From: Salinibacter altiplanensis
GTDB taxonomy: Bacteria; Bacteroidota; Rhodothermia; Rhodothermales; Salinibacteraceae
Assembly: GCF_002894645.1 (NCBI RefSeq)
Contig: NZ_NCQY01000010.1
Span: 1-64,000 of the forward strand
DNA: 64,000 bases
Reading direction: 5' to 3'
In this document: one piece after another, positions 1-64,000 of the stretch
Position numbering within the stretch: the stretch's first letter is position 1
Layout: each line of letters opens with the position of its first letter
Made by a program: the position numbers and the translations under genes
Notes under the pieces: model-generated
Databases searched by the model: none
Told to the model about the DNA's origin: nothing
Seen by the model: the letters and a program-made list of their open reading frames with translations, nothing else

Positions 1-207
1 TTCGCTACACCTGACGAAAAGTAGATGCCGTTTTGCTTATCTCTGACGCGCGGAGCCCTTCCTGTGCCCTCCGCACTCGTGATGCCCTCACTTTTCGCAG
101 GTGAGCTTTCCGCTATGCAGCCTGTGGGGAGTGATGTGAACTGAATCGTTCGCTTCGGCGTACGTGCTGTTGAAGTGCAAATTCTTCTGTATCCTCCGTC
201 TCAAACC
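1..207. other. Left-edge non-coding stretch
   Basis: No convincing gene is visible. It contains two short stretches (about 5-30 and 66-115) that loosely resemble the 3' end of the repeat found at 2889-2924 and 4341-4372, with a CACCTGA or CCGCACTC core, but they are too degenerate to call alone. The stretch should carry the promoter of the toxin-antitoxin pair that starts at 208. Confidence 0.4.
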
Positions 208-441
208 ATGGACGTTGCCGAGAAGATCAACAAGCAGGTCCGGCGTCTCCCGGAGCAAACGCAGGCCGAGGTGCTCGACTTCGTGAAGTATCTGCTTACG
301 AAGACCGAGCGGGAACAGGCTCGGGAAGACGAGCAGGAATGGACCCGGCTGTCGCTCGCTTCTGCAATGCGGGAAATGGAGGAAATCCCCGAACCTGAGT
401 ATACGAAAGAAGATCTCGAAGAGCGGTTTTCGTCATCGTGA
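208..441 (+). CDS. DUF2281/VapB-like antitoxin
   Basis: Predicted 77-residue antitoxin of a type II toxin-antitoxin pair. The N-terminal half (MDVAEKINKQVRRLPEQTQ, then EVLDFVKYLL) matches the DUF2281-type pattern of a helix that reads LPE..Q.EVLDFV.YL, followed by a charged, probably disordered toxin-binding tail rich in Glu and Asp. I chose the ATG at 208 because family members start with this helix; an in-frame GTG at 175 would add 11 unusual residues. The stop codon overlaps the GTG start of the next gene (GTGA, 438-441), which implies translational coupling with the toxin. Such antitoxins usually neutralise the toxin and autorepress the operon; neither activity is shown by sequence alone. 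Confidence 0.7.
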   Translation: MDVAEKINKQVRRLPEQTQAEVLDFVKYLLTKTEREQAREDEQEWTRLSLASAMREMEEIPEPEYTKEDLEERFSSS

Positions 442-794
442 AGGAATCTGGTCAGATCGTTCTCTTTCGATTTCCGCGAACGGATTTGGCGGAGGGCAAG
501 CTTCGTCCCGCATTGTTGATGAGTGAAGCGCCGGGTCCATACGACGACTGGCTGATCTGCATGATCTCCTCGCAGCTACATCAGCAGATCGAGGGATTCG
601 ATGAGTTGATCGAGGAAGGGGACAGCGACTTCCAGCAGTCGGGACTGAAGAAGACGAGTGTTGTGCGAATCAGTCGCTTGGCGGTTGTGGAGGGAGAAGT
701 CCTTGAGGGAAGAATTGGACGAATCAGTCCTGATCGGGTGCAGCGGATTCGAAGGCGACTCACAGAGTGGATTAGAGAAGGCAAGAGGAACTGA
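438..794 (+). CDS. MazF/PemK-family toxin (probable endoribonuclease)
   Basis: A 118-residue protein of usual MazF/PemK length. The N-terminus has the family pattern GQIVLFRFP.TDL...KLRPALLM, in which the RPAL segment forms part of the RNA-binding groove, followed by DDWLICMISSQ, matching the conserved strand with the catalytic-site Ser/Thr. The C-terminal half (GL..TSVVRISRL.VVEGEVL, then a GRI helix) also fits. It starts with GTG inside the stop of the DUF2281-like antitoxin, so the two form one operon. Homologues cleave mRNA to arrest growth; here that is inferred from family membership. The gene looks intact. Confidence 0.78.
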   Translation: MKESGQIVLFRFPRTDLAEGKLRPALLMSEAPGPYDDWLICMISSQLHQQIEGFDELIEEGDSDFQQSGLKKTSVVRISRLAVVEGEVLEGRIGRISPDRVQRIRRRLTEWIREGKRN

Positions 795-972
795 GCGAGG
801 GGGTTGCGGCTGGATACCCCCCGTTAGAGGTGACGGAGGACCGTTGCTGTAATCAGTTGAGGTCTGATAGGCAGTTTCGGCGTCTCTGAACGGGAGTAGA
901 TAGGCTAGAGAATGGAAGCTCCCTGCCAACGCTTTCACTTTCGCTGGATCGAGTTCTGATTGGCGTTTTCCT

Positions 973-1005
973 GCCCTCCGCACCTCAGCTACTACGATAC
1001 GGCGC
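973..1005 (+). repeat. Degenerate copy of the accessory-region repeat end
   Basis: CCCTCCGCACCTCAGCTACT, continuing ACGATACGGCGC, lines up with the end of the repeat at 2889-2924 (CCCTTGCACCTGAGCTCAAT followed by CGTTATGCGGCGC). It is preceded, as there, by an ACTTTCG/ACTTCGG-type stretch. It lies about 150 bp before the next small gene. The similarity is partial and was judged by eye. Confidence 0.4.
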
Positions 1006-1154
1006 TACCGTCGTACGCTCTCTCCGCTCCATATCGTGGCGAGCTGACTGTGTCACGCGGCTGTTGTGCCAGTACGCATAGGACTTGCGATCGGTACGGC
1101 TGGCGATTCGTGTGCTGCCACAACTCCCCATTGCTTTCAGATATCAGGACCGTC

Positions 1155-1361
1155 ATGTGGGAAGCAGTACTGTTGATCGGAATTATTGTGATCGGACTCG
1201 GCATCTTAAGGAGAACAACGAGCTGGGGGAAAGGGGTTGCGCTCGCGGGTGCGACTGGCATCGTGGTCGCGTTGGTCGTTGCGGGACCGGAGATGATGAA
1301 CGCTGCTCAGCAGGCGTACCAGGAAGGCCGGGCGGCCGGGCAGGGGTGGCCGGAGCAGTGA
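1155..1361 (+). CDS. Small two-helix membrane protein, unknown function
   Basis: A 68-residue protein with two hydrophobic segments, WEAVLLIGIIVIGLGIL (about residues 2-18) and VALAGATGIVVALVVAGPEM (about 28-47), separated by the short basic loop RRTTSWGK. It ends in a polar tail rich in Gln and Gly. It would be a small integral inner-membrane protein with both termini on the same side. The ATG at 1155 gives the compact two-helix protein; the frame can be extended upstream to about 960, but that part is not protein-like. It stands alone between repeat-like sequences in the accessory region. I do not recognise the family. Confidence 0.5.
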   Translation: MWEAVLLIGIIVIGLGILRRTTSWGKGVALAGATGIVVALVVAGPEMMNAAQQAYQEGRAAGQGWPEQ

Positions 1362-1675
1362 GGAAGCCATTTGTTGCGCATCGTTGCGCGTGAGGACCTC
1401 CCACCATTGCACTTTCCACACGCCCCGGCCCCCTCCGAGGCAGGTGGTACACCAGAGATGGGATCGGGGGACAGCACAATCGACACCCCACCTGCCCCCG
1501 GACTGCTGCTGGGGATGTGAGGCGCTGACTGCACGGTTTGGGGTCCCGGCGCTCCCCGGCGCTCCCCGGCGCACCGCTCATGGCGCGTCGTCGGCGACGG
1601 TGTTCGCACCCGAGCCCCGCAGGACTCATCGCGTCGGGCGGGGCCGTCGTTCCTCCGTCCGGGGGTCAACGTTAG
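1362..1675. other. Non-coding stretch next to the duplicated segment
   Basis: No gene is supported here; the long open frames are GC-rich artefacts. The right part (from about 1577) is the left arm of a segment repeated at 6047-6140, sharing TCGTCGGCGACGGTGTTCGC and the following CGAGCCCC block. Bases 1548-1572 hold 2.5 copies of a 10-bp unit, GGCGCTCCCC. Confidence 0.5.
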
Positions 1676-1922
1676 TCAGGCGGGCGCAGGCGGAACGGGA
1701 TCGTTCCCCACGTCCTCCCCCGCAGACGGCGAGGCGCCATTCCCGGTCCCCGATCGAACCTCGGCCCACGTATCGTTGCCCGCAAGGAGCCGCTTTGCCT
1801 CGGCAAGGGAGACGTCAAGGATATCCAGAATCAGGCGGAGGGCCTCCAGGCGCGAATGGCCGTCCCGGCGCAGCCGACGGAAGGTGGTCTCGATCTGTTC
1901 GTCGCCCAGCGGGGCCGGGCGG
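1577..1922. repeat. Direct repeat, copy 1 (about 346 bp)
   Basis: This segment is similar to 6047-6387 in the same orientation. The coding part (1676-1922 against 6141-6387) aligns without any gap at about 83% identity by eye, and a run of roughly 70 bases around 1840-1910 is almost perfect. Similarity stops abruptly at 1922, where an unrelated AraC-family fragment begins, and fades before 1577. The two copies bracket about 4.1 kb of accessory genes. Confidence 0.8.
1676..1922 (-). pseudogene. 5'-truncated copy of the L7/L12-like small gene
   Basis: The - strand frame encodes RPAPLGDEQIETTFRRLRRD and continues almost identically to the intact gene at 6141-6404, ending at the equivalent stop codon. 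The first six codons of the intact gene (MTTDSD) are missing, because the similarity breaks at 1922 where unrelated DNA begins. The frame runs on upstream but has no plausible start. Its 3' end is complete and the differences from the other copy are largely conservative, so it looks like a gene end left behind by an insertion rather than random decay. Confidence 0.7.
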
Positions 1923-1931
1923 CGCGGGGGG

Positions 1932-2297
1932 CTCGAGCCGGACGACTGGCTATGCGCCCTTTCCGATCCGCACGTTGGACGGGCCCTTACCGCCATGCAC
2001 GACGACCCGGCCCGTTCGTGGACGGTCGACGCGCTTGCCGGAGAGGCCCTCCTGTCCCGAACGGCGTTTGCGGAGCAGTTCAATCGTTTCGTGGGAGAGC
2101 CTCCCATCGAACACCTCACCCGGCTTCGGATGCACCGGGCGCGACAGGTGCTTCTCGATGCCGACCGCACGGTCGGGGAGGCAACCGCCGCCGCTGGGTA
2201 CCAATCGGTGTCCTCGTTCAGCAAAGCTTTTAAGCGGTGGAGCGACATGCCGCCAGGGGCGTTCCAGAAGTCAAACGCTGAAGATAGGAGATCATAA
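1932..2297 (+). pseudogene. AraC-family regulator, C-terminal fragment
   Basis: The + strand frame from about 1932 reads as the C-terminal AraC/XylS DNA-binding domain of cupin-type AraC regulators: DDW..ALSDPHVGRALTAMH, then WTVDALAGEALLSRTAFAEQ (first helix-turn-helix), then EATAAAGYQSVSSFSKAFKR (second helix-turn-helix), ending at a TAA at 2295-2297. The N-terminal effector domain is absent, and the frame runs upstream into the antisense of the L7/L12-like relic. Both helix-turn-helix units look sound, so the part was functional when acquired. The stop codon lies inside TCATAACAC, which resembles the CATAACAC at 4180-4187. Confidence 0.75.
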
Positions 2298-2430
2298 CAC
2301 GCCACGACAGCCAACGACGGGCCGACGCTGTTTTCACAGGGGGGTGTCTCCTGAGCACTCCTCACAGGTTTTGAGGCCCGTCGCGGCTGAATTTGACGTT
2401 ACAGCGACTCAAGATGAGGACGAGTCTCTT

Positions 2431-2703
2431 ATGCTAGCGCATCTGAAGGGAAGGCCGCTCTGGTACAAAGTGTGGGCAGTCACGACAGGACTCGCCGCAT
2501 CATTCGTGGCGGTCCGCCTGTTCTACACCGACGAGTTGCAGCAAGTTGATCATGCGCTGCTGGCTTTCGCTCTGGTATCAGGTCTTCTCAACTCGTTCCT
2601 GGTTCCGACAGAGGACGCAGACACGCACACATCGCGGAAAAGGAGAGCGACCATCATTGCCGTTTGCTTCGGAGCTGGACTTATCGCTGCGTTGATCCTC
2701 TGA
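2431..2703 (+). CDS. Small membrane protein, unknown function
   Basis: A 90-residue protein with three hydrophobic stretches: WAVTTGLAASFVAVRLFY (about 15-32), ALLAFALVSGLLNSFLV (about 42-58) and ATIIAVCFGAGLIAALIL (about 73-90). The loops are charged (DELQQVD, then TEDADTHTSRKRR), and the basic loop before the last helix suggests which side stays in the cytoplasm. The start is the ATG at 2431; the frame is open further upstream, but that part overlaps the AraC fragment and is not protein-like. I do not recognise the family. It is one of several single small genes in the accessory region. Confidence 0.5.
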   Translation: MLAHLKGRPLWYKVWAVTTGLAASFVAVRLFYTDELQQVDHALLAFALVSGLLNSFLVPTEDADTHTSRKRRATIIAVCFGAGLIAALIL

Positions 2704-2810
2704 GGGCCGACGATGTTTGCAGGGGGATGCGCGCTATACCCCTGTCCTATGGCTGAAAATGGGCACGAGCCGCTTTCAGACAAGGTGGGCTGGGCGGGTT
2801 CGACTTCGCT

Positions 2811-2924
2811 GGTCGAGAGTGGCGATGTGGGGGAATGGATACTTCGGCGGGCAGAGCCGTTTGGTAAAATGGCTTCTGCTTAGGAAAGCCCCCCTTGCAC
2901 CTGAGCTCAATCGTTATGCGGCGC
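2811..2924 (+). repeat. Accessory-region repeat A, attC-like end
   Basis: Three blocks are shared with repeat B at 4256-4373: GGTCGAGAGTG, then GGATACTTCGGCGGGC followed by GTTTGG, then CCCTTGCACCTGAGCTCAAT running into CGTTATGCGGCGC. The CTCAAtCGTTATGC terminus resembles the L'/R' end of integron attC sites (for example CTCAAGCGTTAG). The element ends 36 bp before the HAD phosphatase start. No matching RYYYAAC left end was found between the previous gene and this repeat, so a complete attC is not established. Confidence 0.5.
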
Positions 2925-2960
2925 CCCCCACCGGCGGAGGTGTAACCCCCGAGATCTAAA

Positions 2961-3731
2961 ATGATTGCAGAACAATTCGACGTCATTCTGCTCGATCTCG
3001 ACGGCGTTGTATACGTGGGGGACACTTTACTTCCAGGAGCGGACTGGGCTCTCCGGCGTCTGCGCGAACGTGGAAAGACCCTTCGCTTTCTGACGAACGA
3101 TCCCCGTCCAACCCGAGATGGGGTCGTCGCGCGACTCGAACGCCTTGGCGTTGAGGCACGCGTGCAGGAAGTAGTGACCTGCGGGTGGGCGACGGCTGTT
3201 TCCCTGCGTGAGGCCGGGCTCGAATCGGTGTACGTCGTAGGAAGCGAAGGGCTCTGCCGCGAGCTTGAGCGTGCAGGGCTGCGGTTAACGGACGACGGCG
3301 CAGACGCGGTCGTCATCGGGTGCGACAGTCGCGTTTCCTATCCGCACATCAAGCGCGCGGCCCGGCTCATTCGAAAAGGAGCACAGTTTGTAGCGACGAA
3401 CGAAGATCCGACCTTTCCGACGCCGGAAGGCCCGGCTCCCGCCACCGGGACCATTGTCGCGGCGGTCCGTACGGCAGCCGATGCTACTCCCGATGTTGTG
3501 GGGAAGCCACACCCAGAGATGTTCGAAGCTGCCCTGAACGGCCGGAACCCAGCAGCGGCCCTGATGGTGGGCGACCGTCTGACGACCGACATCCTCGGGG
3601 CGAAACAGATGGGGATTGCAGCCCTCCTTTTGCGGCGTGAAAACGGCCGGCCTCTGGAGCAAGAAACAGCGGCAACGCCGGACCGAGTGATTTCTTCGCT
3701 CACTGATCTTCTGCCCGAGGATTCTTCTTAG
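2961..3731 (+). CDS. HAD-superfamily phosphatase (NagD/class IIA type)
   Basis: A 256-residue protein of usual length for the NagD/AraL group. Motif I is DLDGVVY (nucleophile Asp12, acid-base Asp14), motif II is LTND at 44-47, motif III Lys182 lies in GKPHPEMF, and motif IV is GDRLTTDI at about 204-211, with Asp205 and Asp210 for magnesium. The region between motifs II and III is the class IIA cap. Members dephosphorylate small phosphometabolites such as phosphoglycolate, sugar phosphates or p-nitrophenyl phosphate; the substrate here is unknown. It shares an operon with the NUDIX gene (one base between stop and start), and both sit between a 12-bp inverted repeat (2913-2924 and 4174-4185). 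Confidence 0.85.
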   Translation: MIAEQFDVILLDLDGVVYVGDTLLPGADWALRRLRERGKTLRFLTNDPRPTRDGVVARLERLGVEARVQEVVTCGWATAVSLREAGLESVYVVGSEGLCRELERAGLRLTDDGADAVVIGCDSRVSYPHIKRAARLIRKGAQFVATNEDPTFPTPEGPAPATGTIVAAVRTAADATPDVVGKPHPEMFEAALNGRNPAAALMVGDRLTTDILGAKQMGIAALLLRRENGRPLEQETAATPDRVISSLTDLLPEDSS

Positions 3732-3732
3732 G

Positions 3733-4173
3733 ATGAGTAGCGATTCGCTCGCCATTCGACCTGGCGTCGCAGGGGTGGTCTTCAACCCAGACGGCGATAT
3801 CTTAATGCACAAGCGGCGAGTAGGGCACGGGTGGGCTCCACCGAGTGGAGCCGTCGAACCGGAAGAAGACGTCCGTTCGGCACTGAAGCGAGAACTGGAC
3901 GAAGAGGCCTCCTTGGAAATCGAAATCACTCGGTTCGTCGGGCTCTACTCAGACCCCACGTTTCAAATTGTGGAGTTCCCCACCGGAGAAGCCATCCACT
4001 TCGTTACGAGCCTCTTCGTCTGTCGTGCGTCAAGCAGCCAGTTTGAAGGATCCGAGGAAGGAATCGCGTGGGGATGGTATGCCCCAGAGGAGCTGCCAGA
4101 ACCGCTGCTTCCATACGCCGAACGGTGGCTGGACGACACCATCGCGGAGCATCCTCAACCGATAGTTCAGTGA
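3733..4173 (+). CDS. NUDIX hydrolase
   Basis: A 146-residue single-domain NUDIX protein. The Nudix box spans about residues 39-61 (GAVEPEEDVRSALKRELDEE then ASL), with the GX5EX7REUXEE pattern complete. The N-terminal strand GVAGVVFNPDGDILMHKRR is typical of (deoxy)nucleoside diphosphate derivative or 8-oxo-dGTP pyrophosphatases, but specificity cannot be read. A C-terminal WYAPEELPEPL motif is also common in the family. The start ATG at 3733 follows the HAD stop by one base, so the pair is probably co-translated. A NUDIX plus phosphatase pair could release and then dephosphorylate a nucleotide product; that is inference. Confidence 0.85.
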   Translation: MSSDSLAIRPGVAGVVFNPDGDILMHKRRVGHGWAPPSGAVEPEEDVRSALKRELDEEASLEIEITRFVGLYSDPTFQIVEFPTGEAIHFVTSLFVCRASSSQFEGSEEGIAWGWYAPEELPEPLLPYAERWLDDTIAEHPQPIVQ

Positions 4174-4373
4174 GCGCCGCATAACACTACAGACGGCTTG
4201 ACAAGGGGCGGGTGCCGGGTTCGATTGAAGAGAGCTGAAACGGGTTCGGCATCATTGACCGAGAGTGCTCACGCAAGCGGACGGACACTTCGGCGGGCGA
4301 AGTCATTTGGCGCAGCAGACTCTATTCAGCGAAGAAAGAGTCCCTTGCACCCCAGCTTCACGTTGTGCCGCGC
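4174..4373 (+). repeat. Accessory-region repeat B, complete attC-like element
   Basis: The element starts directly after the NUDIX stop with GCGCCGCATAAC and ends with CCAGCTTCACGTTGTGCCGC (then GC). The two ends are an imperfect inverted repeat: GCATAAC at 4179-4185 fits the attC RYYYAAC rule, and GTTGTGC at 4362-4368 nearly fits GTTRRRY. The length from end to end is about 190 bp, at or above the long end for known attC sites. The right half shares blocks with repeat A. No integrase gene is in the window, so this is a resemblance only. Confidence 0.5.
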
Positions 4374-4449
4374 GAGATCTTTTGGAACCAGCCATGAATG
4401 AGTTCTCTTCTCAAACTGGATCGCTTTGTTTCCAAAACAAAAAAATACG

Positions 4450-4638
4450 ATGGCAGCACTTGAGCCGAACAAGTTTCTCACTACCGCCGGTCTAATTTTG
4501 GGAGCTGTTGGCACAATGTCTGGCATTGCCCTGTCTTCGGCAATTGCCGCTACCTCGTTGACCTACGGAATGGCCACAGGCGTGTGGTCGGCCATCACGG
4601 GGACAGTTCTTACGATCGTAGACTTTGGTGAATCTTAG
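4450..4638 (+). CDS. Small hydrophobic protein, unknown function
   Basis: A 62-residue protein, MAALEPNKFLTTAGLILGAV followed by GTMSGIALSSAIAATSLTYGMA and a short polar end. The long Gly/Ala-rich hydrophobic stretch could form one or two membrane helices or a secreted hydrophobic peptide. The ATG at 4450 is preferred; an upstream TTG at 4426 would add eight residues. No Shine-Dalgarno is evident, and an A-rich stretch precedes the start. It stands alone after repeat B in the accessory region. The family is not recognised. Confidence 0.4.
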   Translation: MAALEPNKFLTTAGLILGAVGTMSGIALSSAIAATSLTYGMATGVWSAITGTVLTIVDFGES

Positions 4639-4912
4639 CCCTCCAAATCATTGCCAATCGACAGAACCTGATTTGTTCGGCCGGGCGGACCATGGGGAAC
4701 TGGGCTCGATCATCACTCATGTCAAGATTTGCTCTTTGTCTTCCTCGTGTTGAGGATGCAGGCATACCCCCGTTGCAGCCGACGAGGAGCAGGGGCCAGA
4801 TTCAGCCGGTAGCGTCTCTCGTCCCCCTTTAACGTTGCTCGTCGCAATTGAATTCTACCGTTATCCCCACACCAGTTGAATAGAGTTTTCTAAATCAAAT
4901 CGAGCGTGAAGT
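4639..4912. other. Non-coding stretch between two accessory genes
   Basis: No gene was found. The base composition is lower in GC than the core genome. It must hold the promoter of the DUF2059 gene; AT-rich DNA just upstream (TAGAGTTTTCTAAATCAAAT, 4881-4900) is the likeliest place, but I could not fix promoter boxes with confidence. Confidence 0.35.
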
Positions 4913-5359
4913 ATGAGATACCTAAAATCGGTCACTGCTCTTGTGCTGCTTCTCACGTTTGCAGGTGTTGCCTCTGCTCAGGAAACTGACAGGGATGCGA
5001 AAGCAGAGCTGCGCCAAGCCGCCAAGGAGTATCTGGAAGTGCAACCAGTCGAGAAGATGATGAGCGACGTTGCTGAGAAGACGACCGCACAAATGCCTGG
5101 TGAAAGGAAAGAAATGACGCAAGCACTGATGGACGAAGTGAGGTACGATACCCTGCGGACCGCTATGATTGACGCCATGACAGCTACTTTTACGGTCGAG
5201 GAGATAGAAGCCCTGACACAGTTTTACAGCACGCCAGAGGGACGCTCAGTTATGGAAAAGATGAGCACCTACATGGCCGAAGTGCAGCCTGTCATAATGA
5301 AAGAAGTGCGGCGGTCGATGAAGCAGGTGATGCAGACGTATCAGGAAGAGAAGCAGTAG
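4913..5359 (+). CDS. DUF2059-family secreted protein
   Basis: A 148-residue precursor with a clear signal peptide (MRYLKSVTALVLLLTFAGVA, then SAQE, cleavage expected after about residue 22). The mature part is helical and charged, and fits DUF2059: EYLEVQPVEKMMSDV near the start, then FTVEEIEALTQFYSTPEGRS, the most conserved part of the family, then helices with MEKM and EVQPVIMKEV. It is probably periplasmic; its function is unknown. It stands alone in the accessory region and a degenerate repeat end follows at 5383-5414. Confidence 0.75.
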   Translation: MRYLKSVTALVLLLTFAGVASAQETDRDAKAELRQAAKEYLEVQPVEKMMSDVAEKTTAQMPGERKEMTQALMDEVRYDTLRTAMIDAMTATFTVEEIEALTQFYSTPEGRSVMEKMSTYMAEVQPVIMKEVRRSMKQVMQTYQEEKQ

Positions 5360-5382
5360 CGGCAAGGTGTGGGGAGCACATC

Positions 5383-5414
5383 CCGCCACTGCACCTGACG
5401 CTTCACGTATCCGC
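5383..5414 (+). repeat. Degenerate copy of the accessory-region repeat end
   Basis: CCACTGCACCTGACGCTTCA followed by CGTATCCGCC resembles the terminus of repeat B (CCCTTGCACCCCAGCTTCAC, GTTGTGCCGC). It follows the DUF2059 gene by about 25 bp. The rest of 5360-5620 shows no gene. Confidence 0.4.
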
Positions 5415-5620
5415 CTCTTTCTTCTGCCTACAGCTCTGGTGGATGGTTGGTGACTTTCGGAAGCCTCCATGCGTGAGGGTCAGCGCAGGGTAGCTCTCAA
5501 GGTTATGATCACTCCCGCGCCTCTTGCAATCCTCCCTTGAACTTCACTGATCAGAGGGGCACTCAAGCGAGTGCCCAATTCTAGCATAATCCCTTTCCCA
5601 GACCATGCCCTTCCCACGCT

Positions 5621-5845
5621 ATGAAAGTCAAGGTTGGTGAGAAGGGCGTGACTGTGCCCCGTCAGATGCTTGGAGAGGCCAAAGAGGTAGAGATCCGAGA
5701 CGAGAATGGCCGTGTTGTCATTGAGCCAGTTCGAAAGGCTAAGCAGAAGGACGAGGATCCGATCACCGGGCTCAGTCAGGATCCAGTCTCGTGCGGAGCA
5801 GAAGATGCTTCGGTAAACCATGATCAGCACCTTTCCGGGGAATGA
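5621..5845 (+). CDS. AbrB/MazE-type antitoxin (VapB-like)
   Basis: A 74-residue protein with an N-terminal swapped-hairpin AbrB-type DNA-binding domain: MKVKVGEKGVTVPRQMLGEA, then KEVEIRDENGRVVIEPV, about residues 1-38. The Asp-, Glu- and Ser-rich tail is the toxin-binding part in such antitoxins. Its stop overlaps the ATG of the following PIN-domain fragment (ATGA, 5842-5845), the normal vapBC coupling. Its partner toxin is broken, so it may be an orphan antitoxin. Its own reading frame is intact. Confidence 0.72.
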   Translation: MKVKVGEKGVTVPRQMLGEAKEVEIRDENGRVVIEPVRKAKQKDEDPITGLSQDPVSCGAEDASVNHDQHLSGE

Positions 5846-5976
5846 GCCGAGGGTCTGTGGATGCCGGATATCTCATTGCCCTGGGAGCCTCCGATGACCA
5901 ACACCACGAGGAGACGATTCAGCACTGGAGGCAATCGGTGCCTGACAGTTCGTCGATTGTCACGACCACCTACGTC
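5842..5976 (+). pseudogene. Truncated VapC-type PIN-domain toxin
   Basis: The first 45 residues follow the VapC N-terminus: SVDAGYLIALGASDDQHHEE (the Asp is the first metal-binding acid of the PIN active site), then HWRQSVPDSSSIVTTTYV, equivalent to the usual strand with T..V. After about 5976 the frame continues into sequence unlike PIN domains and then into the direct repeat at 6047. The three downstream catalytic acidic positions are lost, so no ribonuclease activity is expected. The start ATG overlaps the antitoxin stop. Confidence 0.72.
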
Positions 5977-6046
5977 CGCTTGGGACGTGCCGGCCACCAT
6001 GGACCGCGCCTGAGTTCCCCCCATCCGGGGACGATCCGGCGCTCGA

Positions 6047-6387
6047 CTCATCGTGCGTCGTCGGCGACGGTGTTCGCACCCGAGCCCCACAGGGCCCTGT
6101 CGCGTCGCTGCGGGGGCTGCCGTCGCCCACCTCCAATTGATCAGCCGGGTGCGGGGGGAACGGGATTGCCCCCTACGTCCTCTCCCATGGAAGACGGGGC
6201 GCCGTCCCCCGTCTCCGACCGGACCTCGGCCCAGGTGTCGTTGCCCGCGAGCAGCCGTTTCGCCTCGGCGAGGGACACGTCGAGCACGTCCAGGATCAGA
6301 CGGAGGGCCTCCAGGCGCGAATGGCCGTCCCGGCGCAGCCGACGGAAGGTGGTCTCGATCTGTTCGTCGCCCGGCGGGGCCGGGCGG
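6047..6387. repeat. Direct repeat, copy 2
   Basis: This is the partner of 1577-1922. It covers the whole 3' portion of the L7/L12-like gene (up to the seventh codon) plus roughly 95 bases beyond its stop codon. The break-off point at 6387/6388 matches 1922/1923 exactly. It is the intact-gene side of the pair. Confidence 0.8.
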
Positions 6388-6404
6388 TCCGAGTCTGTGG
6401 TCAT
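6141..6404 (-). CDS. Small protein resembling the ribosomal L7/L12 C-terminal domain
   Basis: An 87-residue protein. After a polar leader, the core GHSRLEALRLILDVLDVSLA then EAKRLLAGND resembles the helix-turn-helix part of the bL12 C-terminal domain (IKVVREITGLGLKEAKDLV), including the L.EAK.L motif. The N-terminal part (DEQIETTFRRLRRD) and the acidic, Pro/Gly-rich tail are not bL12-like. It is not the ribosomal stalk protein, which is longer with a dimerisation domain. Its ATG overlaps the stop of the P1 peptidase gene (ATGA, 6401-6404), so it is co-translated with that secreted hydrolase. Function unknown; a second, truncated copy lies at 1676-1922. Confidence 0.6.
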   Translation of the reverse strand: MTTDSDRPAPPGDEQIETTFRRLRRDGHSRLEALRLILDVLDVSLAEAKRLLAGNDTWAEVRSETGDGAPSSMGEDVGGNPVPPAPG

Positions 6405-7585
6405 GGGCGGGGCGCGTCCGATTCGTTCACGTCGATGCGACCGGCGTCTCGGAGGATCGCACGGAGGCGATCCAGCGGCAGGGCCTCCTGCGTGTGCCCG
6501 TCGCGCCCCGTTACCGTCGTGGCGGCCGTGAGTGCGTTGTAGACGGCCTCCTCCGTCGCCTCCACCGTCGCCAGGAAGAGCAGGCTCATCCGGGCATTCG
6601 GCAGCAGCGAGTCCGGGCGCGGCGTGGCGTCGCCGGGACGGCGGTTCTGCGTCGAGAAGGCCACGACGAAGTCGCCGGAGCCGTTGCTCGCGTAGCTGCC
6701 GGTGCGGGCCAGCCCCAGCATGGCGCGCCGGGCCATCCGCTCCAGGTTGCGGGGCGAAACGGGGGCGTCGGTCGCCAGCACGATCATGCAGGAGCCCGCG
6801 TCGTCGGGCTCCGGCGTCTCCTCGTCCCCCGTCTCCTCGACGACCGAGCGGAAGTCGTAGCGGCCCAGTCGTTCGCCCACCGGCACCCCGTCGATGCGGA
6901 GCACACCGCCGTAGTTCGCCTGCACGAGCGCCCCGACGGTGTACGCCCCGTACGCGTCGGGCAGCAGGCGCGAACTGGTGCCAATGCCCCCCTTCCACCC
7001 CAGCGCACGGGTGCCGGTGCCCGCCCCTACACTCCCCTCCGCCACCGGACCGCCCGACGCCGACTCGATGGCCGCAACCACGTCGTCCCCCGTCACGTGC
7101 TGCCCGCGGATGTCATTGAGGACACCGTCGTTGGTCTCCCCCACCACAGCGTTCACCGAAGAGACCTCCTCGTTCCCCGGCTGGTCGAGCATCCAATCCA
7201 CCGTCGCCGCCACAGCGGTGCCCACATCGAGCGTGTTTGTGAGCACGATGGGCGTCTCGATCGTGCCCAGCTCCTGCACCTGGAGGACGCCCGCAGCCTT
7301 CCCGAAGCCGTTGCCCACGTGCACCGCCGCCGGCACCTTGTCGTGGAAGAGATCCCCCCCGTGCGGCCGGATCGCCGTCACGCCGGTGCGCACCGAATCG
7401 CCCTCCACCAGCGTGCGGTGGCCCACCTGCACGCCGGCCACGTCCGTGAGGGCGTTGTGCGGGCCGGGCCCAAAGAGCCCGGGGGCCAGCCCGAGGTCCC
7501 GCACACGAACAGACTCGGACTGGGCCATGCCAGTGATGGGAACGATGCAGAGCAGGAGCGAGACAGCGAGCCAACGAAGCGACAT
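6401..7585 (-). CDS. P1-family peptidase (DmpA/BapA type aminopeptidase)
   Basis: A 394-residue precursor with a signal peptide (residues 1-22, ending GMAQ). It belongs to the P1 family of self-cleaving N-terminal nucleophile hydrolases. The predicted autocleavage site is Gly264-Ser265, just before the family motif IVLATDAP, which makes Ser265 the nucleophile. Ser303 in NGSGD lies 38 residues later, the same spacing as Ser250 and Ser288 of DmpA. Other conserved stretches are NALTDVAGVQVGH near the start and KGGIGTSSR (198-206). Members remove N-terminal D-, L- or beta-residues from peptides; the substrate here is unknown. Export to the periplasm is likely. The stop overlaps the start of the L7/L12-like gene. 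Confidence 0.88.
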   Translation of the reverse strand: MSLRWLAVSLLLCIVPITGMAQSESVRVRDLGLAPGLFGPGPHNALTDVAGVQVGHRTLVEGDSVRTGVTAIRPHGGDLFHDKVPAAVHVGNGFGKAAGVLQVQELGTIETPIVLTNTLDVGTAVAATVDWMLDQPGNEEVSSVNAVVGETNDGVLNDIRGQHVTGDDVVAAIESASGGPVAEGSVGAGTGTRALGWKGGIGTSSRLLPDAYGAYTVGALVQANYGGVLRIDGVPVGERLGRYDFRSVVEETGDEETPEPDDAGSCMIVLATDAPVSPRNLERMARRAMLGLARTGSYASNGSGDFVVAFSTQNRRPGDATPRPDSLLPNARMSLLFLATVEATEEAVYNALTAATTVTGRDGHTQEALPLDRLRAILRDAGRIDVNESDAPRP

Positions 7586-7717
7586 ACCGGTCAGTCGAGG
7601 GGCCAGGACAGAGCGGGCACGCAGCGTGTCGTCAAAATCTTATCCCCGTGTTAGACTTCTGTGATAACTCTATGCCGGGGCCAAAGTAGGCTTAAGGGAC
7701 GACGGAGACAAGAACTC

Positions 7718-8323
7718 ATGCCTCTTCCACCCGCCCAGTCTGTTCTTATGGAGATGCCCCAGCCCTGCACCGCCAACGATCCGACAGTCGAGGCCCTCAA
7801 GGCCGGCAGCGAGCACGCATTCCGGTGTCTGTTCGAACAGGAACGCGAACGGCTCCGACGCTTCGTGATCAAGCTGGTCGAGGACGCCGACGAGGCCGAA
7901 AACATCGTTCAAGAGACCTTCGCCGAGGCCTACCGCCAGATCGAGGACTTTCGGGGCGAGGCCGCGGTGTCGACGTGGCTCTTTTCCATTGCGAAGCACC
8001 TGTCGTACGGCCACCTCCGCACGAGCGACCGGCACAACTACCTCGAGCACGAGACCATCGAGTTTCTGCAGGTCAACCGGGACGAAACGACCGGGGGAAC
8101 GCGGGCAGAGGTGGAGCGGTCCGAGCGAAAGGAGATCGTGCACGATGCCCTTCAGGAACTGCCAGACCACTACCGGCGCGTGGTGCAGTTGCGGGATCTA
8201 CAAGAGAAGTCCACCGCGGAAGCGGCCGAGCAACTCGACCTGACGGAGGTGAACGTGCGGGTTCGGCTCCACCGGGCCCGAAAGTCCCTCCGCGAACACC
8301 TCTGCGAACGGATGGAATGCTAG
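7718..8323 (+). CDS. ECF-subfamily RNA polymerase sigma factor
   Basis: A 201-residue sigma-70 protein of the extracytoplasmic-function group. Region 2 includes HAFRCLFEQERERLRRFVIK, then DADEAENIVQETFAEAY (region 2.2) and FRGEAAVSTWLFSIAKHLSY (regions 2.3-2.4). Region 4 near the C-terminus is LQELPDHYRRVVQLRDLQEK followed by the helix-turn-helix EAAEQLDLTEVNVRVRLHRA. The ATG at 7718 has a GGAGA about 10 bases upstream and is preferred to the longer frame from 7661. No anti-sigma gene follows, which is unusual, so control must be by another route. It is divergent from the P1 peptidase gene. Confidence 0.9.
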   Translation: MPLPPAQSVLMEMPQPCTANDPTVEALKAGSEHAFRCLFEQERERLRRFVIKLVEDADEAENIVQETFAEAYRQIEDFRGEAAVSTWLFSIAKHLSYGHLRTSDRHNYLEHETIEFLQVNRDETTGGTRAEVERSERKEIVHDALQELPDHYRRVVQLRDLQEKSTAEAAEQLDLTEVNVRVRLHRARKSLREHLCERMEC

Positions 8324-8749
8324 GCGCGAATCCGGAGGACTCACAGGATTTCCGGCGCAGGATGCGCGTTTCTGTATGCACGCGCCGAGGAAATGCGGGA
8401 TGCGGCCCTCTTCCCCGTGGAGGGATAGGATGCCACTAGAAACAGCGACGTAGGCCCTGTCCCCTATCGCCCCAGACACGGCCTCCGCCCGGATGCCACA
8501 GCCGAAGGGCCTCAGACGGCGGCATGACCAGAATTGAGCCCCCCACTGACGTACTAACCAGACACAGAGTCAGAGGAAGGTCCCTCGCCCCCCGAAACTG
8601 CATCGCGTTCGGCGTCCGGGGAAGTGGACTCCGGGCGCAGGCAGTAGCCCCATCCGATCCAAAATCAAAACAGGGTCTGAAAAGCTGACGCTGAAAAAAC
8701 CAGGGACGAAAGAAGAAGTGGGACTGACCCACGAGATTGTTCTAATGAT
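8324..8749. other. Non-coding stretch with a MITE-like end
   Basis: No gene is supported. At 8652-8680, ATCCGATCCAAAATCAAAAC followed by AGGGTCTGA closely resembles the right end of the element at 60611-60768 and the inverted left end of the element at 41969-42193. A clear matching left end was not found, though CCCTGTCCCC near 8455 is a weak candidate. Confidence 0.5.
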
Positions 8750-9241
8750 CTACGCGTTCAAGGCCGGAAACTCGTGGGCCTTGGCAAACGCACGGGCCTT
8801 CTCGGCCTCCCGGAACAGAGTGATTTGCGGATAGCGCGGTGTGCCGATCCAGGCGTGCTGGCCGGAAACGTCGTCCTCCACGAGCACACGGTTGGCCTCC
8901 GCGTCCTCGAACACCGCGACGTACTCGCTCATCTCCAGGTCCGCGAGGGCCGCACGAAGCGCATCGACGGTGCGGTACCGCCCCACTTCGTCTCCGTCGT
9001 CGGGCCCGTCCACCTCCGCCTGAGCCGAGTGGGCCTGGATCGAGAGCCGCTCCTCAGACGGGGCCCGGACGACCAAAAACAGGCCCGGGGCAGGCTGCGC
9101 CTCGGTCGCGTTCGGGTCCGGCCCCGTGGGAGAGCGGACGGTCTGCCCCGTTTCCGACTCCGGATTGTTGCCACGGTGGGTACCAACGCCACTCAAGTCT
9201 TCGGGAAGGGCAGCCATAGAGACGGACGGGGTGTGCTTCAT
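8750..9241 (-). CDS. Hypothetical protein
   Basis: A 163-residue acidic, soluble protein. The N-terminal third is polar and Pro/Thr-rich (MAALPEDLSGVGTHRGNNPE onward). The C-terminal part looks folded: FLVVRAPSEERLSIQAHS, then YRTVDALRAALADLEMSEYV and FEDAEANRVLVEDDVSGQHA. I chose the ATG at 9241; a longer frame reaching 9463 overlaps the divergent LamG gene and is not protein-like. No signal peptide or membrane helix is present, and I do not recognise the family. Confidence 0.6.
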   Translation of the reverse strand: MKHTPSVSMAALPEDLSGVGTHRGNNPESETGQTVRSPTGPDPNATEAQPAPGLFLVVRAPSEERLSIQAHSAQAEVDGPDDGDEVGRYRTVDALRAALADLEMSEYVAVFEDAEANRVLVEDDVSGQHAWIGTPRYPQITLFREAEKARAFAKAHEFPALNA

Positions 9242-9372
9242 TTGTAGTTCACGAAAGGCAACACTATGATTACACCCTGCCTCCCCAACAGCACGGCCCT
9301 GAACACCGTTCAGGAATGCAACCAATGGGGGCACCGAACGTCGGGGCAATCCCCGCAACACAGCCAGTGGCC

Positions 9373-11100
9373 ATGGCCCGCATCGTCTGTCTTGTTCTGC
9401 TCGTCGGGACGATCGGGGCCGATCTACACCTCGCGAGCGCGCAGACGAAAGAAGGAGTCCCACCGGGGTCGACGGGAAAAACAGGGATCAATTTATTCGA
9501 AACCCTCAATCCGAGTTCCCCAATCGACGGGGTCCGTTTGCAGCTTCCAGAGGACTGGACAATTCAGGAGGTTCACCTCCTCCGGTATGGAACGTCGTCC
9601 GTTGCGGTTCGCCTCCAGTCCGGCCGAGACCCAGGGACTGTATTTCTGACGACGAATTCGCCCTTTGAAAGCCCGCACGAGCTGGTCGTGCGGGTGCAGG
9701 TCCCCTCCCAAACGGGCCCCGAACGGTGGCGGCTCACCCCGTTCGTCACGCCGGGCCCCACCCGGGATTCACTGGGGCGACGGATGCGCCTTGAGGACCG
9801 CCGCACCCGGACCGTCGAGGCCGATTCTCCGTCTCGGGCGAGTGGGTCGAACCAGGCCCTCGTCCTGACCGGCGCGACGGCTTCGCCGACCCTTCAGGTC
9901 CCCCCCGACCTCGCCCCACGCCAGAGCCGCTCTTTCACCGTCGAGTTCTGGGTACGAACCACCGGTCTCGACCAGGTGATCTTGTCCTCGTGGACGGGCG
10001 ACGAGGCGACGTCCTACCCGCTCGAACTTGTGACCGACCAGGGCGGGCGACTTCGGTTCTACTGTGGGCAAGGCGGGCGTCATCAGGCCCTCCGCAGCAC
10101 GGCCCCCATAGCCGATGGCGAGTGGCACCACGCCGCCGTCGTCCACGACGAGGCCGAGGCTCGGCTCTACCTCATGCTCGACGGGGAAATGGCCGACTCG
10201 CTCCAGACCGAGGCCCTCCCCCGACGTTCCGGCCCTCTTTCCCTCGCTCTGGGGGGACGCCCACGGGCGGGCCCCAACCAAGGCCCTCTTGCACCTGCGC
10301 AGCGCTTCGTGGGACGGCTCGACGAACTTCGGATCTGGCCCACAGCCCGTGCGGCCTCTACCATTCGCCGGATGCGAACGCGCCCCTTCGCCCCTCCCGC
10401 CAACGAGGAGGCACAGCCGTTTCGACTCAGCTTCGACGGCGAAGCGCTGCCCCCTGGGCTGGCTCGGGCCGAGAGCCCCCGGCGGGCCCCTACCTCCCTC
10501 TCGTTCCAACCCCCCCTCCAAAAGTTGCGGGCCCGCACCGACGGGCAGTCCGTCACGCTCCGCTGGAACGCCCAGAGGGCCATCGATGCGACGGGTTCCC
10601 CCGGGCAGTTTGTCGTCGAGCGCTCCCCCGATGGCACGTCCTTCACACCTGTAGACCGCCTTCCAGCATCCGAGGCCGAAACGTCCTCCGGGCAGGCGCA
10701 GGAGTTCACATATACGGACGAAAGCGTCCCCGGACAGGTCGTCTTCTACCGGATCCGATACGTTTCGTCGGCCTCCGACGTCGAGCGCAACACAAGCACA
10801 ATCAAGATCGGGCTGGGGGGCGAGCCGGCTGCCGAGCGCAAGGTCGACCTCGTCGGCAACTTTCCAAACCCCTTTCGAAAATCCACCACGATTGCGTACC
10901 GGGTCGAGACCTCCCAGCCCGTCACCCTCACGGTCTGGAATCTGTCTGGGAAGCGCATCGCCCGCCTCGCGGGCGGCGTGCACGAGCCTGGCTACTATGA
11001 ACGGACGCTGACCGCGGACGGGCTGCCCAGCGGGACGTATTTTGCCCGCCTCGAAGCGCCCGAGGGCATCCAGTCCGCCCGGATGGTGCTGCTCAAATAG
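9373..11100 (+). CDS. Secreted LamG-domain protein with T9SS sorting domain
   Basis: A 575-residue precursor. The signal peptide is MARIVCLVLLVGTIGADLHL ending near ASAQ. An N-terminal beta-rich part is followed by a concanavalin-like LamG domain (about residues 170-335: SFTVEFWVRT, then DGEWHHAAVVHD and FVGRLDELRIW, all LamG_3 hallmarks). A fibronectin type III-like domain (about 400-480: VTLRWNAQ, then YTDESVPGQVVFYRIRY) follows. The last 80 residues are a type A T9SS C-terminal domain: VGNFPNPFRKSTTIAYRV, then TLTVWNLSGKRIARL and GLPSGTYFARLEA. It is expected to be carried across the outer membrane by the type IX secretion system. Its ligand is unknown. The earlier GTG at 9316 is less likely because the signal peptide starts at 9373. 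Confidence 0.85.
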   Translation: MARIVCLVLLVGTIGADLHLASAQTKEGVPPGSTGKTGINLFETLNPSSPIDGVRLQLPEDWTIQEVHLLRYGTSSVAVRLQSGRDPGTVFLTTNSPFESPHELVVRVQVPSQTGPERWRLTPFVTPGPTRDSLGRRMRLEDRRTRTVEADSPSRASGSNQALVLTGATASPTLQVPPDLAPRQSRSFTVEFWVRTTGLDQVILSSWTGDEATSYPLELVTDQGGRLRFYCGQGGRHQALRSTAPIADGEWHHAAVVHDEAEARLYLMLDGEMADSLQTEALPRRSGPLSLALGGRPRAGPNQGPLAPAQRFVGRLDELRIWPTARAASTIRRMRTRPFAPPANEEAQPFRLSFDGEALPPGLARAESPRRAPTSLSFQPPLQKLRARTDGQSVTLRWNAQRAIDATGSPGQFVVERSPDGTSFTPVDRLPASEAETSSGQAQEFTYTDESVPGQVVFYRIRYVSSASDVERNTSTIKIGLGGEPAAERKVDLVGNFPNPFRKSTTIAYRVETSQPVTLTVWNLSGKRIARLAGGVHEPGYYERTLTADGLPSGTYFARLEAPEGIQSARMVLLK

Positions 11101-11215
11101 CGGGCCGTTCCGGCACACGCCTGCCCCCCTCCGCGAAACAGGGCGGGTGGCCTCCTCCGTTCCATCACGCAGACTCGTTCCGTCCTCCCAATCATGCAAG
11201 ACGACACCGACCGTC

Positions 11216-11896
11216 ATGGACCTCACGTACTTCGGGCACTCCACCTTTCAGATCGAAACGGCGGACGCCACGCTTCTCTTCGATCCGTTCTTCGCGGAAA
11301 ACCCGCACACCGAGACCGATCCGGGCACGCTCGACCCCGATGTCCTCTTGATCACACACGCCCACTTTGATCACTTCTCCGACGCGGAGGCGGTGCTGGA
11401 CACCAGCGATCCGCTCGTCATCAGCAACTTCGAGATTACGCAGTACGTTCAGCAGGAGTACGGCCACGATGCGATTCAGCCGCTGAATGAGGGGGGCAGT
11501 GTGGAGTTTGACTGGGGCTACGTCGAGTCCACCCACGCGCGGCACAGCTCCTCCTTCCCCGACGGCTCCTACGGCGGGGTGCCCAACGGCTTCGTGCTGG
11601 AGCTGGGAGACGATGTGATCTACAATACCGGCGACACGGCCCCCTTCGCAGAGATGAAATGGGTGGGCGATCTGTGGGACGTGGACGTAATGCTGGCCCC
11701 GGTCGGCAACGTCTTCACGATGGGCATCTACGGCGCGCTCCACGCCGCCGAGATGGTGGAGCCAGAACGGGTGCTTCCGCTGCACTACGACACCTTCCCG
11801 CCCCTTGAGACAGACCTCGACGCGTTCGAGGAGGCCTTCGAGGAGGCCGGATACGCCCCCCGCGTCTTCGGGGCCGGCGAAACGGCCGCACTGTAA
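11216..11896 (+). CDS. UPF0173-type metal-dependent hydrolase (MBL fold)
   Basis: A 226-residue metallo-beta-lactamase-fold protein of the UPF0173/YtkL group. Recognisable parts are MDLTYFGHSTFQIE at the N-terminus, LLFDPFF, the metal-binding THAHFDHFSD (HXHXDH), HARHSSSFPDG, YNTGDTAPF (metal-bridging Asp) and the late histidine in LPLHYDTFPP. The order and length are standard. Members hydrolyse unknown ester or lactone substrates in the cytoplasm. The ATG at 11216 matches the family start exactly; the longer open frame from 11042 runs back into the LamG gene in another frame. Confidence 0.88.
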   Translation: MDLTYFGHSTFQIETADATLLFDPFFAENPHTETDPGTLDPDVLLITHAHFDHFSDAEAVLDTSDPLVISNFEITQYVQQEYGHDAIQPLNEGGSVEFDWGYVESTHARHSSSFPDGSYGGVPNGFVLELGDDVIYNTGDTAPFAEMKWVGDLWDVDVMLAPVGNVFTMGIYGALHAAEMVEPERVLPLHYDTFPPLETDLDAFEEAFEEAGYAPRVFGAGETAAL

Positions 11897-12139
11897 GAAG
11901 CCAGTGCCTGGAACACCGCCCCCACAGGCCCGATCGGACTGACGGTCTGCATGGTGCCTTCCGTCCCGAGGCGGGATGCGTGTTCGCGGTGCGTGCAGCG
12001 AGAGGGCCGACGACTGCTCGTCCCTCACGCATCGCCCCCCACGCCTCAGGGCTTTTGAAATGCGCACAGGTTTGAATTGCGCACGGGTTCCGGGTGGCGC
12101 CGCGCCTTCGGTTCCTGTTCCCCTTCTCCCCTCCTCCCC

Positions 12140-12664
12140 GTGACCACGCTCGGCCTCCTCTCGGACACCCACGGCTACTTTCATCCCAACCTCGCGGGCG
12201 ACCTGTCGGGCGTAGACCGGATCCTGCACGCCGGGGACGTGGGCGACCCCGCGATCCTGGATGGGCTGGAGGCGGTGGCCCCCGTCACGGCCGTCTGGGG
12301 CAACGTCGACGACGCCTCCATTCGCCGCCGGCATGCCGAGCACGAACGCTTCACGGTGGCGGGGCTCGATGTGTGGATGACCCACATTGCTGGGCGGCCC
12401 GGGCGCTGGCAGGAGGGCATGGGCGCGAAACTGGCGGCCAACCCGCCCGACATGCTGGTCTGTGGGCACAGCCACATCCTCCGGGTGGAGCGCGTGGCGG
12501 CCCTCAACGACATGCTTTACGTCAATCCCGGGGCCGCCGGCAAGCAGGGCTTTCATCAGACGAAAACGTGCCTCCGGCTGACCGTGGAGGACGGCCGCGC
12601 CACGGAGGCCGCGGTGGTGCACCTCGACCCGGACGCCTCACCTGCCCCTGCGTCCGACGCATGA
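12140..12664 (+). CDS. YfcE/MJ0936-type metallophosphoesterase
   Basis: A 174-residue calcineurin-like phosphoesterase. All metal-binding motifs are present: LLSDTHGYFHP (DxH), HAGDVGDP (GD), WGNVDD (replacing GNHD as usual in this group), HIAGRPGR and VCGHSHILR (GHxH). Members are manganese- or nickel-dependent phosphodiesterases of poorly known physiological substrate. The GTG start at 12140 gives the canonical TTLGLLSDTHG N-terminus; the open frame upstream is composition-driven. Its stop overlaps the start of the next gene (ATGA, 12661-12664). Confidence 0.88.
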   Translation: MTTLGLLSDTHGYFHPNLAGDLSGVDRILHAGDVGDPAILDGLEAVAPVTAVWGNVDDASIRRRHAEHERFTVAGLDVWMTHIAGRPGRWQEGMGAKLAANPPDMLVCGHSHILRVERVAALNDMLYVNPGAAGKQGFHQTKTCLRLTVEDGRATEAAVVHLDPDASPAPASDA

Positions 12665-13274
12665 CGACACGGGACCCGCGACACCGAGGCCGCCGCTACG
12701 ACGGGGCGGTCGGCCGACGCACGCTTGTCCGGTGGCTCATCCGCGGCATTCGTGTGCTCGCGGTGCCCACGGTGGGGCTAAGCCTGCTGCTGGCCGTGGA
12801 CCTCGTCCTGCCCGGGACGGAGGAGGCAGGCATCTCGTACCGTCGTGCCCTTCCTCCCTCCTGGGTGCGTCCCGACGGCGTCGAGGTCTCAGTGGGCTGG
12901 CCCGACCGGCCGGGGTGCCTGGAGCAGCGCGGCGAGTCGGGGCGTCGCCTCCTGTTCACGACCCGCCCCGGCTGCGCGGGCACGGTGACGGTCGGCATGG
13001 AGCTCGGGGCGCGGCTCACCGGGAACGCCCCCCCCTGTTCGGCCGGATTCGCGCCGCCTACCGCCCGGCCGACCCGGAACGGGACCGGCGTGCGCTGTGG
13101 GACCTGGGGCTCTCCGTCGCGCTCGGCCTCGTGCCCCTGCTCAGCTTTGGACGGACGTTCGGCGTGTACGGCGGCACAGCCGACGCGCCACGCTATCATT
13201 TGGTTTACCTGCTCCCCGCCCTCGCCGCCGAGGCGCTCTACGCGTGGCTTCTTGTGCAGGCGGTCGGCGGCTAG
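12661..13274 (+). pseudogene. Membrane protein gene with a frameshift at a C8 run
   Basis: From the ATG at 12661 the frame gives MTTRDPRHRGRRYDGAVGRR, a hydrophobic helix (VLAVPTVGLSLLLAVDLVL), then a soluble part up to GARLTGNAP at about 13027. The second half continues in the -1 frame after a run of eight C (13028-13035): LFGRIRAAYRPADPERDRRA, then LGLSVALGLVPLLSFG and LVYLLPALAAEALYAWLLVQ to the stop at 13272-13274. One extra C would restore a single protein of about 204 residues with three membrane segments. Function unknown. It is translationally coupled to the phosphoesterase. Sequencing error, phase variation and real decay cannot be separated here. Confidence 0.65.
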
Positions 13275-13287
13275 CCGTGCCGCCCCC

Positions 13288-14586
13288 TCAGCTGTGGTGC
13301 TCGGCCCGCTCGTCCTGAGTGCGCTCGAACAGTGCAGTGAGGAGCGCCCGGTCGGCGTCGGTGAAGGGCGTGTCGCGGCGCCCCATCACGCGCTCGGCCA
13401 CCGCACAGGCCTTGTCGAGCCGGTACGCCGTGAAGCCCGACGCCCCACCCCACGAGAACGGCGGCATGTAGCGCGGCGGGAAGTCGCCCCCGAACAGGTT
13501 GCAGTTGGCCCCCACGATCGTGCCGGTGTTGAACATGGTGTTGATCCCGCACTTGGAGTGGTCGCCCATGAACAGACCCGCAAACTGGCGGCCGGTGTCG
13601 ACGAAGCGCCCCTCGTCCGGCGCGTAGGCAGACACCGTCCCGTAGTCGTTCTTGAGATTGGAGGTGTTGGTGTCCGCCCCCAGGTTGCACCACCGCCCGA
13701 GCACCGAGTGGCCCAGGAAGCCCGGATGGCCCTTGTTCGAAAAGCCCTGCAGGACGGCGTCGTGCACCTCCCCCCCAATCTTGCACCAGGTGCCCGTGGC
13801 GACCCCCTCCATGTTCGCCCCAATTTTGACCTGCGTCTTCGGCCCAAAGTAGCAGGGCCCGCGCAGGACGGCCCGCTCGTGGACGGTCACGTTCGCGCCC
13901 AGGACAATGGGGCCGTCCTCCGCGTTGAGGATGGCCCCGGGCTTGATCGTAGCGCCCGTCCCCAGATGAATCTGTTCCTCGCGGAGGCTCGTGGCGCTCT
14001 CGTGCGTCGTGGCGTGGGGGCGGTCCACAAGCGACGCCTGCACGGGCGGGCCAGCGAGCGCCTCCGCGTCCCGGGCGAGGGCAGGCCGCAGGGTGTCGAG
14101 CAGGTCCCAGGGCCGCCGCAGGAGCGTCGCGTCGTCGAGATCGGTGACAGGGAGGTCGCGGACGACGTTCGCCGTCAGGGCGGGCCGGGCGAGCACGTCG
14201 TCGGGCAGGCGGGCTGATGCCTCGGGCACCCACGCCGCGACCAGCGATCCGTTCTGGACGAACGCACGGGCCTCCGTCCGGGCCGGGGCCTCCGTCAGGT
14301 GCCGGAGCGCCTCGCCGGCCCCCGCCACATACCGCCCGTTGACGAAGAGGACGTCGCCCCCATCTGGCAGCACGTTGACGGCGGCCGACGAATGCGCATG
14401 GCGCGTGACGTCAGCGACGATCGGACGGGCGTGGAGCACCAGCCCGGACGGGCCAAAGGCATCGCAGGCCGTCTCCAGGAGCGTGCGCCCTCCCAGCCGC
14501 AGGTCGTACACAGCCCGCGTGTCGACGAGGGGACGGAGGCCGGCGACATGGGGATCTTCGAAAAGGCAAAGATGCATTGCGGACAT
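13288..14586 (-). CDS. GlmU-like putative sugar nucleotidyltransferase
   Basis: A 432-residue protein with an N-terminal part like the Bacteroidota GlmU-family group (MHLCLFEDPHVAGLRPLVDT, then AVYDLRLGGRTLLE) and a C-terminal left-handed beta-helix (about residues 205-390) with hexapeptide-like turns: IKPGAILNAEDGPIVLGANV, then GPCYFGPKTQVKIGANM, then GTWCKIGGEVHDAVLQGFSN and CNLGADTNTSNLKNDYG. The beta-helix matches acetyl- or nucleotidyl-transferases. The N-terminal Rossmann part lacks an obvious LAAGxGTRM loop, so it is a divergent relative rather than housekeeping GlmU. An internal ATG at 14577 (MHLCLFED) is an equally good start. It is divergent from the transaldolase gene. Confidence 0.75.
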   Translation of the reverse strand: MSAMHLCLFEDPHVAGLRPLVDTRAVYDLRLGGRTLLETACDAFGPSGLVLHARPIVADVTRHAHSSAAVNVLPDGGDVLFVNGRYVAGAGEALRHLTEAPARTEARAFVQNGSLVAAWVPEASARLPDDVLARPALTANVVRDLPVTDLDDATLLRRPWDLLDTLRPALARDAEALAGPPVQASLVDRPHATTHESATSLREEQIHLGTGATIKPGAILNAEDGPIVLGANVTVHERAVLRGPCYFGPKTQVKIGANMEGVATGTWCKIGGEVHDAVLQGFSNKGHPGFLGHSVLGRWCNLGADTNTSNLKNDYGTVSAYAPDEGRFVDTGRQFAGLFMGDHSKCGINTMFNTGTIVGANCNLFGGDFPPRYMPPFSWGGASGFTAYRLDKACAVAERVMGRRDTPFTDADRALLTALFERTQDERAEHHS

Positions 14587-14814
14587 GACCTTTGTGAAGC
14601 GTGAGGCGAGGACATTGGGCCGTGCGCACCGGATGTAACGTAGAAAACAAACCCCGCGATGTCACGACAAACAGCTTCACAGGGACTGCCCTCCCGGTTC
14701 TTTTCAGAACTGTATCTAAACTCCATCATCGATTGCTCGTTGAGAGCCTTTCCTTCGGGAACTGAGAAATTTCACCTTGTACTGCTTAGCCCACCGATCA
14801 GCGCTGCCTCATCT
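14587..14814. other. Divergent promoter region
   Basis: An intergenic stretch between the GlmU-like gene (-) and the transaldolase gene (+). It is less GC-rich than the flanks and must carry both promoters. I saw no clear operator or riboswitch fold. Confidence 0.4.
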
Positions 14815-15489
14815 ATGCAGTTTTTTGTCGATACGGCCGACCTAGAAGAGATCCGCGAAGCGAACGACATGGGCGTGCTCGACGGGGTGACCACAAACCC
14901 CTCGCTCGTCAAAGAAGAGGGCAACGTCGACTTCCACGAGCGCGTGCTGGAGATCTGCCAGACCGTCGACGGAGACATCTCCGCGGAGGTGACGGCGACC
15001 GACTTCGACGGCATGATGGAGGAGGCCCACACCCTGGCCCAGATCCACGACAACGTCGTCGTCAAAATTCCGCTCATCAAAGACGGGATCAAGGCGCTGC
15101 GTGCCCTCGACGAGGAGGGCATCCCCACAAACTGCACGCTCTGCTTCTCGCCGACGCAGGCGCTGGTGGCGGCGAAGGCCGGGGCCGACTACATCAGTCC
15201 CTTCATCGGGCGCATCGACGACATTTCGTCCGACGGGATGGGCCTGATCGAGGAGATCGCAGCGATTTATGACAACTACGCCTTCGAGACCGACATCCTC
15301 GCCGCGTCGATTCGGCACCCGACCCACGTGAAGCGCGCGGCCCTGGCCGGGGCGGACGTGGCGACGATGCCGTTCGAGACGATGACGAAGCTGCTGGAGC
15401 ACCCGCTGACGGACCGCGGGCTGGAGCGCTTCCTGGCGGACTGGGAGGACTACAAGGATGCCCGGAAGGCGGAGGCCGGCCTTGCCTAG
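14815..15489 (+). CDS. Transaldolase, small TalC/FSA type
   Basis: A 224-residue protein, the normal size of the fructose-6-phosphate aldolase/transaldolase (TalC) group. [20 protein letters not shown], then [12 protein letters not shown], are the family signature. The Schiff-base lysine is Lys84 in VVVKIPL, and [20 protein letters not shown] plus SPFIGRIDD are also diagnostic. It would exchange dihydroxyacetone units between sugar phosphates in the non-oxidative pentose phosphate pathway; whether it is a transaldolase or an F6P aldolase cannot be told by sequence. The ATG at 14815 is the family start. It appears to be transcribed alone. Confidence 0.93.
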
Positions 15490-15626
15490 ATTCCACGCGC
15501 TCCCTCCCCCCCGCTGTCCCCGTCGGCTCTCCCGAAAGGGCCGCCCTCTGTCCCCGCGTCCGTCTGCCTACCCCCCAACGGCCCCGCTTCTCTCTTCACT
15601 CGCGACCTTCGACTCGTACGTCCCAC

Positions 15627-17021
15627 ATGAAATTTCTCGCCCTCGGAGACACAGACGGCATTGGTGCGAGCTGTCATTTTCTCGACCTCAATGGCACCGG
15701 CCTCGCCCTCGATGTCGGCACCGATCCGCAACGCGACGGTCCCGACTCACTTCCTCGCTTCGACTGGGTGAGCGATCGGGCCGACAGCTACGTCGATCAC
15801 ACCCTCGTCACGCACGGCCACCACGACCACATGGGCAGCCTGCCGGTCCTCGTGCGCCGGTTTCCGCACGCCATGGCACACATGACCGGCGCGACGAAGA
15901 AGCTGCTCGACATCCTACTGCCGGCCTCGGCCCGCCTCCAGGAAAAGCGGCGCGATCGGGGCGAGACGAGCCACGAGCCGCTCTTCACCGAGGATGACCT
16001 GGAGGCCTTGAAGCACCTCTACCTCACGCACGACCTTGAGCAAGGGTTTGACCTCACAGGGCCGAAAGGAAAATCATCCGTCACGGGGCGCTTCTTTTCG
16101 GCCGGTCACATCCTCGGTTCGGCCGGGGTGGAGCTGCAGTTTGAGGAGCGGGGCCGCGAGCGGCGGCTCTTCTACACCAGCGACACGAACCTGCAGGCCC
16201 AGACCATCATCCCTGGGGGGACGTACCCGGACACAACGGACGTGTTGATGCTGGAATCAACGCAGGGGGCCGAGCCCGAGGCCTCGGCCACCAGCCGTCC
16301 CGAAGAGCGGGCGCGATTCCGAAAGACCCTCGCCCGGGTGCTCGCCCGCGGAGGCACAGCGCTCATCCCCGTGTTCGTGATGGGACGGGCGCAGGAGATC
16401 TTGGTGCTGCTTGGTCAGCTCAAGCGGGAGGGCGCCATCCCGACCGATGTGCCCGTCTACACAGCCGGCTCCATGCGGGCCATCGCAGAGGTGTACGACG
16501 ACACGCGCGATACCACGCCCCGCATCGACGCCAGCGACGAGGTGTATGCCGTCGACCAGAAGCGAGTGCCCTACGAGTCGGAGGCAAAACGTGAGATCTT
16601 GGAGGGGCCCGGGATCATGGTCGTCAGCAGCGGCATGATGATCGAGCCGACCCTGTCGAATATTCTGGCGCGTCGCATCGTGGAGAACGAAGACGACGCC
16701 GTGCTGCTGGTAGGCCACCCCGCGGAGGGCACCCCCGCACGCCGGCTGCAGGACGCCGCCGCGGAAGAAGATGGCGCACCGGTCATGCTGGCGGACGGGC
16801 ACGGCCCCCAGCCGGTGCACTGCACCGTTGAGCGGTTTCGCTTCTCCGGCCACAGCGACCGGCGCGAGCTTCTCTCCCTCGTGGACCGGATGGATCCGGA
16901 AACGGTACTCCTGATTCACGGCGACCCCGAAGCCAAGAGCTGGATGGCCGAGCATATCAGTGAGAGTCACCCCGAAACGGAGGTGCACCGGCCCGACTGG
17001 GGCAGCGTGCTCGAAATTTAG
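15627..17021 (+). CDS. MBL-fold/beta-CASP RNA-specificity hydrolase
   Basis: A 464-residue protein of the CPSF73-like MBL plus beta-CASP group. The MBL motif is THGHHDHMGSLPVL (HXHXDH), followed by FFSAGHILGSAGVELQF, YTSDTN (metal Asp) and LMLESTQG. The beta-CASP part has LIPVFVMGRAQEILVLL, GIMVVSSGMM, and the C-terminal histidine motifs FSGHSDRRELLSLV and LIHGDPEA typical of the RMMBL domain. Homologues act as RNA exo- or endonucleases; this bacterial branch is mostly uncharacterised. The start ATG at 15627 fits the family. Confidence 0.88.
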   Translation: MKFLALGDTDGIGASCHFLDLNGTGLALDVGTDPQRDGPDSLPRFDWVSDRADSYVDHTLVTHGHHDHMGSLPVLVRRFPHAMAHMTGATKKLLDILLPASARLQEKRRDRGETSHEPLFTEDDLEALKHLYLTHDLEQGFDLTGPKGKSSVTGRFFSAGHILGSAGVELQFEERGRERRLFYTSDTNLQAQTIIPGGTYPDTTDVLMLESTQGAEPEASATSRPEERARFRKTLARVLARGGTALIPVFVMGRAQEILVLLGQLKREGAIPTDVPVYTAGSMRAIAEVYDDTRDTTPRIDASDEVYAVDQKRVPYESEAKREILEGPGIMVVSSGMMIEPTLSNILARRIVENEDDAVLLVGHPAEGTPARRLQDAAAEEDGAPVMLADGHGPQPVHCTVERFRFSGHSDRRELLSLVDRMDPETVLLIHGDPEAKSWMAEHISESHPETEVHRPDWGSVLEI

Positions 17022-17462
17022 CCGATGCGCACTGGTCGATGCGCCCAGGCCGCCGGGACTCGATGTCGGACTTGAGGCGTACGATCCACCGCCCGACCGC
17101 GAGGCACACAACAGGCTCCTCGCACCGGCACGACCACGTTCGCATCTGTACCGTCCGGCCTGCACCATAGAACCGGAATCACATCATCTTGAAACAATGG
17201 GCCGTAAGAGGGATCAGCCGGTTGCACCTTCCATGAGAGATACAGCACTGGACCCCCGGTTGGGCTTTGCAGCGGATTGGGGCTCCGTTTCCACATTGAA
17301 GCGGGTTCTGAGTCCTCAGAGGACAAAGATCGCGACGGCTCAAGACTGGCAGCCAGGAAGGGGCCAGGACAAAAAGGCCGACAGCACAGACCTACTGTAA
17401 GTCCCTTCTCCATTCCCGAAAGCGGAAGCCCGTATTCCCCTCGGACTACGTCCTACTCCCAC
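17022..17462. other. Intergenic stretch, 441 bp
   Basis: No gene was found. An open + strand frame joins the downstream oxidoreductase from 17277, but its residues are unlike the family N-terminus. This region presumably holds the promoter of the oxidoreductase; no recognisable RNA motif was seen. Confidence 0.45.
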
Positions 17463-20396
17463 ATGCCTGCTCCTTCCGCCCCGTCCTCACAAACGGCCGC
17501 ACTTGCCGAGGACCTCCGTCCACGCATCTCGGGCACGATTCACACCGATGAGATGACGCGGGCGCTCTACGCGACGGACGCGAGCATGTACACGATGGTG
17601 CCCGTCGCCGTCCTCGTCCCCGAGGCGAAAGCAGACGTGCAGACGGCCCTGTCGGTCGCGTGCGAGCGGGGCGTGCCGGTTCTGCCTCGGGGCGGCGGGT
17701 CCTCGCTCGCTGGACAGGGTGTTAACGAGGCCCTGGTGGTCGACTTTACGAACCACCTCAACCACGTTCTGGAGATCGACCCGGAGGCACAGACGGCCCG
17801 CGTGGAGCCCGGCGTGACGCTGGCGGAGCTCAACCGCGCCGCCGCCGAGCACGGCCTCATGGTGGGCCCCGACCCGGCGAGCGCCAACCGCGCGACCCTC
17901 GGCGGCATGCTCGCCAACAACTCCACCGGCACCCACTCCATCGCGTACGGCAACTTCATCCACCACGTCCGCGAGGCCGAGGTCCTGCTGGCCGACGGCA
18001 CGAAGACCTCCGTGGGCCCCACCGATCCGGCCACCTGGCAGGACAAAATGCGGGACGATGGGCTGGAGGGCGCCATCTACCGCGGCCTGAAGGCGCTGCT
18101 GGCCAATGGCGGCCGCGAGACGATCCGGGAAGACACCCCAAACCATTGGCGCCGCAACAACGGCTACCGCCTGGAGGCGCTGCTCGACGACGCCCCCAAC
18201 CTCGCGAAGCTCCTCTGCGGCAGCGAGGGCACGCTCGCCGTCACGACCGAGTTGACCTGCGGCCTCGTCGAGAAGCCCAACAGCACCGGCCTCGGGGTGG
18301 TCCACTTCGAGTCGCGCGACGACGCGCTGCGGGCCGTGACGACCGTCCTGGGCACCGACCCGTCGGCCGTGGAGCTGTTCGACGGCGTTGCGATCGAGCG
18401 CACCCAGCAGACGCCCGGCTACGCCGAGCGTCTCACCTTCTTGGAGGGGGCGCCCGGCTCGGTGCTCATCACCGAGTACTCCGCCGACACGGACGCCGAC
18501 GTCAACGCGGCCCTCGATGCTCTCGAACGAACCATGGCGGACACAAACCGCGGCTACGCCACCGTTCGCGTGACCGAGCCGGACGCGGTCGAGAACGTCT
18601 GGTCCATCCGAAAGGAGGGGCTCGGCCTGCTGATGGGCGTGGACGGGGACTACAAGCCGTGGGCCTTCATTGAGGACGCCTCCGTCCCCGTCGAGAACCT
18701 GGCCGACTACATCGACGAGCTCTCCACATTCGTCGACGCCACCGACACGCGCGCCGCCTACTACGCCCACGCCTCCGCTGGCTGCCTCCACGTGCGGCCC
18801 TTCGTTAACACCAAGGACGAGACGGAGGTAGAGAAGATGACGGACATCGCGAAGGCGTCGCTCGACCTCGTCCAGAAGTACGGGGGCGTCGTCTCTTCAG
18901 AGCACGGGGACGGCATCGCCCGCGGGTGGGCGAATCCAGACCTTCTCGGGGAGGACCTGTACGCGCTCTGCCGGGAGACGAAGGCGCTCTTCGACCCGGA
19001 CGGCATCCTGAACCCCGGCAAGGTCGTGGACGCGCCGCCGATGGACGAGAATCTGCGAATGGGCCCGACGTACGAAACCGACCCGTTCCGCACAGAGCTC
19101 GACTTCTCCGAGGACGGCGGCTTTGCCGGAGCTGTAGAAAAGTGCAACGGCAACGGCGCGTGCCGCAAGCTACGCGCCGGCACCATGTGCCCCAGCTTCA
19201 TGGCCACCCGTGAGGAGCCGGATTCTACGCGGGGCCGCGCCAACGCGCTCCGGAGCGCCCTGGCCGGCGACCTCTCAGAGGACGCGATGACGGGCGACGA
19301 CATGCACGAGGTCATGGACCTGTGCATCCAGTGTAAGGCCTGCAAGACGGAGTGCCCGTCGAACGTCGATATGGCAAAAATCAAGACCGAGTGGCTGCAC
19401 CACTACTGGAACGACAACGGGATGCCGCTCCGCACCCGCCTCTTCGCCCGTCAGCCCGACGCGGCCCGCTGGATCAGCGGCACGCCCCTGGCATCCCTCA
19501 TCAATTGGGCAAGCGAGCAGTCGGCCTTCCGCAGAGCAGGCGAGGCCATGCTGGGCATCAGCGCGGAGCGCCCCCTGCCCCCGTTCGCCCGCGAGACGTT
19601 TCGTCAGTGGTTCCAACACCAGAACCAGCACGCTCAGGTGGGCGGGGACGGCGTGCGCGAACCGCGCGTCGTTCTTTTTCCGGACGCGTTCAACGCCTAC
19701 CACACACCGGCCCCGCTCCAGGCTGCTACCTGCGTGCTTCAGGCCACCGGGCACCGCGTTGAGCTGCCGCCAGCCTCCGTGGGCAGCGCGCGCACGCTCC
19801 TGTCGAAAGGGCTCGTTCCCCAGGCGAGGCGCCGCGCCCGCCGGACGGTCGATGCGCTGCGCCCGTACGCCGAGCAGGGCGTGCCCATTGTGGGACTGGA
19901 GCCGAGTTCCATCCTGACCCTCCGGGACGAATTCTTAGACCTCCTCCCCGACGACGCGCGCGCGGAAGCCGTCGCCGAGGCCGCCTACACCTTCGAAGAA
20001 TATTTGTCTGAGCGGGCCGAGGACGGTGCGCTGGACGAAGGGTTGTGGCAGGGCCACGGCGAGGTGTTGCTGCACGGACACTGCCACCAGAAAGCCCTCA
20101 TCGGGACCGCGGCGACGGAGCAGGTCCTTTCTCTGGCCGGATACGACGTGACCGCCGTCGACGCCGGGTGCTGCGGCATGGCGGGGGCCTTTGGCTACGA
20201 GGCCGAGCACGTGGACGTCTCGAAGCAAATGGCCGAGCTCCGCCTCGCTCCGGCCGTCCGCCAGACCGGCTCCAACACCCGGATTGCCGCCCCCGGCTTC
20301 TCGTGCCGCTCCCAGGTCAAGGACGTTACCACCCGTACCGCCCAGCATCCCGCCGAGCTGCTCTGGGATGCACTCGCGGATGCCCCCCGAAAGTGA
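17463..20396 (+). CDS. FAD-linked oxidoreductase fused to an Fe-S/CCG domain
   Basis: A 977-residue fusion of a GlcD-like flavoprotein and a GlpC/GlcF-like electron-transfer part. The FAD-binding PCMH domain covers about residues 40-270 (VPVLPRGGGSSLAGQGVN, then GPDPASANRATLGGMLANNS). The FAD-linked oxidase C-terminal domain runs to about 520 (YYAHASAGCLHVRPF, SSEHGDGIARG). Next are two Fe-S motifs (KCNGNGACRKLRAGTMCPS and CIQCKACKTECPS), and finally a CCG domain (HGHCHQKAL, then DAGCCGMAGAFGYE). The family oxidises D-2-hydroxyacids such as D-lactate or D-2-hydroxyglutarate, with electrons going to quinone or another carrier. The exact substrate is unknown. The ATG at 17463 is chosen because the protein-like sequence begins there. 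Confidence 0.9.
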   Translation: MPAPSAPSSQTAALAEDLRPRISGTIHTDEMTRALYATDASMYTMVPVAVLVPEAKADVQTALSVACERGVPVLPRGGGSSLAGQGVNEALVVDFTNHLNHVLEIDPEAQTARVEPGVTLAELNRAAAEHGLMVGPDPASANRATLGGMLANNSTGTHSIAYGNFIHHVREAEVLLADGTKTSVGPTDPATWQDKMRDDGLEGAIYRGLKALLANGGRETIREDTPNHWRRNNGYRLEALLDDAPNLAKLLCGSEGTLAVTTELTCGLVEKPNSTGLGVVHFESRDDALRAVTTVLGTDPSAVELFDGVAIERTQQTPGYAERLTFLEGAPGSVLITEYSADTDADVNAALDALERTMADTNRGYATVRVTEPDAVENVWSIRKEGLGLLMGVDGDYKPWAFIEDASVPVENLADYIDELSTFVDATDTRAAYYAHASAGCLHVRPFVNTKDETEVEKMTDIAKASLDLVQKYGGVVSSEHGDGIARGWANPDLLGEDLYALCRETKALFDPDGILNPGKVVDAPPMDENLRMGPTYETDPFRTELDFSEDGGFAGAVEKCNGNGACRKLRAGTMCPSFMATREEPDSTRGRANALRSALAGDLSEDAMTGDDMHEVMDLCIQCKACKTECPSNVDMAKIKTEWLHHYWNDNGMPLRTRLFARQPDAARWISGTPLASLINWASEQSAFRRAGEAMLGISAERPLPPFARETFRQWFQHQNQHAQVGGDGVREPRVVLFPDAFNAYHTPAPLQAATCVLQATGHRVELPPASVGSARTLLSKGLVPQARRRARRTVDALRPYAEQGVPIVGLEPSSILTLRDEFLDLLPDDARAEAVAEAAYTFEEYLSERAEDGALDEGLWQGHGEVLLHGHCHQKALIGTAATEQVLSLAGYDVTAVDAGCCGMAGAFGYEAEHVDVSKQMAELRLAPAVRQTGSNTRIAAPGFSCRSQVKDVTTRTAQHPAELLWDALADAPRK

Positions 20397-20464
20397 TGGC
20401 CGCCGCCTCCCGACCCGCCCGCTGGCACGCGCCGGCGAGCAGATTAGACCTCCGGCGGAGCGCA

Positions 20465-22138
20465 CTAGTTCTGGCGGGTCGTCGTCTTCGAGTGGTAGGC
20501 CGCTAGGTCCTGCGAGGAAGGCCACAGCGACATGGCCTCTTGAAAAATCGGATCGGCCCGGTTCAGGATGGGACGTGCCACTCCCCGCCCGTACATCAGG
20601 CGCGCAAGGTAGCCCTTCACCCGCGTCGCAACGAAGTCTTTCTCCTTCTGGGCCGTCTGTGCGGCGTAGACCCGCTCCGAGGTGTTCACCGAGTCCGGGT
20701 TCTCCGTAATCTCAACGCCGTTGTCCTGGGTGAACGACCAGAAGGAGTCAATCATGTCTTCGGACGGCTCGAAGGAGGACTGGAAGTCCTCGGGCCGCTC
20801 CTGCCAGGCCTCCCGGAGATCGGTCTCATTCTCCGTAAAGTACTTCCGCGCGAAGGCATAGTCGAGGCCGCTCTGGACGAGGTGGGTCAGCGCCGTGGTG
20901 TCCGGCTGCACCACGTAATCCGGGAGGATGCCCCCCCCGCCGAAGACCGTTCGGCCGTGGTCGGTCCGGTACGCCAACGAGTCAGGAATGCTCTCGCGGT
21001 ACTCGTCGAGATGGTAGGTCGCCTGGCTGATCGTGGAGAACTTCTCCCGGTAGTAATTTTCCTGGTCGCCCCGCTCGTAGGGCGACTGGATGAGACGGCC
21101 CACCGGCGTGTAGTAGCGTCCCACGGTCATCTGCAGCACGCTCTCGTCCCCGAGGTCAAACTGCTTCTGGATGAGCCCCTTGCCGAACGTGCGTCGGCCC
21201 ACAATGAAGGCCCGGTCGTGGTCCTGCAAGGCCCCACTCAGAATCTCGCTCGCCGATGCCGATCCGCGATTCACAAGGACAATGACAGGCTGATCCGCGA
21301 TCATGCCGCCGGGCCGTGCCGAGATGGTCCGGTTCATTTGCTCGCTCCGCCCCTTGGTCTCCACGATTGTCATCCCCTCTCCCAGCATCTCGTTCGCGAT
21401 CTGCCAGGAGGAGCGCATGACGCCGCCGGGGTTGCCGCGGAGGTCGAGGACGAGCCGTTCCATGCCCTGGTCGAGCAGCGTCGACGTGGCCTCCCGGAAC
21501 TCGTCGTGAGTTTTCATGGTGAACCGGGTAATGTTGATGTACCCGGTCTGCTCGTCCACCATGTACGGCGACCGCACAGACTGCGTCTCAATCTCTTCGC
21601 GCGCGAGGGTGAAGTCGAGACGATCGTCCATCGTCGGACGGTACACGGTGATCCGCACCTCCGTCCCGATCTCTCCCTTCAGGCTGTTTTGAATCTCGTT
21701 GGACGAAAGCCCAACGGCCGACGAGTCTTCGATGCCGACAATCCGATCGCCGGCCATCACGCCCATCTCTTCACTAGGGCCGCCCGCCACCGGCGAGATC
21801 ACCCGGGCCGTGTCGTTGGGCACCTCAAAGACGATCCCAATGCCCCCGAAGGAGCCCTGATACTGATCCTTCACGTCTTCGGCCCGGTCGGCCGGGATGT
21901 AGGTGGAGTGCGGGTCGAGGCTGCCAATCATTCCCTCGATGCCTTCCTCCGCCACGTCGGCCGCGTTCAGCGGGTCCACGTACTCCTTGTTCATGACGAC
22001 GAGGGCCTGCCGCATCTTGTCGAACTGCGTGCCCAGATCCTCATCGGTCAGATACGTGTCGAGCTGCACACCGAGCACCGCCCCGAAGGCGATAAGGAGG
22101 ACGGCAGGGAGAATGTGGTACGTGCTGAGGCGCTTCAT
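20465..22138 (-). CDS. S41-family C-terminal processing peptidase
   Basis: A 557-residue periplasmic protease with an N-terminal signal anchor (MKRLSTYHILPAVLLIAFGA then VLGVQL). A PDZ domain occupies about residues 90-175 (FGGIGIVFEVPNDTARVISP, then GDRIVGIEDSSAVG). The S41 catalytic core has LDLRGNPGGVM, NRGSASASEI with the predicted catalytic Ser, and RRTFGKGLIQ with the general-base Lys. The long C-terminal extension ends in a helical part, as in Bacteroidota homologues of CtpA/Prc. These enzymes degrade or mature envelope proteins. The start at 22138 is preferred to the longer frame to 22216, as it begins exactly at the signal sequence. Confidence 0.92.
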   Translation of the reverse strand: MKRLSTYHILPAVLLIAFGAVLGVQLDTYLTDEDLGTQFDKMRQALVVMNKEYVDPLNAADVAEEGIEGMIGSLDPHSTYIPADRAEDVKDQYQGSFGGIGIVFEVPNDTARVISPVAGGPSEEMGVMAGDRIVGIEDSSAVGLSSNEIQNSLKGEIGTEVRITVYRPTMDDRLDFTLAREEIETQSVRSPYMVDEQTGYINITRFTMKTHDEFREATSTLLDQGMERLVLDLRGNPGGVMRSSWQIANEMLGEGMTIVETKGRSEQMNRTISARPGGMIADQPVIVLVNRGSASASEILSGALQDHDRAFIVGRRTFGKGLIQKQFDLGDESVLQMTVGRYYTPVGRLIQSPYERGDQENYYREKFSTISQATYHLDEYRESIPDSLAYRTDHGRTVFGGGGILPDYVVQPDTTALTHLVQSGLDYAFARKYFTENETDLREAWQERPEDFQSSFEPSEDMIDSFWSFTQDNGVEITENPDSVNTSERVYAAQTAQKEKDFVATRVKGYLARLMYGRGVARPILNRADPIFQEAMSLWPSSQDLAAYHSKTTTRQN

Positions 22139-22433
22139 GGAATCGTCGGGGAGATCCGTGTCAAACGACAACGCAAGAACAGTACGGGCAGCCCGAAGGA
22201 TCCTGAACAATCTCACCGTGGCGGGACACGCTCTGATGAGGATCCCCGGAATGGCATCAACAGTTTCCTCATATTTGGACCGGGCGGCTTTGTTGCAGAT
22301 TTCGCCGTTTTGTTACCGGCCAGCGAACGTTCTTTGGGGGTTCGCTTATCAATAGGTGCTAGTTTGCACAACAAACAACGTGCAATCCACCCTCCTCAAG
22401 ACCAGGACGGGGGCCACCTCCCTCACAGCCAGA

Positions 22434-22964
22434 ATGTCAGACGCGAAGGTAGGCCAGTACTACTACATTTTCGACAGTCGCACCCACCGGCCGCTTGTGC
22501 TCGACCGAGCAACGGGGGAACACCATCCTCCCAGCTCCGACTCGCGGGGTCCGCTCATCGATCACGTCTCGACCCGGCAGGGGCCAGCGGTGGTGCGTCA
22601 GTTCGCACGCTGGTGTGCGCGACGGGTGAACCCCGGGGCGGTGTCGGCCCACACTGCCGCCGGCCGGCTCTGGGCTGCGGCCCAGCGGGATGCCCCGGAC
22701 GCCTGGCAGCGCGTCCGGCGCGACACCGCCGACTCGGTCATGTTGGCCATGTCGCTCGGCCTGCCCCAGCGTGAACCCCAGGCCGCACGGCTTCTCACGC
22801 TTCAGGCCTGTACGCACCCAGAGGCCCAACAGGCAGCCCATGATGCCGCGCACATGAGTGAACGATGGGCCGAGTTCAGCGCACCGTCCGCCCCGGCAGA
22901 GGAAGCTCATGGGATGCGGGCCCGACACGTTGATTGGCTTCTCGACCGATTGTCCTCCGCGTAG
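22434..22964 (+). CDS. Hypothetical protein
   Basis: A 176-residue soluble protein, MSDAKVGQYYYIFDSRTHRP followed by LVLDRATGEHHPPS. It is rich in Ala, Arg and His, with several long amphipathic helices in the C-terminal two thirds (FARWCARRVNPG, then LWAAAQRDAPDAWQRVRRDT and AARLLTLQACTHPEAQQAAH). No signal peptide or membrane helix is present. I do not recognise a family. It is divergent from the S41 protease, with a 295-bp promoter region between them. The ATG at 22434 is the first start followed by protein-like sequence. Confidence 0.6.
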   Translation: MSDAKVGQYYYIFDSRTHRPLVLDRATGEHHPPSSDSRGPLIDHVSTRQGPAVVRQFARWCARRVNPGAVSAHTAAGRLWAAAQRDAPDAWQRVRRDTADSVMLAMSLGLPQREPQAARLLTLQACTHPEAQQAAHDAAHMSERWAEFSAPSAPAEEAHGMRARHVDWLLDRLSSA

Positions 22965-23087
22965 GTCAGGAGGCCGCATCGGTTTCTCCGGCCGGGCCTC
23001 GTGGACCGGTCGTATGCAATTTTTTACCATTGAGGGCGGGAGACGCCCCCGCACACAGCTTCTGTCTGCAGGAGCAGGGGGCCTGCC

Positions 23088-23780
23088 TCATGCATTCTTC
23101 TCGTCCTCGTCTACCAGCGGCACGAAGCGGAACGAGTGAAACTTCTCCTGCGCGCAGTCATGGGGCCCTGAGCCGGTGCGAGTGACCCGCGTCATGGTCT
23201 GTCCCCCACGCTCCCCAAGTGGGATCACGAGCCGCCCCCCGGAGGCGCCCTCCTCGTCGGACGGCTCGCAGAGCTGACGCAGGAGCGGGGTGGGGATCTC
23301 GGGCGTTCCCGCCGTCACTACGATGCCGTCGTACGGCGCAAAGGCAGGCCATCCCCTCGTCCCGTCCCCGTGTCGTGTCCGCACATCGTAGCCGAGCCCG
23401 TCGAGCACGGAACGGGCCCGCCCGAGAAGGGCGTCGTGTCGCTCGACCGAAAAGACGCGCGCCTCCATCTCGCAGAGCACAGCGGCCTGAAACCCACTGC
23501 CCGTGCCCACCTCCAGGATGCGATCGCCCGGCCTTACGTCCAGCAGCGACGTCTGATACGCCACCGTGAAGGGCTGGGAGATGGTCTGGTTGAGCCCAAT
23601 CGGAAGCGCCTCGTCGGCGTAGGCGCGGTCGCGAAGGGCCGGATCCACGAAGGCGTGGCGGGCCACCGACCGGATCGCCGACGACACCTGTTCGTCGTGG
23701 ATGCCCCGCTCCCGGAGAGTCTCGACGAGCTGTGTGCGTTGGTGGCGGTATTTCCGGTCGTCCGACGGAGTGGCAGCCAT
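23088..23780 (-). CDS. pcm: Protein-L-isoaspartate O-methyltransferase
   Basis: A 230-residue class I SAM methyltransferase. The PCMT signature is full length: RAYADEALPIGLNQTISQPF near the N-terminus, then LEVGTGSGFQAAVLCEM (SAM motif I), VFSVERHD (motif II), GDGTRGWPAFAPYDGIVVTA and the C-terminal GGRLVIPLGERGGQTMTRV. It methylates isoaspartyl residues of aged proteins so that they can revert to aspartate. It is the last gene of a folP-cdaA-pcm run with short gaps (62 and 35 bp). The ATG at 23780 gives the usual length. Confidence 0.93.
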   Translation of the reverse strand: MAATPSDDRKYRHQRTQLVETLRERGIHDEQVSSAIRSVARHAFVDPALRDRAYADEALPIGLNQTISQPFTVAYQTSLLDVRPGDRILEVGTGSGFQAAVLCEMEARVFSVERHDALLGRARSVLDGLGYDVRTRHGDGTRGWPAFAPYDGIVVTAGTPEIPTPLLRQLCEPSDEEGASGGRLVIPLGERGGQTMTRVTRTGSGPHDCAQEKFHSFRFVPLVDEDEKNA

Positions 23781-23815
23781 GGTGGGCGGAGGAGCAGTAT
23801 GAAGAACAGCGTCTC

Positions 23816-24616
23816 TCAGACCGAGGCAGGAACCGAGGCGCTCGCCTGTGAGGTGGACTGTCCCGTGAGGGCGCTCGTGAGGTATGTCCGGAGCTCTTCG
23901 GGGGTGATGTTGGAGATGAGGGCGCCATCGCGCGAAACGCTGATGTCCCCGGTTTCCTCCGACACGACCACAACGAACGCGTCGGTTTGTTCGGTGAGGC
24001 CCACCGCGGCACGGTGGCGGAGGCCGAGCTGTGGGCTCAGCTTCATGCTCGTGGAGACAGGTAGAATGCACCGGGCCGCCTCCACGCGGCGGTTATTGAC
24101 GATGACCGCTCCGTCGTGCAGGGGATTCTGCCCGTAGAAGATCGTGAGCAACAGGTCGCGCGACATTTCCGCCTCCAACGTCTTGCCGGTCTCGATGTAG
24201 CTCCGCAGGCCGGTGCTGCGCTGAAAGGCGACGAGGGCCCCGATCTGCTGCTGGCTCATCTCCTCCACCGCCCCCACCGTTTCGTCGATGATCTGGCTCT
24301 GGTCGGTTGTGCTGACAAAGCGCCGCACAATCGGATTCTTGCCCAGCAGCAGGAGCAACCGCCGAATTTCCGGCTGAAAGATGATGATCACCGCCAGCAC
24401 GAAGACCTGATTGAAGTAGCTGAAGACGGTGGTCAGCACTGTCATGTCGGCCAGCTCCACCACGAACTGGATCAGAAACAGGGCCCCAAGGCCGAGGGCG
24501 ATTTGCACGGCAATCGTCCCGCGCATGAGCCGGTAGAGCTGATACAGGATGTAGGCGACGACAACGATCTCGATGGCGTCGCCAATCCCGAAGCCGATAA
24601 TCTCGAAGACCTTCAC
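23816..24616 (-). CDS. cdaA: Diadenylate cyclase (membrane CdaA type)
   Basis: A 266-residue enzyme that makes c-di-AMP from two ATP. Three N-terminal membrane helices (IEIVVVAYILYQLYRLM, then IAVQIALGLGALFLIQFVVE and QVFVLAVIIIFQPEI) precede a DAC domain with both hallmark motifs: NPLHDGAVIV (DGA) and LGLRHRAAVGL (RHR). EMSQQQIGALVAFQRSTGL is also conserved. It starts with GTG at 24616; a TTG at 24649 is possible. Following folP is a common arrangement. c-di-AMP usually controls potassium and osmotic homeostasis, which would matter for a salt-in halophile; that last step is inference. Confidence 0.93.
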   Translation of the reverse strand: MKVFEIIGFGIGDAIEIVVVAYILYQLYRLMRGTIAVQIALGLGALFLIQFVVELADMTVLTTVFSYFNQVFVLAVIIIFQPEIRRLLLLLGKNPIVRRFVSTTDQSQIIDETVGAVEEMSQQQIGALVAFQRSTGLRSYIETGKTLEAEMSRDLLLTIFYGQNPLHDGAVIVNNRRVEAARCILPVSTSMKLSPQLGLRHRAAVGLTEQTDAFVVVVSEETGDISVSRDGALISNITPEELRTYLTSALTGQSTSQASASVPASV

Positions 24617-24678
24617 GGAGCGAGTCGGCCGGATGCAAAGAGACGACAAGGTCGGGGGATGCGGGCGGCACGAGGGCG

Positions 24679-25605
24679 CTAGCGCTGACGAAGCGTGGCC
24701 CCGAGGACCTTCAGCATGTCGACGGTGGGCGCAACGTCATGGGTCCGCACAATGGTTGCCCCTCGGGCCACGGCGGCGGCTGTGGCCCCAAGCGACCCGA
24801 AGAGCCGCTCGTCGACGGGGGCAGGGGTATCGGACGTGCCCAGGGCCGCACCGATCGTGCTCTTGCGGGAGACGCCCACAAGCACGGGGCAGTTGAGCGT
24901 CAGGAGCTCGTCGATCTCGTTCAGCAGGCGAAAGTTCTCAGCGTCGGACTTGCCGAAGCCGAAGCCCGGATCGATGATGATCTGTTCTACCCCCGCCTGC
25001 TCCGCCGTCTCCACCGTCCGGGCCAGCCCATCGCGCACCTGAGCCGTCACGTCGTCGTATTCCCGGGGCCGCGTGAGATCGCCCGGCTCGCCCACCGAGT
25101 GCATGAGCATGAGAGGCGCCTTCCAGTCGGCCGCGGCCTCGGCCATCTCGGGATCGTGCCGGAGGCCGGTGACATCATTCACGATGTCCGCCCCCGCAGC
25201 GAGAGACGCCCGGGCCACGTCCGGCTTGTAGGTGTCGACGGACACCACCGCCTCGGGAAACCGGTCCGTGAGGGCGTCGATAATGGGCACCACCCGATCG
25301 CGCTCGTCCTCTTTCGAGACCGGATCCGCCCCGGGCCGGGTCGACTCGCCCCCTACGTCGATGATCGAGGCCCCTTCACTCAACATCTCGGCGGCCCGTG
25401 ACACGGCCTTCTCGACGGTTACGTACTGACCCCCGTCGGAAAAGGAGTCAGGGGTCACGTTCAGGATTCCCATCACGTGGGCCCCCTCGGCGTCTGGACT
25501 GCCGGGCCGGCAGTCGAGCGTGTAGTCGTCCCCGCGGAGCACAAACCGGTCGACGGGGAAGGCATCGGGGGCTAGCGATGACGTTGAGCGCGACGTGCGA
25601 GGCAT
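24679..25605 (-). CDS. folP: Dihydropteroate synthase
   Basis: A 308-residue TIM-barrel enzyme that joins p-aminobenzoate to dihydropterin pyrophosphate in folate synthesis. Motifs are MGILNVTPDSFSDGG (first DHPS signature), IIDVGGESTRPGA (second), VSVDTYKPDVARASLAAGAD, IIIDPGFGFGKS and VGVSRKSTIGAALG, the site that binds pterin and sulfonamides. The first 50 residues are an ordinary extension. The ATG at 25605 is the most reasonable start. It is the first gene of the folP-cdaA-pcm run and divergent from the GH3 gene. Confidence 0.95.
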   Translation of the reverse strand: MPRTSRSTSSLAPDAFPVDRFVLRGDDYTLDCRPGSPDAEGAHVMGILNVTPDSFSDGGQYVTVEKAVSRAAEMLSEGASIIDVGGESTRPGADPVSKEDERDRVVPIIDALTDRFPEAVVSVDTYKPDVARASLAAGADIVNDVTGLRHDPEMAEAAADWKAPLMLMHSVGEPGDLTRPREYDDVTAQVRDGLARTVETAEQAGVEQIIIDPGFGFGKSDAENFRLLNEIDELLTLNCPVLVGVSRKSTIGAALGTSDTPAPVDERLFGSLGATAAAVARGATIVRTHDVAPTVDMLKVLGATLRQR

Positions 25606-25793
25606 GGGGATGGTGCGCGTTTTAAGAAGTGGCGATGCACAAACACTTGCCGGGGCAAGGTATACACAGAGCGCTGTCGGAACGAGATCCATCGCCCGTT
25701 TTTGTGGAAACTTTCCGGCCGTTCCGTGTATCCTACGGCACGTTCCACGAAGCGGCCCACACGACCTGCTTTTTCGTCGCCTGCTTTTTGTCG

Positions 25794-27335
25794 ATGGACG
25801 ACATTGTACGTTCTGCCCTGCAATGGATGGGTCCCCTCCGACGGGTTCAGGAGTTCACGTCTCGCCCCGTTGCCACTCAGCGATCGCTGCTTCGTCGCCT
25901 GCTCCAGCGGGCCGCCGACACTGAATGGGGACGCCGGTTCGATTTTTCCGAGATCGCCGACGCATCCAACGTCGTGCAGGCCTACCAGGAGCGCGTGCCG
26001 CTGCACACCTACGCGGACATCGCGGACGACGCGGAGCGGGTTCGGCGGGGCGCCGCCGACGTGATGTGGCCCGGGACCATTACCAACTTCGCCGTGTCCA
26101 GCGGCACCGTCTCCGACGGCAAGGTGATCCCCATCAGCGACGAGACGATCGACCACAACCGATCGTTCAGCGTGGGCACCGGCATAAACTACCTCAAGGA
26201 GAGCCTCGACCCCGGCTTTCTGGGGGGACGTCACCTTACCCTGCCGGGGCGGGTGGAGGAAGATCCCAACTACCCGGGCACGAAGGCGGGCGAGATCAGT
26301 GGCATCCTCGCGGAGAACGCCCCCGGCTTCTTCCGTGCCCTCTTCCAGGCCGTTCCGAATGAAGTGACCTTTCTCCCCAGTTGGGAAGAAAAGCTGCGGG
26401 CCGTTGCCGAGCGGACGGTCGACAAGGACATTCGTCTTCTCGTAATGGTGCCCACCTGGGCCCTCAACCTGTTCGACCTGCTAATCGACCTGCACAACGA
26501 GCGACACGACGACACCGCCACGACCGTGGGGGAGGTATGGCCGAACCTGCAGGTGTTCATCTCGGGCGGAGTCGCCCTTCGATCGTACCGCGACCTGATC
26601 GCGGAAAAGGTGGGGCACGACCTCGACTTCGTCGAGACCTACGGCGCCTCCGAGGGCTTCTTCTCTTTTCAGAACGAGCTGGACGACCCTTCGATGCTGT
26701 TGCATCTCGACAATGGGGTCTTCTACGAGTTTGTGCCGCTCGACGAGCGGGGCACCGACAATCCGACCCGCTGTACAATTGCCGACGTGGAGCCGGGCGT
26801 GCGCTACTCCCTGCACGTCACCTCCTGCAGCGGGCTTTGGGCCTACGAGGTAGGCGACGTCCTCCGGTTCACGCAGACCTTCCCGCACAAGATTACCGTT
26901 GCGGGCCGCACGAGCGATATGATCGACGAGTACGGGGAGGCCATCTATGGAGACGAGGTTCGTGCCGCCCTGCGGAAAGCCTGCGAGGCGACCGGGGCAC
27001 ACGTCTCCGACTACCACGTGGCCCCGCGCTCCGCGACGAATGACACACAGCCCGGGCACGAGTGGCTCATCGAGTTCGAGCACGCCCCGGACGCCCTGAC
27101 GGCCTTCGAGCAGGCCCTCGACGAGCACCTGCAGGAGGTCAATCGACACTACTACATTCGCCGCGAGGGCGAGGCGCTGGACGGCCCGGACGTGTCGGCC
27201 CTTCCGGAGGGAACGTTCTATCACTGGCTCCAGGCAACCAACGACGACATCAGCGGACAAACAAAGGTCCCACGCATGAGCGACACCCGCGAGGTGGCCG
27301 ATGGCGTACTCAAAGCCGCTGAGCAGGATCTATGA
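25794..27335 (+). CDS. GH3 auxin-responsive-promoter family protein
   Basis: A 513-residue bacterial member of the GH3 family of acyl-adenylating enzymes (ANL superfamily). The N-terminal part (QRSLLRRLLQRAADTEWGRR, then FAVSSGTVSDGKVIPISDET) carries the phosphate-binding SSGT loop; ETYGASEGFF is the adenylate-binding YxASE motif, and AYEVGDVLRFT is the GD motif. Plant GH3 enzymes couple hormones to amino acids, but bacterial substrates are unknown. The ATG at 25794 is well placed; an open frame from 25629 precedes it. It is followed by the primary sigma factor. Confidence 0.9.
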   Translation: MDDIVRSALQWMGPLRRVQEFTSRPVATQRSLLRRLLQRAADTEWGRRFDFSEIADASNVVQAYQERVPLHTYADIADDAERVRRGAADVMWPGTITNFAVSSGTVSDGKVIPISDETIDHNRSFSVGTGINYLKESLDPGFLGGRHLTLPGRVEEDPNYPGTKAGEISGILAENAPGFFRALFQAVPNEVTFLPSWEEKLRAVAERTVDKDIRLLVMVPTWALNLFDLLIDLHNERHDDTATTVGEVWPNLQVFISGGVALRSYRDLIAEKVGHDLDFVETYGASEGFFSFQNELDDPSMLLHLDNGVFYEFVPLDERGTDNPTRCTIADVEPGVRYSLHVTSCSGLWAYEVGDVLRFTQTFPHKITVAGRTSDMIDEYGEAIYGDEVRAALRKACEATGAHVSDYHVAPRSATNDTQPGHEWLIEFEHAPDALTAFEQALDEHLQEVNRHYYIRREGEALDGPDVSALPEGTFYHWLQATNDDISGQTKVPRMSDTREVADGVLKAAEQDL

Positions 27336-27572
27336 GAACGTTCCCCCGAGGATTTCCCCGCCGCTAGCGCTGGAACAACCGGTCACGTGACTCGTGATGA
27401 CTTCGCGGAATGCGGATCGGATCCTCCACAGACTCGGTCTCGGTTGAGCTTCGGCACTTTCTAACCCTGGTTGAGAGCGTCCGTGTCCCCGGGAGGCCCG
27501 CACCCGGTCCCGGGACGTGTCGTCCGCTCCATCACTGTCACCGCTCATCACCCACAAACCCGACAGGACCAT

Positions 27573-28412
27573 ATGCAAGTTTCTCGCGAACAACGCATGC
27601 TAGACCAATACCTCCAGGAGATCGGGAAAATCGATCTTCTGGAGCCGGAGGAGGAGGTCGAGCTGGCGCGACGCATCGAGGATGGTGACGAGGAGGCCCT
27701 TCACAAGCTCTGTCGCTCCAACCTCCGCTTCGTCGTGTCGGTCGCGAAGAAGTATCAGGGACAGGGCCTGTCACTGGCCGACCTCATCAACGAGGGAAAC
27801 TACGGCCTCATCAAGGCCGCCAAGCGGTTCGACGAAACCCGTGGGTTCAAGTTTATCTCCTACGCCGTCTGGTGGATTCGGCAGGCCATCCTTCAGGCCC
27901 TCGCCGAGCAGAGCCGCGTGGTGCGTCTTCCCCTCAACCGCATCGGCACCATCTCGAAGATCCGGAAGGCCAGCGCCCGCCTGCAACAGGACCTCGACCG
28001 CAAGCCCAACATCGAGGAGCTGGCCGAGGAGCTTGAGATCGATGTCCAAAAGGTGCGCGAGGCGATGAAGCACACCAGTCGCCACCTGTCGATGGACGCT
28101 CCCTTCAATGAGGAGGACGACAACAGCCTCCTCGACGTGCTGCCGGACGAGGACAACGACTCGCCGGACGAGGAGATGCTCTCCGAGTCGGTCAAGATCG
28201 ACATCGAGCGCGCGCTCAGCGCCCTGCACGACCGCGAGGCCGAGATCACACGCCTGTACTTCGGCATTGGGCGCGAGCACCCGCTTACCCTCGAAGAGAT
28301 TGGCAAACGCTTCGACCTGACCCGGGAGCGGGTCCGCCAGATCAAGGAGAAGGCCCTCCGGAAGCTCCGCCAGCGCCACAGCCGCCAAGACCTCCAGCCC
28401 CACACTGACTAG
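27573..28412 (+). CDS. rpoD: Primary RNA polymerase sigma factor (sigma-70, RpoD/SigA)
   Basis: A 279-residue sigma-70 factor of the short Bacteroidota type that lacks region 1.1. Region 1.2 is [20 protein letters not shown]; region 2 has [20 protein letters not shown], then [20 protein letters not shown] and [20 protein letters not shown] (2.3-2.4). Region 3 follows, and region 4.2 is [20 protein letters not shown]. These lineages use it to read promoters with a distinct -7 element. The ATG at 27573 begins the family sequence. A strong intrinsic terminator lies 60 bp after the stop. Confidence 0.95.
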
Positions 28413-28474
28413 TACTGATACTGATTGGTACTGACACGGCCCCGTCTCCCGATTCATCCTTGTGATGAACGACC

Positions 28475-28513
28475 CGGGCGCGTCTCGACTCCTGTCGGGG
28501 CGCGCCCGTTTTC
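28475..28513 (+). terminator. Intrinsic terminator after rpoD
   Basis: CGGGCGCG at 28475-28482 pairs perfectly with CGCGCCCG at 28501-28508, with an extra inner pairing of TCGAC with GTCGG. TTTT follows directly at 28509-28512. This is the clearest Rho-independent terminator in the window. Confidence 0.85.
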
Positions 28514-28570
28514 GTTGGGAGCCATCGTGCAGGAACGATTGGCACTGACCGAGCTGCCCACCGTCTGTCC

Positions 28571-29308
28571 ATGTCCATTTCATCACTTGCCCCTCGCTGC
28601 GTCCTCCAAGCCACGGCCCAGAATCGAGTGGTCCTGGGATACGCGGTGGATCCGGACCGGGTGGCGCCTCTTCTGCCAGACGGTCTCGTCCCCGCACGGC
28701 ACGAGGGAACAACATACGTCAGTCTCGTGGGGGTCGAACTCGCAGACGTTCGGGGGCTCGGCCTCGCAGTCCCTGGCGTTCAGCGGGTGCCGGCGGTGGA
28801 GCTTCGGATTCACGTACGCCCCGCGGAGGCCTCGTCGGGCCTCGTGGGCACCTGGACGGCCCAGGCGCACGTGTCGCGGCGTCTCGTCGCGTGGGGCGCC
28901 CGCCGGCTGTACGGCGAAACGATAGCGGTAACGTCCATGCAACCCATACGGCGAGAGCACGCCGACCACGTGGAGGTCACGTATCGCTTCGACTGGCGAG
29001 GCCGAGAACAGCGCATCCGGGTGCGGGGCGAACGCGCCCCCGTCCCACCGCCCCCTGACGCCCGCGCCCACATCTTGCTTAGCCCCGACTGGCGCTTTGG
29101 CACTGCCCGGGACGGTACACTGCTCCAGGCCCGCATCAAGCGTCCCGCAACACCCGTCCACCGCGTACAGGAGCACCACGTGACCGTACAGTGGCCCGCC
29201 GTTTACGGCGACCTCGGCCAGCTTCTTGCCAACCGCTCTCCCACTCTCGTCCTGTTGTCGTCCAGCGCACCGGTGACGCTACACTGGCGCACACGGGGGC
29301 AGGGATAG
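28571..29308 (+). CDS. DUF2071 family protein
   Basis: A 245-residue protein of the DUF2071 (YqjF-like) group, related to acetoacetate decarboxylase folds. It has the expected N-terminal region (NRVVLGYAVDPDRVAPLLPD, then TYVSLVGVELADVRGLGLAV and VPAVELRIHVRP), a central region with RRLYGETIAV, and a C-terminal DWRFGTARDGTL. Function unknown. No signal peptide is evident. It follows rpoD beyond the terminator and is probably transcribed alone. Confidence 0.82.
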   Translation: MSISSLAPRCVLQATAQNRVVLGYAVDPDRVAPLLPDGLVPARHEGTTYVSLVGVELADVRGLGLAVPGVQRVPAVELRIHVRPAEASSGLVGTWTAQAHVSRRLVAWGARRLYGETIAVTSMQPIRREHADHVEVTYRFDWRGREQRIRVRGERAPVPPPPDARAHILLSPDWRFGTARDGTLLQARIKRPATPVHRVQEHHVTVQWPAVYGDLGQLLANRSPTLVLLSSSAPVTLHWRTRGQG

Positions 29309-29490
29309 ACCGCTCCTATTGCATTTTGCCCCCCGCGTTAATACACTTTTTACGTAGAGAATCCACATTGGTGCTCCGACGGCCCCTCACATGCTCCGTC
29401 CAGGCGTCGATGCACAGGCCTTTCGGGAGCGCTTCCGGCTGCGCTTCTGCACCATGTCGCTCGTCCCTCATCTTCTCTCGTCTTCGGTTC

Positions 29491-30999
29491 ATGCCCTCAT
29501 TTCTCCCCCTCCGGTTCCTCTCTGCCGTTCTTGCCCTCCTCGTGGTCGTCGGCCTGGGGAGCACCCCCCACACGCTGGCACAAGGGTTTGGCGTCTACGA
29601 ACAGAGCTCGTGCGTGATGGCGCGGGCCGGCGCAACCGTGGCGGACGGCTGCGGCGACGGGTCCTCCATCTACTTCAACCCGGCCCATCTTGCAGGGGCC
29701 GACGGGGTTACCGCATCGGTCGGCGCCACGCTCATCGACGTCGGCGGCGACTTTACGTACGATCCCGGCACGCCCCGAGCCACGACGCAGGAGGAGGTGG
29801 ACCTAGAAAACGACGTCATTCCCGTGCCGCACGCCTATCTCACCTACGGCCTGACCGAGAAGATCGGCCTCGGCCTCGGCACGTACGTCCCCTACGGACT
29901 GGAAACGCAGTGGCCGACCCAGCTGTCGGACGGGGCTGTGTTCGACGGCGCGTTCGAAGGCTTCGACAACCAACTGCAGTCGTTCTACGTCCAGCCCTCC
30001 ATTGCCTACCAGGTCACACCGAAGCTGAAGATCGGGGGAGGGCCCGTCTTCGTGGTTTCGTCCGTCGAGCTCAACCAGTTCCAGGACTTGTCGCAGACGG
30101 AAACGCCCGGCGGAGGCCCTACCTTTGGTCAACTCGGCGTGCCCTTCCACACGGCCTTCGCCCGCACGAAACTGGACGCCGACAATGAGTTTGGGATTGG
30201 GGGCAACATTGGGCTGTCGTACGAGGCGACCGACCGCATCAAGGTCGGACTCCGCTATACTACACCCGTTACTGTGGAATACGAGGGCGAAGCGACGTTT
30301 GAGCAGGTTGAGACCGGACTCGTCTTTCCCAGCAGTAGTCCACTGGCACGTGATCTTCCGACGGACGGAAATCAAGACGGAAATCCAGATCCTACCCCAG
30401 CCGACTTGCTACTTGCCAGCCAGTTTGGCGGCAACGGGGTCCTCGAGCAGTTCAGCAACCAGGCCGATGAAGGGGGCGCACTGAACAGCCAGTCCGTCGA
30501 GACCGAAATCACCTTCCCGATGCAGCTCGTGGCCGGCGTCAGCGTCCAGGCGACCGACAGACTGCTGCTCCTGGCCGACTACCAGTTCACCGGCTGGTCG
30601 AGCTTCGACGAGCTTCCGCTCGAGTTCGGGCGTCTGGAGGACGATGCTCGCATCGAAGACTACGAGGACACGCACGCAGTCCGAGTGGGAGCCGAGTACG
30701 ACCTCCTCGATCCGCTTACCGCTCGGGTCGGCTACCTGTTCAACACGGACGCCGTCCCGGACAAAACGGTGACGCCCTTGCTTCCGGAATCTGAACGGAA
30801 CCAGTTCACAGTTGGCCTCGGCTGGCACGCCACCGACACGGTGGAGCTCAACATATCGTATCAGCGGCTTGAGCAGAACGACCGACGAGGCCGCGTGCGC
30901 GGAGCTCGACCGGGGGAAGAGCTCTCGACCGATCTCAACCAGGGGCTCTTTAGCTTCAACGCGAACCTCATCGGCGCAACCTTTACTTTGCACCTGTAA
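29491..30999 (+). CDS. FadL/OmpP1-family outer-membrane protein
   Basis: A 502-residue beta-barrel precursor. The signal peptide ends after HTLA and the mature protein starts QGFGVYEQSS, the usual FadL start. The hatch-like N-terminal region (VMARAGATVADGCGDGSSIY, then FNPAHLAG) is diagnostic. Many amphipathic strands follow, ending with TFTLHL, a hydrophobic C-terminal residue typical of outer-membrane barrels. It probably imports hydrophobic molecules such as fatty acids. The SGNH lipoprotein gene follows 6 bp later, so the two form an operon. The ATG at 29491 begins at the signal peptide. Confidence 0.9.
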   Translation: MPSFLPLRFLSAVLALLVVVGLGSTPHTLAQGFGVYEQSSCVMARAGATVADGCGDGSSIYFNPAHLAGADGVTASVGATLIDVGGDFTYDPGTPRATTQEEVDLENDVIPVPHAYLTYGLTEKIGLGLGTYVPYGLETQWPTQLSDGAVFDGAFEGFDNQLQSFYVQPSIAYQVTPKLKIGGGPVFVVSSVELNQFQDLSQTETPGGGPTFGQLGVPFHTAFARTKLDADNEFGIGGNIGLSYEATDRIKVGLRYTTPVTVEYEGEATFEQVETGLVFPSSSPLARDLPTDGNQDGNPDPTPADLLLASQFGGNGVLEQFSNQADEGGALNSQSVETEITFPMQLVAGVSVQATDRLLLLADYQFTGWSSFDELPLEFGRLEDDARIEDYEDTHAVRVGAEYDLLDPLTARVGYLFNTDAVPDKTVTPLLPESERNQFTVGLGWHATDTVELNISYQRLEQNDRRGRVRGARPGEELSTDLNQGLFSFNANLIGATFTLHL

Positions 31000-31005
31000 A
31001 AACCC

Positions 31006-32250
31006 ATGAATCACTCCAGCACATTTCGTTCCGCCCCGGCGGGGCTCCTGGTCCTGTTGGCTTCGGTCTTGCTCCTTGTGGGGTGTGACGACGAGTCGAT
31101 CATAGCACCGGACACCGAGAACGAACTGTTCACGAACTACGTGGCCCTCGGCAACAGCATCACGGCGGGGTTCCAGTCGGGCGGGATCAACGTGCAGACC
31201 CAGTCGGAGTCGTACGCAGTGCTTCTCGCCGAGCAGATGGGAACTCCTTTCGGCATTCCAGCACTTAATCCACCGGGGTGTCCTCCCCCTCTGCAGTCGA
31301 TTCCACCGCAGCCTCCCGACACGCAGTGTGGACTGCGATCAGGGAAAACCTCGCAAGTTAAAAACGTAGCCGTCCCAGGAGCCGCACTATTTGATGTCCT
31401 CTCCAATGAGGATCCCAATGGTCCTGACCTACCCCCGGGACCGAACCAACTCACTCAGTTTGTTCTTGGAGGACGAACTCAGATACAGGCTGCCCTGGAT
31501 GCCAATCCAACCTTTGCGACGGCCTGGATCGGCAACAACGATGTGCTGGGGGCGGCAAATGCTGGAAGCGTCGACCTAGCCACTTCCCCCACCGACTTCG
31601 AAGCACGCTATCGTGCAATTGCTGATAGCCTCAACGCTGCAGAGTCACTGCAAGGCGCCGTCCTGGTTGGAGTCGCTGACGTAACTGCCGTCCCTGGAAT
31701 CTTTCCCGGTCAGGTGTACTTAGGGCTTGCCCAACAGGCCGGAGATCAGCTTCCAGGCAACTTCAGTGTATCATCAACGTGCGCACCGAATGACCAAGGA
31801 GGCCAGGGCTCGACCAATCAGCTTTCGTTTCTCTTTGCTCTCGACCTCATCAATCAGGCGCGCCAGAATCCGAATGGACAGTTTACCCTGAGTTGTCTCA
31901 ATGACGATCCGGGTGTCTTGACGCCGGGCGAATTAGACGCATTGTCGAGCCGTACGACCGCCTACAACAACATTATCTCGTCCATTGCAGACGAGAACGG
32001 GTGGGGGTTCTATGATCCGAACGGTGATTTTGAGGCTCTCGAAGAGGCAGGCGAAATTCCTCAAGTACCGGACTTTGAGTCCAACCAGCCCTTCGGCCAG
32101 TTCTTCAGTCTCGACGGCATCCACCCAAGCGCCTCCACCCACAGGGTGGTCGCTGACCAACTCGTTCCGGTAATCAACCAGACCTACGACGACGCAGACC
32201 TGTCGCGCTTGGAGAATGTGCCTCCGCTACCGGCCAGGAACGACCAGTAG
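31006..32250 (+). CDS. SGNH/GDSL-type hydrolase lipoprotein
   Basis: A 414-residue lipoprotein with signal peptide and lipobox LLVGC (Cys27). The SGNH blocks are visible: YVALGNSITAGFQSG (block I, Ser nucleophile in GNS), AWIGNNDVLGA (block III, Asn) and SLDGIHPSASTHRVV (block V, Asp and His). The fold probably acts on esters of lipids or polysaccharides; the substrate is unknown. It is anchored to a membrane through its acylated Cys. It shares an operon with the FadL-like porin, suggesting joint uptake and cleavage of a lipid-type substrate; that is inference. Confidence 0.88.
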   Translation: MNHSSTFRSAPAGLLVLLASVLLLVGCDDESIIAPDTENELFTNYVALGNSITAGFQSGGINVQTQSESYAVLLAEQMGTPFGIPALNPPGCPPPLQSIPPQPPDTQCGLRSGKTSQVKNVAVPGAALFDVLSNEDPNGPDLPPGPNQLTQFVLGGRTQIQAALDANPTFATAWIGNNDVLGAANAGSVDLATSPTDFEARYRAIADSLNAAESLQGAVLVGVADVTAVPGIFPGQVYLGLAQQAGDQLPGNFSVSSTCAPNDQGGQGSTNQLSFLFALDLINQARQNPNGQFTLSCLNDDPGVLTPGELDALSSRTTAYNNIISSIADENGWGFYDPNGDFEALEEAGEIPQVPDFESNQPFGQFFSLDGIHPSASTHRVVADQLVPVINQTYDDADLSRLENVPPLPARNDQ

Positions 32251-32296
32251 ACCAGTTTGGCCCAGCGTGGTCCTCTGCGCGTCGACTCGGCTTGAT

Positions 32297-33286
32297 TTAC
32301 GGTCGGGTTGAATCCGCGGCCGTCGTGTCCGCCGTCGGCGTACTGCCCTCGATCGTATCGGGAGCTGTCGGCGGCACCGTATCGGAAACTGGTTGGGGGG
32401 CCACAGTGGTATCGGACAACGGGATGGTGACCGGGGCCGACGTGGTGTCGGTCCTGCTCGTGTCGACGGCCTCGATCAGAATATTCCCGTTCTGGGTTCG
32501 AAGCTCGACGGTCGGGCCGCCGTCGCCCACCTGAGCGTCATAGCGTGCCCCGGCGTTGATGGGAGAAAACTGCTCAGAACCAAAGGAGAGCCCGCGGGTC
32601 CGAATGGTGCCCGCGTCCGTTTGGGCATCGACCTGAACCGCCGTCGCCGGCGGAAAGCGAAGACGAAGGTCCCCGTTCGCGGTCTCGATCAGGTGCGTTC
32701 CGTCCGCGGGAAGGGCGTGGAAGCCAACCTCCACGTCCCCGTTCTTGATTGCCACCTCTGCCGGCCCCGCGGCCCCCTGCACGGTGACATCGCCATGCGC
32801 GTGCGAAATGGTCAGCGCCCCCTCCACCCCGGCGATGCGGACCGGTCCGCTCAGCCGGTCGATACGAAGGGCCGTTCGACGCGGCACCTGCCCCTGCACG
32901 TCAACGGCGGCGGGGACGTCCTGATCGGCCGCCAGGGTGTAGGTGTACTCGGACGCAGAGCCGCTCTCCGTAATCGAGAGGCCCTCCAGCACGGCCTGTG
33001 CGTCGTCCCGCGAGTCGCCCCGTCCGCGCCGCACGAACGCGAGGTCCGTCGTCGACCGGTCGGCCCCCGTCAGACGCACCGTCCCCCGCATCCCCTCCAG
33101 CACGAGGGGGCGATCATTCGGGGCGACGGCCCGCGCCACCGTGTCGACGACCTCCACAGTGCCAAGCCGAAGCACTCCGTCGCTCGTGCGGGTCACCTCC
33201 GACTCTTGAGACCGTTGACACCCTGCCCCGAGCACTCCAATTCCGAGCACGCCGAGTACAAGGAGAATCGCCAGAAGTCGCTGCAT
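32297..33286 (-). CDS. Lipoprotein with DUF4097-like beta-helix domain
   Basis: A 329-residue lipoprotein. The signal peptide is MQRLLAILLVLGVLGIGVLG with lipobox LGAGC (Cys23). The central part consists of repeating short beta-strands (VRLTGADRSTTDLAFV, ALRIDRLSGPVRIAGVEGAL, DVTVQGAAGPAEVAIKNGDV, LIETANGDLRLRF), the pattern of DUF4097 adhesin-like domains. The tail is low-complexity Thr, Pro and Asp (DTTSAPVT onward). It is likely exposed at the cell envelope. Function unknown. The start at 33286 is fixed by the signal peptide. FtsX follows upstream on the same strand, 37 bp away. Confidence 0.8.
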   Translation of the reverse strand: MQRLLAILLVLGVLGIGVLGAGCQRSQESEVTRTSDGVLRLGTVEVVDTVARAVAPNDRPLVLEGMRGTVRLTGADRSTTDLAFVRRGRGDSRDDAQAVLEGLSITESGSASEYTYTLAADQDVPAAVDVQGQVPRRTALRIDRLSGPVRIAGVEGALTISHAHGDVTVQGAAGPAEVAIKNGDVEVGFHALPADGTHLIETANGDLRLRFPPATAVQVDAQTDAGTIRTRGLSFGSEQFSPINAGARYDAQVGDGGPTVELRTQNGNILIEAVDTSRTDTTSAPVTIPLSDTTVAPQPVSDTVPPTAPDTIEGSTPTADTTAADSTRP

Positions 33287-33323
33287 GGTACGTTCGGAAT
33301 TAGGAAGCCGAGCACGAATGTTC

Positions 33324-34214
33324 TCAGTGAAGCTCGATGTTTTGGATAAACCGGCGGGCGGCGAAGTACGACCCGAGCCATCCCAGCAGAACGCCCCCCC
33401 CGACAAGGCCCCCGAAGAGCAGCAGCTCCGTGTAGAGCGAGAGAGGGGCCCGGTCGATTTGCTGGAAAAACAGGCGGTAGAGCCCCCACACGACGCCTCC
33501 GGCAATCGTCCCCCCAGCGAACCCCTGCACGATCCCTTCGACGAGAAACGGGCGCCGCACGAAGCGGTCCGTGGCCCCCACCAGCTTCATTGTCCGAATG
33601 AGCAGCCGCCGGGCATAAATGGTGAGCCGGATCGTATTCGCCACGAGAAAGAGGGCCGCCAGGACGACAATGCCCCCCAGGGACAGCCCGACGGCGTTGA
33701 TGAGCTGCCGGTTCTGCGCCACCCGGGTGAGCAGGTCTCGGTTCAGCACGACCTCCTCCGCCCCCCGCCACTCTTTCATCATGTCCGCGGCCCGAGCCAT
33801 GCTGTCGGGATGGGCGTGGCTCGGGCTCATCTCGATCTTGATCGACGCGGGGAGAAACGTTGGGTCTTCAAAGGCAGAGGCTCCCTCCCCAAACTCCTCC
33901 CGAAAGACCCTGGCGGCCTCTTCGTGGGAAATAAACTCGGCCCGTGCCACGCCCGGCAGGGTCCGGACACGAGCGTGGAGGGCCTCTTCAATGTCCTCGG
34001 TGGCATCCTGCTCGATGAACAGCTCCATCTGACTGGCCTGCTCGCGCAACATGTCCGACACGACCGTAGCCTCGTACCCTACGATGCCGAACACGCCCAC
34101 GAGCACCAGGGCCACCGCGATGGCGCTCGTGGACGCCACGGCCGAAAACGTGGCGCGCTGAAGGTTGGCAACGCCTTCCCGGATGACGTACGGCAGCACA
34201 ACGAGACGGGTCAA
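33324..34214 (-). CDS. ftsX: Cell-division protein FtsX
   Basis: A 296-residue membrane protein of standard FtsX layout: one N-terminal helix (AIAVALVLVGVFGIVGYEAT), an extracytoplasmic domain (about residues 50-165, with MELFIEQDATEDIEEALHAR and VARAEFISHEEAARVFREEF), then three membrane helices with VGLSLGGIVVLAALFLVANT, RTMKLVGATDRFVRRPFLVE and LLLFGGLVGGGVLLGWLGSY. FtsX pairs with the FtsE ATPase to drive peptidoglycan hydrolases during division. FtsE is not in this window. The same-strand neighbour downstream is the DUF4097-like lipoprotein. Confidence 0.93.
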   Translation of the reverse strand: MTRLVVLPYVIREGVANLQRATFSAVASTSAIAVALVLVGVFGIVGYEATVVSDMLREQASQMELFIEQDATEDIEEALHARVRTLPGVARAEFISHEEAARVFREEFGEGASAFEDPTFLPASIKIEMSPSHAHPDSMARAADMMKEWRGAEEVVLNRDLLTRVAQNRQLINAVGLSLGGIVVLAALFLVANTIRLTIYARRLLIRTMKLVGATDRFVRRPFLVEGIVQGFAGGTIAGGVVWGLYRLFFQQIDRAPLSLYTELLLFGGLVGGGVLLGWLGSYFAARRFIQNIELH

Positions 34215-34354
34215 GTGGAAAGAAACGATTGTAACGGCAACCTACGAAGGCCGTGTCGGAAAGAACAAGCGGAATCGTGAGATGGAGTAAGACGGTGCCC
34301 GGGCTGCAGACCATTCCTCCTTCTCCGATTCCGAAGTCGTCGCCTGCAGGCTGC

Positions 34355-35216
34355 CTACCGTTCCGCCCCGTCCGGATACGTGGCCCCGCGCGGGTAGGTG
34401 CCAAGCACCTGCAGGTCCGTGGTGATTTCTCGGAGGTGACCCAGCGCCCGTGCCACCGCCTCGTCCACCACGTCGCCGTATACGTCCAGATAGAACCGAT
34501 AGCGGCCCGGATGCCCCACCAGGGGCCGACTTTCAATCTTGGCTAGGTCCAACTCGCGCAGTGCAAAGACGGCAAGGCTCTTGAAGAGAGCCCCCGGCAC
34601 GTTGTCCTGCAGGACGAAGGTCACCGATGTCTTCGGCTCGCCCTCCCCCACCCGGTCTGCGTCCGTGTCGTTTGGGGCAAGCACGAGAAAGCGAGTAAAG
34701 TTTTGCTCGTTGTCCTGGAGGCCCTCGGCGAGCACCTCAAGGCCGTACCGCTCGGCGGCCCGCCGGGAGGCCACCGCCGCCATCGTCACGTCTTCGGTCT
34801 CCGCCACGGCGCGGGCCGCCCCGGCCGTGTCCGGCGCGGCCTCCGGCCTCGCATCCGCAGCACGAGCCCGGAGCCAGTCCCGGCACTGGCCCAGCGCCTG
34901 CTGATGGGACCGCACGACCTCTAGCCCGTCGATCGTCGCCCCCGATGGCGCCCATGAGGCAGTGGTGGATGCGTAGCTGTAGCGCCCCAATAATCGTCAC
35001 GGCGTGGGTGCGAAGGTGATCGTAGTTAATCCGCACACTGCCGAACACTGCGTTTTCAATGGGGACCACCGCCCGGTCGACCGCGTGCCCTTCGACCGCC
35101 TCGAAGACATCCTCGAACGTGGCGGACGGGTGCAGCTGGGCGTCGTCGAAGACGCACCGTACGGCCTCCTCGCTGAAGGCACCGGGCTCTCCTTGAAAGG
35201 CGACGTGGGACGGCAT
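34355..35216 (-). pseudogene. pheA: Prephenate dehydratase with ACT domain, frameshifted
   Basis: The catalytic N-terminal part (MPSHVAFQGEPGAFSEEAVR, then VVPIENAVFGSVRINYDHLR and LRIHHCLM) and the remainder (GATIDGLEVVRSHQQALGQC, then SRRAAERYGLEVLAEGLQDN, TRFLVLAP and the ACT domain TSVTFVLQDNVPGALFKSLA) lie in two frames. They switch near 34950, where the + strand reads GCGCCCATG; one C fewer would join them as LRIHHCLMAPSGATIDGLE. A joined protein would be about 286 residues, normal for monofunctional PheA. It makes phenylpyruvate for phenylalanine synthesis, and the ACT domain gives Phe feedback. This normally important gene is otherwise well conserved, so sequence error is a serious possibility. 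Confidence 0.85.
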
Positions 35217-35461
35217 CGTTTTGTGTACACCGTTGCGGGAAAGGACGTAGGACTACGAAAAAGTGAATCGGCTGTCCCACGCCTCCGGGGGATCTGCGTT
35301 CCAGTCTCCCGGAACAAAAAAATGCCCGGCCGGACCGATGGCCCGACCGAGCCCCACGATGCGTCGACACGTCTCGTTCGGCAGCACGGCAAGCACTTTC
35401 ATCCCTGCCCCTGCACCGAACGTCCCGCCGACGAGAACGGCAGGGAAACCAGAGACGTGTG

Positions 35462-35899
35462 CTACTGGATCTCAATCTGACGGCGCGTGCTTGTCTTCGT
35501 CTTCGGCACATGGATCGTCAGTACTCCCTCGTCGTGGGTGGCCTCCACGCTTTCTGGATCGACGGCGTCCGGCAGGGTAAATGTACGGTGGAAGTTGCCG
35601 AAGGCACGCTCCACACGCACATACTCTTCGCCCTCCTTTTGCCGCTCACTGGAGCGCTCGCCACTCACGGTGAGCGTGTTGTTCTGGAGGTTAATCGTAA
35701 TGTCGTCCTTCGTCGTGCCGGGGACGTCGAGGCGGAGGCGAAACGCGTCGTCCGTCTCCGAGAGATCCGTCCGGGGCGCCCAGACCGTCGACGCATCGTC
35801 GTTGCTTCCGCGGCCGAAGAACTGATCGAAGATGCTGTCGACTTCACGCTGCAGGTCGCGAACCGTGCGGTTGGAGGTACGGCGTGTGAGCTGTGTCAT
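35462..35899 (-). CDS. Small heat-shock protein (Hsp20 family)
   Basis: A 145-residue alpha-crystallin-type chaperone. After a short N-terminal arm (VDSIFDQFFG) the crystallin domain runs from about residue 40: APRTDLSETDDAFRLRLDVP, then ITINLQNNTLTVSGERSSER, then RVERAFGNFHRTFTLPDAVD and EATHDEGVLTIHVPKTK. The C-terminal IEIQ resembles the I-x-I oligomerisation motif. It would hold unfolding proteins in the cytoplasm under stress. No CIRCE-type operator is visible in the 219 bp before it. It appears monocistronic. Confidence 0.94.
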   Translation of the reverse strand: MTQLTRRTSNRTVRDLQREVDSIFDQFFGRGSNDDASTVWAPRTDLSETDDAFRLRLDVPGTTKDDITINLQNNTLTVSGERSSERQKEGEEYVRVERAFGNFHRTFTLPDAVDPESVEATHDEGVLTIHVPKTKTSTRRQIEIQ

Positions 35900-36118
35900 G
35901 GGTAATCACCTCTGTGTCGGTTGGGTTCGACAGTCGTGCGAACGTGTCGACCAGGGCGTCTCGCGACGCCCCGTCGCCTATCGGTTCACTTGCTTAAAGC
36001 ATCAAGGCGCGTACCAGCCCGGGGACACGCCGGTCTCGACCGAAATTTCGGCAAGCCGCCACTGTCGTCGTGACAGTCGACTGTAGATGTGACGGACCCG
36101 CGATGTCTCCTCCGGTCT

Positions 36119-37723
36119 CTACCGCGGGGCCACGTCAATTACGACGGGGAGGTGGTCGGACGCCGTCGGCGTGTCGTCCGCCCGCAGTCCGTGGGACGTC
36201 CGCACGTCGGTCGGCAGCGCCGGGGTGTGGAGTACAAACTCATGGACGACCTCGAGTACGCTGTCAGTGACGAACGCGTAGTCGAGCCGCCCCGGCGGGA
36301 ACGAGCTGCCCGGTGCGATCCAGGTGGTATGCAGGGGCGTTCCTACCTGGCGCGGCCTCGTGTCGAGCAGCGCCGATCCGTCCCAGTCCGGCGCCGCCGG
36401 CGGCCCATAGCGGTCGGTGTTCACGATCTCTCCCGTGCGCAGCGTCCGTGGGTGCTGAGCCTCGCCGACAAAGTTCATGTCTCCAAGCACAACGATCGGG
36501 GTCTCCGTGGGCACCCCGAACGGCCCCTCTCCTTGCTTCACGTCCCGCAGAAAGGCCACTACGCCGTCCACGACCCGCTGTCGCTGTGCGTTGCGGGAGG
36601 GCGCATCGTCGTCGGGACCGTAGTTGCAGCAGGGCGGGTGCATGTTGACCACCAGAAGATCCGTTCCCAGCGCGTCGTCCGCGTCGAGCAGGAAGGCGCC
36701 GCTTACGTTGTTCTCGTACCCTGGGATGGTGTGGGTATCGAGAATGGGGTAGCGGCTGCCAAGGATGAGATCCTGACCAGTCTTGGCCCACGTCCACCCG
36801 CCCGTCCGCCCGAGCGCCTCGTCGGCGACCCTCGCCACCTGGTCAGCGGTCTGGTCGTAGACCTCCTGAAAGGCGATGACCCCTGGGTCAGTGGCGTCAA
36901 AGATGCGACGGAAGCTCGGCTGTCGGTCCTCCAGGAAAATTGCGCTCCGCCCACGGTCGAAGTCGTTGACGGAGTTGTACGAGAGCATCCGTAGGGCCGA
37001 GGCGTTCGGCGTGTCGATGGACAGCGCATCGCGGGGCGTGTCGGCGTCCGAAAGGACGTACCCGAGTCCTCCGTCGGCGTCCGGCAGCCGATCCCCAGCG
37101 GTCGACAGACCCACCCGGAGGCTGTCTCCCTGAAACAGGGACCCGTCGTCGGTAGGGACCGCCGACCGGTCGAAGGCCACCTCGAACGTTTCGGACGTGA
37201 CCGTGGGCAGCGACGTGAACCCGAGGGCCGCGTGGGTCACCTCTCGCTCTTCTCCGTCACGAACCACCTGCCCGGACCGCTCCCCGAACGTCCAGGCAAG
37301 CTCCGCCCCCAATCCCAGGGCCTGCTGTCCCGTATCGGGGTCGTCGTCGGTGTCGAGGTACAGCGTCAGGTCGTTGTCTTCCTGAAGGTTGACGGCCCGG
37401 CCGAGTTCGATCCACAGGAAGAGGTACTCCTCGTCGTGGGCGACCCACACGCGTTCGAGGCCCACGGTCCCGCCGTCGTCGGGGGTGTCGGTGTGACGAG
37501 CCGAAAGCGCTGCCCAATCGTCGGCCTCTCCATCCACGGAGATGCGGGCCGGATGAGCGACGTAGCCATCCACCGGCGGGGCCGTTGGAGACGCCTCTCC
37601 CAACGGCGGCTCGGTGTCGCCCTCATCGGTGAGTCCGTTCGCCCCCCCACACCCTCCGGCGACGAAAAGGAACGACAGGGCAACAGAGAGCAAGAGACAC
37701 CGAGACATGGGAAACGCAGGCAT
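36119..37723 (-). CDS. Lipoprotein: beta-sandwich domain plus EEP-family hydrolase
   Basis: A 534-residue lipoprotein with a signal peptide and lipobox VAGGC (about residue 25). Residues 50-235 resemble a CBM9/DOMON-like sandwich (ISVDGEADDWAAL, then HDEEYLFLWIELGRAVNLQE, YLDTDDDPDTG). Residues 240-534 form an endonuclease/exonuclease/phosphatase fold: LRMLSYNSVNDFDRGRS, FQEVYDQTADQVARVADEAL, VVNMHPPCCNYGP, VVLGDMNFVGEAQHP (metal site) and SDHLPVVIDV (catalytic Asp-His). Nuclease or phosphodiesterase activity is possible. An internal Met at residue 6 is an equally good start. It is anchored outside the cytoplasm. Confidence 0.85.
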   Translation of the reverse strand: MPAFPMSRCLLLSVALSFLFVAGGCGGANGLTDEGDTEPPLGEASPTAPPVDGYVAHPARISVDGEADDWAALSARHTDTPDDGGTVGLERVWVAHDEEYLFLWIELGRAVNLQEDNDLTLYLDTDDDPDTGQQALGLGAELAWTFGERSGQVVRDGEEREVTHAALGFTSLPTVTSETFEVAFDRSAVPTDDGSLFQGDSLRVGLSTAGDRLPDADGGLGYVLSDADTPRDALSIDTPNASALRMLSYNSVNDFDRGRSAIFLEDRQPSFRRIFDATDPGVIAFQEVYDQTADQVARVADEALGRTGGWTWAKTGQDLILGSRYPILDTHTIPGYENNVSGAFLLDADDALGTDLLVVNMHPPCCNYGPDDDAPSRNAQRQRVVDGVVAFLRDVKQGEGPFGVPTETPIVVLGDMNFVGEAQHPRTLRTGEIVNTDRYGPPAAPDWDGSALLDTRPRQVGTPLHTTWIAPGSSFPPGRLDYAFVTDSVLEVVHEFVLHTPALPTDVRTSHGLRADDTPTASDHLPVVIDVAPR

Positions 37724-38807
37724 TGGGAACGGACCACGCGGACAGCCGAGACGCTATATTGCGCGCCTCGGGGGATGTTCGGGGAGCGGAACGGACACAA
37801 GACTGCGGGCGCTTCAATCGTTGTGCTTTTCATATCCGTCACTGTCGAGCACATGCAAACCGTCTCCCCCGCCCGCCACGCCAACCGCTAGGACTTCGCA
37901 GATCCGGACCAGACAGCGCCCTCTAATGCCTCACGGCTTCCCGACTGGACAAAAAATAGCGGATCTCTGCGTTGATCTCGGATCCTCCGTTCGCGGTTCG
38001 AATGCTCTCGCTCCCAACGGCTGACTGGAGCCCAGGCCCCCTCGAAGGGGTCTCCTTGAAAGCGCCTCTCGCGCTGAAGCCCTCGAACAGACAAACACCC
38101 TGCGATATGCGGCACTGCCGTAGGGTTCGCCTGCCCCGTCGCTTCGGAGTCGGGACCTGGCTCCGCGCTTAAAGCTTAAAGGCCCCAGACCCGAGGCATT
38201 GGTCGTCAAAATGAGACTGAACAGCCCTGTGGGCCGTAAAAACTTCTTGAGCGAGAACAAGGGATTGATCGCTTGCCCGCGCCAAGGAGCATCCGCTCCG
38301 TGCAGGGAAGACTGCTCCTTCCCATGGTTAACGGAGCACCGGATCGTTTTTCCGCCGCTGGCGACAAGCTTTCTATTGGGACCGGATTCCGCCTGCGACT
38401 GGACCCACGCGGCACAACAGTCCTCAAAGGCCTCTGCATCGATCAGGCCGCCCCCCCGGTCGAACCTGTCGTGGGAAGGAATGCCGTCTTTCAAATCCAG
38501 AAATCCAGTGTGCCAAGACTTCTTGCTCGTCCCGTAGAAATGGGTGTCCTCGTAGCTCCCGGCCTATCTTGGGACCTCAGACCCGTTCGCCTTCACACCA
38601 ATCTCGTGCCTTGGCCCTGGTGCGCAGCGGCAATGCGACTGACAATCTGGGGCGGGTTCGCCCCCTAGCCCTCCCGGCGCTGAATCAGGACGATCAAATC
38701 GACGGGGGAACGGAGACAATGCGGCTTCGAGCGGGATGGGATGCCGAATATCTCCGACACCTGCCTGGTCAACTGTAGCACAGCTGCGATTGCCCTGTTT
38801 TGAGTCC
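37724..38807. other. Gene-poor region holding an IS relic
   Basis: About 1.1 kb without an intact gene between the EEP lipoprotein and the histidine kinase. It holds the ISAs1-family remnant at 38263-38585. The rest (37724-38262 and 38586-38807) shows no family I can name and many interrupted frames, suggesting more decayed mobile DNA. Confidence 0.6.
38263..38585 (-). pseudogene. ISAs1-family transposase remnant
   Basis: On the - strand about 105 residues match the ISAs1/H-repeat transposase N-terminal region: SYEDTHFYGTSKKSWHTGFL, then DLKDGIPSHDRFDRG (the family GIPSHDTF motif), LIDAEAFEDCCAAWVQS and GGKTIRCSVNHGKEQSSLHG (the family IDGKTLRGS segment). An in-frame TAG lies just upstream, and the match dissolves downstream into unrelated sequence. 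The catalytic C-terminal half is not found. It is an old, dead insertion. Confidence 0.72.
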
Positions 38808-41750
38808 CTACGGTTGTTTTTGCGTTGCACTCGGCAGTCGCACAGTAAATCGGCTTCCTTTTCCTCTCTCCGTGTCGACCTCGATTTGTCCGTCCATCTG
38901 CTCGATCGCTTGTTTTGTGACGGCCAGGCCTACCCCAGTGCCTTCATACAACCGCGTGGTTCCTTCCGTCGCTTGTCGAAACGGCTTGAAAAGATCTTCG
39001 GCCAGTTTCTGGTCCATCCCAATCCCGGTGTCTTCAACTTCCAGCACTGATTGGTCCTCATCTCGGTAGGTTCGAACTCGCACCTCCCCCCCGGATTCGG
39101 TGTACTTGATCGCGTTGGACACGAGATTCTGAGCGACGATTTGCACGCCCCCCTCGTCGGCCTTCGCACAGACCGGGGACTCAGGACTTTCGATGATGAG
39201 GTCCACGCCGGCGTCCTCAGCTCGAGGATGGTGCTCCTCGGCGACCGCCTCGGCTCCATCGGTGAGGTTGACCGGCCTTCGGGCCAGCTTCATCTCGTGG
39301 GCCTCCAGCTTCGAAAGATTCAGGACTGCGTCCAGGGTCTCCAGCAGGCGCAGGCCGCCTCTATGGATTAGATCGGCGAACCGAGTCACTGACTCGTTCT
39401 CTTCGGAGGCCTCTTCGCCGATTACCTCGGCGAAGCCGATAATCGAGGTGAGCGGCGTACGAATCTCGTGGCTCATGTTCGCCAGGAACGCACTTTTCAA
39501 CCGGTTGGCCTCTTCCGCCTCCTGCCGCGCCGAAATCATGTCCTCCTCCATCTGCTTCCGCTGGAGCGCATTGGCAATCGCCCCGCTCAACACCTGCAGA
39601 ATCATCACGGTGTCCTGCTCCCATTCTCGCTCCGTCTTGATAGCATCGAACCCGACAAACCCCACCAGGGCGTCGCCCTGCGTCATTGGGAGCACGACGA
39701 GCGATTCGATGTCCCCGTCCTCCAGAATCGACTGTAGCCTGAAGGCCTGGTCCGGCAGGTCGTCAACCGCCGCCATGAGCGGCGTTCGGTGGTGCATCCG
39801 TTCCATGAACCAGGGCATCGCGGCGTACGGAATGTCCTGAAGGTCCGGCTGATGGGACTCAGTGCCCTCGGCACACCACTCGTGCGTGTTGCTCGTGGTC
39901 TGCGCCTCTTTGTCGACGAAAAAAACGTAGCTCCGATCCGCTCCTACGAAGCTGCCGACGGCGCCCAGGGCCTGTTCGATGGCCTCGTCGATCTCCTCGG
40001 CGGGCGTGTTGATGAACTGTGTGGAGACATCGACGATCTTGCGCTCCAGTTCGTAGCGGTAGGCCAGCTGTTCCTCGTACTCCTTTCGCTCCGTGATGTC
40101 CGTAATGAGGCCGTCGTAGTACTCGACGGTGTCCGCTTCGTCGCGGCCTGATCGGCTGCTGAGCAATCCAACGAACGTCGTCCCGTCCTTTCGCCGGAAC
40201 GTGACTTCCGCCTGTTCGAGCACCTCGCCGTCGCGACGGAGAAGGCGCTTCCGCTCGTCGGGATCGGCGTAGAGGTCCGAGGAATCCAGCTCCTGAACCT
40301 CCTCCAGGCTGTCGTACCCAAACATGTTGACGAAGGCCTCATTCGCGTAGACGATGCCCCGCTCGGGATCCGACCGGTAGATGCCCTCCGAGATGTGATC
40401 GGTGATTGAGCGGAGCAGCACTTCCCGCTCTCGGTGTGTCGCTTCGGTCTCCTTCCGTTCGGTGATGTCGGCGTAAATGGCATACAGCTCGGGCGGCCCG
40501 TTCTTCTGGACGCGCCCCGCCCTGTGCACCTGAAAGTCGCGCGGCCCCTCCGCCGTCCTCCGCCGCACCTCCGCCCGCAACAGACTCTCCTGTTCGAGGG
40601 CCTGCCGGTCGTACTCGACGGTTTGATCACCCTCCTCCTCCGGGACGATGAGGGTGTGCAGATTTCGGCCTTCAATTGCGTCGGCGTCGTAGCCAAAAAC
40701 CGACTCGAAGGCCCCGTTGACGGTCAGAATGTCGAATCGACCGTTCCGCAAGACCCCGTGTACGACCGGAGTGGGGAGGCTGTCGAACAGCGTTTCGAAC
40801 CGGTTGCGCTCTTCGCACCGAGCGTCCTCGGCCTCTTTTTGTTCAGAGAGATCGACGCCCACTCCCACGAGGTGCGGCTCCCCCTCAACCTGAGTTCGCT
40901 CGCCGCGGAAGAGCATGGGAACGCGCTCTCCACCGCTCGTCAATAGGTCGGCCTCAATCGCCGACGAGCCGGAGGCGAATGCCTCTAAAACGGTTTTGGC
41001 AATCTGCCATTGATCGTCTCCGTCGAAGAAGGAATACGCCGGGCGGCCTTCGAACTCGTCTGTGTCGTATCCCGTGGTCGTCTCGAATTGTCGATTCCAG
41101 TGCTTCAAGCGCCCATCGGGCCCGAAGACGTAGAACAATCCCGGCAGATGGTCGACAATCTGCTGGGTCAGCTCCGGCCGACCGGCCACGGTGCACGGGT
41201 GCCGTTCGAGCGCCTCTGTAGCCATGGCGGCCAGCCGTTCGAGCTGCTCGACAGTTTCGGACGGCGGCATGTGCGGCGTCGTGTCCAACACGCTGAGAAC
41301 GCCGATGCGGTGCCCGTCCGACGTGGTTAGCGGAGCCCCGGCGTAAAACTGGAGGGCTGTCTTCGAGGACAACGGCTCGTCGTCTCCGGCCACGAGGGAA
41401 TGATCCGAGAACTGATCGTGGGCGTTCAGATCTTCGAGGACCGTCGTCCCGTCCGTTTCCAGCGTTTGGGCGTGCACGGGGTAGAGCGAGTCGGTCTCTC
41501 CCTCTCCAACCAGTCCCTCCGTCCCAGTCCGCGCGAGCACCCGCCCCTGTCCGTCCCCAACGAGTTCCAGCGTCGCTGCGGACGCATCGAACAGGTGGGT
41601 CGCGAGACTCGTCAGCCGGTCAAAGTCCTCCTCCTCTTGGGCTGCCTGGACGTTGTAGCGGCGACGGACAGAGGGAGGCACTTCCTCCTCCCTTGGAGAA
41701 GAGGAGCTGTTCTCGAAAGAATTGGATTTGGCAGCTGGGGAGGAGACCAT
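38808..41750 (-). CDS. Soluble multi-PAS/GAF sensor histidine kinase
   Basis: A 980-residue kinase without membrane helices. Domains in order: N-terminal GAF-like (about 40-185, ATHLFDASAATLELVGDGQG, FYAGAPLTTSDGHRIGVLSV), three PAS units (about 195-310, 320-440 and 445-570; DHLPGLFYVFGPDGRLKHWN, then ANEAFVNMFGYDSLEEVQEL), a second GAF-like domain (about 585-735, SFVGADRSYVFFVDKEAQTT), HisKA with the phosphoacceptor His in ANMSHEIRTPLTSIIGFAEV, and HATPase with NLVSNAIKYTESGGEV (N box), VEDTGIGMD (G1) and GTGVGLAVTKQAI (G2). No receiver domain or response-regulator gene is adjacent, so its partner is elsewhere. It would sense cytoplasmic signals, possibly redox or light. The signal is unknown. 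Confidence 0.92.
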   Translation of the reverse strand: MVSSPAAKSNSFENSSSSPREEEVPPSVRRRYNVQAAQEEEDFDRLTSLATHLFDASAATLELVGDGQGRVLARTGTEGLVGEGETDSLYPVHAQTLETDGTTVLEDLNAHDQFSDHSLVAGDDEPLSSKTALQFYAGAPLTTSDGHRIGVLSVLDTTPHMPPSETVEQLERLAAMATEALERHPCTVAGRPELTQQIVDHLPGLFYVFGPDGRLKHWNRQFETTTGYDTDEFEGRPAYSFFDGDDQWQIAKTVLEAFASGSSAIEADLLTSGGERVPMLFRGERTQVEGEPHLVGVGVDLSEQKEAEDARCEERNRFETLFDSLPTPVVHGVLRNGRFDILTVNGAFESVFGYDADAIEGRNLHTLIVPEEEGDQTVEYDRQALEQESLLRAEVRRRTAEGPRDFQVHRAGRVQKNGPPELYAIYADITERKETEATHREREVLLRSITDHISEGIYRSDPERGIVYANEAFVNMFGYDSLEEVQELDSSDLYADPDERKRLLRRDGEVLEQAEVTFRRKDGTTFVGLLSSRSGRDEADTVEYYDGLITDITERKEYEEQLAYRYELERKIVDVSTQFINTPAEEIDEAIEQALGAVGSFVGADRSYVFFVDKEAQTTSNTHEWCAEGTESHQPDLQDIPYAAMPWFMERMHHRTPLMAAVDDLPDQAFRLQSILEDGDIESLVVLPMTQGDALVGFVGFDAIKTEREWEQDTVMILQVLSGAIANALQRKQMEEDMISARQEAEEANRLKSAFLANMSHEIRTPLTSIIGFAEVIGEEASEENESVTRFADLIHRGGLRLLETLDAVLNLSKLEAHEMKLARRPVNLTDGAEAVAEEHHPRAEDAGVDLIIESPESPVCAKADEGGVQIVAQNLVSNAIKYTESGGEVRVRTYRDEDQSVLEVEDTGIGMDQKLAEDLFKPFRQATEGTTRLYEGTGVGLAVTKQAIEQMDGQIEVDTERGKGSRFTVRLPSATQKQP

Positions 41751-42525
41751 CCGTTTCGAACATGCAGCCCAAAATACCTGAGGTCTTCCGCCGAAGGGCT
41801 TCTATGTGTTGTTCCAGGAAGCTGTTCAGAAAGGAGGATTTTCCGGCGAAATTTGTTATCTCCTCTCCGAATCGCCCGTGAGCGATTGTTTTGATAGGGG
41901 TTTTAGATCTGACTAACACTTTTTGAACGCTGTCTTGGACATTGCCTTAGCGATTTTCGGCGGGCTTAGAGTCTGTTTTGATTTTGGGTTGGATCGCGAG
42001 AGCGAAAATTGACGGAGCGAAAATCGCACCCTGAACGAGGCCTGTAGTGGTGCGCCCTGAGCGCCAGCGAAGCGACGCGAAGCTAGTGCTGCCGTGCAGT
42101 GAAGTGCTTTCAGAGTGCTACCGGTCGAGTAAAGGGGCGATTTGCAGCCCGTCAAGGCCGCTCGGAGCCCGGGAGATAAATTAAAACAGACTCTTAGGCC
42201 CCAAAGAGCAACCACCACCGAAAGCCTTCGTGCGCTGGCAATGAGGGGATGAAGACCAACAGGTCCCCCTCGCCGATCAAGAAGATTTTGACCGGGGCCT
42301 CCGGAAAATTGAGCCTCCTCGTGGGCACGGACGTGCCCGATTCCGGGTGCCCCCTCGCCAGCCTCACAAAAGGGGAGCGGCAGGGCGGAGCCTGGAGCGC
42401 TTCCCTCCAGAACGACACGACACACCTCGAAAACGGCCCCCATGCTCCCGACCGACTCGCCTAGTTTGGCGGGGGTTAGGGCTCCGGAGCCGCACACGCG
42501 ACCTCTCGGCACGCCCCCCGTCTTT
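41751..42525. other. Gene-free stretch with a MITE-like element
   Basis: 775 bp with no supportable gene. The 225-bp element at 41969-42193 fills part of it. The remainder (42197-42525) has only short frames of odd composition and nothing I recognise. Confidence 0.55.
41969..42193. mobile_element. MITE-like element, 225 bp, with TTA duplications
   Basis: The left end GAGTCTGTTTTGATTTT is the inverted complement of the right end AAATTAAAACAGACTC apart from single changes. TTA flanks it on both sides (41966-41968 and 42194-42196), which would be a 3-bp target duplication as made by some IS5-family (IS1031-type TNA) elements. It has no coding capacity. Related ends occur at 60611-60768 and 8652-8680. 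Confidence 0.7.
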
Positions 42526-43362
42526 TCAGGAGCCCCCGGACAGGGCGATGCGCGTCCAGAGATCTAGAGTCGGCCGTTCGGGGGCCGGGGCCGAAGGCTG
42601 CTGCCGTTGCTGTCGCTGGCGCCCTCGTCGCCGCCCCCGCGGAGAACGGCGCCCTCCCCCGCGTCCCGTCACCGAGGGGATGCCCTGGGAGGACGGGGTC
42701 ACGAGATCGGTATCGTCCGGGTCGGGGACTTGAAGCCCAACCGCAACGGTGCCGCCCGGTCGTGCGTGTAGGCCGTGCTCCCAGCGGTCACTCGTCGTCG
42801 CCGATCGGGACGCGGACACGGGCACGGCCATTTCGTAAATGAGCGATCCGGTGTCGAGCGTGGCCTGTGCCTTCAGGGCCGACGACAGCCCTGCAGGCAT
42901 TCGGTAGCGGACCGTGTCGTTCCGGATCACAGCCAGGTCCGACGGAAAGAGATCTTCGAGAAGCGCCCCCTCTCGGGGCGCGTCGGCCCCGGACGCCCCG
43001 CCCCTCTGGTCCGCTCCGGCCTGCTGGGCGCGGCGCCCGAGCGGATACCGGACCCCGTAGGTGTGCCGTTCCTCGCCCGCCGGGTCGACCCACACGATGA
43101 GCCCATTCTCGGCCACGGACCGGATGAGGGCGCGATCCGGAATCACGACGGCCAGGTACAACAGACTATCGGTCGGCGCGGCGCTCATGGACACGGAGCG
43201 GCCGTCCACTCGGGTAAGCGCCCCGCCCCACTCCGAAAGCGCCCCGTCCACGGCCGGGGCCTGAGACAGCGAGTGTGACTGCAACGTGGTCGGACTGCTG
43301 CAGGCCCCCACGGAAACACTGGCGAGAACCATCAGGGCGAGGCCGAACCAGACTCTGGACAT
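42526..43362 (-). CDS. Lipoprotein with a CBM9-like domain, Arg-rich tail
   Basis: A 278-residue lipoprotein. The signal peptide is MSRVWFGLALMVLASVSVGA with lipobox SVGAC (Cys21). The mature part starts with APAVDGALSEWGGALTRVDG, like the first strand of CBM9/DOMON-type sandwiches and like the N-terminal domain of the EEP lipoprotein at 36119-37723. YLAVVIPDRALIRSV and GLIVWVDPAGEERHTYGV also fit. The C-terminal region has an Arg/Gly/Gln-rich stretch (GGGRRSPRGRRRGRQRQQRQ) that is unusual in this acidic proteome. Function unknown. The start is fixed by the signal peptide. Confidence 0.75.
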   Translation of the reverse strand: MSRVWFGLALMVLASVSVGACSSPTTLQSHSLSQAPAVDGALSEWGGALTRVDGRSVSMSAAPTDSLLYLAVVIPDRALIRSVAENGLIVWVDPAGEERHTYGVRYPLGRRAQQAGADQRGGASGADAPREGALLEDLFPSDLAVIRNDTVRYRMPAGLSSALKAQATLDTGSLIYEMAVPVSASRSATTSDRWEHGLHARPGGTVAVGLQVPDPDDTDLVTPSSQGIPSVTGRGGGRRSPRGRRRGRQRQQRQQPSAPAPERPTLDLWTRIALSGGS

Positions 43363-43748
43363 AGATGCGTTCTTTCGATGAAAGAGATGCGGGCGCCTTG
43401 CCGGCCCGAAATTCTTTTCCGCCCGGACGCAAAAAGTACCTACACCGATCGCGAATTGCCAGCCGCCACGGGCATTCGAATTTCGCCGCTGCCTCTCTTT
43501 GCCGAGGACTCCCCCCACGGACGACGGCCAGCCCCATCACCTGAACAGAAGAAGCGAGGAGCAAGCGACGCGTTCTCGAATGCGGTTTTCCCAATGCCAC
43601 CCTCAACTAAAACAACATTTTTTGGTATCATATATATCAACCAGTCCCGACTTGTAACCAATAGGGATGCCGTGTCGTCTTGTCGATGGTATAACCTGAA
43701 CAGAGCAATCGTTCGTCGCCTTCCCCGGTACAGAATCCCCGTGTCGCC
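43363..43748. other. Divergent intergenic region, AT-rich in the middle
   Basis: 386 bp between the lipoprotein gene (-) and the outer-membrane barrel gene (+). The stretch around 43605-43665, with TTTTTTGGTATCATATATAT, is the most AT-rich in the neighbourhood and is the probable promoter region. No gene was found. Confidence 0.5.
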
Positions 43749-45043
43749 ATGCTCTATTCTCGAACTTTGAGTTGGGTTTTGATCCTCCTCTTGTCGGTCC
43801 CGTGTGTCTCCGCCCAACCCACGACCAATTCCTCGCCGTCCTCTCCAGCTCCCCACGCGGCCCTTGATAGCACCGAGTCCGATGCTCCGGCCTTCGAGGA
43901 GGCCCCATGGGACCGTACCGAAGCGTATGTGGACGACCACGCAGGAGACTACGTCGGCACAACCGAGGGCTGGACGGGCCCGTTTGGTCAAGAATCGGCC
44001 GTCGCGCGGCGCCCCCGCTCCGCTACAACGGCGTCGAGGGCCTCGTCCTCGGCCTACGGCGCACGCCACTCTCGCTCCGCGACCCGGACGACACGGCGCG
44101 CATCTACGGCCAGCTCGACTACGCCTTTGCGCTGGAGGATGTACGGTACACGATCGGGGTCGAATCGAAGCTGATTCGCGGCGAGGAGACGGGGTTGAAG
44201 GTCGGGGTGTCCTACGAGAAGCAAACCCGGACGCCCGACCGCTGGAAGACCTCGTACGTGGAGAACTCGCTCGGCGGAGTCGGGCTCGGGTATGACTTCT
44301 TCGACTACTACGAGGGCGAGGGGCTCTCCGTCTACGCGGTCCAGGCCTTCTCTTCCACGTTCCGCCTGACCGCTGGCGTTCGCTTCGAAGAACACCGCCC
44401 GCTCTCCCGAAATACCGGCTGGTCCCTCTTCGAGGCCACCTCGTTCCGCTCGAACCCGGCGGCCGAGGCGGGCCGCCTGCACGCTGGAACGGTGAGTCTC
44501 GAGGGGGGGCACGTCGAGGACCGCGACGACCTTCCCACCGGCGCCGCCTTCCGGACGACAGCCACGATTGGGACCGACTTCGGCGGTGACCTCCGCGCCA
44601 ACCGCTACGAGGTGGACGGGCGCGCCTTCCTCCCCCTCTCGGCCGACACGCGCCTCGGGCTCCGGCTTCGCGGCGGATACGCGACGAGCGACGCCCCGAC
44701 CCAGCAGCAGTTTTCGCTCGGCGGCATCGGGTCCGTTCGGAGCTACGACCAGAACGCCCTCCGGGACACACGCATGCTGCTCGGCAACGCCGAGTACATC
44801 ATCGACGGCGCCACACTGGACGACAACTTCCTCGACGACCTCTTCCTCGTGGGGCTGTTCGACGCGGGGTGGGTCGGCGGTCCGGACTCCCGGTTGCGGG
44901 TCGGGGACGTGCTCCCATCCGCCGGATTCGGAGTCGGGCTCGACGACCGAAAAGTGCGCCTGGACGTGTCCTGGCCCCTTCGGTCCGTGCCCGCCACGGG
45001 CTCCCGGCCATCAATGTGGCTCCGCATCACCCCAAACTTTTAG
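43749..45043 (+). pseudogene. Outer-membrane surface-antigen (BamA/D15-like) protein, frameshifted
   Basis: The N-terminal part is a clear precursor: MLYSRTLSWVLILLLSVPCV then SAQ, followed by FEEAPWDRTEAYVDDHAGDY and GWTGPFGQES. Near 44005-44015 (a GCGGCGCCCCC stretch) the frame must change: PPLRYNGVEGLVLGL, then RDPDDTARIYGQLDYAFA, and on to a typical barrel end with FSLGGIGSVRSYDQNALRDT (equivalent to the surface-antigen G-x-x-S/T-V-R-G/S-Y motif), LRVGDVLPSAGFGVGLDDRK and MWLRITPNF. Joined, it would be about 431 residues with a C-terminal Phe as for outer-membrane barrels. Function unknown. Confidence 0.75.
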
Positions 45044-45145
45044 GGAGAGCCGAGCATCACGCGAGGAAGCGAATCGCTGAATGCCTCCGGCGACACGTCT
45101 GGGAGGCGCTGTGCTCATGCCCGCCGGAGTGCCCTCTTTCCCGGC

Positions 45146-45598
45146 CTACTCGGTCCCCGTAGAACCAAAGCCTCCGCCGCCCCGCACGGTCTCCTCAAGG
45201 GCCTCTCGGCGCACCCAGTCCACGCGGGCGTGGCGGGCCACCACGAGCTGTGCGATGCGCATGCCGCGCTCGACCACGAAGGGCTCGGGGCCGTGGTTGA
45301 CCAGTAGCACCTTCACCTCTCCCCGGTAGTCGGCGTCGATGGTCCCGGGGCTGTTGAGAACAGTGACCCCATGGTCGTGGGCCAGCCCGCTCCGCGGTCG
45401 CACCTGGCCCTCATGGCCCTCCGGCAGCGCCATTTTCAGGCCCGTATCCACGAGGGTACGGGCCCTCGGCTCCAGCGTCACCGGGGCGTCCGCCGGGACG
45501 GCCGCCCGCAGGTCCATGCCCGCACTCGCGGACGTCTCGTAACTCGGCAGGTCGAGCCCCTTAGCGTGGGGCAGGCGCGTGATGGAAACGTCGATCAT
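45146..45598 (-). CDS. dut: dUTP diphosphatase
   Basis: A 150-residue trimeric-type dUTPase with all five motifs: AGMDLRAAV (1), [12 protein letters not shown] (2), [18 protein letters not shown] (3), [11 protein letters not shown] (4) and [10 protein letters not shown] (5, the C-terminal arm that closes over the substrate). It converts dUTP to dUMP and pyrophosphate, keeping uracil out of DNA and feeding thymidylate synthesis. Length and residues are normal. The POT transporter gene lies 79 bp upstream of its partner end on the same strand but does not look co-regulated. Confidence 0.96.
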
Positions 45599-45677
45599 CA
45601 GGGCGTTCAGGGAAAAGGGGAAGAAAAAGAAAAAGGAGAAGAGGCAAGTACGAAGGGGACCCGTGCCCGTCGGTCTG

Positions 45678-47594
45678 TCACTTCACGTCGCCCATGAGCC
45701 GCTTCACAGACGGTGCGGCGAGCAGGGCCACCAGGCCACCGCCCCCGATGATGATGGCCACCGTTGTGAACAGCCCGGAGGGGTCGAGGGCCTCCAGCTG
45801 GCCGGCAATGAGCCCGGCGAACAGGTTGCCCAGGGCCGTCGACACAAACCAGACGCCCATCATCTGGCCCACGCGGTTCTCAGGCGCGAGCTTCGTCATC
45901 GACGAGAGACCAACGGGGGAGAGGGCCAGCTCGCCACAGGTGTGGAGGAAGTAGGTGACGACGAGCCAGTGGGCGCCCACGGGAGTATCGGCGGTCGCCT
46001 GCGAGGCGCCCCACGCAATCACGAAGAACCCGGCGGCCAGGCCAAGGAGCCCAAGCCCGAACTTGACGGGAATTGAGGGGTTGGCGTTGCGGTTCGCAAG
46101 CCACGTCCAGAACGACCCGAAGACGGGCGCAAGGAGGACAATGAACGTCGGGTTGATGTTCTGCAGCATGCTGGCCGGCATGGTCCATCCGCCCGCAATC
46201 TGGTAGGCGAGGTAGCCCAGGAAACCCACCACGAGGGCGCCGAGCAGACTCACGCCCGCACGTCCTACCCACCAGAGGTTCTCCCGTTGAAACATGCGAT
46301 AGCCGACGTACGCCGCCGGCAGCCCAATCAGGACGAAGGCCCCCACGAGGGCCGAGGTCTGCGAAAGCGCAAACGGGCCAAAGTCGCGGGCCGTGAGGTC
46401 GCGGGCAAACAGATTGAGGGAGGAGCCGGCCTGCTCGAAGCCCGACCAGAAGAGGGCCGACAGGAGAAACAGCCAGTAGATGACGAGATACCGCCGACGC
46501 TTCAGCGACACGTCGTACTGTGGCGCCACGAGGCGGGCAATACTCACCAGCACGAAGAACAGCACCGTTGCGCCGACCCCAATTTGGGACGCCAGGGTCG
46601 CCCCCTCCACAAATTGACCCGCCGCGAGACTGGCCACCACGAAGAAGGCCGTCATCGCCCCTACGCCCGTCCATTCGAGCGTAAGGTAGGCGAAGAAGAG
46701 AAGCGTCACGAGGATGATGCCCACGCCCACCGCCTCGGCCACCTGGGTGAGCGTGACAGCGATGGCCCCGGACGTAGCCAGAAACCCGAATGCAACGATG
46801 AGGGCCGTCACGAGCGCCGTGAGGAGGTAGAAGGTGCGGCTCTTTCGGTGCACGGCCTCCTCATCGTCGGCGTCGAGCAGCCCGGCCTCCCCAAGGTTGG
46901 GGGCCCCCAGCTTGTAAGAGATGAGTCCCACCAGCATGCCGAAGCCCGCCAGCGAGAAGCCCCAGTGCCAGCTGTAATTCTCTGCCAGCCACCCGCAGAG
47001 CGTAGGGCCCAAGATGGCCCCAAAGTTGATTCCCATGTAGAAGACCGAAAACCCTGCATCACGGCGGGCCCCGCCCTCCGGGTAAAGGTCCCCCACCATG
47101 GTGCTGATGTTGGGCTTGAGCAGGCCCGTGCCCACCACGATGAGAAAGAGCCCGAGATAAAAGGAGGACACACCCGGAAAGCCCAGGGCCGGCATCGCCA
47201 GGCTGAAGTGCCCCGCCGCGATGACACAGCCCCCGACGAAGACCGCCCGCCGTTGCCCCCAGATGTTATCGGCGACCCAGCCGCCGGGCAGGGCCAGCAG
47301 GTAGACAAAGGCCGTATACAGACCGTACACGGCCGTGGCCTTCTCGGTGCCAAAGCCGAGCCCTGGGTTCGTCGCCGCCGCGCCGGCCGGGGCCGTCATG
47401 AACAGGACGAGGAGCGCCCGCAGTCCGTAGTAGCTAAATCGCTCCCAGAGCTCCGTGAAGAAGAGTGTGGCGAGGCCGCGCGGGTGGCCAAAGAAGTCCC
47501 GCCGGTCGACGGCGGCCACAGGTTCTCCCCCGGCCGGCGCTCGGGCTCCTCCATTCTGCATTGACTCGTCGGACGAGGGACCGCTTGCTGCCAT
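45678..47594 (-). CDS. POT-family proton-coupled peptide transporter
   Basis: A 638-residue major-facilitator protein with about 14 membrane helices. Signatures of the POT/PTR2 family are [20 protein letters not shown] (ExxERFxYY), [19 protein letters not shown] and [20 protein letters not shown] (PTR2 signature), then a central loop and [20 protein letters not shown]. It imports di- and tripeptides with protons. The ATG at 47594 is chosen because the frame upstream to 48002 overlaps the divergent aspS gene. It is divergent from aspS with a 234-bp gap. Confidence 0.93.
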
Positions 47595-47828
47595 TTGGGG
47601 CCTGGGAATCAATAGGAAAGATGCGTCGGGCGCAAGAGAAGCGTTGCTCAGCGGGACGGTTGTAGAGTCCTTATGAACGCTGAGAATGTAACGGATGCCT
47701 ACCGCTCTGTCTAATTCTGTGTCTAAATTCACGGTGAGGACGAACCGGGGATTGACTCTGCCGTTCGGGCTGGTACATTGATTCATCTCCTCGTTTTGGC
47801 TCTTCTCACCCGAGCACCCACGTCCACT

Positions 47829-49718
47829 ATGGAACGCTCCTCTCGCGCCGACCTCATTTCGGAGGACACCCATCCCGCCCGCACGCACACCTGCGGCGAC
47901 CTCCGTGCCGACGACAACGAGGAGGCGGTCGTCCTGAAAGGATGGGTCGACACCCGGCGCGACCACGGCGGCCTCGTGTTTGTGGACCTGCGCGACCGCC
48001 ACGGCCTCACGCAGGTGGTCTTCTCACCCCAGGACAATCAGACGGCGTACGAGGTCGCGGGCCAACTGCGCCGGGAGGACGTCATTAGCGTGAAGGGGAC
48101 GGTGCGCCCCCGCGGCGAAGAGGCCGTCAACCCGGACCTCCCGACCGGGGCCATCGAGGTGAGTGCCGACGACCTGGCAGTGCTCAACACCTCCGAGACG
48201 CCGCCCTTCGTCGTGAGCGCCCACGAGGAGCGGCAGATGAACACGAGCGAGGACCTGCGCCTGGCGCACCGATACCTGGACCTTCGCCGGCCGGGCCTGC
48301 AGGAGAACCTCGAACTGCGCCACCGGCTCTACCAAACGACCCACCGCTACTTCGATGCCCACGACTTTCTGGAGGTGGAGACCCCAGTGCTCATGAAATC
48401 CACCCCGGAGGGCGCACGCGACTTTCTGGTCCCCAGCCGCCTCCACCCGGGCCGCTTCTACGCGCTCCCCCAGTCGCCGCAGACCTACAAGCAGCTGCTC
48501 ATGGTGGGCGGGCTCGACCGCTACGTCCAGATCGTAAAGTGCTTCCGCGACGAGGACCTGCGGGCCGACCGACAGCCCGAGTTCACGCAGATCGACGTGG
48601 AGATGACGTTCGCCACCGAGGAACAGGTCTACACGCTCACGGAAGGGCTCATGGCCGACCTCTGGGAGACCCTGGAGGACACGACGCTGGAGACGCCCTT
48701 CCCCCGCATGACCTACGACGAGGCGCTGCGCACCTACGGCACCGACAAGCCGGACACGCGCTTCGGCCTGGAGCTGCACGACGTGAGCGAGTGCTTTGCG
48801 GGAAGTGGCTTCCGCGTGTTCGAGTCGATCGTGGACGACGGCGGGCGCATCGTCGCGATTCGGGTGCCGGGCGAGGGCGACCGGGGCCGCGCCGCGATGG
48901 ACCGGCTGGAGGACTACGTGACCGACGAGATCGGCGCCGCCGGGCTCATCTACTTTCAGCTGCCGTCCGACGGCTCCGGCCTGGAGCAAAACCTGAGCGG
49001 CGACGCCCTGCCCCACGAGTACGGGCGGGCCGCCGCCGAGCAGGTGGGCGCCGAGGCGGGCGACCTGATTCTTACTCTGGCCGGCAATCCGCCCACCGTG
49101 TACGAGCAGGCCGGCGACCTGCGCCTCCACCTGGGCGAAGAACTGGGCCTGCGACCGCCCGCCGACGAGGGCGCAGACGCCTTCCTCTGGGTCACCGACT
49201 TTCCGCTCATGGAATACGACGAGGAAGCCGGGCGCCCCGTCTCGATGCACCATCCCTTCACGGCCCCGCACCCCGACGACGTGGATATGCTGGAGGAGGA
49301 CCCCACCCAGGTGCAGGCGCGGGCCTACGACCTCGTGCTCAACGGCAACGAGATCGGCGGGGGCTCCATTCGCATCCACAACCACGAGACGCAGATGCAG
49401 GTCTTCGATGTGCTCGGGATCGACGAGGACGAGGCACAGGACCGATTTGGGTTCCTGCTCGACGCCCTCCGCTACGGCGCCCCGCCGCACGGGGGCATCG
49501 CCCTGGGGCTCGACCGCCTCGTGATGCTGCTGGCCGGGGCCGACTCGCTCCGCGACGTGATCGCCTTTCCCAAGACGCAGAGCGGCCAAGAGCCGATGGT
49601 GAAGTCGCCCGACTGGGTCGACCCCGAGCAGCTAGAGGCCCTGGCGCTCCGCCTCGACCTCCCGCCCGACGTGGAGCCGCCCGCCCGCATCGCCCAGCGC
49701 AAGCGCTTGGCCTCGTAG
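47829..49718 (+). CDS. aspS: Aspartyl-tRNA synthetase
   Basis: A 629-residue class II aminoacyl-tRNA synthetase of bacterial AspRS type. The N-terminal OB-fold anticodon domain has [20 protein letters not shown]. Motif 1 is [20 protein letters not shown], motif 2 is [18 protein letters not shown], the bacterial GAD insertion lies at about 300-420, and motif 3 is [16 protein letters not shown]. Catalytic [13 protein letters not shown] is also present. It charges tRNA-Asp. Whether it is discriminating or also serves tRNA-Asn cannot be fixed from sequence alone. The ATG at 47829 begins the family N-terminus; the pyrophosphatase-like gene follows after 9 bp. Confidence 0.96.
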
Positions 49719-49727
49719 GCCTGCCCC

Positions 49728-50156
49728 ATGCCCACACCCCTCTCCCCACCCCTGGACCTCCAGGCCCTCCGCCCGGCGGTCCGTGAGCACCTTGCCTGGA
49801 CGACGTGGGCCCGGTGCATCGAGACACATGGCCTCACGGTCGAACGGCCCCGTACGACGGCCCACCCCGAGCATCCGTCTATTGTCTATCCGCTCGACTA
49901 CGGCTACGTGAACGGCACGCGGGGCGGCGACGGAGACGCGCTCGACGTGTTCGTGGGCCAGGGCACGACCGGACTCGTGGGGGCCCTCCTCACGACCGAC
50001 CACCGGCAGCGGGACCGGGAAGCAAAGCTGCTCTACGACTGTACCCCTGCCGAGGTCTATACCGCACACGGTTTCATCAACTACGACCGGACCCTGCTGG
50101 AGGGCGTACTCGTCCTCCGCCGAGAGATGCGAGCGCTCTGGAACAGGGCCGACTGA
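49728..50156 (+). CDS. Short family I inorganic pyrophosphatase-like protein
   Basis: A 142-residue protein, shorter than usual family I pyrophosphatases (about 170-200). The metal-binding core YPLDYGYVNGTRGGDGDALD then VFVG matches YPxxYGYI.....DGDPLDVLV, with the three Asp of DGDALD present. A second acidic patch (TTDHRQRDREAKLL) aligns with the D..D.K motif but has two extra residues. The N-terminal E/K/E substrate positions and the C-terminal Tyr-Lys pair are not obvious. It may hydrolyse pyrophosphate or a related phosphoanhydride. It starts 9 bp after aspS and is probably co-transcribed; removing the pyrophosphate made by the synthetase is an attractive but unproven role. Confidence 0.72.
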   Translation: MPTPLSPPLDLQALRPAVREHLAWTTWARCIETHGLTVERPRTTAHPEHPSIVYPLDYGYVNGTRGGDGDALDVFVGQGTTGLVGALLTTDHRQRDREAKLLYDCTPAEVYTAHGFINYDRTLLEGVLVLRREMRALWNRAD

Positions 50157-50411
50157 ACGGGCCCCGTCTCGTGCGCGCAGTGGACCGGACACCGTGCCTG
50201 TCTATCGTCGCCGGACCGTCTCCGTCGCGTCGACACACGCGGCAAGCACCCGGAACTGAGACGGCGTAACACCGATGTGGGTCGTGCTGCATTCTGCCTC
50301 ATCGCCGCTGTACTCGGTCGTTTGCATCAGCAGCGGACGACGCCGACGCGACGGTTGTTCTTGGTTTTCTCTACCGGGTGGGGCCGCCCGGTTCGCCCCC
50401 CACTCCGCGCC

Positions 50412-52409
50412 CTAAAAAGCGAGCAGGTCTTCGACCGTCGGCCGTAGGCGAGCCTCCGCAGAAAAAATCTCGTCCTCCAGCGGCTTGGCGTTGGGCACCG
50501 GCAGGTCCTCGGCCGCCACCCGCGTGATGGGGGCGTCGAGCAGCTCAAAGCCGATCTCCCCAAGCTCCGCTGCCACCTCGGCCCCAAAGCCGGCCGTCCG
50601 GCTCGCCTCGTGGAGCACCAGCAGGCGGTTCGTTTTCTTCAAGGACTGGCGGACCGTCTCGCGGTCCCAGGGCACGAGCGTGCGCAGGTCCACTATCTCC
50701 AGCTCCACCCCGTTCTCGGCGGCCTGGTGCTCCGCCTCCTCCAGGGCCCAGTGCACGCCCACGCCGTAGGTGACAATCGTGGCGTCGCTCCCCTCGCGCG
50801 CCACCCGGGCTTCCCCAAACGGCAGTGTGTACTCGCCCGTCGGCACCTCGCCCCGAATGGACCGGTAGAGCTTCTTGTGCTCGAAGAAAAGGATCGGATT
50901 GGGGTCGGCGAGAGCGGTGCGGAGGAGTCCCTTCGCGTCGCGGGGCGTGGCGGGCACCACGACCTTCAGGCCCGGCGTGTGGGCGAACCAGGCCTCTCGC
51001 GACTGGGAGTGGAACGGCCCGGCCCCGATGCCGCCGCCGAAGGGCGCCCGAATCGTCACGTTGACCGGCTGCCCCCACCGGTAGTGCGTGGTCGCCAAGT
51101 TGTTAACGGTCTGGTTGAAGCCGCACGAGATGAAGTCCGCGTACTGCATTTCCACCACCGCCGGAAGGCCTTCGAGGGCCAGGCCCATCCCGGCCCCAAG
51201 GGCGCCGTCTTCGATAATGGGCGTGTTGCGGACGCGCTCGTTGCCAAATTCGTCGACGAAGCCGTCGGTGACCTTGAAGGCACCGCCGTACTCGGCAATG
51301 TCTTGCCCCATCAGGACCACGTCCTCGTCGTCTTGCATCGCGTCCCAGAGGCCGTCCTGGAGGGCATCGATGAAGCGGGTCTCTTCCGTCTTCACGTCGG
51401 AGGACGGAGGGTCGGGGTCAGGGGACGGCGCAAAGACGGCGTCGCGCTCGGCCTCGGGGGTGCTGCTCACTTCCGGCTGGCCGAGCGCCCACTCGGCCAG
51501 TTCGTCGACCGTTGATTCGAGATCGGCCCGAATGCCCTCGATCGCGTCCGGCCCGAGCAGCCCCTCCCCCCGCACCCGATCCGTGAAGCGGTCGATCGGG
51601 TCCTTCTCGGTCCACTCCTCGATGAGCTCGTCGGGGACGTAGGCAGTGCCGGAGGCCTCTTCGTGCCCCCGCACGCGGAACGTTTTCAGTTCTAGCAACA
51701 CCGGCCCCTCGGCGCGGGCGTGGGCTCGCGCCTCCCGGACGGCGTCGATGACGGCAAACACATCGTTGCCATCTACCACATGTCCCGGCATGTCGTAGCC
51801 CGCGGCCGCATCGGCAATGTCGTCGGGCGCCACCGCCTCCTCCGTGGGCGTCGAGAGGCCGTAGCCGTTGTTCTCCACCAAAAAGAGGACCGGCAGGTCC
51901 CACACCGACGCCAGGTTGAGCGCCTCGTGGAAGTCGCCCTCGCGCGTGCCCCCGTCGCCACAAAACGCACAGGCGACACGGTCCGCATCGCGGTAGCGGA
52001 TTGCCTGCCCCAGCCCGCACGCCACCGGCAACATGGCGGCCATGTGTGAGATCATGCCCACGAGGTTCTTCTCGGGCAGTCCGAAGTGAAAGGTCCGGTC
52101 CCGCCCGTTCGTAAAGCCCCCTTCCTTCCCCATCAACTGACAAAAAAGGCGTTCTCGGTCCACGTCGCGCGTGGTCCATACCCCCAGGTTGCGGTGCATC
52201 GGAAGGAGGTAGTCCCGGTCGTCCAGTGCCCGGGTGGTCCCCACAGAAATGGCCTCCTGCCCGTACCCGCTGAACCACTTTGCGATGCGGCCCTGCCGGA
52301 TGAGCGTCAGCATCTTTTCTTCGATAATACGGGGCTCCAGAAGCGCCCGGGAAAGCGCCTCGGCATCAAGGTCGGGAACCGTATCGACGAGAGACTCTGG
52401 GGGAGACAT
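50412..52409 (-). CDS. 2-oxoacid dehydrogenase E1, fused alpha-beta
   Basis: A 665-residue fusion of E1-alpha (about 1-320) and E1-beta (about 345-665), typical of Bacteroidota 2-oxoisovalerate/2-oxoacid dehydrogenases. The alpha half has FCGDGGTREGDFHEALNLAS and FLVENNGYGLST (TPP-binding GDG..NN motif). The beta half has TRFIDALQDGLWDAMQDDED, LMGQDIAEYGGAFKVTDGFV, then APFGGGIGAGPFHSQSREAW and FFEHKKLYRSIRGEVP. It uses thiamine diphosphate to decarboxylate 2-oxoacids, likely branched chain, and acetylates an E2 lipoyl arm. No dedicated E2 or E3 is adjacent; it may share PdhC, which is inference. It sits at the end of the pdh cluster on the same strand. Confidence 0.92.
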   Translation of the reverse strand: MSPPESLVDTVPDLDAEALSRALLEPRIIEEKMLTLIRQGRIAKWFSGYGQEAISVGTTRALDDRDYLLPMHRNLGVWTTRDVDRERLFCQLMGKEGGFTNGRDRTFHFGLPEKNLVGMISHMAAMLPVACGLGQAIRYRDADRVACAFCGDGGTREGDFHEALNLASVWDLPVLFLVENNGYGLSTPTEEAVAPDDIADAAAGYDMPGHVVDGNDVFAVIDAVREARAHARAEGPVLLELKTFRVRGHEEASGTAYVPDELIEEWTEKDPIDRFTDRVRGEGLLGPDAIEGIRADLESTVDELAEWALGQPEVSSTPEAERDAVFAPSPDPDPPSSDVKTEETRFIDALQDGLWDAMQDDEDVVLMGQDIAEYGGAFKVTDGFVDEFGNERVRNTPIIEDGALGAGMGLALEGLPAVVEMQYADFISCGFNQTVNNLATTHYRWGQPVNVTIRAPFGGGIGAGPFHSQSREAWFAHTPGLKVVVPATPRDAKGLLRTALADPNPILFFEHKKLYRSIRGEVPTGEYTLPFGEARVAREGSDATIVTYGVGVHWALEEAEHQAAENGVELEIVDLRTLVPWDRETVRQSLKKTNRLLVLHEASRTAGFGAEVAAELGEIGFELLDAPITRVAAEDLPVPNAKPLEDEIFSAEARLRPTVEDLLAF

Positions 52410-52502
52410 GGAACCGGTGGTTCGAGAAGCAGACTGACGATGATTTCTGTGAACAGGGCGGCAGACAGAGGGGGGCGACGGCCGCGCTGTCCCGATGAGT
52501 TC

Positions 52503-53216
52503 CTACTCCAATCGGAAGGTAAAGGTGACCGTACCGGTCTGGTTTTCCTGAGGCGCCCCGGGCGGCAGGGCGTTGAAGCGCCACTGTTGCAGGGCATCCA
52601 TGACGGCGGCCTCCAGCTTGGGATTCCCCTTCAGGAGGGGCACGCGCCGCACGATGCGCCCGTCCGGATTGACGGTAATCTGAACCCGAATGCGGGCGTT
52701 CACCTTCTCGGCGTACTGCGGAAGGGGGGCACGCTCCGGGTCCCGGTCCAGCCCCTCAATGTCGTAGGGCGCGGCGGCCTCTTCCTCCGTCCCCGATCCT
52801 GGGTCGCCCGATTCCTCGCCGGGCTCCTCGCTCGGCTCCTGCTGGTCGGCCTGCTGGTCCGTCTCGGGCTGGGCCTCGGCCTCCGGCACGGTCGTCTCCT
52901 CCTCGGTCGGCGGCACGGACTCCTCGCTTTGCTCCTCCTCCGGAAGGTTGACCGGCTCCGACTCGGGCGCCTCCGCCGCTTCCTCGGGCTCGGTCTCCGG
53001 CTCGGGCGCCTCCTCTTGCGGCTCCGGCGTGGTCGTCGCCTCCACCTGCTCGGTGGCCTCCACCGGCTGTCCGGGCGAGAACTCGCCAAACTCCACCTCG
53101 ACGTAGCCGAGCTGGGCCGGCCGGGGGCGCGACGCCGTGAGAAACGCAAAGAGAAGGGCAAGCCCCCCGTGCAGGAGGACGGTACTGGTCAGCCCAATCC
53201 AGTCGCTGCGGGACAT
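52503..53216 (-). CDS. TonB-like energy-transducer protein
   Basis: A 237-residue protein with a single N-terminal membrane anchor (IGLTSTVLLHGGLALLFAFL, about residues 7-26), a long acidic Pro/Glu-rich spacer (about 40-145, for example EATTTPEPQEEAPEPETEPE) that would cross the periplasm, and a C-terminal TonB-like domain: VRIQITVNPDGRI-type stretch (RIRVQITVNPDGRIVRRVPL), then VMDALQQWRFNALPPG. It would connect an inner-membrane ExbBD-type motor to outer-membrane transporters. ExbB and ExbD are not in this window. The spacer is far more acidic than typical TonB, in line with a halophilic proteome. Confidence 0.85.
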   Translation of the reverse strand: MSRSDWIGLTSTVLLHGGLALLFAFLTASRPRPAQLGYVEVEFGEFSPGQPVEATEQVEATTTPEPQEEAPEPETEPEEAAEAPESEPVNLPEEEQSEESVPPTEEETTVPEAEAQPETDQQADQQEPSEEPGEESGDPGSGTEEEAAAPYDIEGLDRDPERAPLPQYAEKVNARIRVQITVNPDGRIVRRVPLLKGNPKLEAAVMDALQQWRFNALPPGAPQENQTGTVTFTFRLE

Positions 53217-53337
53217 GGGACGCGCGAAGTTGTGGAAACAGGAGGACGGGTGGCGGTACCGTCAGTAATCACGTTGGACGGCCCCGGCCCGCCAAAAGTT
53301 CGTCGTGCCGTTCTCCTCCGTCGGTCTCCGACCACCG

Positions 53338-54141
53338 TCACTCTGTGTGGTCGAAGCGCGTCACACTGTCGTGGACAAAGCGGCCCTCCTCGGGGACGTA
53401 CCGTCGCTCTTCGATAGAGAAGGCATCGGGCCCGACGGAGACAACGTTGTAGACATTGATCGGGCCCATTGGCTCACGCCAGCGATTGCTCGTGGCCGTG
53501 CCCGCACTGGCGACGACGATGCGCGGTGTGCCCGGGATGGTTTCAAAGGGCTGGATGGCAGAGATGTGGAGGTGCCCACAGAGAACAAGGTCGACGCCCA
53601 CTTCTCCGGCCACCGCAAGGGTCTGCTGTGCCTGTCGGGCCACGGGGTGCGGGCTGATGGGCCCGATGGCCGCAGGGTGAAGCTGGTGGTGCACCACGAG
53701 AACCTTGATGCACTCGTCCCCCATCCCCGAGAAAAACTCGCGCATGGCGGCCCGGTCGGCCGGGCCGATGCGTCCGCCTTTGATCGACGGCCCGTAGGCA
53801 GACGTGAGGCCGAGCGCGGCCACGCCATTGGCCTCGAAGGTGGGGGCGAGGTCGTCCGTAATGAACTGCTTGTACCGCTCCAGGGGCACCCGGAGTCGCT
53901 TCAGGGGCCGCCACCACGGGTAGACGTCGTGGTTGCCCGCCACGACGAGGGTGGGCGGCCCCAGCGCGTCGAGCACCGTTTGGGCGGCCGCGTACTCGGT
54001 CGGACGGGCCCGCTGCGTGAGGTCCCCGCTCACGGCCACAAGGTCAACGTTCGTCTCGTTGATCTCCTTCACCAGCGCCTCCACCACCCCCGAGTCGGCG
54101 ATGCGTCCAAAGTGGAGGTCGGAGATGTGAGCAATCGTCAT
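53338..54141 (-). CDS. Calcineurin-like metallophosphoesterase
   Basis: A 267-residue phosphoesterase of the Icc/CpdA-like type. All motifs are present: HISDLHFGR (DxH), VSGDLTQRA (GD), VVAGNHDVYPWW (GNHD), VVHHQLHPA (H) and LCGHLHISAI (GHxH). Members hydrolyse cyclic nucleotides or other phosphodiesters with two metal ions; the substrate is unknown. It lies between the E2 gene and the TonB-like gene on the same strand with a 48-bp gap to pdhC, but has no obvious role in 2-oxoacid oxidation. Confidence 0.88.
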   Translation of the reverse strand: MTIAHISDLHFGRIADSGVVEALVKEINETNVDLVAVSGDLTQRARPTEYAAAQTVLDALGPPTLVVAGNHDVYPWWRPLKRLRVPLERYKQFITDDLAPTFEANGVAALGLTSAYGPSIKGGRIGPADRAAMREFFSGMGDECIKVLVVHHQLHPAAIGPISPHPVARQAQQTLAVAGEVGVDLVLCGHLHISAIQPFETIPGTPRIVVASAGTATSNRWREPMGPINVYNVVSVGPDAFSIEERRYVPEEGRFVHDSVTRFDHTE

Positions 54142-54189
54142 GGCGTTGCAGATCGGAACGTCACGCGCTCAACGTTCGCACGCTCAACG

Positions 54190-55575
54190 CTACAACAGCA
54201 GGTTCATCGGTTCCTCCAGGTACGACTTCACCGTATCGAGGAAGCGGGCCCCCTTGGCCCCATCCACGACGCGGTGGTCGCAGGAGAGGGTCACCTTCAT
54301 GCGCGTGCCGGGAACCACCTCGCCATCCTCGACGACGGGGGTGTCGCGGATCTCACCGATGGCCAGAATGGCCGAGTTGGGCGGATTGATAATGGCGGTG
54401 AACTCCTCGATGCCGAACATGCCGAGGTTGCTGGTGGTGAAGGTGGCCCCCTCGAACTCCTCCGGGTCCAGATCCCGGTCGCGGGCCCGCTCGGCCAGCG
54501 CTCGCGTCTCGCGGGCGAGTTCGGAGAGTCCCTTCCGGTCCGCATCACGAATGACGGGCGTGATCAGCCCCTCGTCGATGGCCACGGCAATGCCGATGTG
54601 CACGCGGTTGTGCTTGTGAATTTCGCCCTCGTCGGGCCGGTAGGCCGCATTGACGTACGGGTGGTCGTGCAGGGAGAGGGCGCACGCCTTCGTGATGAAA
54701 TCATTGAAGGAGATTTTCGCACGGCCCTGCTCTTCCGCCAGCTCGTTAAGGTCTCTGCGGACCTCGATCGCCGCCTCCACGTCGACGTCGACCGTGAGGT
54801 AGTAGTGCGGGGCCGAGTACTTGCTCTCCGCCAGGCGCCGGGCAATCGTCTTCCGCATCTGCGTGATGTCCTCCGACGCGTACGCGGCCTCTTCGCCCGG
54901 CATCGCGTAGGACGGCGCCTCCGGAACGGACGGCTCAGGCTGGGGCGCTGGCTCGGGGGCAGTTTCGGGCTCGGGGGCAGGGGTCGGCTCCGGCGCGGGC
55001 GTCTCCTTCTCGAGGTGGGCCTCCACGTCCCGGCGTACGATGCGGCCCTTCGGCCCCGATCCGTCGACCTGGGCCAGCTCCACGTCGCTCTCCTGCGCGA
55101 TGCGACGGGCCAGCGGGGACGCCTTGATGCGACGCCCCTCCGCATCGGTCTCGGCGGGCACCGGCTCCGGCGTCCGCTCGGCCAGCTGTCCGTCGCCGCT
55201 GGGCTCCGGGGCGGGCTCTGGATCCGGGGGGGACCCGGCCGCTGCGTCTTCGGCTCCGGCCTCCGCGTCCGGCTCCGGCTCCGCGGCTGCGGCCCCGTCG
55301 CCGCTCCCCTCGCCCACGAGGTCGGAGATGTCCTCTCCCGCCTCTCCGATTACGGCAATCAGCTCTCCAATGGGCACGGCGTCGCCCGCCCCGATCACCT
55401 GTTTGAGCAACACCCCCTCGTCGAACGCCTCCAGGTCCATCGTGGCCTTGTCCGTCTCCACCTGAGCCAGCACGTCGCCCGCCGACACCTCCTCCCCCTC
55501 GTCCACGAGCCAGGCGGAGAGGACTCCCTCCTCCATGGTGTCGCTCAGCTTGGGCATTTCGATTGGAATCGCCAT
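54190..55575 (-). CDS. pdhC: Pyruvate dehydrogenase E2, dihydrolipoamide acetyltransferase
   Basis: A 461-residue E2 with one N-terminal lipoyl domain (about 1-80; lipoylated Lys43 in VETDKATMDLEA), an acidic Ala/Pro/Glu linker, an E3/E1-binding domain (about 155-195, KASPLARRIAQESDVELAQV), a second Pro-rich linker and a catalytic acetyltransferase domain (about 225-461) with the active site DHRVVDGAKGARFLD (His434, Asp438). It moves the acetyl group from E1 to CoA. It is immediately downstream of pdhB and pdhA on the same strand, with a 94-bp gap. No E3 gene is in the cluster. Confidence 0.95.
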   Translation of the reverse strand: MAIPIEMPKLSDTMEEGVLSAWLVDEGEEVSAGDVLAQVETDKATMDLEAFDEGVLLKQVIGAGDAVPIGELIAVIGEAGEDISDLVGEGSGDGAAAAEPEPDAEAGAEDAAAGSPPDPEPAPEPSGDGQLAERTPEPVPAETDAEGRRIKASPLARRIAQESDVELAQVDGSGPKGRIVRRDVEAHLEKETPAPEPTPAPEPETAPEPAPQPEPSVPEAPSYAMPGEEAAYASEDITQMRKTIARRLAESKYSAPHYYLTVDVDVEAAIEVRRDLNELAEEQGRAKISFNDFITKACALSLHDHPYVNAAYRPDEGEIHKHNRVHIGIAVAIDEGLITPVIRDADRKGLSELARETRALAERARDRDLDPEEFEGATFTTSNLGMFGIEEFTAIINPPNSAILAIGEIRDTPVVEDGEVVPGTRMKVTLSCDHRVVDGAKGARFLDTVKSYLEEPMNLLL

Positions 55576-55669
55576 GGGTCAATGTCGAAGTTCAAAGTAC
55601 AGTACAGAAGTCGAATGCGGGGGGCACAGGTCTCGACGACCGGCCCCAGGCGTCGAGACCGGCAGTGCG

Positions 55670-56653
55670 CTACTCGGCGTAGAGGACCCGAAGGCACTTG
55701 TCGACCGTCTCGTCGACGCCCGGCATGTACGCGTCCATGAGGTTCGGCGCGTAGGGGGCCGGCGTATCAGGGGGCGTCACGCGCAGGATGGGCGCGTCGA
55801 GGTAGTCGAACGCGCGGTCCTGCACCTGGTGCGTGATTTCCGACGCCACGCTGGTAAAGGGGGTGCTCTCATCGATCACGACCAGCCGATTGGTCTTGAC
55901 GACCGACTCCACGATGGTCTCAATGTCGAGCGGCTTGATGGTGCGCGGGTCGATGACCTCCGCCTCGTAGCCCTGCTCGCCGAGCGCCTCCGCGGCGTCC
56001 ATGGCAATGTGGTAGCTCTTGCTGTGCGCCACGATCGTCACGTCGCTGCCCTCCCGGGCCACACGGGCCGAGCCGATCGGGATCGTGTAGTCGCTTTCCT
56101 CGCTCACCTCCCGCTTCATCCCGTACATGAGCTCGCTCTCAAGGAAGACCACCGGGTCGTCGTCCCGGATGGCCGTCTTGAGCAGTCCCTTGCCGTCGTC
56201 GGGCACGGACGGCGACACGACCTTGAGGCCGGGGATGTTGGAGTACAGGGCCTCGGTGGAGTTGGAGTGGGTGGCCCCGAGCTGGCCGGCCGCCCCGTTG
56301 GGCCCGCGGAAAACAATGGGGACCTCAAACTGGCCGCCCGACATGTACCGCATGTTGGGCGCGTTGTTGATGACCTGGTCGAAGGCGACGAACGAGAAGT
56401 TGAACGTCATGAACTCGACGATGGGTCGGAGTCCATTCATCGCCGCCCCGATGCCGAGCCCCGCGAACCCAAGTTCGCTGATGGGAGAGTCGATTACCCG
56501 GTCGTGCCCGAAGCGGTCGAGCATGCCTTCGCTCACCTTGTAGGCGCCGTCGTACTCGGCAACCTCTTCTCCGATGAGAAAGATGTCATCGTCACGCTCC
56601 ATCTCTTCGCTCATTGCTTCTCGGAGCGCCGTGCGGAATTCCAGCGTAGCCAT
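55670..56653 (-). CDS. pdhB: Pyruvate dehydrogenase E1 beta subunit
   Basis: A 327-residue protein of standard E1-beta length: MATLEFRTALREAMSEEMER, then LIGEEVAEYDGAYKVSEGML, MTFNFSFVAFDQVINNAPNM, RGPNGAAGQLGATHSNSTEA and VFLESELMYGMKREV. The C-terminal transketolase-like domain has VTIVAHSKSYHIAMDAAEAL and DESTPFTSVASEI. It completes the thiamine diphosphate site with PdhA for pyruvate decarboxylation. It is 53 bp downstream of pdhA on the same strand. Confidence 0.95.
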   Translation of the reverse strand: MATLEFRTALREAMSEEMERDDDIFLIGEEVAEYDGAYKVSEGMLDRFGHDRVIDSPISELGFAGLGIGAAMNGLRPIVEFMTFNFSFVAFDQVINNAPNMRYMSGGQFEVPIVFRGPNGAAGQLGATHSNSTEALYSNIPGLKVVSPSVPDDGKGLLKTAIRDDDPVVFLESELMYGMKREVSEESDYTIPIGSARVAREGSDVTIVAHSKSYHIAMDAAEALGEQGYEAEVIDPRTIKPLDIETIVESVVKTNRLVVIDESTPFTSVASEITHQVQDRAFDYLDAPILRVTPPDTPAPYAPNLMDAYMPGVDETVDKCLRVLYAE

Positions 56654-56706
56654 GAATGGTGTTGGGTTGGGTGTTGACGGTTGAACGTTCGACGCGCAAC
56701 GCTCCC

Positions 56707-58119
56707 CTACGCGATAAAGGGGTAGTCGTCCTGCGTGTAGATGTCGTCGTAAATCGCCTCTTCGTCCGGGAAGGACGCCTCGTTCGCCGCGTCGATGGCG
56801 TCTTTGACGCGCTGCTTCACCGCCTCGTCGATCCCTTCCATGTCGGCCTCGGTGGCCAGGTCCCGTTCAAGAATGTAGTCCTGCAGGCGATTGATGGCAT
56901 CCTGGCTTTGGCGCTGGTCGAGCTCGCCCTCCCCTCGGTACTCGGCCGGGTCGGTGATGGAGTGGCCCTGGTAGCGGTACGTGCGCACTTCGAGAAGCGA
57001 CGGCTGGTCGTTGCGGGCGTAGTTCTCCACGTGGTCCTGCACCGCCTTGTTGACGCTGAACACGTCCATCCCACTGGCCAACGACGCGGGGAAGTCAAAG
57101 TTGTAGCCGTGCTTAAAGAGGTCGGGCTTGCTGAAGGCCCGGTCCACCGCCGTCCCCATCGCGTACTGGTTGTTTTCGCAGACGAAGACGATGGGCAGCT
57201 CGTAGATGCCGGCCAGGTTGCACGCCTCGCGGAACGCCCCCTGATGCATTGCCCCGTCCCCGAAGAAGCACAGACACACGTTGTCGTCGCCCCGATACTT
57301 GTGCGCGAACGCGAGGCCCGCCCCGAGCGGCAGGTGCGCGCCCACGATGGCGTGTCCGCCCATCATCTTCTTCTCGGCGTCGAAGAAGTGCATCGAGCCC
57401 CCCTTCCCGCTCGAACAGCCCGCCTCTTTTCCGAACAGCTCCGCCATCCCTTCCTCGGGCGTGATGCCCATCGCCAGTCCCATGCCGTGATCACGGTAGG
57501 CCGTGATGACCGAGTCCTCCCCCAGATCGATGGCGTTGACGCTGCCCGTTGAGACCGCTTCCTGACCAATGTACAGGTGCAGGAAGCCCGAAATCTTCTG
57601 CCGCTGATACATCTGACGGCATCGGTTCTCGAAGCGTCGCTGCAACAGCATGTTGCGGAGCAGGTCGAGCACCTCCTCGTCCGCGAAGCCGATCTCCTCG
57701 TGCCCGTACGTGTCGGCGGGATAGGTCTCGTACGTGACCGTCTCTTCGAGCGGCCCCTCCGGAATGTCGGTGGTCTGCTGGGTGGCCGCCCCGCCCACGG
57801 GCGCTTCGGACTCCTCCTCCGAGAGAGGGCTTGGGCGCTTCTCAGTGGTCGCGGCCTCGGGGGAGGCCCCATTGGCGGCCTCGGCAGCCGGCGCGCCCAC
57901 GTCAGACTCCTCAAGGGCATTCTGGATGTCACGTGCGTAGGCCGGACCGATGCCGGCCAGATCTTCCAACGACTCCAGGTCGTGCAGGTCGGCAAGGCTC
58001 GTGATGCCGGCCTGTTTCAACTGGGACGCGTGCGGGAACCCCTCCGGAAGGTCGGCGCCCCCGTTGAGGCTTCCATTCGAACCGGAATTGGGATCGGGGC
58101 CCGAGGTGTCGTCAGCCAT
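56707..58119 (-). CDS. pdhA: Pyruvate dehydrogenase E1 alpha with HhH extension
   Basis: A 470-residue protein, about 120-140 residues longer than ordinary PdhA. The extra N-terminus has a helix-hairpin-helix-like unit (about 29-72: SQLKQAGITSLADLHDLESL, then EDLAGIGPAYARDIQNAL, with the GIGP turn) and a Pro/Ala/Glu linker (about 73-145). The normal E1-alpha core follows: RRFENRCRQMYQRQKISGFL, LYIGQEAVSTGSVNAI, FGDGAMHQGAFREACNLAGI and VCENNQYAMG (TPP motif), and TYRYQGHSITDPAEYR (phosphorylation-loop equivalent). It decarboxylates pyruvate with PdhB. The HhH may bind DNA, RNA or a partner protein. It heads the - strand cluster pdhA-pdhB-pdhC. Confidence 0.93.
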   Translation of the reverse strand: MADDTSGPDPNSGSNGSLNGGADLPEGFPHASQLKQAGITSLADLHDLESLEDLAGIGPAYARDIQNALEESDVGAPAAEAANGASPEAATTEKRPSPLSEEESEAPVGGAATQQTTDIPEGPLEETVTYETYPADTYGHEEIGFADEEVLDLLRNMLLQRRFENRCRQMYQRQKISGFLHLYIGQEAVSTGSVNAIDLGEDSVITAYRDHGMGLAMGITPEEGMAELFGKEAGCSSGKGGSMHFFDAEKKMMGGHAIVGAHLPLGAGLAFAHKYRGDDNVCLCFFGDGAMHQGAFREACNLAGIYELPIVFVCENNQYAMGTAVDRAFSKPDLFKHGYNFDFPASLASGMDVFSVNKAVQDHVENYARNDQPSLLEVRTYRYQGHSITDPAEYRGEGELDQRQSQDAINRLQDYILERDLATEADMEGIDEAVKQRVKDAIDAANEASFPDEEAIYDDIYTQDDYPFIA

Positions 58120-58461
58120 GACGTGCGGCGAGGATGGATGAATAGAACCGTGCGTCGGCGAGTGCCGGCCCCATCAGTCAGGGTCAACACCGGACAGTCG
58201 CCGCGGAAGGCTGAACAGTGTCAGCGATATCAGCCAAAGAAGCAATTTTGCCAAGCCCTTGTATCTCAACATCCCCCCTCGGTTTCGAGCCCCCCACGGC
58301 TGCTGAAACCCGTTTTTCATTAAAACCTGCCGGTGGATTCGGAAATGCCCTGTCCCATCACTTATACGTTCTTCGTGCTGGCGGCCCAAGTGCCGGCGGC
58401 CGCCCCGCGCTACGGACCGTCTCCATGATGTCATTGCCCCTCCCTTCTTCCCTCGTCTCCG
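58120..58461. other. Divergent intergenic region
   Basis: 342 bp between pdhA (-) and the mannosyltransferase gene (+). It has an AT-rich portion around 58220-58330 (AAAGAAGCAATTTTGCCAAG onward) that probably contains both promoters. No gene, operator palindrome or riboswitch was recognised. Confidence 0.45.
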
Positions 58462-59208
58462 GTGTCCGCCCCCTCTCCCCCCATCCCCGACGCCTTGGTT
58501 GTCATCCCCACCTACAACGAGGCCGACAACATCGGCCCGGTGATCGATCAGGTGCTGGCGCAGTCGCCGCCGATTGATGTTCTCGTCGTGGACGACAACT
58601 CGGCCGACGGAACCGCCGACGTGGTGCAGTCCCGGAAGGCGGACGCGCCCGAGCGGGTTCACCTGATCGAGCGAAGCGGCAAGCTGGGCCTCGGCACGGC
58701 CTACCTGCGCGGCTTCCGGTACGCCCTGGCCCGGGACTACACCTACATCTGCGAGATGGACGCGGACCTGTCCCACGACCCGAGCGACCTCCCCCGTCTC
58801 CTCGCACCGGTGCAGAACGGAGAGGTGGACCTCGCCATCGGGTCGCGGTACGTGGAGGGCGTCCGCGTGATCAACTGGCCCCTCTCCCGGCTCGTCCTGT
58901 CGTACGGCGCCGGCGTTTACACCCGGGCCATCACTCGCCTGCCCCTGCTGGACGTAACGGCCGGGTTCAAGTGCTTCCACCGGCGCGTCTTGGAGTCCCT
59001 GCCGCTCGATCACGTCAACTCCGACGGCTATGCCTTCCAGGTCGAGATGCACTACCGCACCTGGCGGGCGGGCTTCCAGTTTAAAGAAGTGCCGGTCGTC
59101 TTCACGGAGCGGACCGAGGGCGAGTCGAAGATGCGACGCGAAATTGTGGTGGAGGCGGCCCTGAAGGTATGGGAGCTCCGACTCCAGGACCTCCTCGGGC
59201 GGCTCTAG
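58462..59208 (+). CDS. Polyprenol monophosphomannose synthase-like glycosyltransferase
   Basis: A 248-residue GT2-family enzyme of the Dpm1/Ppm1 group. The N-terminal Rossmann part has ALVVIPTYNEADNIGPVIDQ and VLVVDDNSADGTADVV, then GLGTAYLRGFRYALARDYTY, the metal site CEMDADLSHDPSDLPRLL (DxD) and IGSRYVEGV. LLDVTAGFKCFHRRVLESL and FQVEMHYRTWRAGFQFKEVP complete the family. It moves mannose (or another sugar) from a nucleotide donor to a polyprenyl phosphate for envelope glycans. No C-terminal membrane helices are present. The GTG at 58462 gives the natural start; it is probably transcribed alone. Confidence 0.9.
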   Translation: MSAPSPPIPDALVVIPTYNEADNIGPVIDQVLAQSPPIDVLVVDDNSADGTADVVQSRKADAPERVHLIERSGKLGLGTAYLRGFRYALARDYTYICEMDADLSHDPSDLPRLLAPVQNGEVDLAIGSRYVEGVRVINWPLSRLVLSYGAGVYTRAITRLPLLDVTAGFKCFHRRVLESLPLDHVNSDGYAFQVEMHYRTWRAGFQFKEVPVVFTERTEGESKMRREIVVEAALKVWELRLQDLLGRL

Positions 59209-59361
59209 ACCGCGGACGCTCTCCGGGCCGGGGGCGTCCTCGTTTCTTCGGTCTCCTACTGGAGAGAGTCGGTGCCACGCCTTACGTTAACCAAATGCAG
59301 TGTCAATATTCCCACCGCGTCCGCCCATTCATCCTCTTTCTTTGATTAACGCACCCCGACC

Positions 59362-60594
<1,233 letters not shown>

Positions 60595-60894
60595 TTGTTC
60601 CGAGTGCTTGGAACCTGTTTCACTTTCTGTCTCGGGGCTCCGAGCGGCAGTGAGGGCCTGCACATCGCCTCCGGTCTCGGGCGGCCCCATGACAGCCCTC
60701 GACCATGCGCCGATTTTCGGCTCATCGATGCTCGCTCTCTCCATCCGATCCAAAATTAAAACAGGTTCTTGGAGGCGGAGCTGCCCCCTAGACGCTCTTC
60801 TCTTTCCCTCTCGGCAAAAGAGCGGCATCGTGGCGGCCCCCACGGTGCCGTTTCTCTGTTTGCGTCCCGTTCGTCCAGCATATTGCATCCGCTC
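60595..60894. other. Intergenic region with a MITE-like element
   Basis: 300 bp after icd. The 158-bp element at 60611-60768 occupies half of it; the rest precedes the NUDIX gene and presumably carries its promoter. No other gene is supported. Confidence 0.5.
60611..60768. mobile_element. MITE-like element, 158 bp
   Basis: The left end GAACCTGTTTCACTTT and the right end AAATTAAAACAGGTTC are imperfect inverted repeats. TTG flanks both sides (60608-60610 and 60769-60771), which could be a 3-bp duplication. The right end with CCATCCGATCCAAAATTAAA closely matches the solo end at 8652-8680. It has no coding capacity. Confidence 0.6.
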
Positions 60895-61542
60895 ATGGCC
60901 GTCTCGCTCTCCAGCCTTGCGCCCCGTCTCACCGAACGCCTGGGCGATCCGCTGCCGGGCCACGAGGCACATCTTCGCATGGCCCCGCGGGATTCGGCCC
61001 GGCAGGCCGACCTCTCGGTGAACGCGCGAGCCTGTCGGGAGGCCGGGGTGCTCCTGCTCCTGCACCCAGACGACGCAGGCCCGTCTGTGGTGCTAACGGT
61101 CCGGCGCGACCACCTCTCCGACCATGCGGGTCAGATTTCGTTTCCGGGGGGCCGGCGGGAGAACGGCGAGCCGCTGTCCGCCACGGCCCTGCGGGAAGCG
61201 GAGGAAGAGGTGAATCTATCTCCCACGTCGGTGGACCTGCTCGGCGCCCTGACGCCGCTCTTCATCCCGCCCTCCAATTTTTGCGCACATCCCTTCGTGG
61301 GCTACGCTCCATCCACCGCCTCCCTTCGCCCCACCGACGCGGAGGTCGGACGGATTCTGCAGGTCCCCCTCCCTCGCCTTCTAGACCCGGCCCCCCGCAC
61401 GACCGAGACCCGCCTCCTCAACGGGAGGAACGTGGACGTGCCGTACTACGACGTGGCCGGACACACCGTATGGGGCGCCACCGCCATGATGCTGGCCGAG
61501 TTCTTGGCCGTGGTGCGCGACGCGACGGCATCGGCCGACTAG
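60895..61542 (+). CDS. NUDIX CoA pyrophosphatase-like (NudL/YeaB type)
   Basis: A 215-residue NUDIX hydrolase with the UPF0035 marker of CoA pyrophosphatases: VRRDHLSDHAGQISFPGG before the Nudix box GGRRENGEPLSATALREAEE then EVNL (GX5EX7REUXEEXXU). FIPPSNFCAHPFVGYAP and VPYYDVAGHTVWGATAMMLA near the C-terminus also belong to this branch. Members cut CoA or acyl-CoA into phosphopantetheine and 3',5'-ADP. The ATG at 60895 begins the family N-terminus; an open frame from 60769 precedes it. It converges with the flavoprotein gene. Confidence 0.9.
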   Translation: MAVSLSSLAPRLTERLGDPLPGHEAHLRMAPRDSARQADLSVNARACREAGVLLLLHPDDAGPSVVLTVRRDHLSDHAGQISFPGGRRENGEPLSATALREAEEEVNLSPTSVDLLGALTPLFIPPSNFCAHPFVGYAPSTASLRPTDAEVGRILQVPLPRLLDPAPRTTETRLLNGRNVDVPYYDVAGHTVWGATAMMLAEFLAVVRDATASAD

Positions 61543-61552
61543 CCGCCCGTCC

Positions 61553-62791
61553 CTATTCAGTGACATCGGGATTCGATGCCGCCTCGGCCCCCATTAGGGA
61601 GCGCCAGCCTACCGCTCCCCATTGCTCTGGCGCGTAGCGCTGGATCCACCGCCGGTCGATCCAGTGCTTGAGCCGAAGGAACCCCGAGCGAGCCGTCCAC
61701 AGGGGACCCGCCGTCCAGATAGCGCGGCGCGCTCCGGTTGAGAGCAACAGCGGCGCAACCGGGTACGGGCGAAAGGCCGTCAGGTCCGATGCGACCGGGG
61801 CCGAGCCGTCCTCGGCGAGTCGACGTAGCGTGGTGTCGAGATTCGCCCGGAGGTCCGGCCCCTGCTTCACGGCGTGCACGCCCACCTTGTCCAGGTCCAA
61901 CTCCGGAATGGTCCCACAATCGCCGGCGGCAAAGATGCGGGGATGGGTGGGAGTGCGCAGGCGACGGGTCACGTGCAAGAAGCCCCGATCATCGGTCGAC
62001 AGCCCGCTTTCGCGTAGCAGAGGCGGAGCAACGGCCCCGGTGCTCCAGAGCACCGCGTCGGGGTGAACCGTATCGTGTTCACCCGTATCCGTCCGCATGT
62101 CTACCTGGGTGCCGTCTGCATCGGTTCCGTGCACCGCGTCGACGGTGGTCGCCGTCCGAATGGCCGCACCTCGTTCTCGGAGCAGCCGGGACGCATAGGC
62201 GCGCATGCCTTCAGGAAATCCCGGCAGGATCTTCCCCGACTGCTCAACAACCGTCAGCGAGAGATCTGCCGCCCGTCTGGCCCCCACGAACCGTCCCGTG
62301 ATGTTGAGGCCCACCTCTACCCCGGCCGCACCGCCCCCTACAATCGTCAGGCCCAGCGTCTCCGTCGGGGCGTCGAGCACCTGGTTCAAGTGGGGACGGA
62401 GGGCACGAACGCGATGGATCGGCTTGGTGCCCACCGCGGCGTCGGGCAGGGCCGGATTTACGCCCCCGACATCGATCGCCAGTACGTCGTAGGGGATGGT
62501 CTTCCCCTCCCCCGTCGTGACCACGCGGGTCTCCGGATCGAGGGCCGTGGCCCGAGCCGCCACGTGCGTAGCGCCTGCCTTACGGGCCATTCGCCGCAGA
62601 TCGATGCGAATGTCGTCGACCGCGTACACCCCGCCCAGGTGCTCCGGCACCATGCCCGAGTAGTAGAGCCAGCGTTGGGGGTCGATGAGGGTCACGTTGA
62701 TCCCGGCATCGGTCCATTCCCGCGCATGGGCGAGGCTGGGCAACATGGCGTGTCCCCCGCCGACCAAGACGAGGTGCAACGGCTCAGACAT
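61553..62791 (-). CDS. NADH dehydrogenase-like (NDH-2/SelD-associated type) flavoprotein
   Basis: A 412-residue pyridine nucleotide-disulfide oxidoreductase-fold protein. The N-terminal FAD site is LVLVGGGHAMLPSLAHAREW, followed by the family motif LYYSGMVPEHLGGVY. The second dinucleotide site is GLTIVGGGAAGVEVGLNITG, and FAAGDCGTIPELDLDKVGVH is the second FAD contact. This branch is related to NDH-2 dehydrogenases and to the N-terminal oxidoreductase part fused to SelD in some organisms. It lacks redox cysteines near the FAD site, so it is not a disulfide reductase. Electron acceptor unknown. An 18-bp operator-like palindrome lies 161 bp upstream, shared with the TetR gene. Confidence 0.82.
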   Translation of the reverse strand: MSEPLHLVLVGGGHAMLPSLAHAREWTDAGINVTLIDPQRWLYYSGMVPEHLGGVYAVDDIRIDLRRMARKAGATHVAARATALDPETRVVTTGEGKTIPYDVLAIDVGGVNPALPDAAVGTKPIHRVRALRPHLNQVLDAPTETLGLTIVGGGAAGVEVGLNITGRFVGARRAADLSLTVVEQSGKILPGFPEGMRAYASRLLRERGAAIRTATTVDAVHGTDADGTQVDMRTDTGEHDTVHPDAVLWSTGAVAPPLLRESGLSTDDRGFLHVTRRLRTPTHPRIFAAGDCGTIPELDLDKVGVHAVKQGPDLRANLDTTLRRLAEDGSAPVASDLTAFRPYPVAPLLLSTGARRAIWTAGPLWTARSGFLRLKHWIDRRWIQRYAPEQWGAVGWRSLMGAEAASNPDVTE

Positions 62792-62951
62792 CGAACGGTC
62801 ATCCATTGAGAACGAGAGGCAGAAAATCTCCCCCACGAGGCAAGGTCTCCCTTGAAGTACAAAGCCCCCATCAGCTTCGCTGCCCGTGCCGCGTCGAGAG
62901 GCCGATAGGGCAGAAACGGTGAGTACCGTCTCGTTGGGAAATACAGCGTTG

Positions 62952-62969
62952 TGAGTGATTGATCACTCA
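62952..62969. promoter_or_regulatory. TGAGTGA-N4-TCACTCA palindrome, site 1
   Basis: TGAGTGATTGATCACTCA, with perfect 7-bp arms, lies between the flavoprotein start (62791) and the TetR gene (63250). It is closest to the flavoprotein side. Two further copies are at 63104 and 63905. The likely binding protein is the adjacent TetR-family regulator. Confidence 0.8.
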
Positions 62970-63103
62970 TTGTTGGCATTGGTGCCTAACCCGGAAGGTT
63001 CCGATGGAGACGTACTGACCGTTCGGTACGAGGACGCCTCCCTCTGTATTTGAACTCCTCGCGAACCGATGAACCCATACTGGCAATCGCCATAGAACGA
63101 CGG

Positions 63104-63121
63104 TGAGTGATCACTCACTCA
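63104..63121. promoter_or_regulatory. TGAGTGA-N4-TCACTCA palindrome, site 2
   Basis: TGAGTGATCACTCACTCA, with perfect 7-bp arms, lies 129 bp before the ATG of the TetR gene. This position suggests autoregulation of the regulator. Confidence 0.8.
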
Positions 63122-63249
63122 CAGTTTTTCGGGTTGAAAATGGGACCCATCCACAGCACCTAGGTGACGCCCTTACTGAAAAGGCAGTCTTTCCTCCGAC
63201 GTTCATCAGCTTCCCCCAGACGGGTCTTTTCCCCCATTCGCCTCCCCCC

Positions 63250-63819
63250 ATGACCAAGCGAGACGACATTTCCGAGGCCGCCCTCGCCCTCTTTGCCGAG
63301 AACGGAATTGAGGCCACGACGACTCGTGAAATTGCGGAGCACGCCGGGGCGGCTGAGGGGACGCTCTACCGCCATTTCGACGGCAAGGCGGACCTCGCCC
63401 AGTGGCTCTACCGCCGCTGCCTGAGTCAACTCCGCGACACTCTCACGGACGCCGACGAGGAGACCTCCGCCCCGACCCATCGGCTGGAGGCGCTCGTGCG
63501 TGGTGTCTTTGACTTTTATGCCTCCAGGCCCGCCTCGTGCACCTACCTGCTTTCGGCCCGGGAATCGGGCATCGTGAGCGGGAGCGGGAACGACTCCCCG
63601 CCCTCCCCGATCCGGCTGTTCGCCCGTGTGCTCGACGAAGGCGCGCAACAAGGCGTCTTTCGGGAGACCTCGTCCCTCCTCGTTGCCGGATGGATTCTCG
63701 CGATGGTTCAGCGTACCGTTCTTTTCCTGAAGACCGACACCCTTTCTTCAAGCACACAGGACGCGATCGACCAGACGGTTGACGCGGCCCGCCGGCTGGC
63801 GGCGGCTCGCCCGAGCTGA
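63250..63819 (+). CDS. TetR/AcrR-family transcriptional regulator
   Basis: A 189-residue regulator. The N-terminal DNA-binding domain is standard: MTKRDDISEAALALFAENGI, then TTTREIAEHAGAAEGTLYRH and FDGKADL (helix-turn-helix about residues 25-46). The C-terminal ligand-binding part is alpha-helical (LEALVRGVFDFYASRPASCT, then LVAGWILAMVQRTVLF). It is most likely a repressor that binds TGAGTGA-N4-TCACTCA, found before its own gene, before the divergent flavoprotein and before the gene at the right edge. The ligand is unknown. The ATG at 63250 is preferred to a longer frame from 63103 that would pass through site 2. Confidence 0.92.
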   Translation: MTKRDDISEAALALFAENGIEATTTREIAEHAGAAEGTLYRHFDGKADLAQWLYRRCLSQLRDTLTDADEETSAPTHRLEALVRGVFDFYASRPASCTYLLSARESGIVSGSGNDSPPSPIRLFARVLDEGAQQGVFRETSSLLVAGWILAMVQRTVLFLKTDTLSSSTQDAIDQTVDAARRLAAARPS

Positions 63820-63904
63820 GCAACAAGGGTGCCGCACCGATTTCTACACTCCGAACCTGTCTAGGTGATCATGCATCCCCGAGTAATCATGTATCTCCGA
63901 ATTG

Positions 63905-63922
63905 TGAGTGAACGATCACTCA
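63905..63922. promoter_or_regulatory. TGAGTGA-N4-TCACTCA palindrome, site 3
   Basis: TGAGTGAACGATCACTCA, with perfect 7-bp arms, lies between the TetR stop (63819) and the probable gene at the right edge. A GTG overlapping the left arm (63904) is one possible start of that gene, so repression by occlusion is plausible. Confidence 0.8.
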
Positions 63923-63945
63923 TATCTAGAGTCCAGACGAGGATT

Positions 63946-64000
63946 GTGCCGTGGATGCTGATGCTCGGCCTAATTGCCGTTCTCCCGATGCGTGGGACGG
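63946..64000 (+). CDS. Start of a probable exported protein, cut by the window edge
   Basis: Only the first residues are visible: from GTG at 63946 the frame reads VPWMLMLGLIAVLPMRGT, which looks like the hydrophobic part of a signal peptide. In-frame GTG at 63904 (giving MSERSLISRVQTRI before it) is another possible start. TetR regulators often sit beside efflux systems whose first gene is an outer-membrane or membrane-fusion protein, but nothing here proves that. It lies directly after operator site 3. Confidence 0.4.
   Translation, partial: MPWMLMLGLIAVLPMRGT

Follow-up and report, generated by a model that had tools for sequence, protein, structure and literature searches.

A palindrome predicted to be a TetR operator at an efflux locus of Salinibacter altiplanensis suggests a link to sulfide detoxification

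The window analyzed here, a stretch of 64,000 nucleotides of Salinibacter altiplanensis DNA, carries close to its right end three copies of the palindrome TGAGTGA-N4-TCACTCA around the gene of a TetR-family regulator, which raises the question of which protein would read these sites and which genes it would govern. The features concerned are the following.

61553..62791, minus strand: flavoprotein (Pyr_redox_2), NDH-2-like
62952-62969: predicted operator 1, on the flavoprotein side, separated by 160 nt from the flavoprotein ATG
63104-63121: predicted operator 2, on the TetR side, separated by 128 nt from the TetR ATG
63250..63819, plus strand: TetR-family regulator of 189 aa, with Cys57 in helix 4 and Cys97 at the start of helix 6
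63905-63922: predicted operator 3, starting exactly 50 nt 5' of the TolC start codon
63955..64000 in the window and on to C4:65301, plus strand: TolC, an outer membrane efflux protein, with MFP and RND permease genes behind it

The three sites with perfect 7-bp arms that a sequence-only reading had described were recovered exactly, each with 0 mismatches, and none of 100 dinucleotide shuffles reached three such sites (mean 0.00). At up to three mismatches the window is not special, since it holds four sites compared with 1.64 expected and 10 of 100 shuffles also reach four. Operator 2 contains GTGAGTGATCACTCAC, a perfect 16-bp palindrome without a spacer, and its centre is therefore ambiguous. 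A GTG-started TetR frame (63103) overlaps this operator and operator 3 falls within the longest possible TolC reading frame; the regulator probably starts at the ATG at 63250, and the likely TolC start lies downstream of operator 3 at 63955.

The perfect pattern is rare. In the whole genome (3,586,011 bases in 30 contigs) four perfect sites were found, compared with 0.004 expected by chance in 3.59 Mb at the GC content of the window (0.646) and none in a reversed control, the fourth being located outside the window on another contig (C19:287819) and followed by a fifth site with two mismatches (C19:287960). With up to three mismatches the signal is drowned genome-wide (68 sites compared with 40 in the reversed control). 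Perfect sites occurred in only 10 of 394 genomes of the phylum, six of them in the family and with an orthologue of this TetR, and four elsewhere (one site each); the reversed control gave matches in 2 of the 394. The perfect sites of G214, G394, G223 and G263 were treated as chance, as their 3-kb loci contained no match to the TetR, pump or sulfide queries. Hence the pattern is neither frequent nor unrelated to TetR, the outcome that the sequence-only reading had considered as a possible refutation of its proposal.

In one orientation, each of the four perfect sites in this genome reads TGAGTGA-NNGA-TCACTCA with TTG or CTG in front, indicating that flank and spacer are constrained too, and the spacers can thus be called different only in part. 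When the divergent intergenic region was aligned across four genomes, only short blocks matched well, and the operators were the longest perfect ones among them. This result and the differing flanks of sites 4 and 1 bear out the earlier suggestion that selection rather than recent copying keeps the sites alike. The TATTTGAACTCC block at 63047-63058, between operators 1 and 2, is kept in all four aligned genomes and is possibly a promoter element; a by-eye check for Bacteroidetes-type promoter elements at the sites gave none that was consistent. A short MITE-like element whose 16-nt ends form an inverted pair of 88% complementarity is present at 60611-60768 of the window, and a sequence that looks similar by eye, in which no inverted pair was reported, adjoins the remote operators of C19 close to where that contig ends (L006, approximately 8024-8140).

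Is the neighbouring regulator the one that would bind these palindromes? Among 27 genomes of the family, a site with no more than one mismatch was present in all ten that have a TetR orthologue and in none of the 17 that lack it (naive odds of 1.2e-7, ignoring relatedness). The orthologues of the ten genomes share 46-100% identity (48-100% in the search across the family genomes), and the next best protein reached 43% over 82 residues, the others being lower or weaker. Five of the 17 genomes without the regulator are less than 80% complete and only four are at least 90% complete, so that absence counts for less there; if only genomes of 90% completeness or more are counted, 10 of 14 carry both the TetR orthologue and the site. 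Because of this co-occurrence, the neighbouring TetR very probably has its operators in these sites, as had been proposed, and it appears nearly certain that the three palindromes of the window are correctly predicted as operators of the TetR at 63250-63819.

The regulator itself is an ordinary member of its family in domain and predicted fold. Its N-terminal helix-turn-helix scored 63.2 bits with PF00440 (cutoff 24), the family-model scan returning TetR_N instead of any ArsR-family match, and the alignment-based AlphaFold model (pLDDT 89), used in place of a single-sequence model (pLDDT 54), predicts an unremarkable TetR, in which residues 46-70 form helix 4 and residues 94-106 form helix 6. 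The fold matches, among the 50 entries listed, had Z scores of 17-20 over about 174-186 residues and mostly carried TetR-family titles or were named regulators of that family. The nearest solved structures were FadR-like (FadR/KstR2-type) and uncharacterised TetRs; regulators of the FadR/KstR2 type have acyl-CoA ligands. The FadR model NF053878 gave 41.3 bits against a cutoff of 200, and the AcrR and MtrR models scored far below their cutoffs.

Two cysteines set this clade apart from other TetRs. Cys57 and Cys97 are invariant in all nine TetRs of the Salinibacter clade and both are missing from the tenth orthologue, that of G003, while Cys8 is found in eight of the nine, with Ser8 in the genome of the window (G000). 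Of 102 wider relatives, 92 have F or Y at position 97; Cys97 is confined to four rows of this set, all of them clade members fetched a second time, and Cys57 is also present in three distant relatives. In TetR proteins, coupling classically runs through helix 4 and helix 6, and two thiols placed on this route could therefore move the DNA-binding heads. We only tentatively consider the pair as a thiol sensor of sulfur.

On either side of the regulator, the genes next to the operators could be named more closely. The nearest NCBIfam model of the flavoprotein was TIGR03169 (Nterm_to_SelD) with 232.9 bits, below its cutoff of 310, and the PDB matches were FAD oxidoreductases including NADH dehydrogenase-like chains. 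Its earlier designation as NDH-2-like is appropriate as to sequence resemblance (NDH-2 or SelD N-terminus), with a score that stays under the family cutoff. An assignment as SQR was ruled out, since it lacks a redox Cys pair outside the FAD motif; in all eight orthologues examined (that of G016 was left out) the single Cys lies in the FAD motif GDC. The gene at the right edge, formerly ascribed to an unknown, probably exported system, is instead the first of an operon for a TolC-MFP-RND tripartite pump, whose components all scored above cutoffs (OEP 163.5, RND_mfp 211 and ACR_tran 552 bits). Behind the pump operon (L005 12445-18001, that is C4:70444-76000) are genes for an ArsR-type regulator, an ArsP_1 permease, a ZIP protein and a second RND protein; in G015, ZIP and the second RND gene stand after PDO-TauE (see below) instead.

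Flavoprotein, TetR and TolC-MFP-RND genes are found together in G000, G011, G014, G015, G021 and G022. In G016 the flavoprotein gene is 4.7 kb off, separated from TetR by other genes including an OsmC-like gene that is divergent from TetR, with a one-mismatch site in between. Operator 1 is perfect in G000, G011, G014 and G015, has two mismatches in G021 and three, barely above background, in G022; no site was found before the flavoprotein gene of G012 and G013. Operator 3 starts 50 nt before TolC in six genomes (G000, G011, G014, G015, G016 and G022, with 0-2 mismatches), and no site was detected at this position in G012, G013 and G021. At the cutoffs used, the pump was found in 16 and the flavoprotein in 17 of the 27 family genomes, also in some without this TetR. 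The pump orthologues (67-79% identity) of eight genomes without a Cys-type TetR, G003 included, had no site, the stretch 5' of TolC being covered in six of these eight loci (all but G001 and G002, with 475 nt for G026); nor were sulfide neighbours recognised at pump loci of this kind, except for a possible DsrE in one. In G003 a perfect site lies about 1 kb upstream of the Cys-free TetR (L058), near a cytochrome c'-like gene and another that is presumably mnmG-like, and 15.9 kb around this TetR gave no match to PDO, TauE or flavoprotein queries. A whole-genome search with an SQR query placed the SQR of G003 on another contig than its TetR.

The sites outside the tetR loci point to a different kind of gene. 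The fourth site (C19:287819) precedes by 157 nt the presumed GTG start codon of a protein of 490 aa consisting of a metallo-beta-lactamase (MBL) domain and two rhodanese stretches, with a TauE gene next. Its best PDB matches were the MBL-rhodanese proteins 3tp9 (E 5e-110) and 3r2u, and it is a probable persulfide dioxygenase (PDO), a name that rests on architecture and solved relatives because no NCBIfam model scored above its cutoff. Away from the tetR loci, the ten genomes contain four sites of this quality, two of them perfect and two with a single mismatch; both perfect ones precede sulfide-oxidation genes, namely the PDO of G000 (157 nt) and an SQR of the congener G016 (114 nt). In the latter genome (L059 7617-9946) the perfect site is followed in a row by type III SQR, DsrC and DsrE2; the SQR scored 623 bits with NF049943 (cutoff 525), has Cys161 and Cys335, and its best PDB matches are mitochondrial-type SQRs. 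The model that it matches is of a selenoprotein subtype, but the protein reads Cys. The one-mismatch sites were treated as chance, one (G016:C4:3488890) lying inside or at the edge of an unrelated reading frame, presumably dephospho-CoA-kinase-like, and the other (G014:C1:1063565) inside an unrelated frame that we take to be SusD-like.

In Salinivenus iranica (G012) and Salinivenus lutea (G013) the gene order is PDO-TauE-[site]-TetR-TolC-MFP-RND; in G012, two YeeE-type genes lie 5' of PDO, and the pump is followed by genes for a YgaP-like membrane protein and for SulP. Here the site follows TauE and precedes TetR, and thus PDO itself need not be controlled. In G022, PDO and an SQR-like gene are about 16 kb and 26 kb from TetR, respectively. 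Across 22 PDO loci (five with shortened flanks, and with the 5' region of the G021 PDO left out), a site was upstream in one, beyond TauE in the two Salinivenus genomes, and no operator-level score was obtained in 19. Similarly, a site was upstream at one of 18 SQR-like loci, the other 17 showing no operator-level score, among them the SQR of G003, which is 70% identical and had no site.

In summary, the distribution of the site suggests a small regulon that joins efflux to sulfide or persulfide detoxification, and it is likely that this regulon takes in sulfide-oxidation genes. As such it would reach beyond the window, which changes the meaning of the sequence-only reading. As the best explanation of the sites, their rarity, their co-occurrence with TetR, their neighbours and the sulfide genes, we infer binding, repression and shared control of PDO, and assign a probability of roughly 60% to the reading that TetR holds down the flavoprotein gene, tetR, the pump and the remote PDO-TauE pair until sulfide or persulfide stress releases it. 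Without inducer, TetR dimers on the palindromes would repress the divergent flavoprotein gene, tetR and the tolC-mfp-rnd operon, and the copy on the other contig would impose the same repression on the PDO-rhodanese fusion and the TauE exporter. In relatives, the repressor would have taken over, or would adjoin, other genes of the pathway (SQR-DsrC-DsrE2; YeeE-YeeE-PDO-TauE). Upon sulfide or persulfide stress, TetR would be released and sulfide-derived sulfur would be oxidised and exported, while the pump might remove a toxic product occurring at the same time. More speculatively, Cys57 and Cys97 could sense by persulfide or di-/polysulfide bonding, and the cargo of the pump is equally conjectural.

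The strongest alternative is that this TetR is an ordinary local repressor of a multidrug-type RND pump, the flavoprotein gene and itself, with a lipophilic or acyl-CoA inducer, and that the PDO and SQR sites of two species are late opportunistic additions whose signal is not sulfur. Pump, TetR and site do form the conserved core, FadR and KstR2 are among the near structures, and only one of the 22 PDO loci has the site upstream. The operator type also extends well beyond the clade: at 76 distant TetR loci (80 less four clade members), a palindrome scoring at least 20 was found in 32 and none of at least 14 in 28, the background maximum being 15.4 in 344 kb, and in G107 a 36% identical TetR without Cys97 has two such sites and lies next to genes for RND and MFP. 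Operator and pump control therefore look old and ordinary, and the unusual part is that one clade combines the Cys pair with sulfide genes. However, the only two remote perfect sites of ten genomes both precede sulfide genes, PDO-TauE adjoin TetR in two genomes, and position 97, aromatic in 92 of the 102 relatives, is Cys only in this clade, so that we regard a purely ordinary pump repressor as rather unlikely. Alphaproteobacterial TetR relatives, for example at the Ancylobacter loci L156, L174 and L176, have a comparable palindrome some 3.5 kb upstream of their TetR, the distance being much alike in many species.

A second alternative treats the remote PDO site of G000 as a bystander, due to chance or left over from an ancestral Salinivenus-like linkage, with a regulon that is local only. 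No site was found in the PDO loci of G011, G014, G015, G016 and G022, as this would predict, but only 0.004 sites are expected by chance per genome, two sites (0 and 2 mismatches) precede a single gene at a distance of 141 nt from each other, and sites 4 and 1 have unlike flanks, which together make this explanation improbable. That another regulator binds the palindromes and TetR is unrelated to them is hardly credible in view of the exact co-occurrence with the TetR orthologue and the similar palindromes at 32 of the 76 distant TetR loci.

Beyond the proposed joint repression by TetR, a bolder evolutionary version, which we put forward with considerable reserve, would have the pump repressor of the Salinibacter/Salinivenus clade gain Cys57-Cys97, replace the function of BigR/SqrR/CstR and become a master regulator of sulfide oxidation and RND efflux, recruiting PDO-TauE, SQR-DsrC-DsrE2 or OsmC depending on the species. 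If true, sulfide sensing would extend to a very large repressor family, by way of a TetR that marks PDO, SQR and a pump, and one operator would be seen spreading over a pathway species by species. G003, with the operator type and a TetR without the cysteines, offers a natural control, and Salinibacter, an extreme halophile, would gain a testable sulfide response.

In its available text, a review names CstR, SqrR/BigR/PigS and FisR as regulators of reactive sulfur and makes no mention of TetR (PMC9774590), while MarR proteins have also been reported for reactive sulfur, according to article excerpts (PMC11211675, PMC8614764). AcuR is a TetR for DMSP/acrylate, and sulfane sulfur appears only in the reference list in the accessible portion of that article (PMC13104084). 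Titles and abstract openings in the literature gave no TetR persulfide sensor, which is weak evidence of absence because 'tetr' picks up words such as tetrathionate as well and few subscription papers were covered; the Salinibacter literature gave nothing relevant among the matches listed.

BigR and SqrR are described, in the parts of the sources at hand, as persulfide-sensing repressors of the ArsR family, SqrR being the repressor of sulfide:quinone reductase (PMC5823870, PMC7315123, PMC9774590). Their regulons, as far as these excerpts go, would resemble the one predicted here in a repressor with a conserved Cys pair and in genes for PDO or a sulfur transferase/dioxygenase, YeeE/YedE and TauE-type proteins. 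In contrast, the regulator here is a TetR with a TGAGTGA-N4-TCACTCA operator, PDO comprises an MBL and two rhodanese domains, the predicted regulon also takes in a flavoprotein and a TolC-MFP-RND pump, and the sulfide response is predicted only. With a regulator of another family in this role, the system would be a fresh variation on a known theme. Likewise, CstR (CsoR family) controls the persulfide-handling genes of the cst operon through two Cys, in the extract available (PMC9774590). Unlike CstR, the regulator here comes from an unrelated family. We take CstB, the MBL-rhodanese fusion of that operon, to resemble the PDO found here, and its match 3r2u to be an S. aureus protein; we know of no pump in the cst operon.

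By sequence and fold, Bacillus FadR/YsiA and KstR2 are among the nearest solved structures, and the FadR operator, TGAATGA-N4-TCATTCA, is one base pair per arm off the operator of this study. In contrast to FadR, no fatty-acid gene was recognised at any site here, and the NF053878 score was 41.3 against 200. Finally, AcrR, MtrR and TtgR share with this regulator the position next to an RND operon and palindromes before their own gene and the pump, whereas here the site is also common to sulfide genes.
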